The position numbers and the translations under genes are program-made. Shown piece by piece: positions 1 to 64,000 of a stretch of DNA of 64,000 nt. Source of the DNA: Pseudobdellovibrionaceae bacterium (lineage in GTDB: Bacteria > Bdellovibrionota > Bdellovibrionia > Bdellovibrionales > Bdellovibrionaceae); contig JALHMX010000002.1 of NCBI GenBank assembly GCA_022843825.1, forward strand, positions 62,001 to 126,000. Direction: 5' to 3'. Under the pieces are notes generated by a model. The model was not told the DNA's origin. It searched no databases and saw only the letters and a list, made by a program, of their open reading frames with translations. Each line of letters opens with the position of its first letter. Position 1 is the first letter of the stretch.

Positions 1-1
1 A

Positions 2-67
2 TTATCTCAGAAGTATGACTCTTTTCTTAAAGGTGTAAAAATTAGAAGTAGAAGGGTTCAGTTTTGA
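2..67 (+). CDS. secY: Preprotein translocase subunit SecY, C-terminal tail (partial)
   Basis: Only the last 21 codons are present, ending in a TGA at 65-67. The tail (LSQKYDSFLKG, then KIRSRR) resembles the basic cytosolic C-terminus of SecY, the central channel of the inner-membrane Sec translocon. The identification rests mainly on position: secY directly precedes adk in the spc ribosomal operon of most bacteria, and adk starts here inside the stop codon of this frame (TTGA at 64-67), a typical translational-coupling overlap. The rest of the gene lies outside the window. Confidence 0.75.
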   Translation, partial: LSQKYDSFLKGVKIRSRRVQF

Positions 68-705
68 ATATAGTGTTTATTGGTGCGCCGGGATCTGGCA
101 AGGGCACTCAGTCTCGGGAATTTATTGAAAAATATAAATTTATCCAGTTGAGTACCGGCGATCTTTTAAGATCGGCTATTTCGGCGGGTACGGAGTTAGG
201 CAAAGAAGCTAAGGCATTTATGGATGCAGGGAAGCTCGTTCCGGACGATATTATGGTAAACATCGTTAAAGGCTTCTTAAGGGACAATAGGGGAAAGTCA
301 GTCATTTTTGATGGTTTTCCGCGCACTGTCAGTCAGGCGAAAAGCCTGCAACAGGTGCTGGCTGAACAAGAGCTGGCTATAGATAGAGTATTTTATTTTA
401 AGATCAATCCTCAGATCTTAATTAAACGTTTAACGGGTCGTCGAGTTTGCACGAATTGCGGCGAGATTTATCACATAGAGACTAAGCCGAGTAAGAAGGA
501 ACTTACTTGTGATGTGTGTGGTGGGTCTGTCGTGCATAGATCAGATGACAAAGAGGACGTTATTACAGAGCGGCTTGCACAGTTTGAAAATAATACAGGG
601 CCTACCATAGAGTATTATAGATCAACTAACTTGTTGGTTGAGATTGATGGCTCTTTGACCCCGGAATTAGTATTTAAGCAGATCCAAAATGTCCTAACTT
701 TATAA
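64..705 (+). CDS. adk: Adenylate kinase, zinc-lid form
   Basis: Interconverts ATP plus AMP and two ADP in the cytoplasm. The 213-residue length is normal for the long bacterial form. The P-loop GAPGSGKGTQ lies near residues 7-16, the NMP-binding region begins at STGDLLR, and FDGFPRT is the family signature. The LID carries two Cys-x2-Cys pairs (CTNC and CDVC), so it is the zinc-binding type rather than the E. coli type. It starts with TTG at 64 after a GAAGGG ribosome site and overlaps the secY stop by four bases, so the two are probably co-translated. infA, which often follows adk in this operon, is absent. Confidence 0.97.
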   Translation: MNIVFIGAPGSGKGTQSREFIEKYKFIQLSTGDLLRSAISAGTELGKEAKAFMDAGKLVPDDIMVNIVKGFLRDNRGKSVIFDGFPRTVSQAKSLQQVLAEQELAIDRVFYFKINPQILIKRLTGRRVCTNCGEIYHIETKPSKKELTCDVCGGSVVHRSDDKEDVITERLAQFENNTGPTIEYYRSTNLLVEIDGSLTPELVFKQIQNVLTL

Positions 706-767
706 ATTAAAGCTAGACATGAAAAAATGAGAATGATATTAACTTAACCTTTTGTACGAGGATTTCT

Positions 768-881
768 ATGAAAGTTAGACCATCAGTGAAGAAAATTTGT
801 AACAAATGTAAAGTTATAAAGAGAAAAGGCGTTGTTCGCGTCATTTGTGAAAATGCAAAACATAAGCAAAGGCAGGGCTAG
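768..881 (+). CDS. rpmJ: 50S ribosomal protein L36
   Basis: A 37-residue basic protein of the large subunit beginning [11 protein letters not shown]. It has the zinc-binding set of L36: C11, C14, C27 and H32 (C-x2-C, then C and H). The ORF is short, but length, motif and position just before rpsM make the call secure. The start ATG follows an ACGAGGA ribosome site. Only three bases separate its stop from the rpsM ATG. Confidence 0.96.
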
Positions 882-884
882 AGT

Positions 885-1259
885 ATGGCACGTTTAATGG
901 GTATTGATTTACCCCGAAATAAACGAGTTGAAGTGGCGTTAACGTACATTTACGGAATTGGACGTTCGCGAGCTAAACAAATTTGTGAAGAAGTAAAAAT
1001 TCCTACAGCATTAAGAACTGACGCTCTTACTGATGAATTTATAGCGCAGATTCGTGCTCTTATTGAAGCCAGCTTTAAAGTTGAAGGAGACCTTCGACGT
1101 GATATCGGTATGTCTATTAAACGACTTACGGATGTGAATTGCTATCGTGGAACTCGTCACAGAAAAGGGTTGCCTGTTCGTGGTCAGAATACACGTTCGA
1201 ACGCAAGAACACGCAAGGGTCCTAAGAAGACAGTAGCTAATAAGAAAAAAGCCGTCTAA
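885..1259 (+). CDS. rpsM: 30S ribosomal protein S13
   Basis: Head protein of the small subunit that contacts the P-site tRNA and bridges to L5. The N-terminus [14 protein letters not shown] and the segment [10 protein letters not shown] are typical, and the basic C-terminal tail ([18 protein letters not shown]) is the S13 signature that reaches into the decoding site. The 124-residue length is normal. It sits three bases after rpmJ and 25 before rpsK, in the conserved alpha-operon order. Confidence 0.98.
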
Positions 1260-1284
1260 TCAGAGTTAAAGCTAAGGTGAAAAA

Positions 1285-1686
1285 ATGAGTACTACAAGTG
1301 TAGAAAAAAAAGCAGCTCCTAAGAAAAAAATTAAAAAGAATGTTGTGCAGGGACAATGTCATGTTGCTGCAGGCTTCGGAAATATTATTATAACATTTAC
1401 TGATCCCTCAGGAAATACAGTTTCTTGGTCGTCAGCAGGTCATCTAGGATTCAAAGGATCTCGCAAAGGGACTCCATATGCAGCTCAGGTTACTTGTGAA
1501 GACGCAGCCAAAAAAGCTATGGATTGTGGAATGAAGTCTGTAGATGTGTATTTAACTGGTCCGGGCGCAGGTCGTGAGCCAGCTATTAGAGCGCTAGCGG
1601 GAACGGGAATGAGAGTTTTATCACTTAAAGATGTTACTCCAATTCCACATAATGGCTGCAGACCACCAAAACGTAGAAGAATTTAA
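1285..1686 (+). CDS. rpsK: 30S ribosomal protein S11
   Basis: Platform protein of the 30S subunit near the mRNA exit channel. Motifs [22 protein letters not shown] and [14 protein letters not shown] are diagnostic, and the C-terminus [14 protein letters not shown] is canonical. At 133 residues it is slightly long because of a Lys-rich N-terminal stretch of about 18 residues. It has an AAGGTG ribosome site and lies 12 bases before rpsD, in the same operon. Confidence 0.98.
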
Positions 1687-1698
1687 TCGGAGTTTAAG

Positions 1699-2325
1699 AT
1701 GAGTTGTATAAATAATTCGGTTTGTAAATTGTGCCGCAGAGAAAACACGAAGCTGTTTTTAAAGGGTGACCGTTGTTTTTCTGATAAGTGTGCTTTTGAA
1801 AGAAGACCTTATCCGCCTGGACAACATGGGCAGTCCCGCTTGAAGTTTTCAGAGTTTGCATTGCAATTGCGTGAAAAGCAAAAAGCTAAAAGATATTATG
1901 GTTTGTCTGAGAAGCAATTTAGAAAGTATTTTGAAAATGCTGATAATTCAAAAGCCATTACAGGTACTGAGCTTTTGAAGTACCTAGAGTTGCGTTTAGA
2001 CAACGTGGTTTATACGTTAGGTTTCGCAGCATCTCGCAGAGAAGCTAGACAGTTGATCTCTCATAACCATTTCGCAGTAAATGGCAAAAGAGTAAATATC
2101 GCAAGTTATATTGTTAATAAAGGCGATGTGGTCGAAGTGGTTGAAAAAAGCCGTGAAGTAAATAAAGTTTTAGCTGGAATACAGTCAGTTGCACGACGGA
2201 CTATTCCAAGCTGGCTTGAAGCAAATCACGCAGCTTTAAAAGGTACTGTAAAAGACTTTCCTACCAGAGACGAAGTTTCTATTCCAGTAGAAGAAAGTAT
2301 GATCGTTGAGTACTATTCACGATAA
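1699..2325 (+). CDS. rpsD: 30S ribosomal protein S4, zinc-binding form
   Basis: Primary 16S rRNA-binding protein that nucleates 30S assembly. In many bacteria it also represses the alpha operon. The N-terminus holds four cysteines (C9, C12, C26, C31; CKLC, then GDRCFSDKC), the zinc-binding S4 type, followed by the RRPYPPGQHG signature. An S4 RNA-binding domain starts around LRLDNVVYTLGFA. The 208-residue length is normal. It lies between rpsK and rpoA with a 13-base gap to rpoA. Translational autoregulation would be the family expectation, but I see no defined pseudoknot. Confidence 0.98.
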   Translation: MSCINNSVCKLCRRENTKLFLKGDRCFSDKCAFERRPYPPGQHGQSRLKFSEFALQLREKQKAKRYYGLSEKQFRKYFENADNSKAITGTELLKYLELRLDNVVYTLGFAASRREARQLISHNHFAVNGKRVNIASYIVNKGDVVEVVEKSREVNKVLAGIQSVARRTIPSWLEANHAALKGTVKDFPTRDEVSIPVEESMIVEYYSR

Positions 2326-2338
2326 TTAAGGGGTCAAG

Positions 2339-3370
2339 ATGCAAGAGCAGTATTTTAAGTTTTGGAGAGAGCTAATTAAACCAAAAGGTTTTGAAATTGA
2401 AAAGGATACTCAGACATCTGAGTATTCGAAGTTTATCGTTAAGCCTCTTGAAAAAGGCTTTGGAGTTACATTAGGAAACTCTTTACGTCGAATTTTATTA
2501 AGTTCGATGATGGGCTCAGCTGTTACTGCAGCTAAGTTTGAAGGAGTACTTCATGAGTTTTCGACTATACCTGATGTTTTAGAAGATGTTTCAGATATTA
2601 TTTTAAATTTGAAACAGGTTCGCTTTAGACAGTATACGCCTGAGACTTTTACTTTGAATATTTCAAAAAAAGGTCCTGGAGTTATCACTGCAGCAGATAT
2701 TCAAACTAATGATAAAATTGAAATATTAAATCCTCATCAGCATATTGCTACTTTAGGAAATAATGCAAATTTCAATGCGGAACTTATTGTTTCTTATGGA
2801 CGTGGTTATGCCCCAGTTGAGACTAGAAGTGAGCAGCTGCCTGTTGGTTACATTGCAGTGGATGCGTTACATAGTCCTATTCGCAAGGTGAATTACTCAG
2901 TGACTAATGCTCGCGTAGGTCAAAGAACTGATTACGATGCTTTGGTACTTGAGGTATGGACTGATGGGTCTTTAAAACCTGATGAGTCTGTGTCTTTGGC
3001 GTCAAAAATTTTAAAAGAACAACTTCAAATATTTTTAACTTTTGATGAATCGCTTGAGCCATCAGAAGAGATGAAGTCGATGGGCAGTAGTTCATTAAAC
3101 GAAAACTTGTTTAGATCAGTAGATGATCTTGAATTAAGTGTGCGCTCAGCTAATTGCCTTAAGAATGCAAACATTCGTTATATTGGTGAGCTCGTAGTTC
3201 GTTCTGAAGCGGAAATGCTAAAAACGAAAAACTTTGGTCGTAAGTCATTAAATGAGATTAAAGAAATATTAACAGAAATGGGATTAGGATTAGGTATGAA
3301 GATCGATGGATGGCCACCTCCAGGTTGGGATCCAAACATACCACCAGCTCAAGTAAAACGTGAATCTTAG
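2339..3370 (+). CDS. rpoA: DNA-directed RNA polymerase subunit alpha
   Basis: The alpha subunit dimerises to scaffold RNA polymerase assembly and contacts UP elements and activators. The N-terminal domain carries the dimerisation motif [19 protein letters not shown]. The C-terminal domain ends with the helix-hairpin-helix region around [14 protein letters not shown] and [14 protein letters not shown]. At 343 residues it is slightly long, with a short Pro-rich tail ([15 protein letters not shown]). It starts after AAGGGG and lies 19 bases before rplQ. Confidence 0.98.
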
Positions 3371-3389
3371 AAGGTAAAGGTAGATTTAT

Positions 3390-3938
3390 ATGTCTTCACA
3401 TCGTCGTTTAGTAAAACATTTTAGTCGCAAAAGTGGCCCTCGGAAGGCCTTAATCCGTGGGTTGATGGTCTCTTTAGTCGAGCATGGTCGTATTAAAACA
3501 ACTATAGCTAAAGCTAAAGAACTTCGTCGGCACATCGAGCGAGTGATTACTTTGGGTAAAAAGGATAATTTAAACTCGATTAGATTGATTTCTTCAAGAT
3601 TGGCAAACCCAGATGCTGCGGTTGACTTAGTTAAATCAATAGCGCCGCGTTTTAAAGACCGCCCGGGCGGTTACACTCGAGTCATTAAAATAGGTCGTCG
3701 CCCAGGTGATTCTGCAGAGATGGCATTTTTAGAATTTGTTGATTATGACTATAAATCTAAAATTGAAGCTGCAGATAAAAAAACTTCTGCAAAAAAAGAT
3801 GCAAAAAAAGATGATAAAGCAGTAGCTAAAGCGGCCAACAAGGCGAAACGTGTTGCGTCTACATTGGTTGCTAAGAAGCGAAAAGGTTTGCGTCAAACTA
3901 AGAACAAATCACGTGCAGCAAGCCACGCGAGTAGATAG
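3390..3938 (+). CDS. rplQ: 50S ribosomal protein L17 with long basic C-terminal extension
   Basis: Large-subunit protein near the peptide exit tunnel. The first 120 or so residues are a normal L17 (KHFSRKSGPRKALIRGL, then TTIAKAKELRRHIERVITLG and FKDRPGGYTRV). Residues from about 125 to 182 form an extra Lys/Ala-rich tail with several KKDAKK-type runs. This is longer than the usual 115-130 residue family members and is probably a disordered rRNA-binding tail. It is the last gene of the operon; an intrinsic terminator begins 26 bases after the stop. Confidence 0.97.
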   Translation: MSSHRRLVKHFSRKSGPRKALIRGLMVSLVEHGRIKTTIAKAKELRRHIERVITLGKKDNLNSIRLISSRLANPDAAVDLVKSIAPRFKDRPGGYTRVIKIGRRPGDSAEMAFLEFVDYDYKSKIEAADKKTSAKKDAKKDDKAVAKAANKAKRVASTLVAKKRKGLRQTKNKSRAASHASR

Positions 3939-3964
3939 TTTCGCTTTAAAATAAAAAAGTATCG

Positions 3965-3995
3965 AAAAGCCTGGATAAACCCAGGCTTTTTTTTT
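3965..3995 (+). terminator. Rho-independent terminator of the ribosomal operon
   Basis: A ten-base-pair stem (AAAAGCCTGG paired with CCAGGCTTTT) with a six-base loop is followed by a continued T run. It lies directly downstream of rplQ and ends the secY-rplQ transcription unit. The T run abuts the ATG at 3996, one reason to prefer the later start for the next gene. Confidence 0.9.
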
Positions 3996-4013
3996 ATGGT
4001 TAGTCCAATACTT

Positions 4014-4616
4014 ATGAAGTTAAAAATTACGATCATCTTTTTATTGAGTCTTTTCGCTTTATTTTACTTTAAAGACTACTTTATGATTCGACATGCGGCT
4101 CCAGTAAGACAACTGGCACCTCGCACAGCAGAGGTCGCATTAGAGCGTTTTCAGAATAGTTTACCTGAGCTTAGTAACTACGATGGCGGTGCTATTAATG
4201 TGGATAAGGCGGAAGCGTTGCTGAAAGATAAAAATGTTATACGAGTTTTTCACTTTTGGGCATCATGGTGTGACCCTTGCCTCAATGAACTTCCAGATTT
4301 TTTTAAATTTGTAGAAAGATCGAAAACATCCTTGAAGTCTGTAATTAGACCGTCTCACGATGGGGAAGCACAGAGCGCACAGTTTATTTTAGTTTCTTTG
4401 GATTTTGACCAAGAAGGTATAGATAAATTTTCTCAAATTTTTCCGAAGCTTAAGTCGACAGATTTTTTCCAAGTTTGGGATAAAAACAACTTTTTGTCTA
4501 AGGCCTTGGGAGTAAATAAGCTTCCCATGACATTAGTGGTGTATCCGGACGGTCGTGCGGTATCGTATGAAGGGGTCTTAGATTGGAAGATCTTTTTATT
4601 TTCACTGCGGGATTAA
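4014..4616 (+). CDS. Membrane-anchored thioredoxin-like protein (TlpA/ResA type)
   Basis: Predicted periplasmic thiol-disulfide oxidoreductase tethered by one N-terminal membrane helix (IIFLLSLFALFYF). The thioredoxin fold is shown by FHFWASWCDPCLNELPDF with a CxxC active site (WCDPC), and by the cis-Pro region KLPMTLVVYPDG near the C-terminus. Proteins of this type reduce c-type cytochrome apoproteins or other envelope disulfides; the substrate here is unknown. An upstream in-frame ATG at 3996 sits right on the terminator T run, so I prefer 4014. No gene partner is adjacent, and a 215-base gap follows. Confidence 0.8.
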   Translation: MKLKITIIFLLSLFALFYFKDYFMIRHAAPVRQLAPRTAEVALERFQNSLPELSNYDGGAINVDKAEALLKDKNVIRVFHFWASWCDPCLNELPDFFKFVERSKTSLKSVIRPSHDGEAQSAQFILVSLDFDQEGIDKFSQIFPKLKSTDFFQVWDKNNFLSKALGVNKLPMTLVVYPDGRAVSYEGVLDWKIFLFSLRD

Positions 4617-4682
4617 TTGCATCCAAAAATAGAAAAAACTAATAAGTTAGATTGATAATTCAAATACCTGAAGTGAATTAGC

Positions 4683-4714
4683 TAGGTTTTTAACCTAATA
4701 ACTACATCTGTAGT
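4683..4714. repeat. Two adjacent short dyads upstream of the motor operon
   Basis: TAGGTT-TTT-AACCTA at 4683-4697 and ACTACA-TC-TGTAGT at 4701-4714 are perfect six-base inverted repeats three bases apart. They lie about 120 bases before the start of the TolQ-like gene, in the 215-base gap after the thioredoxin-like gene. They could be operator half-sites or a leader RNA structure. No confident -35/-10 pair was found in this gap, so the promoter position is unknown. Confidence 0.35.
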
Positions 4715-4831
4715 GCTTTACGCGACATGTAAAATAAATTATGTTCGATTTTTCGCTATTACGTACTTTGGTCCTGTTATATCGTTTATCTGGTTTGATT
4801 AAAAAAACATAAATTAATGGGGGGATATAAA

Positions 4832-5533
4832 ATGGATTTCATAACTAGCGTTTCTCAAGCATTTACACAAGGTGGTATATGGATGTACGCCATCCTGGCG
4901 ATTCAATTAGTATCAATTGCGGTAATAATTGAAAGATCAATTGTGTTGTATGGAAAAAAGAAAATTACACAAACAGCTACTGCACTAAAGTTTGAAGATG
5001 ATATCCGCCGCGGAGAAATAGATGCTGTTATTAATAAGGCACACAATTTATCAAACACTGAGCCTATTGCTAAGGCTATTTTAGCTGGTGCCCAGTCCGC
5101 TAAGTTTTTTGGCGGTAAAGAAGAGATTCAGGCTAAGATGGATGAAGTTTTATTGCATGAAAATGCTTTGCTCGATCGTCGTGTAGGCTACTTATCAATG
5201 CACGGCAACGTTGCAACCTTGTTGGGACTATTGGGTACTATTACAGGTATGATCAAATCATTTGCGGCAGTTTCGTTTGCTGATCCTTCTGCAAAAGCAG
5301 CCCTTTTGGCATCAGGTATTGCGGAAGCCATGCAATCCACGGTGTATGGTTTAGTTACAGCTATTCCAGCTTTGATTGCTTATGCGGTATTGTCGAATCG
5401 TGCAAATTTATTGGCTGAAGATTTAAACCAAGGCGCTTTAAAAGTTTTCAACTGGTTGTCATACAATTATGAAAATGTGGGCTTTAAAACAATTAAAAAA
5501 ACCACGAAAACTGCTAACGAGATTAATGCGTAA
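4832..5533 (+). CDS. MotA/TolQ/ExbB-family proton channel subunit (AglR-like)
   Basis: Inner-membrane ion-channel subunit of a Tol/Exb/Agl-type motor. Three membrane helices are visible: residues about 13-31 (start-adjusted), a central one with ATLLGLLGTITGMIKSF, and a third around STVYGLVTAIPALIAYAV. The latter two carry the family signature Gly/Thr residues lining the channel. The upstream ATG at 4817 would swallow the GGGGGA ribosome site; that site is spaced correctly for ATG 4832, so I chose 4832. The gene heads an operon with two ExbD/TolR genes, the same 1:2 arrangement as Myxococcus aglR-aglQ-aglS, whose proteins drive gliding. Assignment to gliding is inferred from the downstream genes. 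Confidence 0.88.
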   Translation: MDFITSVSQAFTQGGIWMYAILAIQLVSIAVIIERSIVLYGKKKITQTATALKFEDDIRRGEIDAVINKAHNLSNTEPIAKAILAGAQSAKFFGGKEEIQAKMDEVLLHENALLDRRVGYLSMHGNVATLLGLLGTITGMIKSFAAVSFADPSAKAALLASGIAEAMQSTVYGLVTAIPALIAYAVLSNRANLLAEDLNQGALKVFNWLSYNYENVGFKTIKKTTKTANEINA

Positions 5534-5572
5534 CTATAGATCAAACAACAGTTTTGTTGAAATGAGACGCTA

Positions 5573-6025
5573 ATGAAAAAAAAGAAAATATTGGATTTTG
5601 AATTAAACCTTATTCCGTTTATTAACTTACTTTCGACTTGTATCTGCTTCTTATTGGTTACAGCAGTATGGGTACATATAGGATCATTAAGTGTAAAACA
5701 AGCGGTTGGAGGACAGCCCGCTTCGGAAACTGAAAAGAAAGCCACGGCGTGGATTTTTATAGAAAAAGATGGAGCAGTTGTTTTCGATGTTAGAGATAGT
5801 CGAACCTTAGAAGCAAAGATGCGTAAGTCCACAGTTCCTGCAAAAGAAGGAAAAATGGATTTGGAAACAGTGACTAAGCTGACTCAAGATTTGAAGCAAG
5901 TTGACCCTACTTTAAGAACTGCTCTTATCCAACCAAAGGCAGAGACGAGCTACGAAGACATTATAGACCTTATGGACACTGTTAAAAGAGCAGGTTTAGG
6001 AGATCTTGGCGTAGTTCCATTATAA
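5573..6025 (+). CDS. ExbD/TolR-family protein, variant with Asn at the proton-site Asp
   Basis: Single-pass inner-membrane partner of the TolQ-like channel with a periplasmic C-terminal domain (150 residues). The basic N-terminus leads into the helix LNLIPFINLLSTCICFLLV. In ExbD/TolR the equivalent motif is TPFID, where the Asp carries protons; here that position is Asn18 (codon AAC). The periplasmic part ends with the usual YEDIIDLMDTVKRAGLGDLGVV. The gene lies 39 bases after the TolQ-like gene and 14 before a second ExbD copy that keeps the Asp. It is probably a structural half of a heterodimeric rotor. Confidence 0.85.
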   Translation: MKKKKILDFELNLIPFINLLSTCICFLLVTAVWVHIGSLSVKQAVGGQPASETEKKATAWIFIEKDGAVVFDVRDSRTLEAKMRKSTVPAKEGKMDLETVTKLTQDLKQVDPTLRTALIQPKAETSYEDIIDLMDTVKRAGLGDLGVVPL

Positions 6026-6039
6026 TTTAAGGAGTTGCC

Positions 6040-6540
6040 ATGTTAACAAGAAGTGTATTATCGCAAACAGCTTTAACATCAGAGTTAGGGTCTCAGTCAA
6101 TACTAAATCCTAAGGACGACAAATCGAAACGAAGCTTGATCGCACCTCTTTTGCTTACAGCATTGATTGATGCGTTTTCTATTTTAGTGATATTTCTTTT
6201 AATTAATTTTTCCAGCACCGGAGAGATTCTTTTTATTAGCAAAGGTGTTCAGCTGCCAAATGCAAGCTCAACTGATGTATTAGAGAGAAACACAGTAGTA
6301 AAGTATGAGTCCGGCAAGTTTTATATTGATGATAAAGAGTTGACCGATCAGAACGGTTTAATTCAAGAGTTATTGGTTGTAAGAAAGCAGTGGGCAGAAA
6401 CGAATTCTGGTGAGGAATTCCCAGGAATTGTGACAATACAGGCAGATAAAGGAACTAAATATGAAAGCTTAAACTCGATCGTGTTAGCAATGGCTCACGC
6501 GGGGTTCGGGGAAATTCGTTTTGCGGTAATTCCTAAATAG
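6040..6540 (+). CDS. ExbD/TolR-family protein, Asp-retaining copy
   Basis: Second TolR-like subunit, 166 residues. An unusual cytosolic N-terminus of about 30 residues precedes the membrane helix LTALIDAFSILVIFLLI, whose Asp44 matches the essential TolR/ExbD aspartate. The periplasmic domain ends ESLNSIVLAMAHAGFGEIRFAV, a standard ExbD ending. With the preceding Asn variant and the TolQ-like subunit it forms a three-gene motor cassette. An AAGGAG ribosome site precedes the ATG. The closest known logic is AglS/AglQ of Myxococcus. Confidence 0.87.
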   Translation: MLTRSVLSQTALTSELGSQSILNPKDDKSKRSLIAPLLLTALIDAFSILVIFLLINFSSTGEILFISKGVQLPNASSTDVLERNTVVKYESGKFYIDDKELTDQNGLIQELLVVRKQWAETNSGEEFPGIVTIQADKGTKYESLNSIVLAMAHAGFGEIRFAVIPK

Positions 6541-6607
6541 CGGAGGAAGAGTCCTAGGTATAGAGCCTGAGGATATTTAAATGTTACATAGTTGAAAAAG
6601 AGGGGTC

Positions 6608-9600
6608 ATGAATCAACTGATTAGAAAAACAACTGTTGCGTTATTTCAAGTAACTTTATTGCTTATAGTCGCTGCGGCTCACGTTCATGCTGATAAAGCT
6701 CCAGATAATAATCTAGATGTTAATCGAAATTACTTAATCGATAAGTTGAATAGAGTAGTCACAAACTTAGCTCCTTCGGACCCTTCAAAAAATGGAATTA
6801 TTTTAAGACTGGCTGATTTACTCTCGGACCGCGCTCGTCAAACTACGATGTTAAAGGTAGATGGTGGCTGTAAGGCGTGTCCGTCCCCAGAAGCAGACCG
6901 TAAAAAAGCTTTGCAATATTATCATGAAGCATTACCAAAAGTTGGCGAAGCTAATAAAGCTAAGGTGATGGTTCAGATGGGACACTTAAATCAGCTATTG
7001 GGAAATCAGGCTGGTGCAACTGAGCTTTATACGCGCATTACGAATGAGTCCTCAGATCCAGTAGCCCGCGCGGAAGCTTTTTTATCTATTGCTGAAATGC
7101 ACTTTAAAAAAAGTGATTGGAAGCAGGCGCAATCATTTTATGAAAAATCAATAGCTGCAGGGAATGCGGACTCTAAGGGTTATGCTATGTACCGCCTAGG
7201 CTGGGCAGAATATAATTTAGGTCAAATTAATAGCGCAAAAGAAAGATTTCTGACAGTATTAAAAACCCCATCGTTGTTATCTAAAAATAGTTCAAATCAA
7301 AATGTTGTAGATGCAGGATTTCATGAGCAAGTTGCACGAGACTATGCCATTATATGTGGTGCCGGATTTCATGAATCAGATTTAAAAAACATCTACGATT
7401 ATTCTCCTGAAAAGAAAAGACTTGATAATTTATTTGCAGTGTCTTCAGAACTGGGGCGTACGGCTAAAAGAAAAGAAGCCCTAATTGCATGGAATTTCTT
7501 TTATCAAAATCAGCCCCAGCCGCAAGAGCGCGCGGTGGCTAAAGCGCACCTAGGAACGGTGAACTTGCAATTAGGACAAAATGCGGAAGCGTTAAAAGAC
7601 TTCAACGAAGCCTACTCTTTGATTGTAGATAAAAAAACTCAGTTTCCTAACGAAACCGAAGATGTTCGTCGTTTAATTAAGTCGTCGATTATCACATGGA
7701 ATCAGGCTGAAAAAAAGAAGCCTTCACCTGAGCTGCTAGAGGCTTATCAGGGGTACTTGAGCAATTTTGGTTTTGAGAAAGAAATGAGTCAATGGGCTGT
7801 GCAAATAGCGGGTGAGCTTAACAAGTGGGAAACTGCATGGACGATTCATCAACAAGCTACTGAGAATGTGGCTACAGGTAAGAATGCCAAAGTTGATTTA
7901 GAAAATCATCTTTTGTTGGGTGTCGAGCTGGGCGAGTCATCTAAAAATTCGACGGTATTAGCGCAAGCTCAAAAAGAGTATTTGGCTCGATCACAAAGTA
8001 AAACTAAGTACTGGGAAGTTTTTTATCAGCAGACTTATGCGGGATATGAAAAAGCAGAAAATGAAGATTTTTTGAAATCATTGTCTGCAGTTGTAATGGC
8101 TAAAGATGCGCCGCTGGATTTAAGAGTCAAATCTGGGGACTTATATTTGGATTATTTGGCCTCTAAAAAACGTGATGCAGAAATTGAAGTTCAGGCACGC
8201 GTTTTTCATAAGACATTGACTGGGATCAAGGGTTATCAATCTGACTGGGCTAAAATTGCAGAGAAGTCTGTATTGAATCAAGTAGCCCAAGCAGTTCAAG
8301 ACAACAAGTTAGACCAAGCTTGGACAAAAATTCAAGATTTTGAAATCAAAAGTGCGGACACTAAAGATGTGGTTACGTATTATAAAAATAAAACGATTAT
8401 TGCGGAGAAAAGAAATGACATAGTATCGGCATTGGCCGCTGCAAAAAGCATGAACGCTTTAGCAGTCTTAGATAAGGAAGATAAAATATTTGCGCAGGCG
8501 AAAATGGCTTATTATTCCGATTTACGCATGGATTTTAAATCGGCTAAGACCTTAACTGAGCAATTACCGGAATCAGTTCTGCCGGCGGACAAAAAGAATT
8601 TAAAGTTGGCCATGTACTCAGACTTATTAGGCCAGGATTCGGCGACGTACTTGAAAAAGTTTGTTGATGTCTCTCAGGATCAAAAGTCAAAAGAAGTAGC
8701 TGTCCTAGAAATCATTAAAAAAACACCTGGAGCTGCCGTTGATGTTGAAATTAAAAAACAAGAAAAAAATATTTCTAAAAGTTACGAAACTTTAGGGCAG
8801 TTAGCTGCAATTTCATATTTGGCTAACGGTAATAAATCCTACGGTTTGCAGATGGCTCAGAAAAATCCTGAGGTGCAAAAAACTCCTCAAGGCAATATGA
8901 TTATAAATGATCAGAAGCTGACAGCTTTGGGAGCCTTCGGCGATGAAATTCAAAAATTGTCGTTAGATTCAGATATCACTAAAAAAGATTTTCAAAAAAA
9001 ATTAGCGCGAGACATGCAAGCTCGTGCAAAAGCTCTTAACAAATTGGATGAATTGGCCGCGGACGCGATTAAAACGAAAGATTGGACGCTTCAGGTTTTA
9101 TCGTTGAGTTTAATTGCCAGAGAGTCAGAGCGCTTCTATACAGAGATTTTATCTTTACCTATGCCCGACGGATTAACGCCTGAAGAGCAGGGAGAGTATA
9201 TGCGACTTCTTGGCGAAAGAGCCCAGCCGTACAAAACCAAAGCAGAGCAGGCGCTAGCTAAAGCTAACGAATTTTTAGACGACTCAACATGGGTTGCTCA
9301 GTTAGGGAAAAAGCTTTCTGGACCTTATGCGGTCATAGCAGAGCGTGAGAAAAATCAGTTGTTAAAGGTAGCCGATGAAAAAAATAAGTCGAAGTTGATG
9401 GGGCTAGCGGGAACTACGGCTGTCGCAAAAAAAGACGTAGCGGCGACAGAGAGTAGGGCTATCGCAGTTGCCGATATTGAAACTGCGAAAGCAGATGTGA
9501 AGAATGAACCTTTCAACGTATCTAAAATTCAAACATTAAAAGATATGGAATCTAAAAACGGAAATCTAGCGATGGTTCAGTATCTAGAGGGTCGTATCAA

Positions 9601-9646
9601 CGACTTAAAAACTGATCGCGAAGTTGATGCTAAAGGAGTGCAATAA
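6608..9646 (+). CDS. Large exported TPR-repeat protein of the motor operon (GltE/AglT-like role)
   Basis: A 1012-residue, all-helical exported protein. Residues 1-28 are a signal peptide (hydrophobic LFQVTLLLIVAAA, cleavage probably after AHVHA). TPR-type repeats are clear at about 95-250 (KALQYYHEALPKVGE, AEAFLSIAEMHFKKSDWKQA, YAMYRLGWAEYNLGQ) and again near 310-330. Later parts are degenerate helical hairpins with many Lys/Glu. A CKACP motif lies before the first repeat. TPR proteins of Glt/Agl gliding systems bridge the inner-membrane motor to outer-membrane parts, and this is the inferred role. The GAGGGG ribosome site is strong. Its stop overlaps the next ATG (TAATG). Confidence 0.75.
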   Translation: MNQLIRKTTVALFQVTLLLIVAAAHVHADKAPDNNLDVNRNYLIDKLNRVVTNLAPSDPSKNGIILRLADLLSDRARQTTMLKVDGGCKACPSPEADRKKALQYYHEALPKVGEANKAKVMVQMGHLNQLLGNQAGATELYTRITNESSDPVARAEAFLSIAEMHFKKSDWKQAQSFYEKSIAAGNADSKGYAMYRLGWAEYNLGQINSAKERFLTVLKTPSLLSKNSSNQNVVDAGFHEQVARDYAIICGAGFHESDLKNIYDYSPEKKRLDNLFAVSSELGRTAKRKEALIAWNFFYQNQPQPQERAVAKAHLGTVNLQLGQNAEALKDFNEAYSLIVDKKTQFPNETEDVRRLIKSSIITWNQAEKKKPSPELLEAYQGYLSNFGFEKEMSQWAVQIAGELNKWETAWTIHQQATENVATGKNAKVDLENHLLLGVELGESSKNSTVLAQAQKEYLARSQSKTKYWEVFYQQTYAGYEKAENEDFLKSLSAVVMAKDAPLDLRVKSGDLYLDYLASKKRDAEIEVQARVFHKTLTGIKGYQSDWAKIAEKSVLNQVAQAVQDNKLDQAWTKIQDFEIKSADTKDVVTYYKNKTIIAEKRNDIVSALAAAKSMNALAVLDKEDKIFAQAKMAYYSDLRMDFKSAKTLTEQLPESVLPADKKNLKLAMYSDLLGQDSATYLKKFVDVSQDQKSKEVAVLEIIKKTPGAAVDVEIKKQEKNISKSYETLGQLAAISYLANGNKSYGLQMAQKNPEVQKTPQGNMIINDQKLTALGAFGDEIQKLSLDSDITKKDFQKKLARDMQARAKALNKLDELAADAIKTKDWTLQVLSLSLIARESERFYTEILSLPMPDGLTPEEQGEYMRLLGERAQPYKTKAEQALAKANEFLDDSTWVAQLGKKLSGPYAVIAEREKNQLLKVADEKNKSKLMGLAGTTAVAKKDVAATESRAIAVADIETAKADVKNEPFNVSKIQTLKDMESKNGNLAMVQYLEGRINDLKTDREVDAKGVQ

Positions 9647-9915
9647 TGAAAACATTTTTAGTGGTCTTGCTTTTTGGATTAAGCTTGATGGCGGCAGCGC
9701 CTGAGACTATTGACACTAAAGAAACAACCAAAGCCACAGTAAGTAAGTCAGGGACTGGTCGAAGTCACAATTTTGAAGACTTACTGGTTGGTGGTAAATA
9801 TCATTTTGCTGATGAAGCTGTATCAACAGTCGAGGCGGACAAGGTGTTTGATTCATTAATTGGTGTACGGACAGATTTTAAAGATCGCTTAGAAGAGTCG
9901 GCCTCAAACAAATAG
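9646..9915 (+). CDS. Small exported protein, motor operon
   Basis: An 89-residue protein with an N-terminal signal peptide (FLVVLLFGLSLMAAA, cleavage likely near residue 18-20). The mature part is hydrophilic and has no recognised domain. It overlaps the stop of the TPR gene by one base and lies 18 bases before the AgmX-like gene, so it is clearly co-transcribed and probably an accessory periplasmic factor. The ATG sits on a Shine-Dalgarno sequence (AAGGAG) within the previous reading frame. Confidence 0.7.
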   Translation: MKTFLVVLLFGLSLMAAAPETIDTKETTKATVSKSGTGRSHNFEDLLVGGKYHFADEAVSTVEADKVFDSLIGVRTDFKDRLEESASNK

Positions 9916-9933
9916 GATGTAGGAAGTAGACAC

Positions 9934-11088
9934 ATGGAAAAAAACTTAGTCCTGGAAGACAACAAAGGTAAGGTAGTTCGCGTTTTTAACTGGTCGGGCG
10001 ATAAAGCCACAGTTATTCGCAGAGAAGATACTAAACGACTGGAAGTCGTGGAAAACCTTGATTTTTACTTTGATAACAAGATCGACTTTGTTGAACTTGG
10101 TCAAGTCAGTGGAGACTCTTTTGAGTCACAGAACAAGAAGGCTGAGGACTTGGCTTTAGGTCAATATGGTCGCTTGGCACTTATTCCGAAAGTAGAATCT
10201 CATTACAAAAATGAAGAAGCTTCTGAAGAGAGAAAGCGTCTTTGGTTGCTGACATTATTATTGGTGATGTTTCTGTTTATTATTATTGGTGCTTTGATGA
10301 GATTGGCTCCTCAAACGGCAGTTCAGGCTGAGGAAGAATTTAGTCAGCAAGTCGTTAAAATTGTAAAAAACATCCAACAAGAAGTTCCTGTAGCGCAAAC
10401 GAAAGTAACTCAGATGCGCGAAGTAGAGCCTACGCAAGCGAAAGTTTCTCCATCAAAAATTGCAGGACTTAAGCGTATGGGGGCCCTATCAGTTTTAGGA
10501 AGTTTAAATAGCGGTAAAAATAAAGGTGGCTTAGATATTTCTGCTGCGCAAAGTTCTGCTGGCCCGGGAATGGGCGGAGGGACTGAGGGCTCCGGCGGAG
10601 TACAAACGTCACTTTATGCTAAAGGTATTACCAGTGCTGCTTTAGGTTCGGGGAATAATGTTAATGGTGGCGGTGGCTACGGAACAAAAGGTAAAGGCGG
10701 CGGTCAGGCGGGTTACGGAAAGTTGGCATTAACGGGATCTACTGGCGCGACTCCAATGCCACTAGGACATGAAGCTGACGTGGCGCAAGGATTAGATCGT
10801 GATCAGATTGCAGCAGTGATCAATCGTAATATCGGACAGGTCACATATTGCTACGAGCAAGGATTAAAAGATTCGCCAGGAATTCAAGGCAGAATTGCAA
10901 TAGCATTTGTGATTGGTGGAACGGGAAGTGTTAAATCGGCCCATGTGGATTCCAGTTCATTGAATTCAAAGACAGTAGAAGACTGTATAGTGATGAGATT
11001 AAAAACGTGGAAGTTCCCAGTACCAGAGGGCGGCGTAGATGTTAATGTTAAATATCCATTTAAATTAGAAAGAACGGGGCAGGGGTAA
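9934..11088 (+). CDS. AgmX/GltG-like trans-envelope protein with TonB-like C-terminal domain
   Basis: 384 residues in four parts: a cytosolic domain (1-100) of no recognised family; a membrane helix at about 103-122 (LWLLTLLLVMFLFIIIGAL); a periplasmic linker rich in Gly/Ser (about 190-265, GGGYGTKGKGGGQ); and a C-terminal AgmX/PglI domain (about 290-382) with the two conserved cysteines (VTYCYEQGL and VEDCIVMRL) and WKFPVPEGG. This architecture matches Myxococcus GltG/GltJ/AgmX, where the C-terminal domain carries motor force across the periplasm, as TonB does. Its place after the TolQ/TolR genes supports that role. Unlike GltJ, the N-terminus has no zinc-ribbon cysteines. Confidence 0.82.
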   Translation: MEKNLVLEDNKGKVVRVFNWSGDKATVIRREDTKRLEVVENLDFYFDNKIDFVELGQVSGDSFESQNKKAEDLALGQYGRLALIPKVESHYKNEEASEERKRLWLLTLLLVMFLFIIIGALMRLAPQTAVQAEEEFSQQVVKIVKNIQQEVPVAQTKVTQMREVEPTQAKVSPSKIAGLKRMGALSVLGSLNSGKNKGGLDISAAQSSAGPGMGGGTEGSGGVQTSLYAKGITSAALGSGNNVNGGGGYGTKGKGGGQAGYGKLALTGSTGATPMPLGHEADVAQGLDRDQIAAVINRNIGQVTYCYEQGLKDSPGIQGRIAIAFVIGGTGSVKSAHVDSSSLNSKTVEDCIVMRLKTWKFPVPEGGVDVNVKYPFKLERTGQG

Positions 11089-11089
11089 T

Positions 11090-12274
11090 ATGAATAAAAG
11101 TATTTTCACCATCGGATTGTTAAGTGCATTATTTTTTGTAGGATGTACTGGTTTTGATCATGATCCATTAAAGGGTAAACCTGCGCCAATCCAAAATGCG
11201 AAGCCGCCGGATAATAAACCTTCGCCAGAGCGCCCATTTCCAGTAGATAGTGTTAAAATAGTTAACGCAGATGGGGTAGATCTGGCGGGAGAGATTGTTA
11301 CCTATCAAGAGGGGGAGACTCAGACGATTCCGTTGAAAGTGAAAAGTTATCTTTCTGGATACTCTTACACTTTGACCGCTTTGAATCTTGAAGAGTTTAA
11401 AGGAGCAGTTTTTGATTCTAAAACAGGTCAGTTTACATGGACCCCAGAAGTGGGTATCGTAACTAACGCAGCAGGGATCGAAAAATTTATTTTAAGCGTG
11501 TGGTTAGTAGCTGCACCCAATGACTCAACTGTTGGTAAAGCAACATTGTCGGGATCTTTAGATCTACATATTTGGGTTCAAAATAGAGCTAGTCGTCCAG
11601 TCGTTAAAAAGATTGAGTATGCCCCGGGATCACCTAATCAGGTGTTTTTTGAAGAGGGTACCAGCAGAAATCTAGTTGTTACGGTAGAAGATTTAAAAAG
11701 TCCGGCAGGAGGAACAACTAAAGCTGTTCTAAAGTTTGAAGGAAAATTAGGGGAGTACACACGAGTTACTTCGACGCCGCGACCAATACCGAATACTAAA
11801 ACATGGAATTTTAATATCAGAATCGACTTGGTCGGAGCTGACCTAACTAAAAGTGTGACCGATGCTTCCTTACAAGTATTTGCTGTAAATGCTGAAGGGC
11901 AAACTTCTGTTCCTTATCCAAGTTTAGATTTCACTATATTGACACAATTTGGAGCACCAAGAACGACTTTTCCTTTGTATCATGAACTTAAGTCAGGCGT
12001 AGAGAACGTGGTTCCATTTATTATTTACGATTCGAATCACGAAGCTGTGTTAACAGTTGTTGATCACGTTAATTTGCCTTTTGGAGCACAAGTGACCTGT
12101 GAAACGGTTCGACGCCCATTTCAACAGTGTGTTTTTGTGTGGACTCCATCTGCCAATGACGAAGGTCGACTTCTTAGAACAGATTTAAAAATTGAAATGC
12201 GAAATATGAGCCCGATTGATATGCGCGTTGTTCAGGTTAATGAATCTATTTATTACAAAGTAATTGCTCCGTAA
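11090..12274 (+). CDS. Lipoprotein with Ig/cadherin-like repeats, motor operon
   Basis: 394-residue exported protein with a lipoprotein signal (hydrophobic stretch then FVGC, lipid Cys at residue 19). A Pro-rich linker follows (KGKPAPIQNAKPPDN). The mature part is beta-rich, with short FTWTPEVG- and FVWTPSAND-type motifs typical of putative Ig-fold (He_PIG/cadherin-like) domains, so I expect two or three such domains. It starts one base after the AgmX-like gene. Likely anchored in the outer membrane, it may dock the trans-envelope arm or contact surfaces; the partner is unknown. Confidence 0.68.
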   Translation: MNKSIFTIGLLSALFFVGCTGFDHDPLKGKPAPIQNAKPPDNKPSPERPFPVDSVKIVNADGVDLAGEIVTYQEGETQTIPLKVKSYLSGYSYTLTALNLEEFKGAVFDSKTGQFTWTPEVGIVTNAAGIEKFILSVWLVAAPNDSTVGKATLSGSLDLHIWVQNRASRPVVKKIEYAPGSPNQVFFEEGTSRNLVVTVEDLKSPAGGTTKAVLKFEGKLGEYTRVTSTPRPIPNTKTWNFNIRIDLVGADLTKSVTDASLQVFAVNAEGQTSVPYPSLDFTILTQFGAPRTTFPLYHELKSGVENVVPFIIYDSNHEAVLTVVDHVNLPFGAQVTCETVRRPFQQCVFVWTPSANDEGRLLRTDLKIEMRNMSPIDMRVVQVNESIYYKVIAP

Positions 12275-12297
12275 CAGAAAGGGCTAAGGACTGATCT

Positions 12298-13053
12298 ATG
12301 AAAAAAAATAAAATTATATACCTTGCTTCAGTTTTAATAGTTGCGATGGCTCAAGCTGCAACGGCTGCAACGGCAACAAAAGTCTCTCAGAGTGAGCAGA
12401 AAATTGAGCAAGAGTTCGATGGCTTGGGCGGTAATGAAGTTTTGTTGGAAAAAGCGCGCGCTTTAAATCCTGAAGTGCATACCACTGTGGTTCAAAATCG
12501 TATGGTTGATCGCACGATGAGATTTGAGTTGTCAGGTGATTACGCGAACTCATTTGGTGGAGATACTTATATTAAAACCGGTACCTTTTCAGTAAATGGA
12601 CGTTTTCACTTCACCAATCGTTGGGCTTTAGGGGCTAAATATGGAATGTCATTTAATAAGCTGACGAATGAAGGCAACAAGATGGTTGATGATGCCTATG
12701 CAGATTATCTAGCTAATCCGCTGTCGTCGACAGCCCCAGTGCCAGATATAGATTACCCTAAAGGATTAACATTAGGTTATCTGGAGTTTTATCCACTTTA
12801 TGGAAAAATGAGTTGGCTGGGTAAAGGCGTTTCACATTTTGATGTGTATGCACAGTTAGGATACGGAACAGTGGATTTAGATTCAGGAAATACTCCGGCA
12901 CTTTCTGGTGCCTTAGGCGTTGGTATTTGGGGAACCGAGCATTTAACAACTCGTTTGGAAATTTCTTATTTAGATTATACGGCTCAGTATTATACAGGAG
13001 AACTAAAGCAGGGGGTAACTTCAGCGTCAGTTCAAGTGGGATGGTTATTCTAA
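12298..13053 (+). CDS. Outer-membrane beta-barrel protein, motor operon
   Basis: 251 residues with a signal peptide (cleavage around AQAATA, residues 20-26). The mature sequence alternates hydrophobic and polar residues with Gly/Tyr/Trp-rich strands (RFELSGDYANSFGG, RWALGAKYGMSF, LEISYLDYTAQYY) and ends in Phe (SVQVGWLF), the classic C-terminal signal of an outer-membrane barrel. About eight strands are expected. Its stop overlaps the start of the next gene (TAATG), so the two are coupled. Gliding operons of Myxococcus also contain predicted outer-membrane barrels (GltA/GltB class), and the role here is inferred from that. Confidence 0.78.
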   Translation: MKKNKIIYLASVLIVAMAQAATAATATKVSQSEQKIEQEFDGLGGNEVLLEKARALNPEVHTTVVQNRMVDRTMRFELSGDYANSFGGDTYIKTGTFSVNGRFHFTNRWALGAKYGMSFNKLTNEGNKMVDDAYADYLANPLSSTAPVPDIDYPKGLTLGYLEFYPLYGKMSWLGKGVSHFDVYAQLGYGTVDLDSGNTPALSGALGVGIWGTEHLTTRLEISYLDYTAQYYTGELKQGVTSASVQVGWLF

Positions 13054-14645
13054 TGAAAAAAACTTTAATTTTGACATTGATATCTATTGGTTTTGCGGTT
13101 CATGTTCAGGCTGCAGACCTAGAGTCATTAATCGAAGGTTCAAAAGCAGAAACTCCAGTGGCGGCGTCTCAGCAGACGCGTTTAAGTGCGGCAGTGGAAA
13201 GTCTTTTAAAAAGCACTACTCCGGCACAGAATGTATTTTTAAGACATGTAGAACGTGAAGATTGGAAGAAGGCGCTTATCGCGTGGGGGCCCGCTTTTAA
13301 TGGAACTTCTTTTGAAAGATCTGAAAACGCTAAAGCGTTGCATGCCTTAGCTATGTTTAAAACTGGCTTAGAAATTACAGCGATTGAAAAACTTTTTACG
13401 GCTGGCAATGCCAAAAACATTCACTCGGAAATTGTTCATACTTGGAAAGAAAATTTAAATGATAAAAACCCTGCGTGGGATGTCGCGCAAATTCAATGGA
13501 ACGATTCGTGGACCACGGTATTCGGCCGTGCCGCGGAAGTGCGCCATAAACTGAGTGCGATTAATTTGAAGACCAATGTGAATTATCTAAAAGATATGGC
13601 TTCAAAGCTTCCGGTTAATACCAAAGAGCGTGCGCTTGTTGATTGGCAGTTAGCCTTAAGTTACGCCTTGAATGATCAAGCCAGTGAAGCGGCTAAGATT
13701 ATTGGACAGTTGTTGAAAAACCAACAATCTCCTTATGGTGAAGATCTTGTAAATTTAACGGCAGGTCGTTTATTGTTTCAAAATGGATATTTTGATGCTG
13801 CAGCTAAGTATTATGAAAAAATTCCTAAAAAATCTGACTATTGGTTGGAGGGACAAGAAGAGTTGGCGTGGACGTATTTACGAAAAGGTGAAACTCAAAA
13901 CGCGGTGGCCGTAAGTAAGTCCTTAATGAACGCAGCCTTCGAAGGTTATTTAGGACCTGAGCCTTATTTTGTAGAAACGCTCGGTCATTTGAAAATTTGT
14001 GATTATACTAAAGTTATGGACGGTTTGAAGCAGTTTCCAAAGCGGTTTAAAAATCGAACTATCGAATTAGATCGACTAGCTAAAGGCACTAAATCAGATT
14101 TATTAGATAAGACCGTCAGTACACTGGGCACTAAACCGATGACCTGGGCCACGTTTGGCAAAGACATGAATGTTTTACCGCGTATGATGATTAAAGATTA
14201 CAAATTAATTCAGTTGGTGGAAGCTCAGAAAAAATTTGAAAAAGAATCTAAAATTGCAGACGCTGTCTATGCAGATGCATTAGCGCTAACGGGTTTACAA
14301 GGCACATTTCAGGCCATGAAAAATGGTTTAACTGAAAAGACAAGTAAAGCTCGATCAGCGGCGGCTCAAAGAATAAAAGAATTAGCTAAGAATGAAGTAT
14401 TAGAAGTTAAGAAAATTTTAGATAAACTTCACATTGTTGAAGCTGAACTTGTTCAGCAGGTTGAAGTGGCTGGGACAATCGCCAAAAATAGCACCGGCAT
14501 CGACCCCGCATTAAAGGTTGGAACAACAGGATCTAAAAAATCTGATGCTTTAGTCTTTGTCGCTGATTCGCAAGAAGTTTGGTTTGATGAAATATCTAAT
14601 TACAAAGTTGATGTGAAAAAAGGATGCCAAGGCATTAAGAGGTAG
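13053..14645 (+). CDS. Exported helical-repeat (TPR-like) protein, motor operon
   Basis: I start this gene at ATG 13053 (MKKTLILTLISIGFAVHVQA), a clean signal peptide overlapping the upstream stop. The longer frame from 12927 would be buried in the barrel gene. The 530-residue protein is mostly helical, with TPR-like hairpins near 175-290 (ALVDWQLALSYALNDQASEA, GRLLFQNGYFDAAAKYYEKI, EGQEELAWTYLRKGETQNAV) and a coiled-coil-like stretch near 415-480. It is probably periplasmic. Two bases separate it from the first VWA lipoprotein gene, so it stays in the motor operon. Confidence 0.75.
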   Translation: MKKTLILTLISIGFAVHVQAADLESLIEGSKAETPVAASQQTRLSAAVESLLKSTTPAQNVFLRHVEREDWKKALIAWGPAFNGTSFERSENAKALHALAMFKTGLEITAIEKLFTAGNAKNIHSEIVHTWKENLNDKNPAWDVAQIQWNDSWTTVFGRAAEVRHKLSAINLKTNVNYLKDMASKLPVNTKERALVDWQLALSYALNDQASEAAKIIGQLLKNQQSPYGEDLVNLTAGRLLFQNGYFDAAAKYYEKIPKKSDYWLEGQEELAWTYLRKGETQNAVAVSKSLMNAAFEGYLGPEPYFVETLGHLKICDYTKVMDGLKQFPKRFKNRTIELDRLAKGTKSDLLDKTVSTLGTKPMTWATFGKDMNVLPRMMIKDYKLIQLVEAQKKFEKESKIADAVYADALALTGLQGTFQAMKNGLTEKTSKARSAAAQRIKELAKNEVLEVKKILDKLHIVEAELVQQVEVAGTIAKNSTGIDPALKVGTTGSKKSDALVFVADSQEVWFDEISNYKVDVKKGCQGIKR

Positions 14646-14647
14646 AT

Positions 14648-15685
14648 ATGAAAATAATTAAAAGTGGTTTTTTATATTCTCTGATAGTGAGTTTATTTAG
14701 CCTTGCTTTTTATGCGTGCTCTCCGGCGTCACCAAAATTAAAACCCGAGCCTTTAGTTCCCAGTGAAAAAGTTGTTTCAGCGAACAACGAAGCTTTCCGT
14801 CGGCCTGCTGTGGATATTTTATTTGTGGTCGACGACTCAGGGTCGATGTCCAGCCATCAGGCGAATGTTGCGCGAAACATGGACCAGTTTTTAAATGAGT
14901 TCACGAAGCTAAAACTTATCGATTATCATATTGGAGTTATTAGTACAGATACGGCATCTACAATGCGCCAGGGGTCAAGTGGCCAATTAGCGAGAACGGG
15001 TGGATACTCGTTTGTTGATCGAAATACACCGAATGGTATTCAAGTCGTAAAAAGAAACGTATCATTAGGCAGTAGTGGTTCAGGCTGGGAGAAAATGTTT
15101 GATCCGATAGTTATGGCATTAACCCTACCAGTTATAGATGGGCATAATAAAGGATTTTATCGCCCGGACGCCTATTTAGTTATTATTTTTGTCACTGATA
15201 CTGAAGATCAAGACAGCATAAATGATCCACAGTCCACGATGGATTTTCTGGTTAGCCTTAAGAAAGATAAAAATAAAATTCTAAGCTACGCTGCATACAT
15301 TCCTCAGTCCTCTGCTAGTTGCTTTCGTGATGATCCAAATCGTGGGATCCTTGAACATTTTTTAAGTTTAAACGTTAATGCGGGTAATAACTTGGTTTCT
15401 TTGTGTGATCCTGCTTTCGGTACTAAGTTAGTAGAGTTTTCGAAAGAAATTATACAAGTCGTTAATAAGCCGATTATTTTAAGTCGTCCACCGGTGGTGT
15501 CTACGATCAAGGTGATGTACGGTACTCAGGAGATTCCTTCGGATCCATTAACCGGATGGACTTTTGCTCCGGAGAAAAACGCAATTGTATTTGGTCGAGA
15601 TCTTAAACTGGATGATAATCAGCCTGAGGGCACGGGCATTGATATCACATTTGACTCTGCTTATTACCCAGAAGAAGCGCCTTAG
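14648..15685 (+). CDS. VWA-domain lipoprotein, copy 1
   Basis: 345 residues with a lipoprotein-type signal ending FYAC (Cys near residue 24). A von Willebrand factor A domain follows, whose MIDAS metal site is clear: VDILFVVDDSGSMSSHQ near residues 55-71 (DxSxS), with a later Asp in IFVTDTEDQD. VWA domains bind ligands through a bound Mg. Residues 285-345 form a small beta-rich domain shared with the next gene. It is the tenth gene after the motor start. The 108-base gap and a paralogous copy follow, so this is a tandem duplication. Confidence 0.8.
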   Translation: MKIIKSGFLYSLIVSLFSLAFYACSPASPKLKPEPLVPSEKVVSANNEAFRRPAVDILFVVDDSGSMSSHQANVARNMDQFLNEFTKLKLIDYHIGVISTDTASTMRQGSSGQLARTGGYSFVDRNTPNGIQVVKRNVSLGSSGSGWEKMFDPIVMALTLPVIDGHNKGFYRPDAYLVIIFVTDTEDQDSINDPQSTMDFLVSLKKDKNKILSYAAYIPQSSASCFRDDPNRGILEHFLSLNVNAGNNLVSLCDPAFGTKLVEFSKEIIQVVNKPIILSRPPVVSTIKVMYGTQEIPSDPLTGWTFAPEKNAIVFGRDLKLDDNQPEGTGIDITFDSAYYPEEAP

Positions 15686-15793
15686 TTTAACTTTTAGCTA
15701 GACCTTTATTTGGCTACCGCTGGACAACTGAGCAGAAAAACCTGATCCTAAAGCTAAGGCATTTTGTTTTAGCTTTAAGCAAAAGGGGTTGCA

Positions 15794-16831
15794 ATGAGAG
15801 TTGTAAGGGATGATCTTTTCCGGATAGTGTTTGTTTTAATATCACTTGAGTTTGCCTTTTCCTGTTCTCCTGCATCACCAAAATTAAAACCTGATCCTTT
15901 AGTTCCCAATGAAAAAATTGTGTCAGCTAATAATGAGGCCTTTAGTCGTCCGGCGGTAGATATTTTATTTGTGGTGGATGATTCGGGCTCAATGTACGGA
16001 CATCAAGCGAATGTTGCGCGAAACATGGATCAGTTTTTAAATGAGTTCACTAAACTAAAATTAATCGACTACCACATTGGTGTTATTAGTACCACAATTG
16101 ATGATGATTGGTCTAAAGCTCCGGACGGAAAGTTATCTAACCTGGGTGGATATACTTTTGTCGATCAAAATACGCCGAATGCAATTCAGGTCGTTAAGGA
16201 AAACTTATCGTTAGGAACTAGCGGTACATGGAACGAGAAGTTTTTCGATCCAGTAGTTATGGCATTAACGCCACCACTTATTAATGGAAATAATGCAGGG
16301 TTTTATCGTAAAAATGCATTCTTAGTTATTATTTTTGTTACGGATACTGAAGATCAAAGCGTATTATATACACCACAAAGTTTCATGACCTTTTTAACAA
16401 ATCTAAAGGGCGATAAAAATAAAATTTTAAGCTACGCCGCCTACGTTCCACAATCAACTTCTGGCTGTTCTCGCGATGATTGGAATGAGGGAATTCTTGA
16501 AGAATTCTTAAGTTTGAATGTTAATGCAGGAAAAAATGTGGTCTCTTTATGTGACTCGGATTTTGGAACCAAATTGGTCGACTTTTCAAAAGAAATTATA
16601 CAAGTCATAAATAAGCCGATTATTTTGAGTCGTCCACCGGTAGTGTCCACAATAAAAGTGATGTACGGGACTCAAGAAATTCCTTCGGACCCAGTGGTTG
16701 GATGGACCTTTGATCCACTTAAAAACGCAATTGTATTTGGCCGAGACCTTAAGCTGGATGAGAACCAGCCCGCAGGAACAGGTATAGATATTACATTTGA
16801 TACTGCGTATTTTCCAGAAGAGAATCCATAA
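15794..16831 (+). CDS. VWA-domain lipoprotein, copy 2 (tandem paralogue)
   Basis: Exactly the same length as the preceding gene (345 residues) and highly similar from the lipid Cys onward (CSPASPKLKP, the MIDAS VDDSGSM, HQANVARNMDQFLNEFTKLKL, and the C-terminal SRPPVVSTIKVMYGTQEIPSDP). The signal peptides are unrelated in sequence (FAFSC here, FYAC in copy 1). The region after MIDAS (residues 98-130) and the Cys-containing loop near 215-235 diverge most, suggesting altered ligand contacts. The ATG follows AAAAGGGG. Likely an outer-membrane or surface adhesin-like factor; function unproven. Confidence 0.8.
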   Translation: MRVVRDDLFRIVFVLISLEFAFSCSPASPKLKPDPLVPNEKIVSANNEAFSRPAVDILFVVDDSGSMYGHQANVARNMDQFLNEFTKLKLIDYHIGVISTTIDDDWSKAPDGKLSNLGGYTFVDQNTPNAIQVVKENLSLGTSGTWNEKFFDPVVMALTPPLINGNNAGFYRKNAFLVIIFVTDTEDQSVLYTPQSFMTFLTNLKGDKNKILSYAAYVPQSTSGCSRDDWNEGILEEFLSLNVNAGKNVVSLCDSDFGTKLVDFSKEIIQVINKPIILSRPPVVSTIKVMYGTQEIPSDPVVGWTFDPLKNAIVFGRDLKLDENQPAGTGIDITFDTAYFPEENP

Positions 16832-16852
16832 GCTTTCACGCGGCTTATTTAG

Positions 16853-16881
16853 TTGTCTTGAAAACACTTCAAATGGATAAT
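16853..16881 (+). promoter_or_regulatory. Sigma70-like promoter of the acyltransferase gene, apparently leaderless
   Basis: -35 TTGTCT at 16853-16858, a 17-base spacer, and -10 GATAAT at 16876-16881. The -10 box ends seven bases before the GTG at 16889 and no Shine-Dalgarno sequence is present, so transcription would begin at about the start codon. The boxes were read by eye. Confidence 0.45.
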
Positions 16882-16888
16882 TTTCTTT

Positions 16889-18172
16889 GTGACAGTCAAA
16901 CAAAGAGTATCAGACCTATTTAAGACTAATCCCGAGCAAGATATTTATATTGATGTTTTGCGTGCGGTTTCGGTTTTAATGATTATTATCTTTCATATTA
17001 TCACAGCAGTGATCACAGTTTTTCCGATTGATCGGGCCCGCCAGTTTATACTGGATTTACCATTTGCATTACATACTTTGTGGCATTTTGAAAAGGGCGT
17101 GGATGTATTTTTTCTGCTGAGTGGTCTTTCTTTGGGAGTACCGCTACTTAGAAAAATAGAACAGTTCAACTGGTCGATGGCGAAACAATTTTACATTAAA
17201 CGTTTTTTTAGAATATACCCTTTGTTTCTTTTTGCGTTAATTCTGTATACACTGGCTCAGTTTTCCTATTCTGCAAAATATTTTTTTTCAAATTTATTTT
17301 TTATTGATAATTTAGTGCCAGACCATCGGAATATTATTCCAGTGGGCTGGTCGTTGACCATGGAGATGCAGTTTTACTTCTTTGTTCCCTTTTTTTTATT
17401 TTGGCTTAAGAAAACCAATAAGCATCTATTGTTTTTGTCTTTGCTATTTTTGAGTTCATTTTTTTTTGGTTACTTAGTTTTAGAGTTAAATCCTGAATTA
17501 TATGTTAGAAAAATTACAGACATGTTTTGGGCTGACGACAGATCGCAATTTACCAAATTAATACGAGATCACTTATACGCTTCTAATTTATTACGATTTG
17601 GAACTTTTGTCGCTGGATTCCTGCTGGCTTATATTAAGGTTTACCATAGCGATGACTTAAAAAAGTTTTTTCAACGAAGAATGATTTATAGCTATATAGC
17701 TTTGTTTGTAGCTGTGGTTTTAGTATTAGCAACGACAACATTTATACCAGTATATGATCCACAGTCTTGGTACTATCAACCATTTAATGAAAAATTTAAT
17801 CAGTGGGTATTATTAAGCAACAGACAGTTTTTTATTATTGGAATCTCATTATTTTTAATTGTTTCGTGGTATACTAAAGGGCTATTAAGGCGATTAATCG
17901 ATTTTGTTTGCGATTGGAAAGTATGGCTCATTATTTCAAGATTAGCTTTTCCTATCTATCTTTTCCACTTTCCTATGATCGGGGCGGCCGCTTTGATTGT
18001 TTATCAAACAACCAATATTAAAAGTATCCAGTCTTTAAGCCTCTTGCAAGGAAGCTTAATCTTTCTTTTAGCCACCGCTTTGACCGTATTGATTTCTATT
18101 CCTATGAGTATATGGATTGAATCTATAGGTATCCGTAAGGGCAGACAAATTGCCGAGAAGATCAAATCTTAG
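16889..18172 (+). CDS. Acyltransferase family 3 membrane protein (OafA-like)
   Basis: Integral membrane O-acyltransferase (427 residues, about ten membrane helices) of the family that acetylates surface polysaccharides, peptidoglycan or lipids. The signature follows a short cytosolic start: YIDVLRAVSVLMIIIFHI, with the conserved His and the Arg-containing start, then RFFRIYPLFLFALIL and VGWSLTMEMQFY. It starts with GTG at 16889, without a ribosome site. Its 3' end overlaps the convergent minus gene by four bases inside a shared palindromic terminator. The substrate is unknown, but the neighbouring kdsA/aminotransferase block points to envelope glycans. Confidence 0.85.
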   Translation: MTVKQRVSDLFKTNPEQDIYIDVLRAVSVLMIIIFHIITAVITVFPIDRARQFILDLPFALHTLWHFEKGVDVFFLLSGLSLGVPLLRKIEQFNWSMAKQFYIKRFFRIYPLFLFALILYTLAQFSYSAKYFFSNLFFIDNLVPDHRNIIPVGWSLTMEMQFYFFVPFFLFWLKKTNKHLLFLSLLFLSSFFFGYLVLELNPELYVRKITDMFWADDRSQFTKLIRDHLYASNLLRFGTFVAGFLLAYIKVYHSDDLKKFFQRRMIYSYIALFVAVVLVLATTTFIPVYDPQSWYYQPFNEKFNQWVLLSNRQFFIIGISLFLIVSWYTKGLLRRLIDFVCDWKVWLIISRLAFPIYLFHFPMIGAAALIVYQTTNIKSIQSLSLLQGSLIFLLATALTVLISIPMSIWIESIGIRKGRQIAEKIKS

Positions 18173-18189
18173 AATTTGATCTTCTTTTT
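18156..18189. terminator. Palindromic terminator over two convergent stop codons
   Basis: A perfect 12-base inverted repeat (AGAAGATCAAAT, then ATTTGATCTTCT) with a six-base loop CTTAGA, followed by TTTT on the plus strand. The loop holds both stop codons: TAG (18170-18172) of the acyltransferase and TAA (18171-18169) of the minus gene. It can terminate plus transcription; the minus side lacks a T run. Confidence 0.75.
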
Positions 18190-20154
18190 AAGGTCATCCA
18201 ATATTTTTTTGCCCTCTTGCTCGGCTTTAGACTTAGCTTGGTTTTCTAAATCTTTTTTGGCCGTTTGAATACGTTCTTCAACTAACTTTTTTTGTTGATC
18301 TAATTGTGCCTGCGCCTGGTTAACATCCGTAAGGTATCCGCCTGTAAGCTTACCGACTTGATCATTAAGTTGTTTTTTCTGTTTTTCAACCTCTTCATCT
18401 ATTTTTTGCTTAACAAGGCGGTTCACTTCTTCTAGTTTTTTCTGCAAAAGCGCTCCGAAAGCGGCTTCTAGTTTTCTGCCCAGTGAAGAATTAATATCAA
18501 TTCTTAAATCAGAAAGTGAACCTTTGGCGGTGGCATTAAGATCAAAGCTATTAATAACGCCGAAAGTTTCATTTAACACTTCATTTACAGTTTTGTCCTT
18601 AGCGCCCAATTCAAAGTTAACTTTTCTAAACTCGTTACTCAGTTTAAGATCGTAGTCTTTAAAGCCAACAGTCTTACCTGCAATGGACAACGTATTATCA
18701 GCGCCAGGTATCTTAATAGTAACATCTGGTGAATCAACTAAAGGCAGACTTGTTAATGGGTACGAGCCTACATCAAAGTTAAATGTAACCTCTGGCAGTG
18801 CTTTGATATTGTTGAAAGCAGCAAAAATTTTAAGGCCATGTATTTTTTGAGACTTAAACTCTCCGTTAACTTTAAGCTCTGTCTGTTTATTAATTTGTCT
18901 TTGATTTGAGGTAATATGAGTTATGGTACCAGCTAAATCGCCATAATCTGTTTGGTTATTTGATTTCGAAGACAGGCTTATGTTTTTAATCCAAAAAAGT
19001 GGGTAACCAGTAGTTATTGGAAATTCATAGGACATTCCGTCAGAGCGAGGGCGTGGCTGGATAGAGTCATCTACTTCTGCCTCAGTCACAGCTATTTTTT
19101 TGCCGGTCAGCTTACCTTTGGCTGTATCTACTTGAGTGTTAATGACTTTAGAATACTTTGGCGGTAAATATTTTTCCGCTAAAGATTTAAAACGATCCAG
19201 TTTCTCTGTGTACGGAATAAGATAACTCAGAAAAAGCGATTTCGCAAAGTTACCCGCATCGAGTTTAGGAATTTTAAAACGATTTTTGACTGCATCGATA
19301 TCGGCTTTGACTTGTTTGTCTAAAGAGCTGTAGTCAGTTTGAATCGAAGATATGTCTGTCGTTAACTTACTTTTCGTTTCGTTGACTAATTGCACTTTAG
19401 TATCAACATCTTTTTTTAAGTTGTTAAATTCGTTAACAGAGGCATTAAGTTCCTCGGGTGATTTGAAGTCCTTATACTTTATTTTAGAAAAACGATCTTT
19501 AAAATTATTAAGATCCCCTTGCTTTGGTAAAGCCTTTACATTGGCATCCCATTCTAGACGCTTTTGATTCCATTTTTGATTTAGCTCATCAGCCATTTTT
19601 TTAGATCCTAGCTGAGATTCAAATCCTTTAAGTTGGGCATTAATATCATCGTTTTTAAGAAAAACGGCAATATCACCAATAAGATTGTTTTGATTTTCAC
19701 CTTCAACTTTATTAAGGGCTTTGTTTTTTAACTGATTGGTGAAGCTGGGCTGATTGCTTGGTGGCGGTGGCGGAGCCACTTTTCCTGCGCGCGCGCGTTT
19801 AGACATAAACTGAACGCCCTCTGCGGCGATATCATCTATAACAAATTTAAGTTTAAGGATAGCATCCATATTTACGTCAAAATTTGTTCGAGCAATTTCA
19901 ATGGAATTAAATTCAGGTTTTTCTTTATTGGTCAGCTCAATTTTTTTAATTTCTACACTACCGTTAATGAAAGAGCTTTTAAACTCTTGAATATTTAATT
20001 CCGAACCTAAAGCTTTATATCCGGCCCATTCAATAACTGATTTAACATGCCCATCGAAGAAGAAGCGGAAGTATATAAAATTGATAAGTATAAAAATAAT
20101 TAATGGTATAATTGCGTTCCAACGAATGATGCCTGTAGTTTTTTTCTTTGTCAT
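18169..20154 (-). CDS. TIGR03545-like envelope protein with AsmA/DUF748-like features
   Basis: 661 residues with one N-terminal membrane helix (IPLIIFILINFIYFRFFF, about 16-33). The periplasmic region begins like AsmA/DUF748 proteins (GSELNIQEFKSSFINGSVEIKKIELTN) and has a Pro-rich linker (PPPPPSNQPS), a central coiled-coil and a second beta-rich part (about 370-540). The C-terminal 100 residues form another Lys/Glu/Gln coiled coil. The pairing with the adjacent DUF2062-like gene is, to my recollection, the defining context of TIGR03545/TIGR03546, two families of unknown function. It ends inside the bidirectional palindrome. Probably involved in envelope lipid or protein traffic, a guess from fold. 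Confidence 0.72.
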   Translation of the reverse strand: MTKKKTTGIIRWNAIIPLIIFILINFIYFRFFFDGHVKSVIEWAGYKALGSELNIQEFKSSFINGSVEIKKIELTNKEKPEFNSIEIARTNFDVNMDAILKLKFVIDDIAAEGVQFMSKRARAGKVAPPPPPSNQPSFTNQLKNKALNKVEGENQNNLIGDIAVFLKNDDINAQLKGFESQLGSKKMADELNQKWNQKRLEWDANVKALPKQGDLNNFKDRFSKIKYKDFKSPEELNASVNEFNNLKKDVDTKVQLVNETKSKLTTDISSIQTDYSSLDKQVKADIDAVKNRFKIPKLDAGNFAKSLFLSYLIPYTEKLDRFKSLAEKYLPPKYSKVINTQVDTAKGKLTGKKIAVTEAEVDDSIQPRPRSDGMSYEFPITTGYPLFWIKNISLSSKSNNQTDYGDLAGTITHITSNQRQINKQTELKVNGEFKSQKIHGLKIFAAFNNIKALPEVTFNFDVGSYPLTSLPLVDSPDVTIKIPGADNTLSIAGKTVGFKDYDLKLSNEFRKVNFELGAKDKTVNEVLNETFGVINSFDLNATAKGSLSDLRIDINSSLGRKLEAAFGALLQKKLEEVNRLVKQKIDEEVEKQKKQLNDQVGKLTGGYLTDVNQAQAQLDQQKKLVEERIQTAKKDLENQAKSKAEQEGKKILDDLKKKIKF

Positions 20155-20163
20155 AATTACTTC

Positions 20164-20694
20164 CTAATGGCTTCCATAAAGATCGTCATATTTAATATAA
20201 AGGGCATAAACTTTGGATGCTTTAAAGGCTTTCCATAGTGGAGTGCGCTCAAAGGCTTGGACCACATGGTCACGATATTTTCGAATAAGAAACTTAAAAA
20301 AGAAAAACAAGAAAGGCGTAAGGATAAGGGCTACTATAAAACTGCCCATAACGATTGAATTATTAAATCGCGTATATGGAGCAATAGGAATATTGTATAA
20401 GGTTGTCCATAGTGGGCGAAGCGAACCGTTTTCTAAAGCCCATCTTCCCAGTACATCTGCTGCAGGATCAATTATAAAAGCGACAATTTTAAAAAAGAAA
20501 GCTGAAATAAAAGCAGCTCCAAACTGAACCCTGAAAATTATTATAATAAAAATAATCAAAAAAGTTTGTATAGAGAAAAAAGGAGAAAACCCTAGAAAGG
20601 CTCCTAAAGTTAATCCCCAGGCTATTTCATTTGTTCCATTTTCTGAATGGAGCATACGAATAAGATTCATAATTTGTTTTACAATTAGACCCAT
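20164..20694 (-). CDS. TIGR03546-like (DUF2062) membrane protein
   Basis: 176 residues, strongly hydrophobic, with about three to four membrane helices (FLIIFIIIIFRVQFGAAF, FIVALILTPFLFFFFKFL). The N-terminal pattern GLTLGAFLGFSPFFSIQT is the DUF2062 signature, and IDPAADVLGRWAL resembles TIGR03546 members. It is nine bases upstream of the TIGR03545-like gene in the same operon, the usual pairing of these families. Function unknown. ATG at 20694 with an AGAGG ribosome site. Confidence 0.78.
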   Translation of the reverse strand: MGLIVKQIMNLIRMLHSENGTNEIAWGLTLGAFLGFSPFFSIQTFLIIFIIIIFRVQFGAAFISAFFFKIVAFIIDPAADVLGRWALENGSLRPLWTTLYNIPIAPYTRFNNSIVMGSFIVALILTPFLFFFFKFLIRKYRDHVVQAFERTPLWKAFKASKVYALYIKYDDLYGSH

Positions 20695-20748
20695 TAAAAC
20701 CTCTTTTCACGTTGTCCTAGTTATTCTAATTGAAGAACATTTTAGAGA

Positions 20749-21741
20749 TCAAGCAGTGGGTGGAGTTATTGATGTACTACCTGGGCGTCGCGGTGAACGG
20801 ATAAAAAAGTACCCCCCGGGTAAGCTAAAAATTATGCTAAAAAGTTGCATAAGACTGATGCCGATGATAGCGGCTTCTGCCACGGGCTCACCTAAAGACC
20901 TGAAGATAAAATAAAAGGCAGCTTGGCCAAAGCCAATTCCTCCGGGTGTAATAGGAATGGCCATAGCGACAAAGCCAAAACAAACCAGTGGAAAGAACAA
21001 AGCAAATGAAGGGGGTGTGTCCACAAGGTGGTTAACCACTATGTAAAGAAATGAAACGGACAGGAACTGAGCGGCAAAACTAACAACCATAAAGCGACTA
21101 AACTTTGAAAATACAAGGAAACGACCAAGGTAATCAAAAAATATAAGAAGGCTGTCCTTAACATTTAATATAAAGTCATTTTTAAAGCTTTGTGTTATTC
21201 GATCAAATACCAATGCTACTTTTTTTCTAAGAATAATACAAAAGGTCGCAATAATAAACAAAGCCGCTGAGAAGATGAGATATTTTTTATGAGAAGGGGT
21301 CAATATATTGATTTCCACGAGGAGAAACAAAAAAGAAAAACAAATAAGGCCATATAGGCCTAAAACACGGTCGACTAAAGTTAATGCAAGAGTACTTCTT
21401 TTTTGAGTCTGTGTTGCTATTGAAAGCTCTACGGCTTTAACAATATCGCCACCCACTCCGCCTGGAATAAACGTATTAAAAAATAGCCCTGTCAAATGAA
21501 GCTTAAGTGCAAGTCTAAAGCTAATTTGATGGATAAGAGTGTTTATAATTTTAAAGCGCAAGGCAAAAAGTAGAGTTTGGAAGGAAAAAATAATTAGACC
21601 TGCGGTAATGATCCATGGGTTTCGCAAAGCCTCTCCAATTTTTTCTAACTGAAGAAGTCCACTTCGATACAGTATACCTAACATAGCAAAAGCAATGAAG
21701 AATCTGAAATAGGATTTTAACTGTCCCGGAAGCTTTGACAT
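20749..21741 (-). CDS. Lysylphosphatidylglycerol synthase/flippase-like membrane protein (UPF0104)
   Basis: 330-residue membrane protein with about eight helices. Recognisable features are FNTFIPGGVGGDIVKA, with the Gly-rich motif typical of the UPF0104/AglD/MprF N-terminal family, and AIPITPGGIGFGQAAF near the C-terminus. Members are lipid or glycolipid flippases or unknown. It lies 11 bases after kdsA in a five-gene minus operon of envelope genes, so a role in handling a lipid-linked glycan is the natural inference. I see no soluble MprF synthase domain. Confidence 0.82.
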   Translation of the reverse strand: MSKLPGQLKSYFRFFIAFAMLGILYRSGLLQLEKIGEALRNPWIITAGLIIFSFQTLLFALRFKIINTLIHQISFRLALKLHLTGLFFNTFIPGGVGGDIVKAVELSIATQTQKRSTLALTLVDRVLGLYGLICFSFLFLLVEINILTPSHKKYLIFSAALFIIATFCIILRKKVALVFDRITQSFKNDFILNVKDSLLIFFDYLGRFLVFSKFSRFMVVSFAAQFLSVSFLYIVVNHLVDTPPSFALFFPLVCFGFVAMAIPITPGGIGFGQAAFYFIFRSLGEPVAEAAIIGISLMQLFSIIFSLPGGYFFIRSPRRPGSTSITPPTA

Positions 21742-21752
21742 GCTTTTACGAC

Positions 21753-22604
21753 TTAGTCCTTATGAGTTTCAAAAATTTTCTTTAGATTTTTTAATACGAC
21801 CTCTAAATTTTTGAGTGGTAATGAAGTCGGACCATCACAGAGTGCCTTTTCTGGATTAGGATGAGTTTCTAGAAATATTCCATCGACACCGACAGCCATA
21901 GCTGCTCGACCAAGGGGCCAGACCATTTCGCCACGGCCACCGCTGGATTCGCCGGTTGCTCCTGGGAGCTGTGTTGAGTGCGTACAATCCATAATCACGG
22001 GAAAGCCTAAATTACGCATCTCTATCAAGCCCGTCATGTCGTTGACTAAACGATTGTACCCAAAGGTGGTTCCGCGCTCGCAAAGAAGGATTTTATCGTT
22101 ACCACTTTGAACAGCTTTGTGAGCTATGGCTCTCATGTCCCAGGGTGCTAAAAATTGTCCTTTTTTTATATGAATAATACGACCGGTTTTAGCCGTTTCA
22201 ACCATAAGGTCTGTTTGCCGAGAAAGGAATGCGGGGATTTGTAAAACCTCTGCATATTCAGCAGTTTCTTTAACCTGAATAGTTTCGTGAACGTCGGTCA
22301 AAAAATTACAACCGACATTCACTTTAATTTTTTCTAATGATTTTAAAGCTTGGGACATGCCTGGCCCGCGAAAACTTTTTAAACTTTGACGATTTGCTTT
22401 ATCGAATGAACATTTAAGGACCCAGGGAATATCTAGCGCAGAAGTAACACGTTTAATTTCTTGGGCAGTTTCAATAACCATTGCATCGTCCTCGATAATG
22501 TCGGGCCCTGCAAAAAGAGTAAAAGTTTTTCCATCTCCCCAAGTAATATTTCCGAATTTTGATTCAAGAGTTACTGTTTTTTTAAGTGGTTTGAACTCAG
22601 TCAT
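21753..22604 (-). CDS. kdsA: 3-deoxy-8-phosphooctulonate synthase
   Basis: Condenses phosphoenolpyruvate with arabinose 5-phosphate to Kdo-8-phosphate, the committed step toward Kdo of the LPS inner core. The 283-residue length is normal. Motifs: LFAGPDIIEDD (usual GPCVIE, here with Asp for Cys), KCSFDKANRQSLKSFRGPG, LTDVHE, LQIPAFLSRQTDL, IHIKKGQFLAPWDM and MDCTHSTQLPG. The Cys in the first motif that marks metal-dependent forms is replaced by Asp (GPDIIE). It sits between the aminotransferase and the UPF0104 gene. Confidence 0.93.
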   Translation of the reverse strand: MTEFKPLKKTVTLESKFGNITWGDGKTFTLFAGPDIIEDDAMVIETAQEIKRVTSALDIPWVLKCSFDKANRQSLKSFRGPGMSQALKSLEKIKVNVGCNFLTDVHETIQVKETAEYAEVLQIPAFLSRQTDLMVETAKTGRIIHIKKGQFLAPWDMRAIAHKAVQSGNDKILLCERGTTFGYNRLVNDMTGLIEMRNLGFPVIMDCTHSTQLPGATGESSGGRGEMVWPLGRAAMAVGVDGIFLETHPNPEKALCDGPTSLPLKNLEVVLKNLKKIFETHKD

Positions 22605-22620
22605 GATATTTCATGCCCCT

Positions 22621-23769
22621 TTATTTGTTGTTTTCTATCGAAAATTTTACGGCCGTTTTGGTGGCCTCGATAACTTTAGATTGAATTGTTTCATCCATAT
22701 CGGGATACATAGGCAAACTAACAACGTGTTCTGCAGCCCAGCGGGAGTGAGGAATATCAAAGCGCTGCGGTGTATTTTTTTTGTACCAGGGTTGATCTGG
22801 CATCGTCATTGGGTAGTGCACCGTTGTAGGCACGCCCAGCTCCTGCATTTTTTTCTGAAATATATCCCGATTGGTTACGGTTACGGTGTACTGGGCCCAG
22901 ACGCTCTTGTTGCCATTTTTGATAAATGGCGTTGAGAACTGAGGATCTACATTTTTGAGTTCATCCATTTGATGAGAAAAGTTTTGTGCTATTTTATTGC
23001 GTGCATCAACTTCCCAATCATAGCGCTCCATTTTTGCTAGCAAGATGGCGCATTGTAGAGTGTCTATGCGGGCATTTAGCCCTAAGCGTGTGTGATGGTA
23101 GCGCTTCTCTGATCCATGCTCTCTTAGCTCCTTCATGACCTGAAGTAGTTGTTCGTCATTGGTAAAAATAGCTCCACCTTCTCCATAGCATCCCAGAGGT
23201 TTGGCCGGATAAAATGAGGTTCCTGCTGCAGTTGTACATGCCCCACTTTTTGTATTCTTGTAAGCAGCGCCGTAAGACTGAGCCGTGTCTTCGATAACGT
23301 GAAGGTTGTGTTTTTTTGCTAGAGCATTAATTTCGTCAAGATCTGCGGCTTGTCCATAGAGTGAAACTGGCATGATCGCTTTAGTTTTTTGTGTTATTGC
23401 TGCTTCAATTTTAGAAACATCGATATTATAAGTTTTTCGATCTATATCCACGTAAACAGGTTGTGCGCCAGCAAGAACAATTGTTTCTGCAGTCGCGATA
23501 AAAGAGAACGCCGTTGTGATCACCTCATCTTCGGAAGACTTATTCTGACCAATTCCCAAAGCCATTAGCGGTAAGACGAGTGCATCTGTGCCACTGCCAA
23601 CAGCTAAACAGTGTTTTGTTCCCGTATGAGTTGCTAAAAGTTTTTCAAGCTCTGCGACTTCGGGGCCGTTAATGTAGGCGCCGCTTTCTAAAACTTTTTG
23701 AATGCGCGAATCGATAGATTTTTTCAATGCATTGTATTGAGATTTTAAGTCGATAAACGGGACGCTCAT
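22621..23769 (-). CDS. DegT/DnrJ/EryC1/StrS-family sugar aminotransferase (WbpE-like)
   Basis: PLP-dependent aminotransferase (382 residues) making amino sugars for surface polysaccharide. The PLP lysine lies in TSFYPAKPLGCYGEGGA; VGSGTDALVLPL binds the phosphate, and VIEDTAQSYGA has the cofactor Asp. The sequence recalls WbpE/WlbC, which aminates UDP-2-acetamido-2-deoxy-3-ketoglucuronate, but the sugar cannot be fixed from sequence alone. It is the first gene of the minus operon (GAGGAGA ribosome site) and transcribed away from the M13 peptidase across a 149-base gap. Confidence 0.88.
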   Translation of the reverse strand: MSVPFIDLKSQYNALKKSIDSRIQKVLESGAYINGPEVAELEKLLATHTGTKHCLAVGSGTDALVLPLMALGIGQNKSSEDEVITTAFSFIATAETIVLAGAQPVYVDIDRKTYNIDVSKIEAAITQKTKAIMPVSLYGQAADLDEINALAKKHNLHVIEDTAQSYGAAYKNTKSGACTTAAGTSFYPAKPLGCYGEGGAIFTNDEQLLQVMKELREHGSEKRYHHTRLGLNARIDTLQCAILLAKMERYDWEVDARNKIAQNFSHQMDELKNVDPQFSTPFIKNGNKSVWAQYTVTVTNRDIFQKKMQELGVPTTVHYPMTMPDQPWYKKNTPQRFDIPHSRWAAEHVVSLPMYPDMDETIQSKVIEATKTAVKFSIENNK

Positions 23770-23918
23770 GCTCTCTCCTCATTTTTAATTTGCTATTAAA
23801 TATTGCTCCCTAAGCTATAATCTGTCACTAGAATTTGGCTCTTTTTGTCATATTGAATAATGTGTAAAAAAAGCTTCACGTCTAGGGTCTATCCTGTAAA
23901 GATGTCTTCGGGGGTTTA

Positions 23919-25940
23919 ATGTCTTATAATCAATTTGTTATCGTTTTTACCAGTGTTATATTCTTGTCTTTGCCGTCTTTTTCTGCTGAGAAAGAGAAAA
24001 TCGTCCCAACTTCAGACATACCTACGCAGAGATTATTTAAGCTGAACGAAAATATTAATCCTTGTGATGATTTTCACGCCTATGTCTGTAGTGATGCAGA
24101 AAGCCGCTACAAACTCAGAGATGATCGCAGTTCGCACACTTTTTCGTTCGGAGACTCTAGTGAAAGAATATTAGAGCATAAGAAGAATTTCTTTATAAAA
24201 ATAGATTCAGAAAAAAAGTTGTCAGCCCGCTCGCAGCAACTTAAGTCATATTATAAGGCTTGTATGAATGAAGCTACGTCTGCGCAAGAAGAGCGCGAAC
24301 TTGTTAATGAGCTTAAGCAGACAGTCGACAGCATGAAGAACATTCAGGACTATCTAAATGTAAATAAGAAAAATATGATTCAGTACTATTGGTCTTTTAT
24401 ACAATTTGGGATTAATCCTAATATCGATAACCCCCTCATATATGACGTTACATTTGGGTTGGACTTCATGTTTTTACCGGAACATAGCTACTACGACAAT
24501 AAAGTTTTGGTTAAGGACTACGTTGAGCTTATTACGGATTTTTTTGTAACTATTTATCCAGATCAGAAAAAGACAGACTTAGCTAAGCGCGCCAAGGCGG
24601 TAGTCGACTTCGAGAAAAAATTCACCAAGTCTTACCCTAAGCCTGACGAGTTTAGGCAGCGTTGGACCCAGCCCCGCTACGTGAGCCGAGAAGAATTTTT
24701 CACCCAGACAAGCGTCATAGAATTAAAAGATTTCTTTAAAAAAAATATTCCTGAAAAAGTGTTAATACGTAACTTTATTCCAGAAAGTTTTGAATTTGTT
24801 CAAAAAGAGCTTAGTGATAAAAATCTTCAAGTTTTGAAAGATATTTATATTTTTCGAAATGCGCGCACTTTTATGGACGATGCCTATCCAGATCTTTATA
24901 AAAAACGATTGGACTTCAGTCATAAGCACTTAGGAGGGTCACCAGTCCGACCCGTTCGACAAGAACGTTGCACTATGTCTGTGATGTCAGCTTATGGCAA
25001 GGAACTAGATCAAGTTTTAATTGACAGATTGTTTAAAAACTTTCCCGAGAAAAAAATGCAAGCTGTAGCTGCGAAAATTAGGCAATCAATCTTAGACGGC
25101 ATCGAAAAAAATACGTGGTTGTCCGCGGAAAGTAAAAAAGGCGCCTTAGAAAAAATTAAAACTGCGAAGCTCCAAATTATTCAACCACGCACTGAAAAAG
25201 AGTGGGATTTTAAACCGATTTTAAAATTAAGCAGTACGCATCCTTATGCTAATGACAAAGTTATTTCTGTAGCGAACAATCAGCGAACATTCAAAAAGCT
25301 TAAGGAAGGCGTTAATCCTGAGATATGGTGGATGTCTCCATTAACAGTAAACGCGTATTATAGCGCGACCTCTAATAAATTTGTTATGCCAATTGGGATA
25401 TTACAGTACCCTTTCTTTGTTGCTGATGGAGACATAATAGAAAACTTAGGCGCTGTAGGCGCAGTTGTGGGGCACGAGCTAGGACATGGGATAGATGACC
25501 AAGGCTCTAAGTTTAATGCCCAAGGGCAACTTAAGCCGTGGATGAGTGAGGAAGACGTAAAACAATTCAAGGCGCGTGGGGAGAAGATGATCGCGCAGTT
25601 TGATAAAATTGGACACAATGGAAAGCTAACGCTGGGAGAGAACGTTGCAGATCTTGTGGGGTTAACTTTTGCCTATCAAGCCGCTTTTCCAGAAAAAGTT
25701 AAAAAAACATCAAATCGGATCGCTGATGAGAAAAAGTTTTTTGTAGCTTACGCTCGATTGTGGTGTGGAATTAAAAGAGAAAAGGCCATAGAAATGCAGT
25801 TAAAAACTGGGCCGCACTCTTTGGGCTACGCCCGCATTAACGAACAAGTTAAACATCAGCCAGGCTTTCAAGAAGCATTTAGTTGCAAAAAAGGTAATAA
25901 GTTATTCCTAGAGCCTAAGGATCAAATTCAAATCTGGTAA
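23919..25940 (+). CDS. Secreted M13-family zinc metallopeptidase (PepO/neprilysin-like)
   Basis: 673-residue neprilysin-type peptidase with a signal peptide (FTSVIFLSLPSFSAE, cleavage near residue 23). The active site HELGH (H519, E520, H523) is followed by ENVADLVGL (Glu ligand and the Asp partner). The substrate-binding motif NAYYSATSNK precedes it. The start after the signal has the expected NPCDDFHAYVCSDA. It ends in IW, near the canonical C-terminal Trp of the family. Acts outside the inner membrane, cleaving peptides of limited size. A stem-loop follows the stop. Confidence 0.93.
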   Translation: MSYNQFVIVFTSVIFLSLPSFSAEKEKIVPTSDIPTQRLFKLNENINPCDDFHAYVCSDAESRYKLRDDRSSHTFSFGDSSERILEHKKNFFIKIDSEKKLSARSQQLKSYYKACMNEATSAQEERELVNELKQTVDSMKNIQDYLNVNKKNMIQYYWSFIQFGINPNIDNPLIYDVTFGLDFMFLPEHSYYDNKVLVKDYVELITDFFVTIYPDQKKTDLAKRAKAVVDFEKKFTKSYPKPDEFRQRWTQPRYVSREEFFTQTSVIELKDFFKKNIPEKVLIRNFIPESFEFVQKELSDKNLQVLKDIYIFRNARTFMDDAYPDLYKKRLDFSHKHLGGSPVRPVRQERCTMSVMSAYGKELDQVLIDRLFKNFPEKKMQAVAAKIRQSILDGIEKNTWLSAESKKGALEKIKTAKLQIIQPRTEKEWDFKPILKLSSTHPYANDKVISVANNQRTFKKLKEGVNPEIWWMSPLTVNAYYSATSNKFVMPIGILQYPFFVADGDIIENLGAVGAVVGHELGHGIDDQGSKFNAQGQLKPWMSEEDVKQFKARGEKMIAQFDKIGHNGKLTLGENVADLVGLTFAYQAAFPEKVKKTSNRIADEKKFFVAYARLWCGIKREKAIEMQLKTGPHSLGYARINEQVKHQPGFQEAFSCKKGNKLFLEPKDQIQIW

Positions 25941-25959
25941 GAACACCGCAAGACAAAGG

Positions 25960-25986
25960 TCTAGTTTCATAATGAAACTAGATTTT
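25960..25986 (+). terminator. Probable terminator after the M13 peptidase gene
   Basis: An almost perfect dyad (TCTAGTTTCAT, one-base centre, ATGAAACTAGA) followed by TTTT lies 20 bases after the stop. The T run is short, so termination may be partial. Confidence 0.55.
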
Positions 25987-26057
25987 AGGCTGTGTTTTTT
26001 TTAAGAGTTCTTCAAAGATAATTGTAATAAGACTGATTAATAACCACGGAGGGTTAC

Positions 26058-27287
26058 ATGAGCAGGACTAAAGCCGCAATTATTTCGATATTTATTTTCA
26101 TCACAGCTATTGGAGTACAGATTCAAGCGGCCATGCCTGAAAAGGAATGGACCTTTTTAGTTTATATTAACGGACATAATAATTTAAGTTTTTTCTCTGA
26201 TCGAAACATCATGGGTATGGAGCGCATTGGCTCTACCAAAGATCTAAATATGGTCGTGGAATGGGGTTCGGAGTCTCAGGTTACTCGGCGTTTATATGTA
26301 GAAAAATCAACAAATGCAAAACGCGTGACAAGTCGTGTACTTCAAGAGCGAATGAATCATGACATGGGAAATTATAAGAACCTGCAAGAGTTCTTAGAAT
26401 GGGGTGTAAAGAATTATCCCGCTCGCCATTATTTTGTAGCTATTTGGAATCATGGCAGTGGATGGCATGGACCTGAAATGATAAACAGGAAAATAGTCAA
26501 CCCGATGGATATTTCATTTGATGACCACTTCGGTACATTTATTTCTACTGAAGAAGTAGGTATGGTCATGGACAATATGAAAAAAATAATCGGTCGTAAT
26601 ATTGACATATATGGTAGTGACGCGTGCCTTATGCAAATGATTGAGGTCGCAGGTGAAATGAAAGACAGTGTTGATTATGTTGTGGGTTCTCAAGATTTGG
26701 AACCAGGCGAAGGTTGGCCGTACTATTCGTTTGTTTCAAAATGGGCCCAAAATCCTAAGATGACTCCCGTCGAAGTATCAAAGCTGCTAAGCAAAGAATA
26801 CTATGACGCGTATCATGGAGGGGAATATGGATCTACGATACATGGCATTACCTTTTCTGTTTTAGATATTTCAAAAATGGATGCTATGTACAAGGCTATA
26901 GCTCGGTTGTCTCAAAATTTAGTTCAATTAAGTCCTATAGAAATACAAAAAATTAATAAAGCCCTTCTTTCAACGACTCACTTTACATACGAAGACTATG
27001 CGGATTTAGGAGATCTCATGAAGCAAATTAAGTACCTTAATTTGCCAACAATAAACCCCAAGCTGTTGGATAATGTGAGTGTCCTTATTAAGGATCTTGT
27101 GGTTGTTTCTAACCATAACGAAGAGGATTATCCAAATGCTACAGGTGTATCTATATGGGCGCCCGAGTATATAAACACTCATCAAAGTCGTTATGATAAC
27201 TTATTGTTTAGTAAGGCAACAGGTTGGAACAAGTTTACGCGTCTACTGGCTATAAAAGAAAATCCAAAAGCAGCAGTTATAAAGTGA
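26058..27287 (+). CDS. Secreted clostripain-family (C11) cysteine peptidase
   Basis: 409 residues with a signal peptide (IFIFITAIGVQIQAA, cleavage near residue 24). The first conserved motif EWTFLVYINGHNNL matches clostripain. The catalytic dyad is visible as H132 in WNHGSGW and C190 in GSDACLM, each in the standard C11 context. Clostripain-type enzymes cleave after Arg or Lys and often self-process. Here it follows the M13 peptidase with 117 bases between, and its own ribosome site (GGAGGG). Exported, probably acting in the periplasm or outside. Confidence 0.9.
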   Translation: MSRTKAAIISIFIFITAIGVQIQAAMPEKEWTFLVYINGHNNLSFFSDRNIMGMERIGSTKDLNMVVEWGSESQVTRRLYVEKSTNAKRVTSRVLQERMNHDMGNYKNLQEFLEWGVKNYPARHYFVAIWNHGSGWHGPEMINRKIVNPMDISFDDHFGTFISTEEVGMVMDNMKKIIGRNIDIYGSDACLMQMIEVAGEMKDSVDYVVGSQDLEPGEGWPYYSFVSKWAQNPKMTPVEVSKLLSKEYYDAYHGGEYGSTIHGITFSVLDISKMDAMYKAIARLSQNLVQLSPIEIQKINKALLSTTHFTYEDYADLGDLMKQIKYLNLPTINPKLLDNVSVLIKDLVVVSNHNEEDYPNATGVSIWAPEYINTHQSRYDNLLFSKATGWNKFTRLLAIKENPKAAVIK

Positions 27288-27290
27288 TAG

Positions 27291-27845
27291 CTAATTGCGA
27301 TTAAAATCATCTTTTGAAAACAAGCAGTGTAGCTGAAGGTTGTGCTGCTTTAATTTCTCGATAGCTTCGTTTCCGCCACGATTTATAATTCCTAAGACGG
27401 AATCAATTTTTGCACCAGAGTTTCTTAAGTCAGCAGCACTAAGTATAACTTGTCCACCTGAAGTGATAACGTCTTCTATAATGCATACATTTTTGTTTTT
27501 TATATCTGCGCCTTCTGCAAATTGGCAAGTGCCATAGTCTTTTGCTTTTTTGCGCACAAAACATGTAGGAATACCCGTCATTAATGAAAGGGCCGTGGCT
27601 ACGGGAATACCTCCCATTTCCAGTCCAGCGAGAACTTCAGTTCCTTGAGGGATTAAATCTTTCATTTGATAAGTTATTTGTAAGAGCAGTCGCGGGCTAG
27701 ACTCAAGTCGGTATTTATCAAAATACTCATTAGAGCGAACTCCACTGCGAAGCAAAAAATCTCCTGTCAAATGACAGGCCTCAAAAACTTTTTGGGCTAA
27801 GTCTTTGTGAGAGATTATTTCAGGTGAGCTGAAAAGATAGCTCAT
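27291..27845 (-). CDS. pyrE: Orotate phosphoribosyltransferase
   Basis: Adds ribose 5-phosphate from PRPP to orotate in UMP synthesis. 184 residues, the short bacterial form. The PRPP-binding motif VCIIEDVITSGGQV is clear, together with LAGLEMGGIPVATAL and the flexible-loop region FVRKKAKDYGT. It is the only gene of the pathway here and is convergent with the C11 peptidase gene with a three-base gap. The ATG is preceded by GGAG. Confidence 0.93.
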   Translation of the reverse strand: MSYLFSSPEIISHKDLAQKVFEACHLTGDFLLRSGVRSNEYFDKYRLESSPRLLLQITYQMKDLIPQGTEVLAGLEMGGIPVATALSLMTGIPTCFVRKKAKDYGTCQFAEGADIKNKNVCIIEDVITSGGQVILSAADLRNSGAKIDSVLGIINRGGNEAIEKLKQHNLQLHCLFSKDDFNRN

Positions 27846-27898
27846 AATTTTATTTCTCCATCTTTATAAGTTCTCGGTTAATTTCATTGGCTTACTTT

Positions 27899-28162
27899 AT
27901 GCTATTACAATTTATTGCGGTAGCTTTAGCACTGCGTAGAAAAATGAAAAATAGAACATACATTAATCATCTTTATCAGCAAATCAAAAGTTTTGAATAC
28001 AGGACTCCGAGTCTTTTCGGCGCTTTAATAGCCCTAACCTTAGTATTTGTTTTGATACTGTTTAATATTGCATCGGTTCAGTCTGTGAATAGTGTTATTA
28101 ATACATTTGATCAGCGGTTACCTACTGGCACCATAGAGGTCGAGCTATCAGGGTCAGATTAG
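27899..28162 (+). CDS. Small membrane protein, unrecognised
   Basis: A modest ORF of about 87 residues from ATG 27899 (TTG 27887 is in frame upstream) with a hydrophobic stretch near the N-terminus and a clear membrane helix later (ALIALTLVFVLILFNIA). A short basic middle contains YINHLYQQI. No family is recognised. It fills the 328-base gap between pyrE and the convergent DUF21/CBS gene, where nothing else is visible, and lacks an obvious ribosome site. It could be a real short gene or a chance reading frame. Confidence 0.42.
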   Translation: MLLQFIAVALALRRKMKNRTYINHLYQQIKSFEYRTPSLFGALIALTLVFVLILFNIASVQSVNSVINTFDQRLPTGTIEVELSGSD

Positions 28163-28173
28163 ACCGGTTAAAA

Positions 28174-29211
28174 TCAGCGACGTTCGGATTTGCGCCGTTG
28201 CTGCCACTGCTCTAAAGCGTATTTTCGCATATCTTCTATATTGTCAAACTCATCCACAATTTCAACTCCTAGCAAAGTTTCGATAGTGTCTTCCAGAGTC
28301 ACTAACCCGGTGATAATACCGTAATCATCCGTTACCAATGCTAAATGATCCTTTGTTTTAACGAAAAAGTCTAAAGCCTGACTGACGGTCATACGCTCAG
28401 ATAGAGAAGAAATAGGAGTCATCATTTCTTTAATTTTTTTATGGTGTTGGTCCTGAGACAGTGCCTCTAAAATTTTATAACGATGAGTAAGCCCAATGAT
28501 TTGATCTAAGCTTTCGTTATAAACTGGAATACGAGAGAATCGAATGGGGCGATATTTTTTATAGACTTCATTCGCTGTCAAATCTCCATCTAAAGCCATA
28601 ACCACGGATCGGGGAGTCATAACATCGGAAATAAAAACTTTATCAAGCATAATTAAGTTTTTGATAATATCAGATTCTTTAGTTTTTAGAGTCCCTTCCT
28701 CAACACCTATTTCTGCGGCTTTTATCATTTCATCGCGAGTCACATCCGGTTCGTCGGATGGTGGCGCTAAAGACTTTGAAATTAAATCTGAAAGTTTTAC
28801 TAACGGGTAAAGAATTATGATCATCACTTGAACCGCATAAGAGCAGAATATGGCCAGAGATTTTGCGTGGTTTTGACCAATCGTTTTAGGAATTATTTCG
28901 GCGAATATCAGGATCATAAAGGTTAGAAACACAGAAAAAAGAATCAAAAGTGAAGGTCCAAATTCCTTGTAAACTGCATAAGCCACAAAAGCGGATCCCA
29001 GAGTATGAGTTAGTGTGTTCAGTGTTAGAATTGCCGACATTGATCGGTGCATATTATCTGTAATGTTTTTTAAAACTTTTCCTGATTTTGGTGAAGCCTC
29101 GGATTCAACTGCAACAAATGCAGAGGTGATTGAAAGTAATACGGATTCACACAATGAGCATAGAAACGATATGATAAGTATCAAGGCAATTGATACGATG
29201 ATTGTTAACAT
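28174..29211 (-). CDS. DUF21/CBS-domain membrane protein (CNNM/CorB-like)
   Basis: 345 residues with three to four N-terminal membrane helices of the DUF21 type (LTHTLGSAFVAYAVY, FAEIIPKTIGQNHAKSLA), followed by a CBS pair (about 195-320: VFISDVMTPRSVVMAL and LALVTDDYGIITGLVTLED). CNNM/CorB proteins are linked to Mg or other divalent-ion export, and CBS pairs sense nucleotides. It ends soon after the CBS pair and lacks the C-terminal CorC/HlyC domain of longer members. It stands alone on the minus strand just after the fusA terminator. Confidence 0.86.
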   Translation of the reverse strand: MLTIIVSIALILIISFLCSLCESVLLSITSAFVAVESEASPKSGKVLKNITDNMHRSMSAILTLNTLTHTLGSAFVAYAVYKEFGPSLLILFSVFLTFMILIFAEIIPKTIGQNHAKSLAIFCSYAVQVMIIILYPLVKLSDLISKSLAPPSDEPDVTRDEMIKAAEIGVEEGTLKTKESDIIKNLIMLDKVFISDVMTPRSVVMALDGDLTANEVYKKYRPIRFSRIPVYNESLDQIIGLTHRYKILEALSQDQHHKKIKEMMTPISSLSERMTVSQALDFFVKTKDHLALVTDDYGIITGLVTLEDTIETLLGVEIVDEFDNIEDMRKYALEQWQQRRKSERR

Positions 29212-29265
29212 AGAAAGCTAAACCTAGCAGAAGATCAATTTTTTTGCACGACATATTTAGTGCAC

Positions 29266-29297
29266 AAAAAAAAGCCTGTCTTGGAAGACAGGCTTTT
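29266..29297 (-). terminator. Rho-independent terminator of fusA
   Basis: A 13-base stem (AAAAGCCTGTCTT and AAGACAGGCTTTT) is read on the minus strand with an extended T run after it. It lies 22 bases beyond the fusA stop and separates fusA from the DUF21/CBS gene. Confidence 0.9.
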
Positions 29298-29318
29298 AAA
29301 GTTTTATTTTTTATAAGA

Positions 29319-31430
29319 TTACTTATTTTCAGCGGCACGTTTCGCTTGATATTTTTTAGCTAAATCCTCTTGGATGTTGCGCGGAGCTGGAGAGTACTTA
29401 GTGAACTCCATAGAGAATTCTCCCTTACCCTTTGTCGCCGAACGTAAATCCGTTGAGTAGCCAAACATTTCTGTTAATGGAACTTCTGCTTCTATCGTAA
29501 CTGTACCTTCGATAGTCGTAGACCCTAAGATAACGCCGCGTCGTTGATTAATTTGTCCTGAAGCGGGCCCCATGTATTCTTCTGGAACTGTCGTTTCTAA
29601 CTTCATAATCGGCTCAAGTACAGTAGGTTTAGCTTTTTGGTAGACCTCACGCATGGCGGCCATCGCACAGATTTTAAAAGCCATGTAAGAGGAATCCACA
29701 TCATGATAAGAACCATCTGTTAAATCAACTTCTACACCGACGATAGGGAATCCTATCAAAGGTCCTTTTGCGCATTGTTCTCGAAATCCCTCTTCTACCG
29801 CAGGAATAAATTCTTTAGGAATTCGGCCACCCACAACTTTGTTATTGAATTTGAAAACGCTTCCATCTTCTTGCGGTTCAAGCGGACGAATGGCTCCAAC
29901 GGCTTTCGCGAACTGACCCGATCCTCCAGTTTGCTTTTTGTGAGTGTAATCATACGGCGCTTCAGCGGCGATTGTTTCACGGTACGCCACTTGCGGCTGT
30001 CCTACAGTCACTTCGCAGTTAAATTCACGCTTCATACGCTCAATGTAGATTTCAAGGTGAAGCTCTCCCATTCCAGAGATAATTGTTTCATTGGATTCTT
30101 CATCACGGTGAACGCGGAACGTAGGATCTTCTTTTCTAAACTTCTGCAAAGCTTTAGTGAAATTATTTGAACCTTCTTTAGATTTTGGTGCTACTGCTAA
30201 GCTGATCACTGAATCTGCGATATGCATAGACTGCATTGAGGCATGAATACTTTCATCACAGAATGTATCGCCGGAAGCACAATCCACTCCGAAAACAGCC
30301 ACGATGTCACCCGCATAAGAGATTTCGATGTCTTCCATTTTGTCTGAGTGCATGCGCACTAAACGTGGAACTTTAAGGTTCTTTTTAGTAGTTTGATTGG
30401 TGATGAAATCACCTTTAGCAACTTTACCTTGGTAGACCCGCATATAGGTTAACTGACCAAACTGAGTTTCCTGCAGCTTGAAAGCCAGCATAACTAACGG
30501 CATAGTGCTGTCTGTCTTTAAAGGAAATTTTTCTTCGCCTTTATCTAGATCTAAAGCGTATTCAGTTTTTTCAGTAGGATTTGGTAAATAATAAGTTACG
30601 GCATCTAATAAATGCTGAACGTTTTTATTTTTAAATGCCGATCCACAGAAAACTGGAACTAATTTTAAACTGATGACGCCGGCACGCATAGCTGCACGCA
30701 TTTCTTCTACAGTCGGCTCTTCTTCCATAAGAAATTTTTCAGCGATGGCATCATCAACATCAGCCAGTTTCCCAATTAAAATTTGGCGGTATTCTTTGGC
30801 CTGATCAGCCAATTCCGCAGGGATTGGCATTTCAACGATGTTTTCACCATCTTCGCCTTCATTTTTATAGGCTTTCATTGTGATCAGATCCACAATACCA
30901 ATGTGCTTATCCTCTAAACCAATGGGAATATTAGCCATAAAAGCGTTAAGTCTTAATTTTTCGACTAAAGCATCTTTTACGCGGAATGGATTTGCGCCTT
31001 GGCGATCAAGTTTATTAATAAAAGCTAAGCGTGGAACGTTATAGCGTTTCATCTGGCGATCTACAGTGATTGACTGTGATTGAACGCCGGAAACTCCACA
31101 AAGAACTAAAATAGCACCATCTAAAACACGTAGCGAGCGTTCAACTTCAACTGTGAAATCAACGTGCCCCGGTGTATCGATAAGATTAATCGTATAATCT
31201 TTCCATTGGACCTGTGTCGCCGCAGATTGAATTGTGATCCCTTTTTCGCGCTCAAGGTCCATGGAATCCATGGTGGCTCCAACGCCATCTTTTCCTTTTA
31301 CTTCATGAATTTCGTGGATACGGCCACCATAAAATAAAATACGTTCAGATAAAGTTGTTTTACCTGAATCGATATGGGCCGAAATACCGATATTTCTGAC
31401 CTTTTGGATATCCCAGTTCTTTGTTGCCAT
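29319..31430 (-). CDS. fusA: Translation elongation factor G
   Basis: GTPase that translocates tRNA and mRNA on the ribosome. 703 residues, full length. G1 is [11 protein letters not shown], the switch 2 motif is [16 protein letters not shown] and G4 is INKLDRQGA; later domains contain [13 protein letters not shown] and [15 protein letters not shown]1 has Ser where classical EF-G has Ala (HIDAGKT), a variant also seen in second EF-G copies, so it might be one of two. It is a monocistronic unit with its own promoter and terminator and is not linked to rpsL/rpsG/tuf as usual. Confidence 0.95.
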
Positions 31431-31475
31431 AATGCCCTCTTTGCTAATAATTTTGTCTCGAATTTCAAAGCAACG

Positions 31476-31504
31476 ACACTATCAGTTTTTTGGACTGGAT
31501 GCAA
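31476..31504 (-). promoter_or_regulatory. Possible fusA promoter
   Basis: On the minus strand, TTGCAT at 31504-31499, a 17-base spacer, and TAGTGT at 31481-31476 give a fair sigma70-like pair. Transcription would start near 31469, leaving a leader of about 38 bases with the GAGGG ribosome site of fusA. A perfect five-base dyad (AGACT-CTA-AGTCT, 31518-31530) lies just upstream. Only one motif search by eye supports this. Confidence 0.33.
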
Positions 31505-31565
31505 CAACAGAGGGTAAAGACTCTAAGTCTAGAAATAGCCCTATTTTAACGCAGGTGTATTAGGA

Positions 31566-32306
31566 CTATGGGCAAACGAAATCTTTGTCATTAATTTTAT
31601 TGAGAAGACAGGCGCCAATGCTCTCGGCGGTGCCACCAGAGTTTAGGGCTACCCCTAGCTCCTCACAAAATTTAACAGTGGATTCTGAAGGGGACTCGGT
31701 GCCTTGGCAAACGGATTGGTGGGCGACAATAGCGACCTCTCCTACAGTTTCGGCTGCTTCAGGGTCAGCTATCATACTAGCCAATGCGGCCTCTAGTTCT
31801 GCGGGTGTTGGGCTGGCTCCTGCAACCCCGGTAAATTCGTAGGCCCACATTGATGTTGTAGTTCCTAACTTAAATAAGGAGCTAATTTGAGTATATCCTT
31901 TCGAATTAGCATTAGAGCACACATTAAAAGCTTCGTTGGCTACCGCTATGTTTCGATCTCTGGCGTCTGCCTGCGTGTTGTCACCTTGACTAAAATTTAA
32001 AGCATTCATGGCATTTAAAGTTCCTGAACAATTGGCGCAACCTTCGCCATCATCTTTAAGCTTGTCCATAGCATTTATAAAGTCAGAGGCTTCGCGATAA
32101 CCTTCAGAAATAAATACAGCTGAGCATTTTAAACGATTAGCTTGGGGTGAGCTCATTGAAGCGAGTTCGCTGACGCAGTTACGAGCTTCGCTGGCCGGCG
32201 CTGTGTTTAAGCAGGATTGAGCTTCATGCAGAAGGTCCTGGTCGTTTTTCTGACAAGAAAATACAGTTAAAGTTAATGCAGCTAATAGAAGTAATCTGAG
32301 TGTCAT
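31566..32306 (-). CDS. Cysteine-rich predicted lipoprotein
   Basis: 246 residues, with a lipobox after the hydrophobic core (VFSC, Cys near residue 18). The mature region has about eight more cysteines in widely spaced pairs (SCLNT, NCVSE, KCSAV, GCANCSG), implying disulfides in the periplasm. The protein is Ala/Ser-rich and mostly helical. I recognise no family. It is a lone gene on the minus strand downstream of the NtrC-type regulator gene, with an ACCTC-complementary ribosome site (GAGG). Confidence 0.6.
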   Translation of the reverse strand: MTLRLLLLAALTLTVFSCQKNDQDLLHEAQSCLNTAPASEARNCVSELASMSSPQANRLKCSAVFISEGYREASDFINAMDKLKDDGEGCANCSGTLNAMNALNFSQGDNTQADARDRNIAVANEAFNVCSNANSKGYTQISSLFKLGTTTSMWAYEFTGVAGASPTPAELEAALASMIADPEAAETVGEVAIVAHQSVCQGTESPSESTVKFCEELGVALNSGGTAESIGACLLNKINDKDFVCP

Positions 32307-32363
32307 TTAAACCTCGATAGATGATTTTGTTTTATTATCTATCGGTTAGTTTCAGTTCAAACC

Positions 32364-33779
32364 TTACATATATTCTTTAACATTAATGCCGTATTTTTTA
32401 ATTTTCCTCAGGAGTGTATTTTTGGGAATGTTTGCTTGTGCTACTGTTTGATTTATTCGCCCCTTATTAGCCTTTAAAGCATTAATTACGAAGTCTTTTT
32501 CAGCTTGTTCTTTGAAAACTTCAAAATTGAGCTTTGATTGAGTTTCGATTTGAGACGTATCACTGTGATTCGTAGCTTTAATTTTTTTAATATTGTCGGG
32601 AAGACTGGCTGCCGTCATCACAGAGCCTGATTCGATGATAAAAGCACGCTCAATGATATTTTCCAGTTCTCGAATATTTCCCGGCCACTTGTAAGCTTTC
32701 ATAAGTGCTAAACATTCAGGTTGTATGGATTCAATTGTACGCTCATGAGTTTTTGAGAATTTTTCTAAGAAGCTCTGAGCCAAATCGTCGATGTCATCGG
32801 GCCGCTCTCTTAGAGGCGGCAAAAAGATAGGCATAACATTTAAACGATAGAAAAGATCTTCCCGAAATTCCTGATCCTCCATCATTTTTTCTAGATTGCG
32901 ATTAGTGGCAGCAATGATCCGGGCATTGGTTTTGACTTCTCGATTGCTTCCTACGGGGGTAAATTTTTTCTCCTGAAGAGCCCTTAAAAGTTTAACCTGC
33001 ATTTCTGGTTTCAGTTCTCCGATCTCATCTAAAAAAAGAGTTCCGTTATTAGCTAGTTGAAATTTACCAATTTTACGTTCTACAGCTCCGGTAAATGCGC
33101 CTTTTTCGTGTCCAAAAAGTTCTGACTCCATCAGATTTTCAGGAATTGCTCCGCAATTAATAGCTACAAAAGCGCCAGATTTTTTTTGCGAATTAAAATG
33201 AATGGCTTTTGCTACGAGCTCTTTGCCAGTGCCATTTTCCCCGCGAATGAGCACTGTGGTGTCGACTTTGCAAAGCTTATAAATAAGATTAAAAACCTCT
33301 TTCATTTTGGCGTTGCTGCCCACGATTTCGCTGTCGATATCATCGTCAAAAATAGGATTAGAGGCGGTTAGGTCCTTAACCATTTCTTTAGCTTCTATAC
33401 TTTTTTTAACAATACTAAGTAATTTGTCGGGGCTTACGGGTTTTTCAAGGTAATCGTAAGCACCCTCTTTAATAGCAATGACAGCGTCGTTTAGGTTGCT
33501 ATGAGCAGTCATTATAACTACGAATGTCCTTGGATCAATTTCTTTAATTTGTTGTAAAGCGGTTAGGCCATCCATCTCAGGCATTTTAACATCCATCAAA
33601 ATGACGTCCCAAAACTCCTCCTTGGCTTTTGAAACGGCCTCGGTACCAGTTGAGGCCTCTGCAAAGTCAAAAGAAATTTTGTCAGCGGTTTGCATATTTT
33701 GAAGAATAGAAATCACGGATTTTCTAAGTTCTATTTCATCGTCAACTATAAGGGCTTTTAGTTTCATATTATCCTTCAT
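32364..33779 (-). CDS. NtrC-type sigma54-dependent response regulator
   Basis: 471 residues: receiver domain (1-125, phospho-acceptor Asp in VILMDVKMPEMDG), AAA+ ATPase (about 150-380: Walker A GENGTGKE, the sigma54 loop GAFTGA, and Walker B TLFLDEIGEL), and a C-terminal Fis-type HTH (GRINQTVAQANIPKNTLLRKIKKYG). It activates sigma54 promoters by ATP-driven remodelling of the holoenzyme. It is transcribed 12 bases downstream of the CHASE2 histidine kinase, its obvious cognate sensor. The target genes are not visible here. Confidence 0.93.
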   Translation of the reverse strand: MKDNMKLKALIVDDEIELRKSVISILQNMQTADKISFDFAEASTGTEAVSKAKEEFWDVILMDVKMPEMDGLTALQQIKEIDPRTFVVIMTAHSNLNDAVIAIKEGAYDYLEKPVSPDKLLSIVKKSIEAKEMVKDLTASNPIFDDDIDSEIVGSNAKMKEVFNLIYKLCKVDTTVLIRGENGTGKELVAKAIHFNSQKKSGAFVAINCGAIPENLMESELFGHEKGAFTGAVERKIGKFQLANNGTLFLDEIGELKPEMQVKLLRALQEKKFTPVGSNREVKTNARIIAATNRNLEKMMEDQEFREDLFYRLNVMPIFLPPLRERPDDIDDLAQSFLEKFSKTHERTIESIQPECLALMKAYKWPGNIRELENIIERAFIIESGSVMTAASLPDNIKKIKATNHSDTSQIETQSKLNFEVFKEQAEKDFVINALKANKGRINQTVAQANIPKNTLLRKIKKYGINVKEYM

Positions 33780-33791
33780 TCATAAATCGGC

Positions 33792-35651
33792 TTACGGTTC
33801 CAATGGCAATCTTATAAAAAACACAGTGCCTTTGCCTAGTTCAGATTTGACAGATATTTTTCCGCCATGCAATTCAATAAAATATTTAGCAAGATAAAGT
33901 CCCAAACCTGACCCCTTAGTCTTAAGATCTTGATTTTTCCCACGAGAAAATTTTTTCCATATATGATCAAGATCTGACTGTGGGATGCCTTCGCCTGTAT
34001 CATGCACCTCAATAAGAACATCTGTGTCGGTCTCTATTGTATGGATACGCACATGCCCACCAGGCGATGTATATTTAATCGCATTTTCGACGAGATTCAA
34101 GATAACTTCAGTTATTAGTGTGACGTCAAATTCAATAAGAAACATCGGCTCCAAGCTAAGCTGAAGTGTGATGTTTTTTGCAGCGGCCAGTGGTTCAAGC
34201 CGTTCTATAACATTTTCTATGATCTCATTCAGATCAGCCGCTTCTTTGTGAATTTTAAATTCTTTAGATTCAACGCGCAATAGCTTAAGAATCGACTGGA
34301 TATATTTGTTAAGCTCTTCTGAGTAGTCTTTTAAGTTATGCAAATCATCACTCAGATTATCGCTTTGGGAATTCTGCAAGTGGAGGCGGTCTACTACAGC
34401 TTGAATTTTAGCGATAGGTGTTTTTAGGTCATGGCTAATCAGACTAACAAAATTGTTTTTCAATTGTTCAAGCTCGGATAAATAATGTTGCTCTTGTTGT
34501 AACTTATAATGCGCTTTTTCAATGCGTAGTGCTTGGAAGCCTATGTATGTCATCCAAAGCAAAACTAATAAGGCATAGGCACTTGCTACGGGAATCCATA
34601 CATTGAATGAATCGAAAATCCAAATTGAAAAAGCTGTCCAAAGGGTTGCTAGCCAAACAAAGAAAAATAAAGATACGGATTGTGGGTAGTGGGACACAAT
34701 AAAAACAGCTATTAGTGTTAATAGAAGTAATCCAGCTACGTAAATGGTGGTTGGCAGTTTTTTAATAAATTTATTATGCACAAAATTATTAGTAACTTGA
34801 GCCCAAAATTCATGCCGAGCCATTTGGCCAAATGGCGTAAGGATTTGTTGATTGTTAGACTTTTCAGATCCGATAAGGACAATTTTATTTGTAAAGAAAT
34901 AGTTTGGAACATTGTTTTTTAAAATTTGTGATAATGTCGCAGTTTGAAAGCGATTATAGCCACTGTAATTAATGACTGCCGAAGTTTTTGATTTAGATTC
35001 TGGTGCTAATGAAAGTTTTTCCGCCAAAGTAGCATTTTGTTCTGGGTCTAGAAAGATTCTTCGCACTATCCCGTCATCATCTTTATGAAGCTCAATAGAG
35101 CCGATATTTGAGCGATTAACATGGCTGGCAAAAGGAAGTCCTGTTTTGTCATTAAGATTTGAACTGCCGGCCCATACGATCTTTGGATTTTTAAACAAGT
35201 CAAAATCCTTTTTATGAGAGATTGTCTTCGAAATATTGTCTCCAAAGAAAAAAGTAACGCCTATTTTTTTAGGCTTTTGCGATAATATTTTACTCATAAG
35301 CTGGGACCAAATTTTAGTGTCCCAAAAAAAGCTATCAGTTATGTTGTTAAGTTCATTTATGCTGATCAATGAGCTTAGATGGCTATCAGAGGCGAACATT
35401 TTAGAAATTTGCGCAAAGTCATTTTGATTGATTGTAACAAGAACGATATCTGAGGGAGTGGGCTGATGACCTCGAATTTTAAAGCGAGTGTCGTAGCTCT
35501 CCACAGCATCAAGTTTAAGCAGAAGTGATGCAAATAACCAACATATGAGAGCGCGTGACCAGAAATTGTTTTCTGATAGAAACCAGCGTAAACGGACCTT
35601 AATCCCGTTAGCAATTTTTGAAAGTTTGAGGTGGACGAGCTCACTGTTCAC
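33792..35651 (-). CDS. CHASE2-domain sensor histidine kinase
   Basis: 619 residues. An N-terminal helix precedes an extracytoplasmic CHASE2 domain (DAVESYDTRFKIRG, then SDIVLVTINQND), closed by three membrane helices (about 295-370). A short coiled coil leads to HisKA with the phospho-His in LISHDLKTPIAKI (about 405) and HATPase_c motifs (NLVENAIKYTSPGG, DTGEGIPQ, GSGLGLYLAK). It starts at GTG 35651. CHASE2 ligands are unknown. It forms a two-gene system with the NtrC-type regulator. Confidence 0.91.
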   Translation of the reverse strand: MNSELVHLKLSKIANGIKVRLRWFLSENNFWSRALICWLFASLLLKLDAVESYDTRFKIRGHQPTPSDIVLVTINQNDFAQISKMFASDSHLSSLISINELNNITDSFFWDTKIWSQLMSKILSQKPKKIGVTFFFGDNISKTISHKKDFDLFKNPKIVWAGSSNLNDKTGLPFASHVNRSNIGSIELHKDDDGIVRRIFLDPEQNATLAEKLSLAPESKSKTSAVINYSGYNRFQTATLSQILKNNVPNYFFTNKIVLIGSEKSNNQQILTPFGQMARHEFWAQVTNNFVHNKFIKKLPTTIYVAGLLLLTLIAVFIVSHYPQSVSLFFFVWLATLWTAFSIWIFDSFNVWIPVASAYALLVLLWMTYIGFQALRIEKAHYKLQQEQHYLSELEQLKNNFVSLISHDLKTPIAKIQAVVDRLHLQNSQSDNLSDDLHNLKDYSEELNKYIQSILKLLRVESKEFKIHKEAADLNEIIENVIERLEPLAAAKNITLQLSLEPMFLIEFDVTLITEVILNLVENAIKYTSPGGHVRIHTIETDTDVLIEVHDTGEGIPQSDLDHIWKKFSRGKNQDLKTKGSGLGLYLAKYFIELHGGKISVKSELGKGTVFFIRLPLEP

Positions 35652-35714
35652 GATGGCTCAATGATTAGCGTATTTTGGCTGAGTATTCAAATGGACTTTA
35701 AGAATAAGCGTTAA

Positions 35715-35743
35715 TTGAGTTTACTGCGAATATAGGGTATATT
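35715..35743 (+). promoter_or_regulatory. Sigma70-like promoter of ribF, apparently leaderless
   Basis: -35 TTGAGT (35715-35720), a 17-base spacer, and -10 TATATT (35738-35743). The ATG of ribF begins six bases after the -10 box, so the transcript would start at or next to the ATG. No Shine-Dalgarno sequence is present. The ATG itself is fixed by homology. Confidence 0.55.
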
Positions 35744-35749
35744 TTTTAT

Positions 35750-36679
35750 ATGAAATGGATACGCACCCAAGAGCAGTCTTTACCAGAAATCACTACGTCC
35801 GTGTTGACGGTGGGTAACTTTGATGGGGTTCATTTAGGGCATCGTCGCTTGATTCATGAACTTGTCAATACGGCTCGATCTGAAGGCTGTCCGGCCATAG
35901 TTTGTACTTTTAAGCCTCATCCCATGGAAGTCATTCGCCCAGAGCAAAAGATTCACCGGCTTTTTGATTATCGAGATCAAGCTGAAGTCATCGCAGATTT
36001 AGGAGTCGATTTTTTGATTGAAGAGAAGTTTACTAAAGGACTTTCTTTGATGTCAGCTCAAGATTTTTTAGATTTGTATGTGGTCAAATACTTTAAGCCT
36101 AAACACATCGTAGTAGGTTATGATTTCTCTTTCGGTCAAAATCGAGAAGGAGACTTTGATTTTTTGAAAAAATACTGTGATAAAAATGGTATAGGCATAA
36201 CTCAAGTTTTGCCTCTAGAAATGCATGGACAAGTCGTCTCATCGACAGCAATTAGAAAACTTATTGAGCATGGAGACATGCAAAAAGCTTCTGAGTATTT
36301 GGGGCGAAGGTACTACTTAAGAGGGCCAGTACGAGCAGGAAAACAGAGGGGTCGCACACTAAAAGCACCTACCGCTAATATAAGTCCCGATATTGCCTTT
36401 GAGCCGCGTCGAGGCGTCTACTTTTCCCGAGTTTTTTTAGGTAACAAAGCCTATTTTTCAATTACTAACATAGGTGTAAATCCTACTTTTGAAAGTAGCG
36501 ACTCGAATGTTAAGGTAGAAACACATATTTTTAATTTTAACCAAGATATATACGGCCAACAAATACGGGTAGAGTTAGATCACTTTCATCGTGATGAAAT
36601 GAAGTTTTCAACGGTAGAAATGCTGAAGGAGCAAATTGCCAAAGATATAGAAGAGGCTAAAAAATACTACAATCTTTAG
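35750..36679 (+). CDS. ribF: Bifunctional riboflavin kinase / FAD synthetase
   Basis: Makes FMN from riboflavin, then FAD. 309 residues. The N-terminal nucleotidyltransferase domain has LTVGNFDGVHLGHR and VVSSTAIRKLIEHGD. The C-terminal flavokinase domain (about 185-305) has RGRTLKAPTANI and VYFSRVFLGNKAYFSITNIG. The N-terminus aligns well with other RibF proteins, which fixes the ATG at 35750. It is a single gene before the pilus block, 108 bases upstream of pilB. Confidence 0.95.
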   Translation: MKWIRTQEQSLPEITTSVLTVGNFDGVHLGHRRLIHELVNTARSEGCPAIVCTFKPHPMEVIRPEQKIHRLFDYRDQAEVIADLGVDFLIEEKFTKGLSLMSAQDFLDLYVVKYFKPKHIVVGYDFSFGQNREGDFDFLKKYCDKNGIGITQVLPLEMHGQVVSSTAIRKLIEHGDMQKASEYLGRRYYLRGPVRAGKQRGRTLKAPTANISPDIAFEPRRGVYFSRVFLGNKAYFSITNIGVNPTFESSDSNVKVETHIFNFNQDIYGQQIRVELDHFHRDEMKFSTVEMLKEQIAKDIEEAKKYYNL

Positions 36680-36753
36680 GGGTATATTCTCCAAAAGAGC
36701 CCTTACTCGTAAGATATGTGGTGGTCGCAGTTAAAAACTACACCATCGTCTAG

Positions 36754-36781
36754 TTACAAAAAACGGCACCTTTTATAGAAT
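36754..36781 (+). promoter_or_regulatory. Possible promoter of pilB, apparently leaderless
   Basis: TTACAA (36754-36759), a 16-base spacer, and TAGAAT (36776-36781). The pilB ATG comes six bases after the -10 box and no Shine-Dalgarno sequence is visible. Weaker than the ribF and pheS cases because the -35 is poor. Confidence 0.35.
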
Positions 36782-36787
36782 CATTCT

Positions 36788-38488
36788 ATGTTACCACAAA
36801 AGCTCGGTGAAATTTTAACAAAACAAGGATTGATTCGACCAGATCAATTGCAGCAGGCGTTGCAAGAATCAAATCGAACCAAGCATAAATTAGGCACTAG
36901 CATTATTTCATTAGGTTTTTTAAAAGATAATCAAATTCTGAGAGCCTTGGAAAAACAGTTTTCTGTTCCGGGCGTGGATGTCTCTCAATTTGAAATTGAT
37001 AAATCTGTACTGAGTTTTGTGGGTCGCGAATTTTGTGAAAAACATTCAGTTATTCCGATTTCAAAAGCGGGTATGACTTTAGTAGTAGCCTTTTCTGATC
37101 CGGGAAACCTGCAAACGCGCGATGATTTGCGATTTATAACTAAGCATAAAATACAGCCGGTAGTGTCTACGGATCATAGTATTGGCTTGGCGATAGAAAA
37201 GTATTACGGAGCCCTTAGTCAGTCGCAAATTGATATTACTAAATCCAGCCAAGAAGAAGAAGTAGAGAATATACAAACCACTGTAGATGTTGAAGATGTT
37301 AATTCTTCGGATGAACCCATTGTCAAATTTGTGAATGGAGTTTTGGTTGAAGCCATTCGGCGCAAAGCTTCTGATATTCATTTTGAACCTTATGAGAAAA
37401 AGTTTCGAGTACGCTTTCGTATTGATGGAAACTTAATGGAAGCCGCTAGTCCGCCGATTTCGTCAGGCCCTGCGATTAGCGCGCGGATTAAAATTATGTC
37501 CAAAATGGACATAGCTGAAAAGCGTCGACCTCAAGATGGACGCTTGAAGATTAGGTTAAGTAAAGTGAAAAAAGAAATGGACTTTCGAGTTAACACGGTA
37601 CCTACGATGTGGGGTGAAAAAGTAGTTATGCGTCTATTAGATCAATCGAGCTTACAACTCGATATGACTAAGCTTGGATTCGAAGAAGACGATTTAAGAT
37701 TGTTCAAAGAAAAGATAGCCATGCCACAAGGAATGATTTTGATTACGGGGCCGACGGGATCTGGTAAAACAGTAACCATTTATTCAGCACTCTCAGAACT
37801 AAATAAAATGGATGTTAATATCAGTACAGCTGAAGATCCTATCGAGTTTAATTTGGAAGGCATTAATCAAGTACAAATGAACAAAGATATTGATTTAAAT
37901 TTTGCTGAAGCACTAAGGGCCTTCCTACGTCAAGATCCAGATATTATTATGGTGGGTGAGATTCGTGATCTTGAGACTGCAGAGATCTCATTTAAAGCGG
38001 CCTCTACCGGTCACTTGGTGGTCAGTACTTTACATACGAATGATGCGCCATCAACAGTTGTCCGCTTAACGGAAATGGGCATTGCGCCTTATTTAATTAC
38101 CTCCACTATAAATCTTGTCGTCGCCCAAAGGTTAGTGGGACGAGTTTGCGAGTCTTGCAAAGAACCAGTCAACGTTCCAGAGTCGACATTAATTAATTTG
38201 GGCGTAGCTAAAGCTGAAATACCTAAATACAAATTGTTCAAGGGTGCGGGATGCAACAATTGTAATGGAACAGGTATTCGTGGTCGATTGGCTATTTTTG
38301 AACTTATGCCGATGACAGAAAAAATTAAAGAACTTGTTTTAAATAATGCCTCAGCAGCGGAGCTTAGAAATGCTTGTCGAGAACTAGGATTAAAAACACT
38401 TCGACGAAGTGCTTTGCTCAAGTTAGCACGAGGGCAGACGACGATAGAAGAAGTACTTAACGCCTCAGTGCGAGATGATGGACAGTAG
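36788..38488 (+). CDS. pilB: Type IV pilus assembly ATPase PilB
   Basis: Hexameric cytoplasmic ATPase powering pilus extension; 566 residues. The N-terminal MshEN-type domain (LGEILTKQGLIRPDQL) is followed by an ATPase with Walker A GPTGSGKT, Asp box AEDPIEF, Walker B IIMVGEIRDLETA and His box VVSTLHTNDAPS. The C-terminal zinc site has C-x2-C pairs (CESCKEP, CNNCNGTG). The ATG is consistent with family N-termini. It opens a cluster with a PilT-like gene (14-base overlap), pilC, pilS and pilR. Confidence 0.95.
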   Translation: MLPQKLGEILTKQGLIRPDQLQQALQESNRTKHKLGTSIISLGFLKDNQILRALEKQFSVPGVDVSQFEIDKSVLSFVGREFCEKHSVIPISKAGMTLVVAFSDPGNLQTRDDLRFITKHKIQPVVSTDHSIGLAIEKYYGALSQSQIDITKSSQEEEVENIQTTVDVEDVNSSDEPIVKFVNGVLVEAIRRKASDIHFEPYEKKFRVRFRIDGNLMEAASPPISSGPAISARIKIMSKMDIAEKRRPQDGRLKIRLSKVKKEMDFRVNTVPTMWGEKVVMRLLDQSSLQLDMTKLGFEEDDLRLFKEKIAMPQGMILITGPTGSGKTVTIYSALSELNKMDVNISTAEDPIEFNLEGINQVQMNKDIDLNFAEALRAFLRQDPDIIMVGEIRDLETAEISFKAASTGHLVVSTLHTNDAPSTVVRLTEMGIAPYLITSTINLVVAQRLVGRVCESCKEPVNVPESTLINLGVAKAEIPKYKLFKGAGCNNCNGTGIRGRLAIFELMPMTEKIKELVLNNASAAELRNACRELGLKTLRRSALLKLARGQTTIEEVLNASVRDDGQ

Positions 38489-39500
38489 AATGATACAAGA
38501 TGTTTTGAACCGATATGTTTTGCAATCTGCCCGAGAAGTTCAGTTTCGATTAGGTCACAAAACGACTTTTAAAAAAAATCAAGAATGGATTGAAACTGAA
38601 TCTGAAAGTTTGTCCTTATCAGAGTGGGAAGATCTAAAAGAGGCCTGCCTGCAACCAGATGAAAGAATCTTTTTAGAAACTAAGGGCTATATTCGTGGTG
38701 TTTTTTCTGATCAGAAAAACTCATGGGCTTTTTCTTTCGTAGAGTTGAAAGAAAATTTAAAGGCTCATTTTTCATATGTTGCTAAAGCTAAAAATACTCC
38801 ATTCATTCAGAATGCAGCCTACTGGGAAGCTTTGAAAAACAATAAAGGTTTACATATTATTAGTGGCTTTAAGCAGAGCGGAAAGTCAACGCTCCTGCAT
38901 GAACTGATTGAGAATTTAAAAAAGGATTCTCCTCAGCAGGTGGCGGTACACTCAGACCCCTCTATATTAACTCATGGAAGTGATGAGAACGTATTTTATT
39001 TGGGTCTAGATTCAGTCAATTGGGAGACGACGCATCCTTTCTATGATGGCATTGATATAGTCATCCTAGACGCCAACATGGTTTCTGACTGGGCTAAGTG
39101 GATTCACTTTGCAGAAGAGGGCAAAAAAGTATTTGTTTCGCTATCTGCTGACAGTGTCGTCAATGTCTTGCTCCAGATTAAATCGCAACTTTCTCATCAA
39201 CCTGAGCTATGGGCACGATTTGTCTCTCAGTGTTCCACTTTTCTGCATCAAAAAATAGTGGGTCTGGTGGAGGGATCGATACATGAAATTCTTATTCTGA
39301 AAAAAGAGGGAAAAACGCAATTGTTGCAACCAACGTCAGCTGTAGAAGTAAGTCAGTTTGAAAGTAAAAATCACTATCAAAGTTTAAATCAATCAATTAT
39401 TCAGGCTATTGTACGACGTCGCTTTGATGTGAAAACAGCATTTGCCATTTCGGATGACCCAGAGGCGCTTGATCAGCAACTTAAAAAGATGGGGTTATAA
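38475..39500 (+). CDS. Degenerate PilT-like protein between PilB and PilC
   Basis: 341 residues in the position normally held by pilT, and PilT-shaped overall. Walker A is kept (GFKQSGKST, about 131-139). The Walker B segment reads IVILDANMVSD (196-206), so the catalytic Glu is gone. The His-box counterpart is VSLSADS (221-227) instead of TLHT, and the Asp-box counterpart is AVHSDPS. The C-terminus SLNQSIIQAIVRRRFDVKTAF, then SDDPEALDQQL, matches the PilT ending closely. It probably binds nucleotide but hydrolyses poorly, acting as a regulator or inert ring subunit rather than the retraction motor. It overlaps pilB by 14 bases and ends on the pilC ATG. Confidence 0.72.
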   Translation: MMDSRMIQDVLNRYVLQSAREVQFRLGHKTTFKKNQEWIETESESLSLSEWEDLKEACLQPDERIFLETKGYIRGVFSDQKNSWAFSFVELKENLKAHFSYVAKAKNTPFIQNAAYWEALKNNKGLHIISGFKQSGKSTLLHELIENLKKDSPQQVAVHSDPSILTHGSDENVFYLGLDSVNWETTHPFYDGIDIVILDANMVSDWAKWIHFAEEGKKVFVSLSADSVVNVLLQIKSQLSHQPELWARFVSQCSTFLHQKIVGLVEGSIHEILILKKEGKTQLLQPTSAVEVSQFESKNHYQSLNQSIIQAIVRRRFDVKTAFAISDDPEALDQQLKKMGL

Positions 39501-40723
39501 TGGCGCGATTTTCGTTTGAAGCAAGAACAATTACAGGAGCACCGCAAAAAGGCGTTATCGACGCTAAGGATGAAAATGAAGCTCGCGTTAAGTTGCGTTC
39601 TAAGCAGCTGATACCAACTAAAATAAAAGTAGTTATGCAGCTGCACGGGGGGAAATCTAAATCAAACCAAATTTCTATGTTTGCGCCCAAGGTTAAGTCG
39701 AAAGAGCTGCAGATCTTTACACGTCAGTTTGCCACATTAATTAATGCGGGTATTCCGATTTTGGATTCTTTAAAAATCTTATCACAAGGGTCTACTGATA
39801 AATTAATCAAAGAAGCCCTTATACAGATCAGCGCTTCTATTGAAAGTGGGCGTAGGTTGTCCGAGTCTATGTCTCAACATCCGCGGGTTTTTGATAGTCT
39901 TTATTGTAATATGATAAAAGCCGGTGAAGAGGCCGGTATTTTGGACACGATACTTTTGCGTCTATCGAGTTACTCGGAAAAAAATGAAAAAATCAGAGGG
40001 CAAGTTAAAGGTGCTTTAACGATGCCGACATTTATTTTGATTGCAGCAATTATCGTAATCGTGGGTATCATAGCTTTTATTATTCCGAAGTTTCAGGAAA
40101 TATATAAGTCAGCGAATAAATCATTGCCAGGACTGACACAGGCGCTAGTTGATCTGTCTATAACTATCCGAACGCATTGGTTTCTCATTATTGTAGGTGT
40201 CTTTGTTATGATTTATGCCATTTATACATATATCAACACAGCTAAAGGTAAAATTAATCTCGATAAATTTATTATTAATGCGCCAGTTATTGGTGATGTT
40301 GTTCAGAAAGTTACAGTAGCCCGTATGAGTCGAACCATGTCCACGCTGTTGTCATCCGGAATTAATATGTTAGAGGCGATTGATATTGCAGCTAAAACAG
40401 CAGGTAACCATGTTATTGAGACTGCACTTCTTAACTGTAAAGAGTCGGTCACAGTGGGTAAGCCTTTTCATGTTCCACTGTCACGTCAAAAAGAGATTCC
40501 GCAAATGGTCAGCCAGATGGTTTCAATCGGAGAGCAGTCGGGAAGTCTAGATACAATGTTGGCAAAAGTAGCGGATTTTTATGAAGAAGAGGTGGAGAAT
40601 TCTATTCGTGCTACGACCTCACTTATTGAGCCCGTCATGATGGTCATTTTGGGTGGCGCAATTGCGGTGATTTTAATTGCGATGTACTTACCTATTTTCC
40701 AAATGGGAGATACAATTGGTTAA
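39500..40723 (+). CDS. pilC: Type IV pilus inner-membrane platform protein PilC
   Basis: 407 residues of the GspF/PilC family, the polytopic platform on which PilB and PilT rings act. Two GspF repeats: the first near FTRQFATLINAGIPILDSLKIL, ending in a membrane helix (FILIAAIIVIVGIIAFIIP); the second at ARMSRTMSTLLSSGINMLEAID. A C-terminal helix (MVILGGAIAVILIAMYLPIF) closes the protein. Its ATG overlaps the stop of the PilT-like gene (TAATGG). pilS begins eight bases before its stop. Confidence 0.95.
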   Translation: MARFSFEARTITGAPQKGVIDAKDENEARVKLRSKQLIPTKIKVVMQLHGGKSKSNQISMFAPKVKSKELQIFTRQFATLINAGIPILDSLKILSQGSTDKLIKEALIQISASIESGRRLSESMSQHPRVFDSLYCNMIKAGEEAGILDTILLRLSSYSEKNEKIRGQVKGALTMPTFILIAAIIVIVGIIAFIIPKFQEIYKSANKSLPGLTQALVDLSITIRTHWFLIIVGVFVMIYAIYTYINTAKGKINLDKFIINAPVIGDVVQKVTVARMSRTMSTLLSSGINMLEAIDIAAKTAGNHVIETALLNCKESVTVGKPFHVPLSRQKEIPQMVSQMVSIGEQSGSLDTMLAKVADFYEEEVENSIRATTSLIEPVMMVILGGAIAVILIAMYLPIFQMGDTIG

Positions 40724-42263
40724 GGCCGAAAAAAAGTTCAGCTCATTTTTGACTTTTGATAATGAAAATTTTATTGTTTTCTTTATCCGGTTATCATTGT
40801 TTGCTGTATTCTTTTTTATTTTTCAATCCGTTATAATTATTCAGAAACCTTTTCTGCATATCGAATTCATAAATATTTTTTACAGTATTATGGCCTTGCA
40901 GTTTATCAGTTATGGCGCAGCCTTGTATTTCAAGCAGTATGCACTTTACGCCCATTATCTTTTCGATATTATATTGCTGTATCTTTTATTTAATAGTCAG
41001 CCTCAGTATGCCAGCTACTATTTTATATACCTTTCCCTTATACTGTTTTTTGCGGGCCTGCAGTTTGACACCTTTAAAGCTATCGTTTTATGTTTTATCT
41101 GTTCGGCACTTTTATCAGTTATTAATTTAAATACCGTTCGATGGACCGGGGCCCAAAACTTGTTAACTTTATCTTTATTTAATTTTACTTTTCTAGCGGT
41201 CACTTTTATTTCAACTCAGTTTAAAAGTGAAGTTTCTTTTTTAAAGCAATCATTGAGTGAATCAAATATAAAATTGCAGTCCAAATTTGATTTATCTAAA
41301 CTGTTGATTCAACAAATTCCTATGGGAATATTCGCAACTGACAGCAAAGACCATGTGTTGTTTTCTAATCAGACTTTGTCAGTGAAAATGAGTTTAAATC
41401 ATCAGACGGCAAAAGAAGTCGTCGCCTTAGCTCATACGAAGCAGGGCAAACGAGCACTCGTTTATAACTCGCAACTGTCCGAGAAAAGATACTATGAGCT
41501 TGATCAGGCCTCTTATTTCGATCAAGAGCTACAAGATCATGTAAAAGTTAATCTCATCCGGGATGTTACGGAAATGGCGCACCTGCAAGAGCAAGTCCGA
41601 CAAAAAGAAAAGTTGGCTGCCGTCGGTCAGTTGGCCGCGGGCATTGCACACGAAATTCGAAATCCGCTAGCAGGCATCAGTGGAAGTATTGAACTTTTGT
41701 CTCAGGCAAAAATAGATCCTGATGAGCAAAAGCTTATGAAAATAATTTTAAGAGAAATTGATCGCCTTAATAATTTAATCACGGAATTTTTAGATTATTC
41801 AAAGCCAGAGAAGGCGCCGGATCAACAAGTGGACTTAGCCTTTATATTAGACGAAGTTATTCAAAATCTGCGCACGAACCCACTAGTGATTGATAAAATT
41901 AAGATCAACATTAGTTTATCTAAATCACCAATTCTGGGGTACACCAGTAAGCTTAAGCAGGGGTTTTTGAATATAGCTATGAATGCCATTGATGCTATGA
42001 AAGACAGGCAAGATGCCGTATTATCGATTGCAACTGAGCATATAGGATCTCACATTATAGTGAAAATAAAAGACAACGGTGTCGGAATGTCAGAAGAGAT
42101 TAAAAGTAGAATATTCGAACCATTTTTTACAACAAAAAGTAAAGGCACTGGTTTAGGCATGGCTATTACCCATAAGATTTTTGACTCCCATGGAGCCAGG
42201 ATAGAGGTTGAGAGTGAATTTGGAATTGGAACAGAATTTAAAATTATTTTTTCTAAAGATTAA
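40716..42263 (+). CDS. pilS: Sensor histidine kinase PilS-like
   Basis: Inner-membrane kinase that in other bacteria reads pilin level and controls pilA through PilR. About 515 residues from the chosen start: about six membrane helices (to about 170), a short sensor/PAS-like part, HisKA with AAGIAHEIRNPLAGISGS, and HATPase_c with NAIDAMKD, DNGVGMSEE and GTGLGMAITHK. The ATG at 40677 would put 47 bases inside pilC. TTG 40716 with GGGAGA five bases upstream is the likely start. Followed by pilR after 18 bases. Confidence 0.86.
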   Translation: MVKAEKKFSSFLTFDNENFIVFFIRLSLFAVFFFIFQSVIIIQKPFLHIEFINIFYSIMALQFISYGAALYFKQYALYAHYLFDIILLYLLFNSQPQYASYYFIYLSLILFFAGLQFDTFKAIVLCFICSALLSVINLNTVRWTGAQNLLTLSLFNFTFLAVTFISTQFKSEVSFLKQSLSESNIKLQSKFDLSKLLIQQIPMGIFATDSKDHVLFSNQTLSVKMSLNHQTAKEVVALAHTKQGKRALVYNSQLSEKRYYELDQASYFDQELQDHVKVNLIRDVTEMAHLQEQVRQKEKLAAVGQLAAGIAHEIRNPLAGISGSIELLSQAKIDPDEQKLMKIILREIDRLNNLITEFLDYSKPEKAPDQQVDLAFILDEVIQNLRTNPLVIDKIKINISLSKSPILGYTSKLKQGFLNIAMNAIDAMKDRQDAVLSIATEHIGSHIIVKIKDNGVGMSEEIKSRIFEPFFTTKSKGTGLGMAITHKIFDSHGARIEVESEFGIGTEFKIIFSKD

Positions 42264-42281
42264 TCAGGATAAGGAGATCAT

Positions 42282-43688
42282 GTGAAATCACGAATATTAG
42301 TTGTCGATGACGAAGAATCAATAAGAGAATTTTTAGAGATTATGTTGAAAAAGGAAGGGTACGAAGTTTCAACAGCGGAGGATGGTTTAAAGGCCAAAGA
42401 TCTTCTTCTGAAGAAGTCTTTTGATATGGTCATTTCAGATTTGCAAATGCCTAACATGACTGGAATAGAGCTTTTAAAGCATGTTAAGGACAGTTATCCC
42501 GAGACGGTATTTATGTTGATAACAGCTTTTGGAACAACTGAAACTGCAGTTGAGGCTATGAAAATGGGAGCATACGATTACGTAACTAAGCCTTTTAAAA
42601 TTGATGAAGTACGTATGAATATCGCCAATGCATTAAAGTCTCAGCATTTAGAAGTTGAAGTTCGTACTTTAAAGAAAGAATTGGTTAGAGAATATTCATT
42701 TCAAAACATCGTTGGGAACTCGGCGCCTATGCATGCCATTTTTGATTTGATCAAACGAGTTTCGCATGCCACCACGAACATTTTAATCACAGGAGAGTCC
42801 GGAACTGGTAAAGAGGTGATCGCAAAATCGATTCACTACAGTGGACCACTCAAAGATAAGCCATTTGTTACGATTAACTGTGGTGCTATTCCTGAGAATC
42901 TTATGGAATCAGAAATGTTCGGTCACAAAAAAGGTTCATTCACTGGAGCGGTCGTTGATAAGACGGGTCTATTTGAAGTGGCTAACGGTGGAACCTTGTT
43001 CTTAGATGAGGTCGGAGAACTTCCTTTGTCAGTTCAAGTAAAACTGCTTCGCGCTATTCAAGAGCGCATAATACGGAGAGTTGGAGCCACAGAAGACACC
43101 AAGGTAGATGTTCGCATTATAGCAGCAACGAATCGTAATTTAGAGGACATGGTTGCAAAGGGAACTTTTCGACAAGATTTGTTTTATCGCTTAAATGTTA
43201 TTAATATTAAATCTCCGGCGTTAAGAGATCGAGCAGATGATATTCCGCTCTTGGCCAATCATTTTTTGAAAAAATATAATGAAAGGCTTGGAAAAAATAT
43301 CAATGCGATTTCTGACGAAGCAATGGCCATCATGAAAAATTACAGCTACCCAGGAAACGTTCGAGAGCTAGAAAACATGATCGAGCGCACTGTCGCTTTG
43401 GAAGCGGGATCAACCGTTTTGCCGGAGTCCTTACCGCCGATGGTCAATACTCCGACGGGAAGAAAAATGGCCTCTAGTAATGAAATTGAAGTGGGTGAAG
43501 ATGGACTAGATCTGGATAAGGTCGTAGGTCAAATCGAAAAAGAAATTTTAATCAAGGCTATTCACGCTGCTGGTGGTGTAAAGAAAAAAGCCGCCAAGCT
43601 ATTAAAAATCTCATTTCGTTCTATGCGCTATCGCATTGAAAAGTACAACTTAGGCGTGGTTGGTGATGACGAATTAGATGATGAGTAG
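42282..43688 (+). CDS. pilR: Sigma54-dependent response regulator PilR-like
   Basis: 468 residues: receiver (Asp in MVISDLQMPNM), AAA+ domain (Walker A GESGTGKE, sigma54 loop GSFTGA as in known PilR proteins, Walker B TLFLDEVGEL), and a C-terminal Fis-like HTH (AAKLLKISFRSMRYRIEKYNL). The start is GTG at 42282 with an AAGGAG site. As partner of PilS it should activate pilA at a sigma54 promoter; pilA is not in the window. It ends three bases before the convergent protease gene. Confidence 0.9.
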   Translation: MKSRILVVDDEESIREFLEIMLKKEGYEVSTAEDGLKAKDLLLKKSFDMVISDLQMPNMTGIELLKHVKDSYPETVFMLITAFGTTETAVEAMKMGAYDYVTKPFKIDEVRMNIANALKSQHLEVEVRTLKKELVREYSFQNIVGNSAPMHAIFDLIKRVSHATTNILITGESGTGKEVIAKSIHYSGPLKDKPFVTINCGAIPENLMESEMFGHKKGSFTGAVVDKTGLFEVANGGTLFLDEVGELPLSVQVKLLRAIQERIIRRVGATEDTKVDVRIIAATNRNLEDMVAKGTFRQDLFYRLNVINIKSPALRDRADDIPLLANHFLKKYNERLGKNINAISDEAMAIMKNYSYPGNVRELENMIERTVALEAGSTVLPESLPPMVNTPTGRKMASSNEIEVGEDGLDLDKVVGQIEKEILIKAIHAAGGVKKKAAKLLKISFRSMRYRIEKYNLGVVGDDELDDE

Positions 43689-43691
43689 AAA

Positions 43692-44510
43692 CTATTGAGC
43701 GGATTTTTTTATTCGCTCCATTAAAAATTTTAGATAAGGCAATGCAAAGTAGACGCTGACATATTTAGATTCATTTTTACATATGTCGGCTGCTGGTTTA
43801 TTGTCGAATAAACGAGTGTTCATTACTTGCGATGCGACTCCCAGAATCATAGGTTGCTGAGTATCGGGATCTGTTATCAGCGCTGGCCCGCCGGAATCAC
43901 CAAAGCACACACCACCATCATTTTTATTTTGATCGACTGTGAAGTGATTGGCCAAAATATCAACCCAGTTAGAAGTCATTTTTTTATACCTCAACACGCC
44001 AATTCCGTTATTACTTAACTCTTGAGATTCTAAACTGGTGGTTGCACCGTATCCAATAGCTGTGAAATCATAAATTTGTGATCTAATTTGCCCAGGCTGA
44101 GGAAGTGAAGCTATGCGAGCTCCTTCGGGAAGACCACCTTGGAAATGAATCAAACCTAGATCTAAACTTTTTCCAGCTATGCTTGATATAGGAACGCGGT
44201 ATGTTCCAATGATATTGATTGAATTAACTTCTTGGGTTTCACTAAAATTACTTCTTCGAAAACTGGCTGACATAATATCTTTATCCGCAGAAATACAGTG
44301 TGCAGCTGTGAGTATAAATTCGTTGGAAATAAAAGTTCCTGTGCATGTCAGTGACATGCCGTCTTCGTTAGGCTTGCTAATATAGGCTATTATACGGGCC
44401 ATATCAGACGCATAGTCAACGCTTTCACCATTAACAATCATACCGCTAGCGAAACTTGTGCTAGCAGAGAAGGTAAGTAATAAGCTAAGTAGAACAATAA
44501 AGCGTTTCAT
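43692..44510 (-). CDS. Secreted trypsin-like serine protease (S1)
   Basis: 272 residues with a signal peptide (VLLSLLLTFSASTSFA, cleavage about residue 21). The catalytic triad is visible: H71 in LTAAHC, D117 in LDLGLIHF, and S206 in CFGDSGGPA. C56-C72 and other cysteines could form the usual disulfides. It acts outside the inner membrane. A GMIVNGESVD stretch near the N-terminus of the mature chain resembles a chymotrypsin-fold IVNG start, so processing after residue 24 is likely. Convergent with pilR. Confidence 0.92.
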   Translation of the reverse strand: MKRFIVLLSLLLTFSASTSFASGMIVNGESVDYASDMARIIAYISKPNEDGMSLTCTGTFISNEFILTAAHCISADKDIMSASFRRSNFSETQEVNSINIIGTYRVPISSIAGKSLDLGLIHFQGGLPEGARIASLPQPGQIRSQIYDFTAIGYGATTSLESQELSNNGIGVLRYKKMTSNWVDILANHFTVDQNKNDGGVCFGDSGGPALITDPDTQQPMILGVASQVMNTRLFDNKPAADICKNESKYVSVYFALPYLKFLMERIKKSAQ

Positions 44511-44729
44511 ACAGTCTTAGCGTGCATTTTATTGACCAGTTATAGCCTAACTTATTGGTTTTAAAAGGTTAAAATCGTTATAAGGTAACAAATTACGGCA
44601 GATTTAGTTGTCTCAAACCGAGACGGCAATAAAAGACACAGCCTAAGGTCGAGATTCATTTCAGTGTAAAGTACAAGACTAGAATTCAATAGCAAGATTA
44701 CTTAAGATACTAACTGCAGGAGAAATAAC

Positions 44730-46217
44730 ATGAATTTAAAACTATTAGGGATATCTTTATTGGCTGCCATTAACGTGTCAGCTGAAACCAAAAAAACAGT
44801 ACGAGGACCATCGTCATTTAATCGTCCGCCACAATTTGTATTGTTGGCTTTTGATGGATCATCAAGTTTAGATATGTGGCGCGAAACTGTAGAGTTTGCA
44901 GACACAGTAAATACGGTGGGTCTTAATAACCAAACACAGAAAGTTAAATTTACTTATTTTATCAATCCTACATATTACACAGAGTCTGCGCATAAGGGCA
45001 ATTATCTGACTCCGGCTTTGAATAAACCGGTAAGTTGCATTGGCTGGGCGGCTCCAGCGGGATCTGTTATGGATCGTTTGATAGCGACCAATCGTGCTTT
45101 TGAAAAAGGCCATGAAATTGCTTCTCATGCAAATTCACATTGTTCTGCAGACGGTTCAAATACTGATCCATTAAAAGGTATGAAGTGGAGTGAGGCACAC
45201 TGGACCAGCGAGTTTAATCAATTTAACAAATTACTTTTTGATGCCGTTCCATTAAATAAAATTAAACCACCACCTAACTTTGTCATGCGCTTTAACAAAA
45301 GCGACATTATCGGGTTCCGTGCGCCAGCATTAGCAGTTACTCCGGGCTTGTGGCCAACATTAGGTAAGTTTGGTTTTAAATATGACACGTCGAAAATTTC
45401 CTCGCCTACGTATTGGCCGCAACGTCAAGAGTGGGGCGGATGGAATATTCCTTTGGCGCAAATCAAAATTGCAGGTGCAACCCGCAAGACACTAAATATG
45501 GATTATAATTGGTTCGTTTATCATTCAGCAGCAACAAGCATTCCCAATATTACTCCCGCTAAAGTTCAAGAGCTTAAAAACCAAGTTTTAAATAGCTACA
45601 AGTATTATTTTAAGACAAATTATTTTGGTAACCGCGCACCAGTTCAGATTGGGCATCACTTTTCTAAATGGAATGGTGGGGCTTATTGGTTAGCGATGAA
45701 AGAATTTACACAGTTCGTTTGTAATAAGCCTGAAGTTAAATGTGTAACAATGAAAGATTTTGTTAAATGGGTTGAAAGTTTGCCAGCTAATGAATTGTTA
45801 GCCTATCGCAACGGCCAATTTAGCAAATTGCCGGATGATAAAACGATCAAAGACATTTCCGCACAAGCTGTTGTTTCAGTTCGGTTGGATATTGGCGATG
45901 GGGCTTTCGAAGCAATGACTGAAGCCAATGAAACTGCATTAGCGCAATCTCTGGGTCTACGTCGTGAAATCATTGTCAATTTTAAGCCAACAGGAACATC
46001 ACGTATAACTAATGAAGATTTGGCTAAAATAGCTGGAACCGGAACAAAAGCCATTGTCAGAGCGGCTTTAGTCAATAAAGCAGGTCAAGAAGTAAACTGG
46101 GAGACCTATACTGTTGATAATGTGGGAACTGCACAGCAGAAAGTATCTGATGCTGCGGTGGAAGATTCTATCACGAATCCAGAGCCAGCAAGTGCGCATG
46201 AGCACGCTCACGAGTAA
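44730..46217 (+). CDS. Secreted polysaccharide deacetylase-family protein
   Basis: 495 residues with a signal peptide (LGISLLAAINVSA, cleavage near residue 18). The deacetylase (NodB homology) fold is seen as VLLAFDGSS (motif 1, catalytic Asp), HEIASHANSH (motif 2, HxxxH metal ligands), GFRAPALAV (motif 3) and GHHFSKW later. The last 130 residues form an extra C-terminal region of unknown type ending in a His-rich tail (EHAHE). It could deacetylate peptidoglycan or other glycans, for example prey wall material, but the substrate is not proven. ATG with an AGGAG site. Confidence 0.82.
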   Translation: MNLKLLGISLLAAINVSAETKKTVRGPSSFNRPPQFVLLAFDGSSSLDMWRETVEFADTVNTVGLNNQTQKVKFTYFINPTYYTESAHKGNYLTPALNKPVSCIGWAAPAGSVMDRLIATNRAFEKGHEIASHANSHCSADGSNTDPLKGMKWSEAHWTSEFNQFNKLLFDAVPLNKIKPPPNFVMRFNKSDIIGFRAPALAVTPGLWPTLGKFGFKYDTSKISSPTYWPQRQEWGGWNIPLAQIKIAGATRKTLNMDYNWFVYHSAATSIPNITPAKVQELKNQVLNSYKYYFKTNYFGNRAPVQIGHHFSKWNGGAYWLAMKEFTQFVCNKPEVKCVTMKDFVKWVESLPANELLAYRNGQFSKLPDDKTIKDISAQAVVSVRLDIGDGAFEAMTEANETALAQSLGLRREIIVNFKPTGTSRITNEDLAKIAGTGTKAIVRAALVNKAGQEVNWETYTVDNVGTAQQKVSDAAVEDSITNPEPASAHEHAHE

Positions 46218-46228
46218 TGCTTAATAGA

Positions 46229-48685
46229 TTATAATTTTGTCGGGTCCTCAGGCCACGAGTGCTTGGGGTACCTGGCTCGAAGATCTTTGCGAATATCCAC
46301 GTAACTATTTTTCCAAAAGTGAGCTAAATCATTGGTAATCTGGGCCGGACGCATATTTGGAGCCAATAATTCCACAGTAAAAACGAGCTGATTCAATAAT
46401 AGCGGCGTCGTCATCCATCCAAAGACGTCCTGTATTTTGGCTGCAATCAATGGCGCCTTAGGATCGGTATAGTTTATAGGAACAGATTTTCCTGTCGGCA
46501 GTTTAATAGTCGAAGGGAGTCGCAGCAAAATATCCGATACTTGTTCGGGCATAAGTCCATCAAGATAGTGGGTTAAGTCTGTAGATTTAAAATCATCGAA
46601 ACTATCGACTATAGAAAAAATTTTATTTAGTAGCGCAGTTTCGTATGTATTAAGGAAGCCGAAATGTTCTTCAGTAAGTTGCCACTCCGTTTTCTTATTC
46701 TGCAAGAAATGTAGTAAGGTTTTAATATGTTTGTAACTAGAGTTTAATTCTAAAAATGCAGAGGGATTGTCTAATGAAAAAATCTTCCAGGTTTTACGAA
46801 GATCAATTTCGTTAAGGCGTGTTTTAGCTTTTTCTTTAAGTTTAAACGATCCAAAAAAGTGCGTTTCTTGTTGAAAGAAAGACTCACTTTGGTCATCAAA
46901 AAAAACATGATTTTTAATAATGGCTTCATGTCCTAAAATTTTTAAAGCCTCAACTTTTGAAACTCCTACACTATATTTAATTATAGTTATGGCATCGTTT
47001 TTTTCCTCTCCATGTAGAGCAGCATAAAAGTCAGCTTCTTGCATTGCTTCGACTCCGCGCCCATTTGATGACAATCCTTGCAAGGCATTTTTCTTAGCAA
47101 TAATTCGCGACGGAAAATAGTGAGCAAATATTTTAAATATGGCTATCGATAGGCTGTCCGTTTTGTCATAATTGATTTTACTTTTTAGTTTTTGAATATT
47201 TTGAGAAAAAGTTTTAAGCTGGCTTTTTAGTTTGATTTGAATGGGATTTAAAGATGTATCTAAAATACGTTCCAGATCGTTAACATAATTTGATTTAGAT
47301 GCAGGAGCCAAGTGCTCGACTTGATCAAGGCGGGCGATAAGTTCGTGCACTTCTTCTGCTGGAATAGGATTGAAACATAATAGTTCTATGAGCAGAATTG
47401 AGTTTATAATGTTTACCGGCGATGATAGAACGATTCGACCCAATGGAGTGATTGCGCCCTCTTTGTTGAGCAGCTCCCACTTAATAAGCTCACTGGCCGC
47501 AGTGTGAATTTGATGCGGCGGCGGCGGGGTGAGCCAACTGAAGGAGTGGAAGTTGTTGATTCCGATTGCAGCTAAAAAAAGTAGTTCATTATGTAGCGAG
47601 CTGCTAAGCACTTCAGGTTCTATGTCTTGTTTCATTGAACGTTCATCTACAGGGTGCCACAGTTTAAAACAAAATCCATCTTGGGTGCGGGCTGCGCGTC
47701 CTTCTCTTTGCATGGAAGAGAACAATGAAATACGATCTATTTTTAGTCGTGAAAAACCGAGTTTTTTTTCAGTAACTACATTTTTTTCTAGACCACAATC
47801 AACGACGCAATCTAATCCGGGCAGAGTTAATGAGGACTCAGCAATATTCGTGGCAAGAACTATGCGCCGTTGCTGATGCTGTTTAGAAACTATATTTCGT
47901 TGAGCGGAAAGGGACAGTGAGCCATGCAGCACTTCCAAGGGTACTTGGGAAAAGCGCGGCTTTAAAATATCTATGGCTTTGTTAATTTCCTTTAGACCGG
48001 GTAAAAAGATAAGAATGTCCTTTGTAGCTGTTGACCAAGCCTCTACAACGGTATTTTTAAGTTGTTCATAAAATTGTGAGTCGCAGCTAAGTCTTTGATT
48101 TGAGTTCAGGTATATTTTTTTTATTTCATAGGGTGGAGCTTGTACTTCAATCACATGACACTGATCAAAGTACTTTTTAAGTAAGGCAATATTCATCGTG
48201 GCTGACATAACTGCGATTTGTAGATTACTATGTAATACTTGTTGTTCGAACAAAAAACCTAAAATAAGATCCATATTAGATTTTCTTTCGTGAAACTCAT
48301 CCAGAAAAACGTAGCCTATGCTGTCCATAAAAACTTTATCAGTGGTTTTTTTTAAGAATAACCCATCGGTCATAAAGATGAGTTGTGTGGATGAGCTAAG
48401 GACTGAATCGAATCTAACTGCGTATCCCACTTCTTCGCCGAGTTGCCAATTATTCTCTTCAGCGATACGCGAAGCCGCTGACAGCGCAGAAATTCTTTTA
48501 GGAACAATGACTATAATTTTTTTTGAACATTTTTTGTTAACCAGTTCTTTTAGCAATGCAGCGGGGACTCTTGTCGTCTTACCGGAACCCGGGGAGGCAC
48601 TCAGTATAACTGGCAGTGGAGTTAATAATTTGTTAACAATCTCGGGCAAATACTTATCAATAGGTAATGAAATTTGCTGACTCAT
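46229..48685 (-). CDS. hrpB: ATP-dependent helicase HrpB
   Basis: 818-residue DEAH/RHA-type helicase. Walker A SASPGSGKTTRVPAALL (about 30-46), motif II DEFHER, motif III SATMN, and later motifs ATNIAESSLTLPG and QREGRAARTQDG. The long C-terminal region ending in WPEDP is the HrpB-specific domain. HrpB binds nucleic acid; its cellular role is little known (mRNA processing in E. coli belongs to HrpA). The ATG overlaps the stop of the upstream RsmI-like gene by four bases, so the two are coupled. Confidence 0.93.
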   Translation of the reverse strand: MSQQISLPIDKYLPEIVNKLLTPLPVILSASPGSGKTTRVPAALLKELVNKKCSKKIIVIVPKRISALSAASRIAEENNWQLGEEVGYAVRFDSVLSSSTQLIFMTDGLFLKKTTDKVFMDSIGYVFLDEFHERKSNMDLILGFLFEQQVLHSNLQIAVMSATMNIALLKKYFDQCHVIEVQAPPYEIKKIYLNSNQRLSCDSQFYEQLKNTVVEAWSTATKDILIFLPGLKEINKAIDILKPRFSQVPLEVLHGSLSLSAQRNIVSKQHQQRRIVLATNIAESSLTLPGLDCVVDCGLEKNVVTEKKLGFSRLKIDRISLFSSMQREGRAARTQDGFCFKLWHPVDERSMKQDIEPEVLSSSLHNELLFLAAIGINNFHSFSWLTPPPPHQIHTAASELIKWELLNKEGAITPLGRIVLSSPVNIINSILLIELLCFNPIPAEEVHELIARLDQVEHLAPASKSNYVNDLERILDTSLNPIQIKLKSQLKTFSQNIQKLKSKINYDKTDSLSIAIFKIFAHYFPSRIIAKKNALQGLSSNGRGVEAMQEADFYAALHGEEKNDAITIIKYSVGVSKVEALKILGHEAIIKNHVFFDDQSESFFQQETHFFGSFKLKEKAKTRLNEIDLRKTWKIFSLDNPSAFLELNSSYKHIKTLLHFLQNKKTEWQLTEEHFGFLNTYETALLNKIFSIVDSFDDFKSTDLTHYLDGLMPEQVSDILLRLPSTIKLPTGKSVPINYTDPKAPLIAAKIQDVFGWMTTPLLLNQLVFTVELLAPNMRPAQITNDLAHFWKNSYVDIRKDLRARYPKHSWPEDPTKL

Positions 48686-49341
48686 GATGCCGGATAGATC
48701 ATTAACATAAATTCTGCTTTGCTAAAGGATAAGTTTTGCAGAACATAGCTAGGTCGACCTTCCAGTATAGTTTCGTCATCTTGAGATAAGTTTATGACGA
48801 GCAAAACATCACGAGAGTTAAAGTGTTGTACAACTTCTTCCATCGTTTTTTTTAGGCGGTAAGGGGTGTCCATGATTATAATAGCGTTTTTTTCAGTCTT
48901 TAGTTTTATCCACTCCTTATTGCGCGCTTCATTTTCTGCAGGCATAAATCCACGAAATAAAAATTGGTTAAGTTTTTGAGAGCTTAAAGACAAAAGACCC
49001 ATTAAGGCAGAAGCCCCTAAAACAGACTTTACTTGAATTTTATTTTTACGACAAAACTGCACCAAGTGGTTACCGGGATCACAAAATCCAGGAGTGCCGC
49101 AGTCCGAGACGAGTGCCACTGTATGATTTTTGCAAAGCTCTGTTAATGCGACTAAATCTTCTTGCGTGCTATGCTCATTAAGAATTTCGTAGCGCTTAGC
49201 TTTGATATCTAACTTTTTAAGTAGCGTAGAGGTCTCTTTAGTGGATTCACAAAGAATGATATCGGCGGCTTTTAAGATTTCGATAGCACGCAAGGTGATT
49301 TCGGAAGAATCCCCAATAGGGGTGGCCACTAAATACAACAT
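48682..49341 (-). CDS. RsmI-like tetrapyrrole-methylase-fold SAM methyltransferase
   Basis: 219 residues of the RsmI family. RsmI methylates the 2'-O of C1402 in 16S rRNA. Motifs: YLVATPIGDSSEITLRA and SDCGTPGFCDPG (usual SDAGTPLISDPG). It is about 60 residues shorter than RsmI and lacks the C-terminal helical domain, so it may be a paralogue with another substrate. It stands between hrpB and a HAD gene on the minus strand with very tight spacing. Confidence 0.8.
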   Translation of the reverse strand: MLYLVATPIGDSSEITLRAIEILKAADIILCESTKETSTLLKKLDIKAKRYEILNEHSTQEDLVALTELCKNHTVALVSDCGTPGFCDPGNHLVQFCRKNKIQVKSVLGASALMGLLSLSSQKLNQFLFRGFMPAENEARNKEWIKLKTEKNAIIIMDTPYRLKKTMEEVVQHFNSRDVLLVINLSQDDETILEGRPSYVLQNLSFSKAEFMLMIYPAS

Positions 49342-49344
49342 ACT

Positions 49345-50046
49345 TCAACTTTCTACGGTGTAGTTAAAAATTTCAGTGTGAGGGACCGACACCGTCTCTT
49401 TACGAGAATGTGTGCTATTCATATAGATTAAACGCACCTGAGGCAAGCTTTGTCCGATGAGGTTTATATTAACAGGCTCATTTTCAAAAAGATAAACCGT
49501 CGAGTTTTCATACTTTTCTACAATCTGTCTTACCCATTCTAATTTAAATAAGTGGTCATCAAAACTTTTATGTGGTTTCAAATGAATTTGTTCAGGTTTG
49601 GCTGGGAATCCCCATTTTTTTAGCACAGCGGCCGTACCAACGCCCATCCTTTCCACGTCTCGTCCCGTTAGATAATAGATAGGGATTTGATTCTTATGCA
49701 GTAATTGCACAAAGTAAATGGCCCCGAGATACGGAGTATCGTAATGTAAATAGTTGCTGGAAAAGAAGCGTTCCATCCAGTATTTTTTTAACTGGGCGTG
49801 AAGATCCTCATGCTTGTGATGGTGGTAACCTGCGCGCAATAATGACTCGTAAATTCCCCAATCTTTTATCTCGATGGATACTTTTAAAAGATCCATTAGT
49901 TGCATTTCTTCAGCAAATTCGTGCAGAATTTTTTCTGATCGAGGGCTTACATTAAATAAAGTAGAGTCTAAATCAAAAACACAAATACTGTGTTTTTGGT
50001 GTAAAACCAATTCCTGATATAGGCGCGTTAAGTTTTCAAAAGTCAT
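49345..50046 (-). CDS. HAD-family hydrolase
   Basis: 233 residues of the haloacid dehalogenase superfamily. The nucleophile motif ICVFDLDSTLFN has the catalytic Asp pair (DxDST), motif II is IYYLTGRD, and the later acidic motif is LFENEPVN. A long helical cap (about 45-110) is inserted after motif I. Likely a phosphatase; substrate unknown. It lies two bases after the Hsp20-like gene and three before the RsmI-like gene, in one operon. Confidence 0.8.
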   Translation of the reverse strand: MTFENLTRLYQELVLHQKHSICVFDLDSTLFNVSPRSEKILHEFAEEMQLMDLLKVSIEIKDWGIYESLLRAGYHHHKHEDLHAQLKKYWMERFFSSNYLHYDTPYLGAIYFVQLLHKNQIPIYYLTGRDVERMGVGTAAVLKKWGFPAKPEQIHLKPHKSFDDHLFKLEWVRQIVEKYENSTVYLFENEPVNINLIGQSLPQVRLIYMNSTHSRKETVSVPHTEIFNYTVES

Positions 50047-50048
50047 TC

Positions 50049-50738
50049 TTAACTATTATTAGTTTTTGATGCCAGTTTGGGAATAAAAAAGCGAATATAG
50101 TCGCCGTCGCGCTCGCGCGTCATACCATCGGCGATCACAGGTTGATCAAAAAGAAACTCTTCACGAAATGTCTGAAAATTATTAGTAGTGATTTTTCGGT
50201 CAACTTCCTGCAACTCGTTTTGCGCTTTACGACTTCCTGATACAATAACCTTGTTATGTTGAATGGAAATATTAAGTGCATCTTTTTCATATTCTGGAGC
50301 ATAAGCATCAATATAGTACCCAAAATTATCTTCGCTGACATGGTTGCCGCGATCTTGTACGGCATAGAATACATCGTCATCATTAGTTATAATCTCAGGA
50401 TCATAATCTAATGGAGATTCTTTAAGGCTGCTCGCGGGCTCTGGTGTTTCGTATCTTTCAAAACGAGCTTGTCGGGTATAAAGACGGTTATTCTCAATTG
50501 TCGGGGCATCACTGCTATCATCATAGTTTTCATAATCGCTATCTACTGAAGATTTTTTGATATGATTAACAACAGCCTCATTTTTTTTATCTACTTTTAA
50601 TTCGGCCTTACTTTGTTGAACGGCTTCCTTCATTCTTTTTAAACTTGAGATATGTTGTGATGCAGAGTCGCTTTTAGCTTGCGCTAAATCCTGTTGTTGT
50701 TGACGTTTTAAATGGCCGGCTTTAATTGTTGAAGACAT
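50049..50738 (-). CDS. Hsp20/alpha-crystallin-like protein with disordered N-terminus
   Basis: 229 residues. Residues 1-135 are hydrophilic and low-complexity (many Gln, Lys, Ser, Asp). The C-terminal part (about 140-225) reads as an alpha-crystallin-type beta sandwich: LNISIQHNKVIVSGSRK, FREEFLFDQPV and DGDYIRFFIPKL, the last close to the Hsp20 ending. Oligomeric small heat-shock proteins hold unfolded clients. The long disordered arm is unusual for the family. First gene of the minus hrpB operon. Confidence 0.68.
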   Translation of the reverse strand: MSSTIKAGHLKRQQQQDLAQAKSDSASQHISSLKRMKEAVQQSKAELKVDKKNEAVVNHIKKSSVDSDYENYDDSSDAPTIENNRLYTRQARFERYETPEPASSLKESPLDYDPEIITNDDDVFYAVQDRGNHVSEDNFGYYIDAYAPEYEKDALNISIQHNKVIVSGSRKAQNELQEVDRKITTNNFQTFREEFLFDQPVIADGMTRERDGDYIRFFIPKLASKTNNS

Positions 50739-50849
50739 ACCCTTATCTTACTAAAGATTGTTGATTGACTCGTGAAAACTGCGTTTTATCAAGACCAAAT
50801 CTGGACCTATAGCGAGCCCATTTATTTCTGCAAAAACCGATATAAATGT

Positions 50850-51095
50850 ATGTATAAGTGCCTGATGTTTTTTTTATTGTTTATAGGTTTGCAGGTCCAG
50901 GCCGACTACCGTGTTTACTTGCTACAAATTACCAACACCCAAACAAATGAAGTTCGTACAGTGAGATCAACTTTAGATCATATTCAATATCCAATGATGC
51001 AACCACTTCGCCAGCATGAAAAAATTGAGACGATGGATTCATGGAGATGTCGTGGTAACACCAGTCATTATCGATTGCTTTGCCCTAGATACTAA
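50850..51095 (+). CDS. Small exported Cys-containing protein, unrecognised
   Basis: About 81 residues from ATG 50850, giving a signal peptide (CLMFFLLFIGLQVQA) followed by a mature part of about 63 residues with two cysteines near the end (SWRCRGNTSHYRLLCPRY). A longer version from GTG 50772 has a basic, non-signal N-terminus, so I prefer 50850. I recognise no family. The mature chain has Thr/Asn-rich strands (YLLQITNTQTNEVRT). Convergent with the next minus gene, one base between the stops. A real small secreted protein is likely but unproven. Confidence 0.5.
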   Translation: MYKCLMFFLLFIGLQVQADYRVYLLQITNTQTNEVRTVRSTLDHIQYPMMQPLRQHEKIETMDSWRCRGNTSHYRLLCPRY

Positions 51096-51096
51096 T

Positions 51097-51432
51097 TTAA
51101 TGCGGCCGCTGTTGTTTTTGTTTGATATCGTTTTCAATAATATAAAAATAAGTACGCACTAAACGATTTTTTTGATCTTGACTGAGTTTTGAAATAAAAT
51201 CTCTTTTTTCATCCAGACTTTTTGACTTGATTAATCGAATAAGATCTTCTTGAGCTTGAACTAAATTTTCGACAGTAAAAAATTCATCTTCATTAAAATC
51301 TTCTTTAAAAACATTCGAAATAAATTGATTATCAAATAATAAATGTATTCCGATATGAGACTGATCTAAAATCATCTTTAGGTTATCAATCTGTTTTTCA
51401 TTTAAATAGACATCAATTTTTGACAAGAACAC
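51097..51432 (-). CDS. Hypothetical helical protein
   Basis: 111 residues, acidic and helical, with several repeats of short amphipathic helices (DLIRLIKSKSLDEKRDFISKL) and a Gln/Lys-rich tail. No signal peptide or membrane segment. It starts at GTG 51432. I recognise no family; it could bind another protein. Adjacent and divergent to the internally duplicated protein gene (51560). Confidence 0.5.
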   Translation of the reverse strand: MFLSKIDVYLNEKQIDNLKMILDQSHIGIHLLFDNQFISNVFKEDFNEDEFFTVENLVQAQEDLIRLIKSKSLDEKRDFISKLSQDQKNRLVRTYFYIIENDIKQKQQRPH

Positions 51433-51559
51433 CCCACACTTAAAATCCTAAACGCCCAAGAGAAAGTAGCAATGATTTTCAATGACTTACTAAGTCATCA
51501 ACTTAGTTTTACACAGCTAGCTTTTATAGCTACGATGTTGGATTGAGGAGATATCTAGA

Positions 51560-52555
51560 ATGTCTAAACCTGCTGGCAAATTAAACAAAAAGATTCAATC
51601 TTCTGTTACATCAAGTGTAAAATCGAAAAATATTAAGATAAAAGTTAAGACAAAAAAAGAAGATAAATCTAAGAGCGCTGCTGGGGTTAAAAAGACGGCT
51701 AAGCCTAGGTTAGGAAAAACAACGAAAAAAAAGTTTCAGGATAAGGAACTTATCATTGTCGACGAAGCCAAAGGGCTCATCTTCGAAAATGAGAAAACAC
51801 TTTACGGTTATTTTTCTAATGTTATAAAAACTTTAGAAGATAAATATCTAAAAAACTATGACTTCAAAAATGATTTGTCCCGGGACGAGATGGCAGATTT
51901 AGAATATTGGTTAGAATCGACATTGGATGATCCTGACGAAATATGGGCCAACTCGGAAATTTTTGATGATACTCCTGTCTATACTTTAATCAAAGAAGGC
52001 CAAGACGGTGAAAAGAACTTCAGTTATGTGGCTGTCGTTTACTTGGACTCCGAAGAAAAATACCCTACATTTGTATTTTTGCATTTTGCAACCAGAAATC
52101 CGGATCTTGCTGAAGCCTTTCGAGAAAAAGAAATTATTTATCATAAAAAATTAGAATCCGTTCAGTTTGCGGCATTAGAAGGGGATTCGCTGCTTGAAGG
52201 CGACTATTTGGCGATTGGTTTGTTGGAGTCTATGATTAAACTGAGATCAGAAAAAGACATTCCCACCGATCAATTTAAAAAGTATGCGGAATTTAGAGAT
52301 GAAACTATTAACAGTCCCGATGAAATCTGGCGCCAGGTCAGCTCTGAGGGACATGTGCTGGTTAATTTTATAAAGGAAATCGAAGAGGCTTCGGATAAGG
52401 ATCTTCATTATGTAGTCGTAACGGAAGAAGAGCCTGATACACAAGTGCATTCATTATTATTTTCTTTTCCCACAACAGATATACAGTTGTTAGAAAGATA
52501 TCGACAAGGAGAAAACTTAGAAGCGGAAGAAGTTTCTACGGAAAGCTCTCATTAG
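51560..52555 (+). CDS. Cytosolic protein with tandem duplicated domain and Lys-rich N-terminus
   Basis: 331 residues, soluble. Residues 1-60 are very Lys-rich and probably disordered, perhaps nucleic-acid binding. The rest contains two related units: about 78-200 and about 212-325. Each has a helical start, then the motif DPDEIW (124-129) or SPDEIW (252-257), then a beta-rich part with aligned strands (FSYVAVVYLD vs LHYVVVTEEE; TFVFLHFATRN vs SLLFSFPTTD), ending in an acidic helix (LAEAFREKE vs LERYRQGEN). I do not recognise the family. The GAGGAGA ribosome site is strong. Confidence 0.72.
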   Translation: MSKPAGKLNKKIQSSVTSSVKSKNIKIKVKTKKEDKSKSAAGVKKTAKPRLGKTTKKKFQDKELIIVDEAKGLIFENEKTLYGYFSNVIKTLEDKYLKNYDFKNDLSRDEMADLEYWLESTLDDPDEIWANSEIFDDTPVYTLIKEGQDGEKNFSYVAVVYLDSEEKYPTFVFLHFATRNPDLAEAFREKEIIYHKKLESVQFAALEGDSLLEGDYLAIGLLESMIKLRSEKDIPTDQFKKYAEFRDETINSPDEIWRQVSSEGHVLVNFIKEIEEASDKDLHYVVVTEEEPDTQVHSLLFSFPTTDIQLLERYRQGENLEAEEVSTESSH

Positions 52556-53793
52556 AAACCTGTAAAAAGACTTTTACAGCTGACCTGTGGGCCTGGCGAT
52601 CTCAAGTTATGAGTGGAGAGCGGCCCAAGCCTTCGGCCATTTTTCACTTGAGTTTGTAGTTCCGTATCAGTGTCAGCAAGTTCATATAGTTTATTTATGG
52701 CCTCAGCCGGCTTTAAGTTCGGGTATAAGTTTAGAATAATAGCCAGAGCATTCGTTACCATTGGAGCAGCTTGCGAAGTTCCTGAAAGGCTTAAATCGCC
52801 ACCGCCCACGAGTGCGCCAGTGACATTTACTCCAAGGGCTGCAATATCTACGTTCGAAGGTGAAGTATTAGAAAATACGGCTATTTTTCCCTTGTCATCA
52901 ACAGCAGCGACTTTAATTAAATTTTCCGCGGTGATATTTATTTTATGTGGTATTTCAGACGATACATTTTCCCCCTCATTACCCGCTGAAGTAACAAAAA
53001 CTGATTGGGGGTTGCTTTCAATAAAGAGTTTAAGTTCAGCGGTGAAAACATCAGCATGAACCTTGGCCATTTTCTGGAGTTCTTGCTTGTAGAAAACTCT
53101 TTGAAGTAGCGTGGACTTATTCATAAGATTGCTCAGTAAGATTTTTTCAGAGGCGCTATAAGACATATTTACGACCTGAATATTATTTTTCTTTAACACC
53201 TCTGTGATTTGAGCATAGTAATTGCGTAGGCTAGAGCCATATTTACCGGAATCATATTTTAATATGTCCGAGATCTTTAATTTTGAACTGGGTTGAACTG
53301 TCAGTATTGGAAAATTAATAAGCTTAACATCAGTAAGAGATTTTATGGCGATACCTGCGACATGGGTCCCATGAAGGTATCCGGCAACGACTTGCAGCCC
53401 AGAACGGAATTTTTTTGAATAGATATATTTCAAATTACCTTTGATTAAGGTGTAAATAAAATCAGCTTTCTGGCCATAAGGGACTTCGGTCAGATTTTTT
53501 CTAGAGGCAGCAAAAAAGTTAACTTGTTCTTCGTAGAGCTTTTCGCCCATGCGTTTTTCAAATTCTTTTTTAGCTTCCTGGTTCAGCTGATACCAGGATT
53601 TTTCAACCCTATTTTGATCGTATATATTCGATGTCTTAAGTAAGTTTTCGTCAATGGCGGCTTGAAGGTCAGGATGTGAGTAATCCAGAGGGGAGTCCAA
53701 AATGGCAATATAAATATCTTGTTTTTGAGCTAAGATCGAAACACTAAAGCTTAAAAGTAAAATTATTAAAAAAAATTTTCTAATAAGCTTCAT
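52552..53793 (-). CDS. Secreted subtilisin-family (S8) serine protease
   Basis: 413 residues from ATG 53793 (TTG 53808 is also possible but overlaps the upstream stop). Signal peptide to about residue 23. The triad is visible: Asp in AILDSPLDYSHPDL, His in LHGTHVAGIA and Ser in LSGTSQAAPM; the oxyanion Asn lies in VTSAGNEGEN. An unusually long insert of about 105 residues separates the Asp and His blocks; in subtilisin it is about 30. It is probably an exported peptidase of the predator-type secretome. Lies five bases after a lipoprotein gene. Confidence 0.9.
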   Translation of the reverse strand: MKLIRKFFLIILLLSFSVSILAQKQDIYIAILDSPLDYSHPDLQAAIDENLLKTSNIYDQNRVEKSWYQLNQEAKKEFEKRMGEKLYEEQVNFFAASRKNLTEVPYGQKADFIYTLIKGNLKYIYSKKFRSGLQVVAGYLHGTHVAGIAIKSLTDVKLINFPILTVQPSSKLKISDILKYDSGKYGSSLRNYYAQITEVLKKNNIQVVNMSYSASEKILLSNLMNKSTLLQRVFYKQELQKMAKVHADVFTAELKLFIESNPQSVFVTSAGNEGENVSSEIPHKINITAENLIKVAAVDDKGKIAVFSNTSPSNVDIAALGVNVTGALVGGGDLSLSGTSQAAPMVTNALAIILNLYPNLKPAEAINKLYELADTDTELQTQVKNGRRLGPLSTHNLRSPGPQVSCKSLFTGF

Positions 53794-53798
53794 AGGTA

Positions 53799-54494
53799 TT
53801 AAAAGCAAAAGGCTTGGAAGTGGTTTGTATATTCAACTTCTGACCAAGCAGAAGTCACTGTTTGAACTAATGGATGTAAGCTTTGTAAAGCAGATGCTCG
53901 CGGAGATCCGTCAGCGTTGAACTGGTAATCGCTAGGCTTAGCATTAAACTGCGGAATTAAAGAGTCCGACTGAGCTACTATTGACCCCGTAGAAGAATAA
54001 ACAACCGTTTTTAGAACTTGAAAAGTACCTTGAGTATCATTAAGTTGAACGTAATAACCTTTTCCAGGCGTAACAGTTGATGCGATAATCTCATTACTTG
54101 CGCTACCTGATAATGCACCTGTTGATAAGTCATAAGTATGAATGACTAATGGATTCTGATCTAAGTAGGGTTGTCCGTTGACCACTTTCCATTTGAAAAA
54201 CTTCACTTTATTGTTAGCCGCTGTTGACTGACTAGATAAGAAGTTAAACTTCACTTTTAACCAGTTATAATCAACCGTTCCCATTTGATCTTGAACCGCA
54301 GCAGAGTTTAATGACATATCAGCAGTTACCGTTTTATTACAAGAGGCCAATGGCTTGATGCTGGTAGAAGAAAAGGTATGCGAGCTTGCAGGATCTTGTT
54401 TTGACTTTGTATTACCACAAGAAGCCAGTGTTATTAAAGCGATGGTAGCGACTACTAGTTTCGAGTAATTTTTTGTTTCAGTTTGAGTCATCAT
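53799..54494 (-). CDS. Predicted lipoprotein
   Basis: 231 residues with a clean lipobox LASC (Cys about residue 26). After a Ser/Thr-rich linker (SSHTFSSTS) the mature part is beta-rich. I recognise no family. The last Cys lies two residues from the end. Located five bases upstream of the S8 protease gene in one minus operon, so it may be a partner or chaperone. ATG at 54494, with an immediate second ATG, after an AGGGGG site. Confidence 0.65.
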   Translation of the reverse strand: MMTQTETKNYSKLVVATIALITLASCGNTKSKQDPASSHTFSSTSIKPLASCNKTVTADMSLNSAAVQDQMGTVDYNWLKVKFNFLSSQSTAANNKVKFFKWKVVNGQPYLDQNPLVIHTYDLSTGALSGSASNEIIASTVTPGKGYYVQLNDTQGTFQVLKTVVYSSTGSIVAQSDSLIPQFNAKPSDYQFNADGSPRASALQSLHPLVQTVTSAWSEVEYTNHFQAFCF

Positions 54495-54613
54495 AATTCC
54501 CCCTATGATTTAGTAATTTGTTGTTACTATCATGTAAAGCAAGTCAGGGGCCAAAACGAAGAGTATTGTAGTGCAGGTGGGTGTATCAAAAAAAGATGGG
54601 TGTTCAGGGGAAC

Positions 54614-54646
54614 ACAGCAACTGTAAATACAATTTACAGTTGCTGT
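54614..54646. repeat. Long perfect hairpin in the gap after an exported-protein gene
   Basis: A 15-base-pair perfect stem (ACAGCAACTGTAAAT / ATTTACAGTTGCTGT) with a three-base loop ACA. It is 15 bases downstream of the minus gene at 54661-55140. It lacks an immediate T run on the minus strand; a T run lies about 20 bases further on (at 54588-54594). Could be a terminator, a processing site or a protein-binding dyad. Confidence 0.6.
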
Positions 54647-54660
54647 TACGTCTCAAAAAA

Positions 54661-55140
54661 TTACAATTTCATTTCTTGTAAAGTAATAGCAATAAGCTGC
54701 TCTTTTATAACATTAAGTGCATCACGCTGAAAAACTTGTTTAGGTTGGGTGCGAGTGTTCACTGAACAATGTAAAGAGGATAAAACTAAACGAAACTCGC
54801 CAGTTTCTTTATTATGAATAGAGACTTCGCGAAGAGCATGAGGGTCTTGAATCGCCATGCAGACCATTTGGTGCTGCGTTACTTTAAGTTCTGCCGTAGA
54901 AAGATAGTCGATTTGAGTTAACAGTTCGCTTTTATTCGTTGGAGATAAGTCATAGATAAAAAGCGATCGATTGAAGCGTGGAGCTACATAAACAGTGCCA
55001 TCAAAGGTTACTGTAATTGACTGAATGTCAGCGTTAACCTGATTGATAGTTAACAATGTATCCTTTGGATTGTGCTTCAATGGTGTTGTAGCGAAAGCGG
55101 CTGTGGATACTAACAAAATGGCTAAAAATACTTTTTTCAT
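54661..55140 (-). CDS. Exported hypothetical protein, divergent from LysR gene
   Basis: 159 residues with a signal peptide (LAILLVSTAAFATTP, cleavage about residue 17). The mature chain is beta-rich with two cysteines (MVCMA, LHCSV) that could pair. I recognise no family. It is transcribed divergently from the LysR gene, so it is a natural target of that regulator. A GGAGAT ribosome site sits just before the ATG. Confidence 0.6.
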   Translation of the reverse strand: MKKVFLAILLVSTAAFATTPLKHNPKDTLLTINQVNADIQSITVTFDGTVYVAPRFNRSLFIYDLSPTNKSELLTQIDYLSTAELKVTQHQMVCMAIQDPHALREVSIHNKETGEFRLVLSSLHCSVNTRTQPKQVFQRDALNVIKEQLIAITLQEMKL

Positions 55141-55215
55141 GGGATCTCCTTTTATAGGGTTGGTTGTTGTTACTTGTGACTGTTGTACGTTATATTTTAA
55201 ATAAGTAAAAATTAT

Positions 55216-55253
55216 TTGATTTAATATCTATTCATTAGTTATAATAATGGATA
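55216..55253 (+). promoter_or_regulatory. Promoter and overlapping dyad for the LysR gene
   Basis: -35 TTGATT (55216-55221), an 18-base spacer and a consensus -10 TATAAT (55240-55245). An imperfect dyad, TATCTATT and AATGGATA (seven of eight pairs, 13-base gap, 55225-55253), straddles the -10 and the predicted start point. This is compatible with LysR autorepression, but T-N11-A pairing was judged by eye only. Confidence 0.42.
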
Positions 55254-55268
55254 AAAGGTAAACTTTAC

Positions 55269-56195
55269 ATGCCATTAAGCCTTATAAATCAAATAAACGT
55301 CTACCACCTTAAAATCTTTGAATCCGTCTATCGTTTGCAAAGCATGAGTTTGTCAGCGCAAGAGTTACATTTAACTCAGTCTGGGGTCAGTCAGCATATA
55401 ATTCACTTTGAAAAAAGCTTAGGGATTCCTTTGTTTATACGAAGTCAGAAGAAAATTTTCCCGACCGAGGTCGCCCACTTGCTTTACCAGACGTGCCAAC
55501 AGAGCTTTCAAGAAATTGAAAATACTTTAGAAGTTATTAAAAGTCCGCAGTCGCAACAACTTGAGGGAACAATTAGAATTGGATTTCCAACAGAATTCGG
55601 AACTAATATAGCCATACCATTTATTGCAGAGTGGGGGAAAAGATTTAAAAAAATTAAATTCGATTTTATATATGGCTATGGTCCAAGCTTCATTCAACAA
55701 CTTGAAAATGATCAAATCGATTTAGCATTTATAGATTCGATGCCTACTAAGAAGGGTGTGAACTCACACATCGTTTTTCAAGAGACACTTAATTTAGTGG
55801 CCACCAAGGATTACTTAAAGAATGCTCGTTTTACAATAGAATCCTATAAGAATATGCTATCACTTGATTACATTGAATATGAACATAAGGAAAGTATTGT
55901 TAGAAATTGGTTTCATCATAACTACAATAAAAAAAATGTTCCTTTAGAAGTTAAAGCATGGGTATCAGGCGTACAAGGGGTAGCTAATCTTGTGAAGCAG
56001 GGGTTGGGGGTTGGGATTTTACCAAATCATCGTATCCAGAAATTAGTCGAACAGGGAATCAGTTTGCATCTTTTTAGCGGACGTAAAGCTCAAATGAAAA
56101 ATGACATTTCCGTCGCTTGGAGTGCTCACAAAACACAGAATCAAGTTTGTGCAGAGCTTTTAAAATACATTTTAAATAATAATCAGTTAAAGTGA
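55269..56195 (+). CDS. LysR-family transcriptional regulator
   Basis: 308 residues. The N-terminal winged HTH (about 8-68) is clear: HLKIFESVYRLQSMSLSAQELHLTQSGVSQHI, as in LTTRs. The C-terminal substrate-binding domain (about 90-305) is of the two-lobed periplasmic-binding-protein type. The effector is unknown. It is divergent from the exported hypothetical at 54661-55140 and overlaps convergently with the minus tRNA/rRNA methyltransferase gene by 13 bases at the 3' end. Confidence 0.9.
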   Translation: MPLSLINQINVYHLKIFESVYRLQSMSLSAQELHLTQSGVSQHIIHFEKSLGIPLFIRSQKKIFPTEVAHLLYQTCQQSFQEIENTLEVIKSPQSQQLEGTIRIGFPTEFGTNIAIPFIAEWGKRFKKIKFDFIYGYGPSFIQQLENDQIDLAFIDSMPTKKGVNSHIVFQETLNLVATKDYLKNARFTIESYKNMLSLDYIEYEHKESIVRNWFHHNYNKKNVPLEVKAWVSGVQGVANLVKQGLGVGILPNHRIQKLVEQGISLHLFSGRKAQMKNDISVAWSAHKTQNQVCAELLKYILNNNQLK

Positions 56196-56944
56196 TTGGC
56201 ACTATAAGACCAAAGTGCGATTGAAGCAGAGACAGTCGCGTTCAGTGATTCGACTGAAGCCGACGTGGGAATATTTATAAAACTAATTTTTTTGGCTTGT
56301 TCTGGAGTCAAATCTAAGCCAGGTCCCTCTTCTCCTAAAAACAAGCGAAGATTCTTGGGCCATTTGTAATCATTTAAACTTTGTCCTTCTAAGTCTAAGG
56401 CAATGCTTGTTCCTACCACTGGAATTTGCGAAGTTTTCAGTGGCGTTGTGTACACAGGTATTCGCAACACAGCTCCTGCAGAAGCTTTAATCGCGTGAGG
56501 TAAGTAGGGATGGCAGGATTCATGAGTTAATATAATTTTAGACGCTCCAAAGGCGACACCGGATCGTGCTAAGGCTCCAAAATTTTTGGGATCACCTAAA
56601 GGAGAAATGATTTCTAAACCTTGAGGTTGTTCTTGAAAGTTAAAGGGTGAAAAATCTTTGTACTCTAAAACTAACAGGGGATAGTGAGTTCCTAAAACAT
56701 CCAGCTCATCGAATAATTCTTTTTTAAGCTTAATTTGACTTGGCAGCAAAGGAAATTCGTGGCCATCAAAACAAATGACGCTTTTTATCTTAAATAAAGG
56801 ATGGGGATGATTTAAAAAATCATTGATTAGTTTTTCACCCATAAAGAAAAAAGATTTTTCTTCTTTAATGCCTTTAGAAGTTAATAAGGATTTAAGCTTT
56901 CTGAACGTGGGATTGTCTTTAGAGCCAATTTCTAAAACTCGCAT
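56183..56944 (-). CDS. TrmH/SpoU-family RNA 2'-O-methyltransferase
   Basis: 253 residues. The SpoU fold signatures are GDPKNFGALARSGVAFGA (motif 1), LFLGEEGPGLD (motif 2, SAM-binding knot) and INIPTSASVESLNATVSASIALW (motif 3). An N-terminal L30e-like part precedes them. It methylates a ribose in tRNA or 23S rRNA; the target is not fixed by sequence. Its ATG follows AAGGAA; nine bases separate it from rsmG upstream. Confidence 0.88.
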   Translation of the reverse strand: MRVLEIGSKDNPTFRKLKSLLTSKGIKEEKSFFFMGEKLINDFLNHPHPLFKIKSVICFDGHEFPLLPSQIKLKKELFDELDVLGTHYPLLVLEYKDFSPFNFQEQPQGLEIISPLGDPKNFGALARSGVAFGASKIILTHESCHPYLPHAIKASAGAVLRIPVYTTPLKTSQIPVVGTSIALDLEGQSLNDYKWPKNLRLFLGEEGPGLDLTPEQAKKISFINIPTSASVESLNATVSASIALWSYSANHFN

Positions 56945-56953
56945 GGTATTTCC

Positions 56954-57778
56954 TTAGTTTTCTTCCAATAAAATATCGTTGTCATCATCTTCGGGTAAAG
57001 GTGCATTTTTAATTTTTTGATAAACCACCAAGCGTCGATGATTTTCAGTTTTCGGTAAATCATAGGCTTTATCTAAAACCAACTGATAATACTCTTTTAA
57101 ATCTTTGGGAACTTGTTCGATTTCAGGATTAACTCCAGGGCCCTTCATAAAATAAACGTAGCCACCCTCTTGTAAGCAGCTGATGACATTTCGTAAAGTA
57201 TTTGAAATATCTTCTACAGCACGAGTAATAACACCTTGAACGGGGTAAACAAAATGCGGATTTATATTGCGACCAATGATATCCAAATTTTTCAAATTTA
57301 AATTTTCACGTACGTGCTTTAAGAACTCAACACGCTTTTGGACGCCCTCTCCTAGAATGATTTTTTCTTTAGGAAAACGAATTTTCAGTGGAATTCCGGG
57401 AAAGCCTGGGCCGGTGCCCACATCAAGTAATGGAAATTTAAGTTCTGCAAATTCGGTGATGATCAGGCAATCGATAAAGTGCTTGATCGCGATGTCTTTA
57501 AGCTTTAGTAAGCGTGTGAAGTTGCGATGTTCTTGGTTTTGCATTAATAGCACATAAAACTCAGCCAACTTTTGCCGTTCTTCATGGGAGCAGGTGAAAT
57601 GATGGTTTTTAAAGATATCAAACAGGCGATCATTGGCTTCACTAGCGCTATAGATCTGGTCGGGTTTTTTGTGGATGCCTTTTTGCTGATCAATGACCTT
57701 CTTGTCTTTAAGGTCGTGACCTGCATTAGCTTTCCGTGCCTTATAGGGGCTATAGTTATCTTTATTTTTATGCGCCAT
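56954..57778 (-). CDS. rsmG: 16S rRNA (guanine527-N7)-methyltransferase RsmG
   Basis: N7-methylates G527 of 16S rRNA, whose loss gives low-level streptomycin resistance. 274 residues, longer than the usual about 210 because of a Lys-rich N-terminal region (about 1-55, HKNKDNYSPYKARK) and an acidic tail. The SAM-binding loop is PLLDVGTGPGFPGIPLKI, and NFTRL is typical. Divergent from pheS across 70 bases; co-transcribed with the SpoU gene downstream. Confidence 0.9.
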   Translation of the reverse strand: MAHKNKDNYSPYKARKANAGHDLKDKKVIDQQKGIHKKPDQIYSASEANDRLFDIFKNHHFTCSHEERQKLAEFYVLLMQNQEHRNFTRLLKLKDIAIKHFIDCLIITEFAELKFPLLDVGTGPGFPGIPLKIRFPKEKIILGEGVQKRVEFLKHVRENLNLKNLDIIGRNINPHFVYPVQGVITRAVEDISNTLRNVISCLQEGGYVYFMKGPGVNPEIEQVPKDLKEYYQLVLDKAYDLPKTENHRRLVVYQKIKNAPLPEDDDNDILLEEN

Positions 57779-57807
57779 ACTACAAATAGTTTCATATCAT
57801 ACGGCTA

Positions 57808-57840
57808 AAGTCTTGAAAAGACTTAAATAAATTCTATAAT
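57808..57840 (+). promoter_or_regulatory. Sigma70-like promoter of pheS with a dyad over the -35
   Basis: -35 TTGAAA (57813-57818), a 16-base spacer and a consensus -10 TATAAT (57835-57840). The ATG of pheS begins eight bases after the -10 box and there is no Shine-Dalgarno, implying a leaderless or nearly leaderless mRNA. A perfect seven-base dyad, AAGTCTT-GAA-AAGACTT (57808-57824), covers the -35 and could be an operator; it lies between pheS and divergent rsmG. Confidence 0.6.
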
Positions 57841-57848
57841 GAATTCCT

Positions 57849-58883
57849 ATGGAAAATACCGTACAAAACAAGCTCAATGCAATTAAAGAGGGCGCAATTC
57901 GCGACTTTAACAAAGCTCAGGACAGCACCGAACTTTATAACTTTAAAGTTCAGTACTTAGGAAAAAGTGGAGCACTGACTGAAGCCATGAAACTCATGGC
58001 CAATTTACCCAAAGAAGAAAAGCCTTTATTTGGAAAACTAGTCAATGAAGTTAAGGCTGAGCTTGAAACCTTATATTCAGAAGTTGAAAATAAAATTAAA
58101 AATCAAGAAATCAATGCGCAAATGTCTCATCAAAAATTAGACCTTTCTTTTTCGGTGGCCAGTCCAGCCAAAGGAAACGAGCATCCCATCTTTAGAGTAA
58201 CCAATGAAATCGTATCGATTATGTCGCGCCTAGGTTACAGCTTAAGAACCGGCCCGTTGATAGAAAAAGATTATTATAATTTTGAGGCCTTAAATATTCC
58301 CCCGAATCATCCAGCCCGTGACATGCAAGATACTTTTTTTGTGGACGATACGCATGTGTTAAGAACACATACCTCACCAATCCAAATACATAGCTTAGAA
58401 AATGAAAAGCCACCACTTCGTATTATCGGAACAGGTTCAGTATTTCGTTGTGACAGTGACATTTCGCATTTGCCGAACTTTCATCAAATTGAAGGTATGT
58501 GCGTCGATGAAAAAGTTTCCATGGCCGATCTTAAAGGCACTATTTCATTTTTTGTAAAAGAATTTTTCGGGCCGCAATTACAGACGCGCTTTCGTCCCAG
58601 CTTCTTTCCTTTCACGGAGCCTTCTGCCGAAGTGGATTGTTCATGCCCTATATGCAAAGGAAAAGGAACAAACTGTTCTTTGTGTAAACAAACGGGTTGG
58701 ATTGAAATTGGCGGCTGTGGATTGATTAATCCCAAGGTGTTTGAATTTGCCAAAGTGGAATATCCAAAGTGGCAAGGCTTTGCCTTCGGTTTTGGTATCG
58801 AGCGCATGGCCATTATCAAATATGGTGTCGACGATATCCGCCATTTTCCAAAAAACGATGTGCGCTTCTTGAATCAATTTTAA
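57849..58883 (+). CDS. pheS: Phenylalanyl-tRNA synthetase alpha subunit
   Basis: Catalytic subunit of the (alpha-beta)2 PheRS; charges tRNA-Phe. 344 residues. An N-terminal coiled coil ([16 protein letters not shown]) is followed by the class II core: motif 2 [18 protein letters not shown] and motif 3 [18 protein letters not shown]. Four clustered cysteines ([16 protein letters not shown]) sit in the usual metal-site region of bacterial PheS. The start matches family N-termini. Fifteen bases before pheT. Confidence 0.97.
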
Positions 58884-58898
58884 GAGTAGGAATAAATT

Positions 58899-61322
58899 AT
58901 GAGAATTTCATTGAAATGGCTTAATGATTATGTAGATGTGGCAGAGTATTTTAAAAAACCAGAAGAGCTTGCGGCCATTCTTACACGTGCAGGACTAGAA
59001 GTTGAAGAGATTAATGATTTAGCTCAAAGTCTTAATCATGTGGTCGTGGGTCATGTGAAAGTAAAAGACAAACATCCGAACGCAGACAAACTTTCCTTAT
59101 GCCAGGTGGAAATTGCTCCGGGAAAGATTGAACAGATTGTGTGCGGAGCTCAAAATCATAAGGCAGGGGATAAGGTCGTAGTCGCTTTACCAGGCGCCAA
59201 TCTTCCAGGAAATTTTGCGATTAAAAAGTCCAAAATTCGTGATATGGAAAGCAACGGGATGTTGTGTTCATTTAAAGAACTGGGCGTGGATAAGCCCAGC
59301 GAAGGTATTGTCATTTTAGAGGCCAACGCAGTGGTGGGAACAGCCTATGCTGACTATGCCGGCCTAAATGATATTACTTTTGAGCTTAAGGTCACGCCGA
59401 ATCGTGCGGACTGCTTAAGTCATTATGGTTTAGCTCGGGAATTGGGTTGTCTGCTTAATCGTAAAGTTAAAAAAATTGAAACGCAGTCAAAATTTTCCAA
59501 ACAAAAAACTAAAGATAAAATTTCATTGGATGTTCAGTCGGATCTTTGCATACGCTATTCGGGACGATACATGACCGGTGTTAAGGTGGGGCCAAGTCCT
59601 GATTGGTTGAAGCAACGTTTAGAATCAATTGGAATGAATTCAATTAATAACGTCGTAGATGTTACAAATTATGTGATGTTAGAAGTGGGTCAACCTTTAC
59701 ATGCTTTTGATGCAGATCTATTAGCAAAAAATAAAATTGTTGTTCGCCTGGCTAAAGCTAAGGAAAAGTTTAAAACACTTAAAGAGCAAGACCTTGAGCT
59801 TAAAGGTGAAGAGCTGCTTATATGTGATGGCGAAAAGCCGGTGGCCCTAGCGGGGGTGATCGGTGGACTCAATTCTGGTGTCAGTGATAAAACTCAAAAC
59901 ATATTTATTGAAAGCGCCAACTTTAATCCCATGGGTACGCGAAAATCTTCACGCAGTCATGGAGTTGAAACGGACTCGGCCTATCGGTTTTCTCGTGGTG
60001 TAGACCCAAGTCAAACCGTCGATGCTATGGATCGAGCCGTACTTTTAATTACTCAATGTGCTGGTGGCGAGGCCTTGGATGATCATTATGATATTTACCC
60101 TAAGCCAGCGACTAAAAAACCAATTGCAACCAGTTTAAAAACTATTAGCGATCGCTTGGGATACACGGCTGAATCCAGTCTGTTTGAGCAATACATAACA
60201 GGGCTTCAGTGTAAATTCGAGAAAAAATCTGAAGGCACCTATCTAGTAACGCCGCCGCTTTTTCGTTTTGATTTAGAGCAAGAAATGGATCTGGTGGAAG
60301 AATATGGGCGTCTTAACGGATATGAAAAAATTCAAGAAACGCTACCGGTTTTTCATAAGTCTCCTGCGCCACATGATGGTTTTTATGTTTTAAAAAATAA
60401 AATTTCAAATCTGATTCAGGCCACGAGTTTTTCTCAAGCCTTTAATTATGCATTCACATCGCAAGTGCAAGAGCAAAAATTTATTGGATCAACTAAAGTC
60501 ATTGTAAGCCATGGGTTAAAAATTGACGAGCAGCCCGTAGTTATTAAAAACCCGCTCAGCGAAGATTTAAACTCTATGCGAAGATTGGCCTGCTTTTCAT
60601 TATGGAAAAACACCATTGAAAACTTTCACATGGGAAATGACCGCGGCCAACTGTTTGAAATTGGACCCGCCTTTTTCAAAGAGAACGGTGGATTTGCAGA
60701 GTCGCAGCGATTAGCTTTTACTTCATGGGGCAGTGATTTTGGTTTGTATGCTCATCCCATCCCGAATGTTTATAAAATTCGATCAAGCATCGAGAAGCTT
60801 TTTCAGTTATTAAGTATTACTTCGTACACTTTCAAAACTTTAGATGAAAAAGTTCCGTTCCTTCACCATGGGCAAAGCAGTGCAATTGTTGTCGAGGGCA
60901 AAACGGTGGGATTTATAGGAACAGTTCATCCGCAGTTGATTCAGCAAGAAAAAATTCGTGTAGACGTGGCATTGGCGGAACTTAATTTAGATATTTTAAC
61001 TCAAGGACAGCCTCGGCCGTTGCGGTTTAAATCTGTTTCCAGCTTCCAAGCTGTCGACCGGGACTTTTCATTTGTCGTCGATGCGGATAAAAGCATGGGC
61101 GATTTTATTGCTGATGTAAAAAAATCAATAGGGGCCCTCTGTAAAGACGTCCGCATTTTTGATATCTATCAGGGCGACAAGCTGGATAAAAATCAAAAAT
61201 CTGTTTCAATCCGGGTGACCATGCAAAGTCCAGATCAGGATTTACCGGAAAATATTATTCAAGAGAATATGAATAAAGTTATAGCTATAGCGGAAAAAAC
61301 TTTAGGGGCGAAGTTGCGGTAG
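58899..61322 (+). CDS. pheT: Phenylalanyl-tRNA synthetase beta subunit
   Basis: 807 residues, the normal full length. In order: N-terminal EMAP/tRNA-binding OB fold (VVVGHVKVKDKHPNADKL, then CGAQNHKAGDKVVVALPG), the B3/B4 editing region (SHGVETDSAYRFSRGVDPSQ), the B5 domain, the class-II-like core and the C-terminal anticodon-binding FDX-ACB domain (SVSIRVTMQSPDQDL). It acts with pheS, 15 bases upstream. An AGGA site precedes the ATG. Confidence 0.97.
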   Translation: MRISLKWLNDYVDVAEYFKKPEELAAILTRAGLEVEEINDLAQSLNHVVVGHVKVKDKHPNADKLSLCQVEIAPGKIEQIVCGAQNHKAGDKVVVALPGANLPGNFAIKKSKIRDMESNGMLCSFKELGVDKPSEGIVILEANAVVGTAYADYAGLNDITFELKVTPNRADCLSHYGLARELGCLLNRKVKKIETQSKFSKQKTKDKISLDVQSDLCIRYSGRYMTGVKVGPSPDWLKQRLESIGMNSINNVVDVTNYVMLEVGQPLHAFDADLLAKNKIVVRLAKAKEKFKTLKEQDLELKGEELLICDGEKPVALAGVIGGLNSGVSDKTQNIFIESANFNPMGTRKSSRSHGVETDSAYRFSRGVDPSQTVDAMDRAVLLITQCAGGEALDDHYDIYPKPATKKPIATSLKTISDRLGYTAESSLFEQYITGLQCKFEKKSEGTYLVTPPLFRFDLEQEMDLVEEYGRLNGYEKIQETLPVFHKSPAPHDGFYVLKNKISNLIQATSFSQAFNYAFTSQVQEQKFIGSTKVIVSHGLKIDEQPVVIKNPLSEDLNSMRRLACFSLWKNTIENFHMGNDRGQLFEIGPAFFKENGGFAESQRLAFTSWGSDFGLYAHPIPNVYKIRSSIEKLFQLLSITSYTFKTLDEKVPFLHHGQSSAIVVEGKTVGFIGTVHPQLIQQEKIRVDVALAELNLDILTQGQPRPLRFKSVSSFQAVDRDFSFVVDADKSMGDFIADVKKSIGALCKDVRIFDIYQGDKLDKNQKSVSIRVTMQSPDQDLPENIIQENMNKVIAIAEKTLGAKLR

Positions 61323-61420
61323 ATGACTGTCGAAGACCTTAGTCTAGTGATAAGGACAATATTTTGATCTACCTTTTTACTTGAGCAATAATTTATCCAT
61401 AGATATACAAGGGAGTTTCT

Positions 61421-61981
61421 GTGGAAATAATTATATTAAGCGTAATATTAGTTTTAGCCGTTATTGTGTTTATTCTCTACAACAGCATTATTGGTAAAAA
61501 AAATCAGATAGAAAACGCTGAGGGCGGATTAGATGCTCATCTTAAGCAAAGGTATGATTTAATTCCTAACTTGGTCGAATCAGTTAAGCAATATATGAAT
61601 CATGAGGCGGGAACCCTTGAGAAAATTGTAAATTTGCGATCACAGGCTATGCAATCCAATATTTCTGAACAGCAGAAACAAAATTACAATCAGCAAATTT
61701 CTAAAGAGTTATCAGGTCTGGTCGTCCAATTTGAGCAATACCCAGAGCTTAAAGCCAGCGCTAACTTTCAAAATTTGCAAAGTACTTTGTACGAAGTAGA
61801 GCAAAATATTTCGGCTTCTCGTCGCTTTTACAATGCCGCTGTCACCGATTATAATAATGCCTTAGAGATGTTTCCGACCAACATCATTGCTGGTAAAATG
61901 AAATTGCAAAGAAGACAAGTTTTTGAAATTGCTGAATTAGAAAGGCAAAATCCAAGTATTAAGAAAATGTTTGGTAACTAG
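61421..61981 (+). CDS. LemA-family membrane protein
   Basis: 186 residues with one N-terminal membrane helix (IIILSVILVLAVIVFILYNSI) and a helical-bundle domain. The family signature YNSIIGKKNQIENAEGGLDAHLKQRYDLIPNLVE is complete, and ASRRFYNAAVTDYNNALEMFP follows later. The function of LemA is unclear (membrane-associated, in some species linked to envelope stress). It starts with GTG at 61421 after GGGAG, six bases before the DUF3137-like gene, a common pairing. Confidence 0.92.
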   Translation: MEIIILSVILVLAVIVFILYNSIIGKKNQIENAEGGLDAHLKQRYDLIPNLVESVKQYMNHEAGTLEKIVNLRSQAMQSNISEQQKQNYNQQISKELSGLVVQFEQYPELKASANFQNLQSTLYEVEQNISASRRFYNAAVTDYNNALEMFPTNIIAGKMKLQRRQVFEIAELERQNPSIKKMFGN

Positions 61982-61986
61982 TCTGT

Positions 61987-62934
61987 ATGAAGCACGAATT
62001 GGCTTTAGATGGCGAAGCTATAGAGCTGTATAGAAAACTGAAGCCGCAAATCGACCTCCTTGAGACTCAACGTAAGCATGTGCTGAATGAACTATTTTTT
62101 TATATTCCGGTGATTTCCGGAGTCACAGTTATAGTAACTCACAAACTGTTGTCATTAAGTCTGACCATTACGGGGATCTGCTTTGTTACGGTGATAGCAT
62201 TAATTTACTTTTGGAAAACACTGGGCTATACAAAAAAATTTAAAGAGCAGATCGTAGCTGAAATATTTAAGACATTGGCGCCAGGTTCATATTATTTACC
62301 AGAGCAGTATGTATCTCAGTCACTTTTTACGACCAGCGATTTGTATTCAAATTTTAATCGCTACGGAGGTGAGGACTTTGCATCAGGAAAAATTCATAAT
62401 ATTGATTTTGAGTTTAGTGAATTGTGTGTGAAATATGTTAGTGGTAGCGGAAAAAACAAAACTACAAAAATAGTTTTTAATGGATTATTTTGGACGTTTT
62501 CTCTTCCGCGCACATTAGGACAACGTACACTTATATTAAATGATGTCGCGGAAAGTACATTAGGTTCCCTTGTGGGACGTTTTATACAGAAAAAATTAAG
62601 GCCGGGCTATGAGTTAGTTCAAGTCGAAAGCGCAGAGTTTGAAAAGAAGTTTGTTGTTTATTCAAATGATCAAATTAAGTCCAGATATTTGCTAAATCCA
62701 ATAGTTATGGAAGACTTGTGTGAATTTAGGAAAAAGTATCGTGAGTCCATAGACGTCAGTTTGCAAGATGATAAACTGTTCATCGGAGTAAAGACCAATA
62801 AAAATTATTTTGAACCTAGGATCTGGAATAAAGTTGTTAGCTACCAAGATATTCAAGAGATTTGCGACATTCTCAAATTGGCCAAAGATATTATTAATAG
62901 TCTTGATATTAAATCAAAATTAAAAGTGCTTTAG
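61987..62934 (+). CDS. DUF3137-like membrane protein, LemA partner
   Basis: 315 residues with two membrane helices near 33-75 (LFFYIPVISGVTVIVTHKL, then LTITGICFVTVIALIYFW). The soluble part has the DUF3137 features: IDFEFSELCVKYVSGSGK, FNGLFWTFSLPR and ESAEFEKKFVVYSNDQIKSRYLLNP. DUF3137 proteins are usually encoded next to lemA, as here; the two probably form a membrane complex of unknown function. Convergent with cdd across five bases. Confidence 0.85.
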   Translation: MKHELALDGEAIELYRKLKPQIDLLETQRKHVLNELFFYIPVISGVTVIVTHKLLSLSLTITGICFVTVIALIYFWKTLGYTKKFKEQIVAEIFKTLAPGSYYLPEQYVSQSLFTTSDLYSNFNRYGGEDFASGKIHNIDFEFSELCVKYVSGSGKNKTTKIVFNGLFWTFSLPRTLGQRTLILNDVAESTLGSLVGRFIQKKLRPGYELVQVESAEFEKKFVVYSNDQIKSRYLLNPIVMEDLCEFRKKYRESIDVSLQDDKLFIGVKTNKNYFEPRIWNKVVSYQDIQEICDILKLAKDIINSLDIKSKLKVL

Positions 62935-62939
62935 GGTAT

Positions 62940-63347
62940 TTAAGCTAAATGCTTCGGTTCAAAGGCAAATGGAAACAATTCTGAAAACTTCATGACGATT
63001 TCTTTTTTCTCAAGATTGACCAGGGTGATCTCAGTATCTGGCGTGCAGAATTCTGCCATGACCTGACGGCACATTCCGCAAGGCGGCCACGGAGATGTTT
63101 CCTGGCTGGCGACGACAATAGATTTAATTTTAATAGGCAATAAGTTTTCACTATAGCCCTTCCAAATAGCTACGCGCTCTGCACAGACAGTTCCGCCGTA
63201 TGAAGCATTTTCAATGTTACAGCCTGAATAAATTTTTCCGTTATCAAGTTGAACTGCAGCTCCAATTTTTTTGGTGGAATAAGGGGAGTGGGCGAAGTTT
63301 CTAGCTTCGATAGCGATATCAACCAGTTTATTTTTTAAAAAGCTCAT
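62940..63347 (-). CDS. cdd: Cytidine deaminase
   Basis: Converts cytidine to uridine for pyrimidine salvage. 135 residues, the small tetrameric form. Zinc and catalytic motifs: GGTVCAERVAI (Cys-Ala-Glu) and PWPPCGMCRQVMAEF (two Cys). The nucleoside-binding region is CNIENASYG. Its 5' end overlaps maf by 20 bases on the same strand, so they are co-transcribed and probably translationally coupled. Confidence 0.95.
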   Translation of the reverse strand: MSFLKNKLVDIAIEARNFAHSPYSTKKIGAAVQLDNGKIYSGCNIENASYGGTVCAERVAIWKGYSENLLPIKIKSIVVASQETSPWPPCGMCRQVMAEFCTPDTEITLVNLEKKEIVMKFSELFPFAFEPKHLA

Positions 63348-63921
63348 AACCGTTCCTTTGTAGAGTATTTGATAGCCACATTAATGGTAATCCTTGAATA
63401 GCCGAAAAGTCATCGCATTCAATCTTTTCAAATAGAATTATTCCATGCTTTTCAATTTTAATGCTACCTGCACAGTCCAAAGGATTGTCCAGCTCAACAT
63501 AAGATTTTAATTCTGCAGCACTTAAGCTTTTCATCGTCATCTTGGCAATATTATTATGATGTATGATTTTAGAATTAATAATCAGAGTGGTTGCTGTGAT
63601 GAGTTCGTGAGTCTTCCCTTGCATTTGGCTGAGCATCTTGATTGCGCCGTCTATCGTTTGAGGTTTCCCCAAAATTTGCCCGTTAAAGTTGACCAGTTGA
63701 TCGCCGGATACAATTACGGCATCAGGACGCAGTTTTAAAATCGATTTCCCCTTTTCATGAGAAAGGATTTCGGCAAGCTCCAAGGGGGTAACTTTTTTTC
63801 TATTAAGCTCTTGCTTGAGTAAATCTTCATCGATTAGGGGTTTGCACGTCTCAAAGCGATAGCCGAGACGATCCAGTAGCTCGGCTCGGTACTTAGAGGT
63901 ACTTGCTAGGATTAAATTCAT
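63328..63921 (-). CDS. maf: Maf-family nucleoside triphosphate pyrophosphatase
   Basis: 197 residues. Maf proteins hydrolyse non-canonical or excess NTPs and have been linked to septum control. Signatures: LILASTSKYRAELLDRLGY (start), VIVSGDQLVNFNGQILGKP (metal-binding Asp), and DCAGSIKIEKHGIILFEKIE near the end. ATG at 63921 overlaps the stop of an upstream gene (ATGA). It is followed by cdd with a 20-base overlap. Confidence 0.92.
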   Translation of the reverse strand: MNLILASTSKYRAELLDRLGYRFETCKPLIDEDLLKQELNRKKVTPLELAEILSHEKGKSILKLRPDAVIVSGDQLVNFNGQILGKPQTIDGAIKMLSQMQGKTHELITATTLIINSKIIHHNNIAKMTMKSLSAAELKSYVELDNPLDCAGSIKIEKHGIILFEKIECDDFSAIQGLPLMWLSNTLQRNGYELFKK

Positions 63922-63998
63922 AATTTAACAAGAAAACTTTCTAATCCGTATTTATACCAGGCGAGTTCATTGCGATTTTCTATAAGGAATGGAGCATC
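63918..63998 (-). CDS. 3' end of an unknown gene upstream of maf (partial)
   Basis: Read on the minus strand, an open frame enters from the window edge and ends with TGA at 63920-63918, four bases into the maf start (ATGA). Its last 26 codons give DAPFLIENRNELAWYKYGLE followed by SFLVKL. The ATGA coupling makes it a real upstream gene of the maf-cdd operon. I do not recognise the family from so short a tail. Confidence 0.6.
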   Translation of the reverse strand, partial: DAPFLIENRNELAWYKYGLESFLVKL

Positions 63999-64000
63999 TC

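Follow-up and report, generated by a model that had tools for sequence, protein, structure and literature searches.

Asparagine at the channel aspartate position of one axle subunit in a predicted AglRQS-like motor of a Pseudobdellovibrionaceae bacterium, and recurrent absence of this aspartate from the same subunit in related motors

Models of the TolQR, ExbBD, MotAB and AglRQS motors assume two equivalent acidic residues per axle, which act in alternation. In the 5:2 motors TolQR and ExbBD, the axle is a single TolR or ExbD homodimer with two Asp. AglRQS of Myxococcus xanthus consists of one TolQ-like and two TolR-like proteins, together with glt-type proteins. Both of its TolR-like subunits, AglQ and AglS, have been described with the channel Asp, their heterodimerisation was left open (PMC9389320), and an AglQ-D28N motor is dead (PMC3858216). 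Among the papers searched, none treated AglQ/AglS heterodimers or a MotB with a single Asp. For Bdellovibrio, an arrangement of aglRQS with glt genes has been described by Luciano et al. (PMC3169522).

Here, we analysed a stretch of 64,000 nucleotides from contig JALHMX010000002.1 of a Pseudobdellovibrionaceae bacterium (hereafter the window), which encodes a predicted AglRQS-like proton motor with one ring gene (R), two different axle genes (Q and S) and a glt-like cargo cluster (Table 1). The first genes of the window, upstream of the motor operon, encode adenylate kinase, ribosomal proteins and the alpha subunit of RNA polymerase; between the ribosomal genes and this operon, a thioredoxin/TlpA-like protein was read by eye at positions 3996-4616. 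The motor genes follow in the order R-Q-S with two different TolR-like genes, as in AglRQS-type motors, and head the glt-like cluster. Association with glt-like genes is indicated by the GltG-like protein and by an OMP_myx_plus match above its cut-off, the CglF- and GltC-like matches being below theirs. These adjoining GltG-, GltC- and CglF-like genes are shared with the M. xanthus system, from which the window differs in holding motor and glt genes in one locus. The cluster matches the arrangement described for Bdellovibrio and is, by position, the orthologue of HD100 Bd2368-Bd2377. The orthologous HD100 locus lies at 2.28 Mb, and we take it to be the Bd2368-2377 operon named in PMC2797640. 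Ten ExbD-type matches were found in the genome in total, of which three tandem Q-S pairs account for six, ordinary ExbD proteins for three and a match below threshold for one.

Table 1 Features of the motor operon and the adjoining glt-like cluster, in window positions.
Feature	Position	Strand	Basis or remark
R, TolQ/ExbB/AglR-like ring subunit	4817..5533	+	PF01618 MotA_ExbB, 89.6 bits
R pore-helix stretch QSTVYGLV, residues 173-180, with S174 next to pore Thr175	5333..5356	+	window-specific changes
Q, first ExbD/TolR-like axle subunit, AglQ position, 150 aa	5573..6025	+	PF02472, 57.6 bits
Q Ile6 codon	5588..5590	+	His in other orthologues of 14-member alignment
Q Asn18 codon AAC, family Asp column	5624..5626	+	one transition from GAC
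S, second ExbD/TolR-like axle subunit, AglS position, 166 aa	6040..6540	+	PF02472, 54.0 bits
S Asp44 codon GAT	6169..6171	+	Asp in 186/186 related motors
Large TPR protein, 1012 residues	6608..9646	+	TPR families; possibly GltD/GltE-like, from gene order
Small secreted protein, CglF-like	9646..9915	+	NCBIfam NF033764, E 2e-4, below curated cut-off
GltG-like protein, TonB-like C-terminal domain	9934..11088	+	NCBIfam NF033760, E 5e-36; NF033768, 109.8 bits, cut-off 40
Cluster protein without Pfam or NCBIfam match	11090..12274	+	profile searches, Pfam and NCBIfam
Outer-membrane beta-barrel protein, GltA-like by family	12298..13053	+	TIGR04565 OMP_myx_plus, 76.9 bits, cut-off 60
GltC-like TPR protein	13050..14645	+	NCBIfam NF033756, E 9e-9, below cut-off

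Both Q and S scored above the curated PF02472 cut-off of 25.4 bits, and equivalog cut-offs for Tol-Pal and Ton energisers were missed (tolR, 29.9 against 127.3 bits; tolQ, 78.3 against 221 bits; exbB, 66.7 against 206 bits). The window motor thus resembles TolQR and ExbBD in fold, in its PF02472 and PF01618 domains, in the position of the PF[IL]D motif and in the pore Thr, whereas its axle would be built from two gene products with one Asp. The best fold match of the AlphaFold2 model of Q (pLDDT 76.5) was TolR 5by4, the models being monomers of moderate confidence with the Q:S interface outside their reach. By profile, Q belongs to the ExbD/TolR family but lacks its catalytic feature: at the position of the conserved Asp, close to where the single transmembrane helix begins, S carries Asp44 (motif LTALIDAFS) and Q carries Asn18 (LNLIPFINLLS).

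The initial annotation had placed N18 of a PFIN motif at the family Asp in the first ExbD-like protein and had seen Asp retained in the LID motif (D44) of the second, and both observations were confirmed. The profile of Q orthologues (elnliPfid) pairs with EINVTPFID of ExbD (7ajq, Asp25) and with EINIVPLLD of TolR (9ddm) at a gap-free site, and N18 also falls in one gap-free column when Q is aligned with the two further R-Q-S motors and the three ordinary ExbD proteins of this genome. With the motif free of gaps and the PDB profile alignment concordant, a misaligned column was ruled out. In contrast, the idea that the Asn might be conserved in Bdellovibrionota did not hold. A family-wide search of 66 genomes yielded 29 orthologues of window Q with sequence read, all of which carry Asp, including the nearest relatives, two same-genus proteins of 79-80% identity, so that a conserved Asn among close relatives was rejected. 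Scanning GTDB genomes by name returned the same two relatives, one a MAG of an uncultured Bdellovibrio and the other a Pseudobdellovibrionaceae MAG; each has Asp. No close orthologue of window Q was found in most of the same-genus genomes searched, and a candidate decayed Q remnant in genome G056 was rejected because a contig end cuts the gene. Asp-bearing motors use GAT or GAC codons, from the latter of which the window codon is one transition away. Because the nearest relatives carry Asp, N18 is, judged from these sequences, a local change private to this genome, and Asn18 alone could reflect decay or error.

As a private change, the Asn is of moderate interest in its own right; the valuable result is the recurrent loss of the Asp from Q only. 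Among 186 distinct related R-Q-S motors, the Q residue at the Asp column was Asp in 95, Ala in 71, Ser in 18, Gly in one and Asn in one (the window), while S carried Asp in all 186. A channel Asp in both Q and S, a feature of AglRQS, is missing from the window motor, as it is from 91 of the 186 related Q. When the tree is made from the R and S sequences without Q, the state of Q changes seven times, with at least five changes forced by well-supported branches, a count that leaves the direction (loss or regain) undecided. A paralogous class is represented in HD100 by Bd1473-1483; in each family genome read in which it occurs, its Q has Ala or Ser and its S has Asp. Nearly all family genomes retain this Asp-less paralogue, and absence of the Asp from Q thus agrees with retention over long periods. 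Outside the family, the Q residue of the Bd1473-1483 class is Asp in outgroup families, and other families have Ala, Ser or Gly. Window-like motors of distant Bdellovibrionota MAGs form a third set, with Ser at the Q Asp column, and the few Myxococcota and deltaproteobacterial loci seen had Asp in both subunits. In the window genome itself, a second motor on contig C16 combines Ala in Q with Asp in S.

The initial annotation had proposed a lopsided axle with only one acidic side. Although the window Asn is private, an axle in which one ExbD-like subunit is acidic and the other is not gains support, at the level of sequence comparison, from the Asp-less Q and invariably acidic S of the related motors. 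Losses from Q only in related predators suggest that one-acid motors are real and testable, and the repeated pattern hints at pairing of Q and S within one ring. It seems to us an evenly balanced proposition that Bdellovibrionota hold a natural class of 5:2-type motors with one channel Asp per axle, in which the first axle subunit repeatedly gave up its Asp, mostly with an Asp at position -6 and a ring hydroxyl, and the second never did; Bd1480 of HD100 would exemplify this first subunit, and the motor of the window would be a recent and partly developed example.

Several residues go with the missing Asp. In counts among the 186 motors, which are non-independent, Q position -6 (Asn in the family) was Asp in 84 of 91 Asp-less and 0 of 95 Asp-bearing Q, the R residue that immediately precedes the pore Thr carried a hydroxyl (Thr or Ser) in 89 of 91 motors with an Asp-less Q compared to 20 of 95 Asp-bearing motors, and S position -8 was acidic in no Asp-less motor but in 50 of 95 Asp-bearing ones. 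Independent-pair tests on the tree mostly gave two to four concordant and about zero discordant pairs, pointing in the same direction, below significance and based on few events. Both Thr of the ring-subunit pore pair are kept in window R (T141, T175) and in all 186 motors. The window shows part of the pattern: R has Ser174 beside pore Thr175, where near relatives have Ala or Cys, and S residue 36 (6145-6147), eight before the channel Asp, is Pro, where near relatives have Asp. Window Q retains Asn at -6: the motor shares the ring hydroxyl, and the relocated Asp is absent. Over the R pore helix, relatives read N-A/C-T-A-Y-G-L-I compared to QSTVYGLV in the window; the private changes by the pore Thr (N173Q, A/C174S, A176V and I180V) fall at otherwise invariant or conserved sites. 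In a model of the Ala class, position -6 was placed, with low confidence, just before the transmembrane helix, and it likely lies at the cytoplasmic mouth rather than mid-membrane, where an Asp may act as an exit-side relay or an electrostatic replacement. Lys at +4 was rejected as a replacement charge in the Ala class, as it is family-invariant but C, T, N or A in other Ala-type motors. An Asp at -6 was also read in the Q of the C16 motor (G000:C16:31987-32529; L011:11985-12530; HD100 counterpart, L293:844-1401). Among the Ser-type window-like motors of distant MAGs (L256, L257, L259, L260, L263, L268-L270, L273, L274, L279, L284, L287 and L291), it is present in some and absent in others.

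In the mechanism we propose, a single GAC-to-AAC transition would recently have removed the channel Asp of Q. Should Q and S pair within one ring, each axle would be left with a single titratable acid, Asp44 of S, and Q would be the structural and cell-wall-binding partner. The window would then be one instance of recurrent Q-only Asp loss in Bdellovibrionota, the older cases of which would usually have a replacement Asp six residues cytoplasm-ward in Q and an extra hydroxyl by the R pore Thr. Pairing of Q with S, a motor that still runs and the route of the protons are what we infer here, and we give an even chance to the window motor being such a recent loss with a working one-acid Q:S axle. 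The R-Q-S reading frames are intact, all cluster reading frames are full length, and comparison of R-Q-S with the nearest relative gave a dN of 0.14-0.25 with saturated dS. Intact genes, low dN against saturated dS and the retained S Asp and pore Thr all argue for a working one-acid motor, as do the gain of Ser174 in R and the loss of the S acid at -8, in parallel to other Asp-less motors. A pseudogene was likewise unsupported, given the intact frames and low dN; no branch dN/dS estimate was usable, since dS was saturated. Against a one-acid motor, the sequences reveal no past selection on the Asn, as two same-genus relatives hold Asp, the relocated Asp at -6 is absent from Q, R evolved faster than its sister (20-24 lineage-specific changes in the window compared to 8), as expected under relaxed constraint, and M. 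xanthus AglQ-D28N, an identical Asp-to-Asn exchange in the counterpart of Q, is paralysed though AglS is intact (PMC3858216).

Some of these observations would also fit the main alternative, which is less probable, namely that a motor of the Bd2368-2377 class is decaying here, with N18 disabling or weakening proton coupling and the genes still intact because the loss is recent or because ring and axle have a passive role. Decay would agree with the abolished motility and sporulation of M. xanthus AglQ-D28N (PMC3858216), with the faster R and an N18 unaccompanied by Asp at -6, as well as with the lack of a close orthologue of Q in most same-genus genomes searched and with the two further R-Q-S motors of the genome, which could take over. 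It is harder to reconcile with full-length reading frames throughout the cluster and low dN against saturated dS, with the retention of the S Asp and both R pore Thr, and with Q, which showed no clear acceleration (7 lineage-specific changes compared to 7, or 10 compared to 4).

An error of sequencing or assembly at N18, or a variant carried by few members of the population that was assembled, appears improbable: although N18 is a single transition seen in one assembly (33 contigs), the motor has further private changes at conserved pore-side sites (Q173, S174 and V176 in R; I6 in Q), which are unlike an isolated error, the frame and all neighbours are intact, and the Asp-less state recurs in related motors. 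Least probable, and cutting across the other readings, Q and S might form separate homodimeric motors, with an Asn-Q homodimer that is non-conducting, e.g. a peptidoglycan anchor, and an S homodimer working in R; AglQ/AglS pairing is open in the literature (PMC9389320) and S is always acidic, but heterodimers account no less well for the fixed R-Q-S order and for co-retention, and AglQ and AglS are each required for sporulation in M. xanthus (PMC3858216).

For the proposed one-acid Q:S axle, HD100 offers a point of comparison. Its Bd2368-2377 motor has Asp in both Q and S, and the paralogous Bd1473-Bd1483 motor has an Asp-less Q, in which Ala or Ser is accompanied by a new Asp at -6, in contrast to the window Asn without a new Asp. 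In this Ala-class locus, genes for a vWA-like protein and a PilZ protein precede R, Q and S. Because the PilZ gene is Bd1482 (PMC3271064) and aglR is Bd1481 (PMC2277423), the order PilZ-R-Q-S identifies Q of the Bd1473-1483 motor as Bd1480. Bd1480 has been used as a surface-induced, cGAMP-dependent gliding gene and called a proton-channel component (PMC9140294); this published gliding marker of Bdellovibrio, 'aglQ', thus encodes a protein without the usual proton-carrying Asp. Biofilm predation is reduced when a transposon interrupts the ring gene Bd1481 (PMC2277423), suggesting that the Bd1473-1483 motor works. If one-acid motors have indeed been retained for the age of a bacterial family, they would show that one acid suffices and would favour Q:S heterodimers, and each turn might take half as many protons. 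Because Bd1480 and the adjacent S gene are amenable to genetics, Q:S pairing and proton count can be tested directly. Directly upstream of R, the Bd1473-1483 class encodes a protein with GYF_2 and PilZ domains (L011:13316-13921; L293:2127-2747), which suggests c-di-GMP control of motors of this class.
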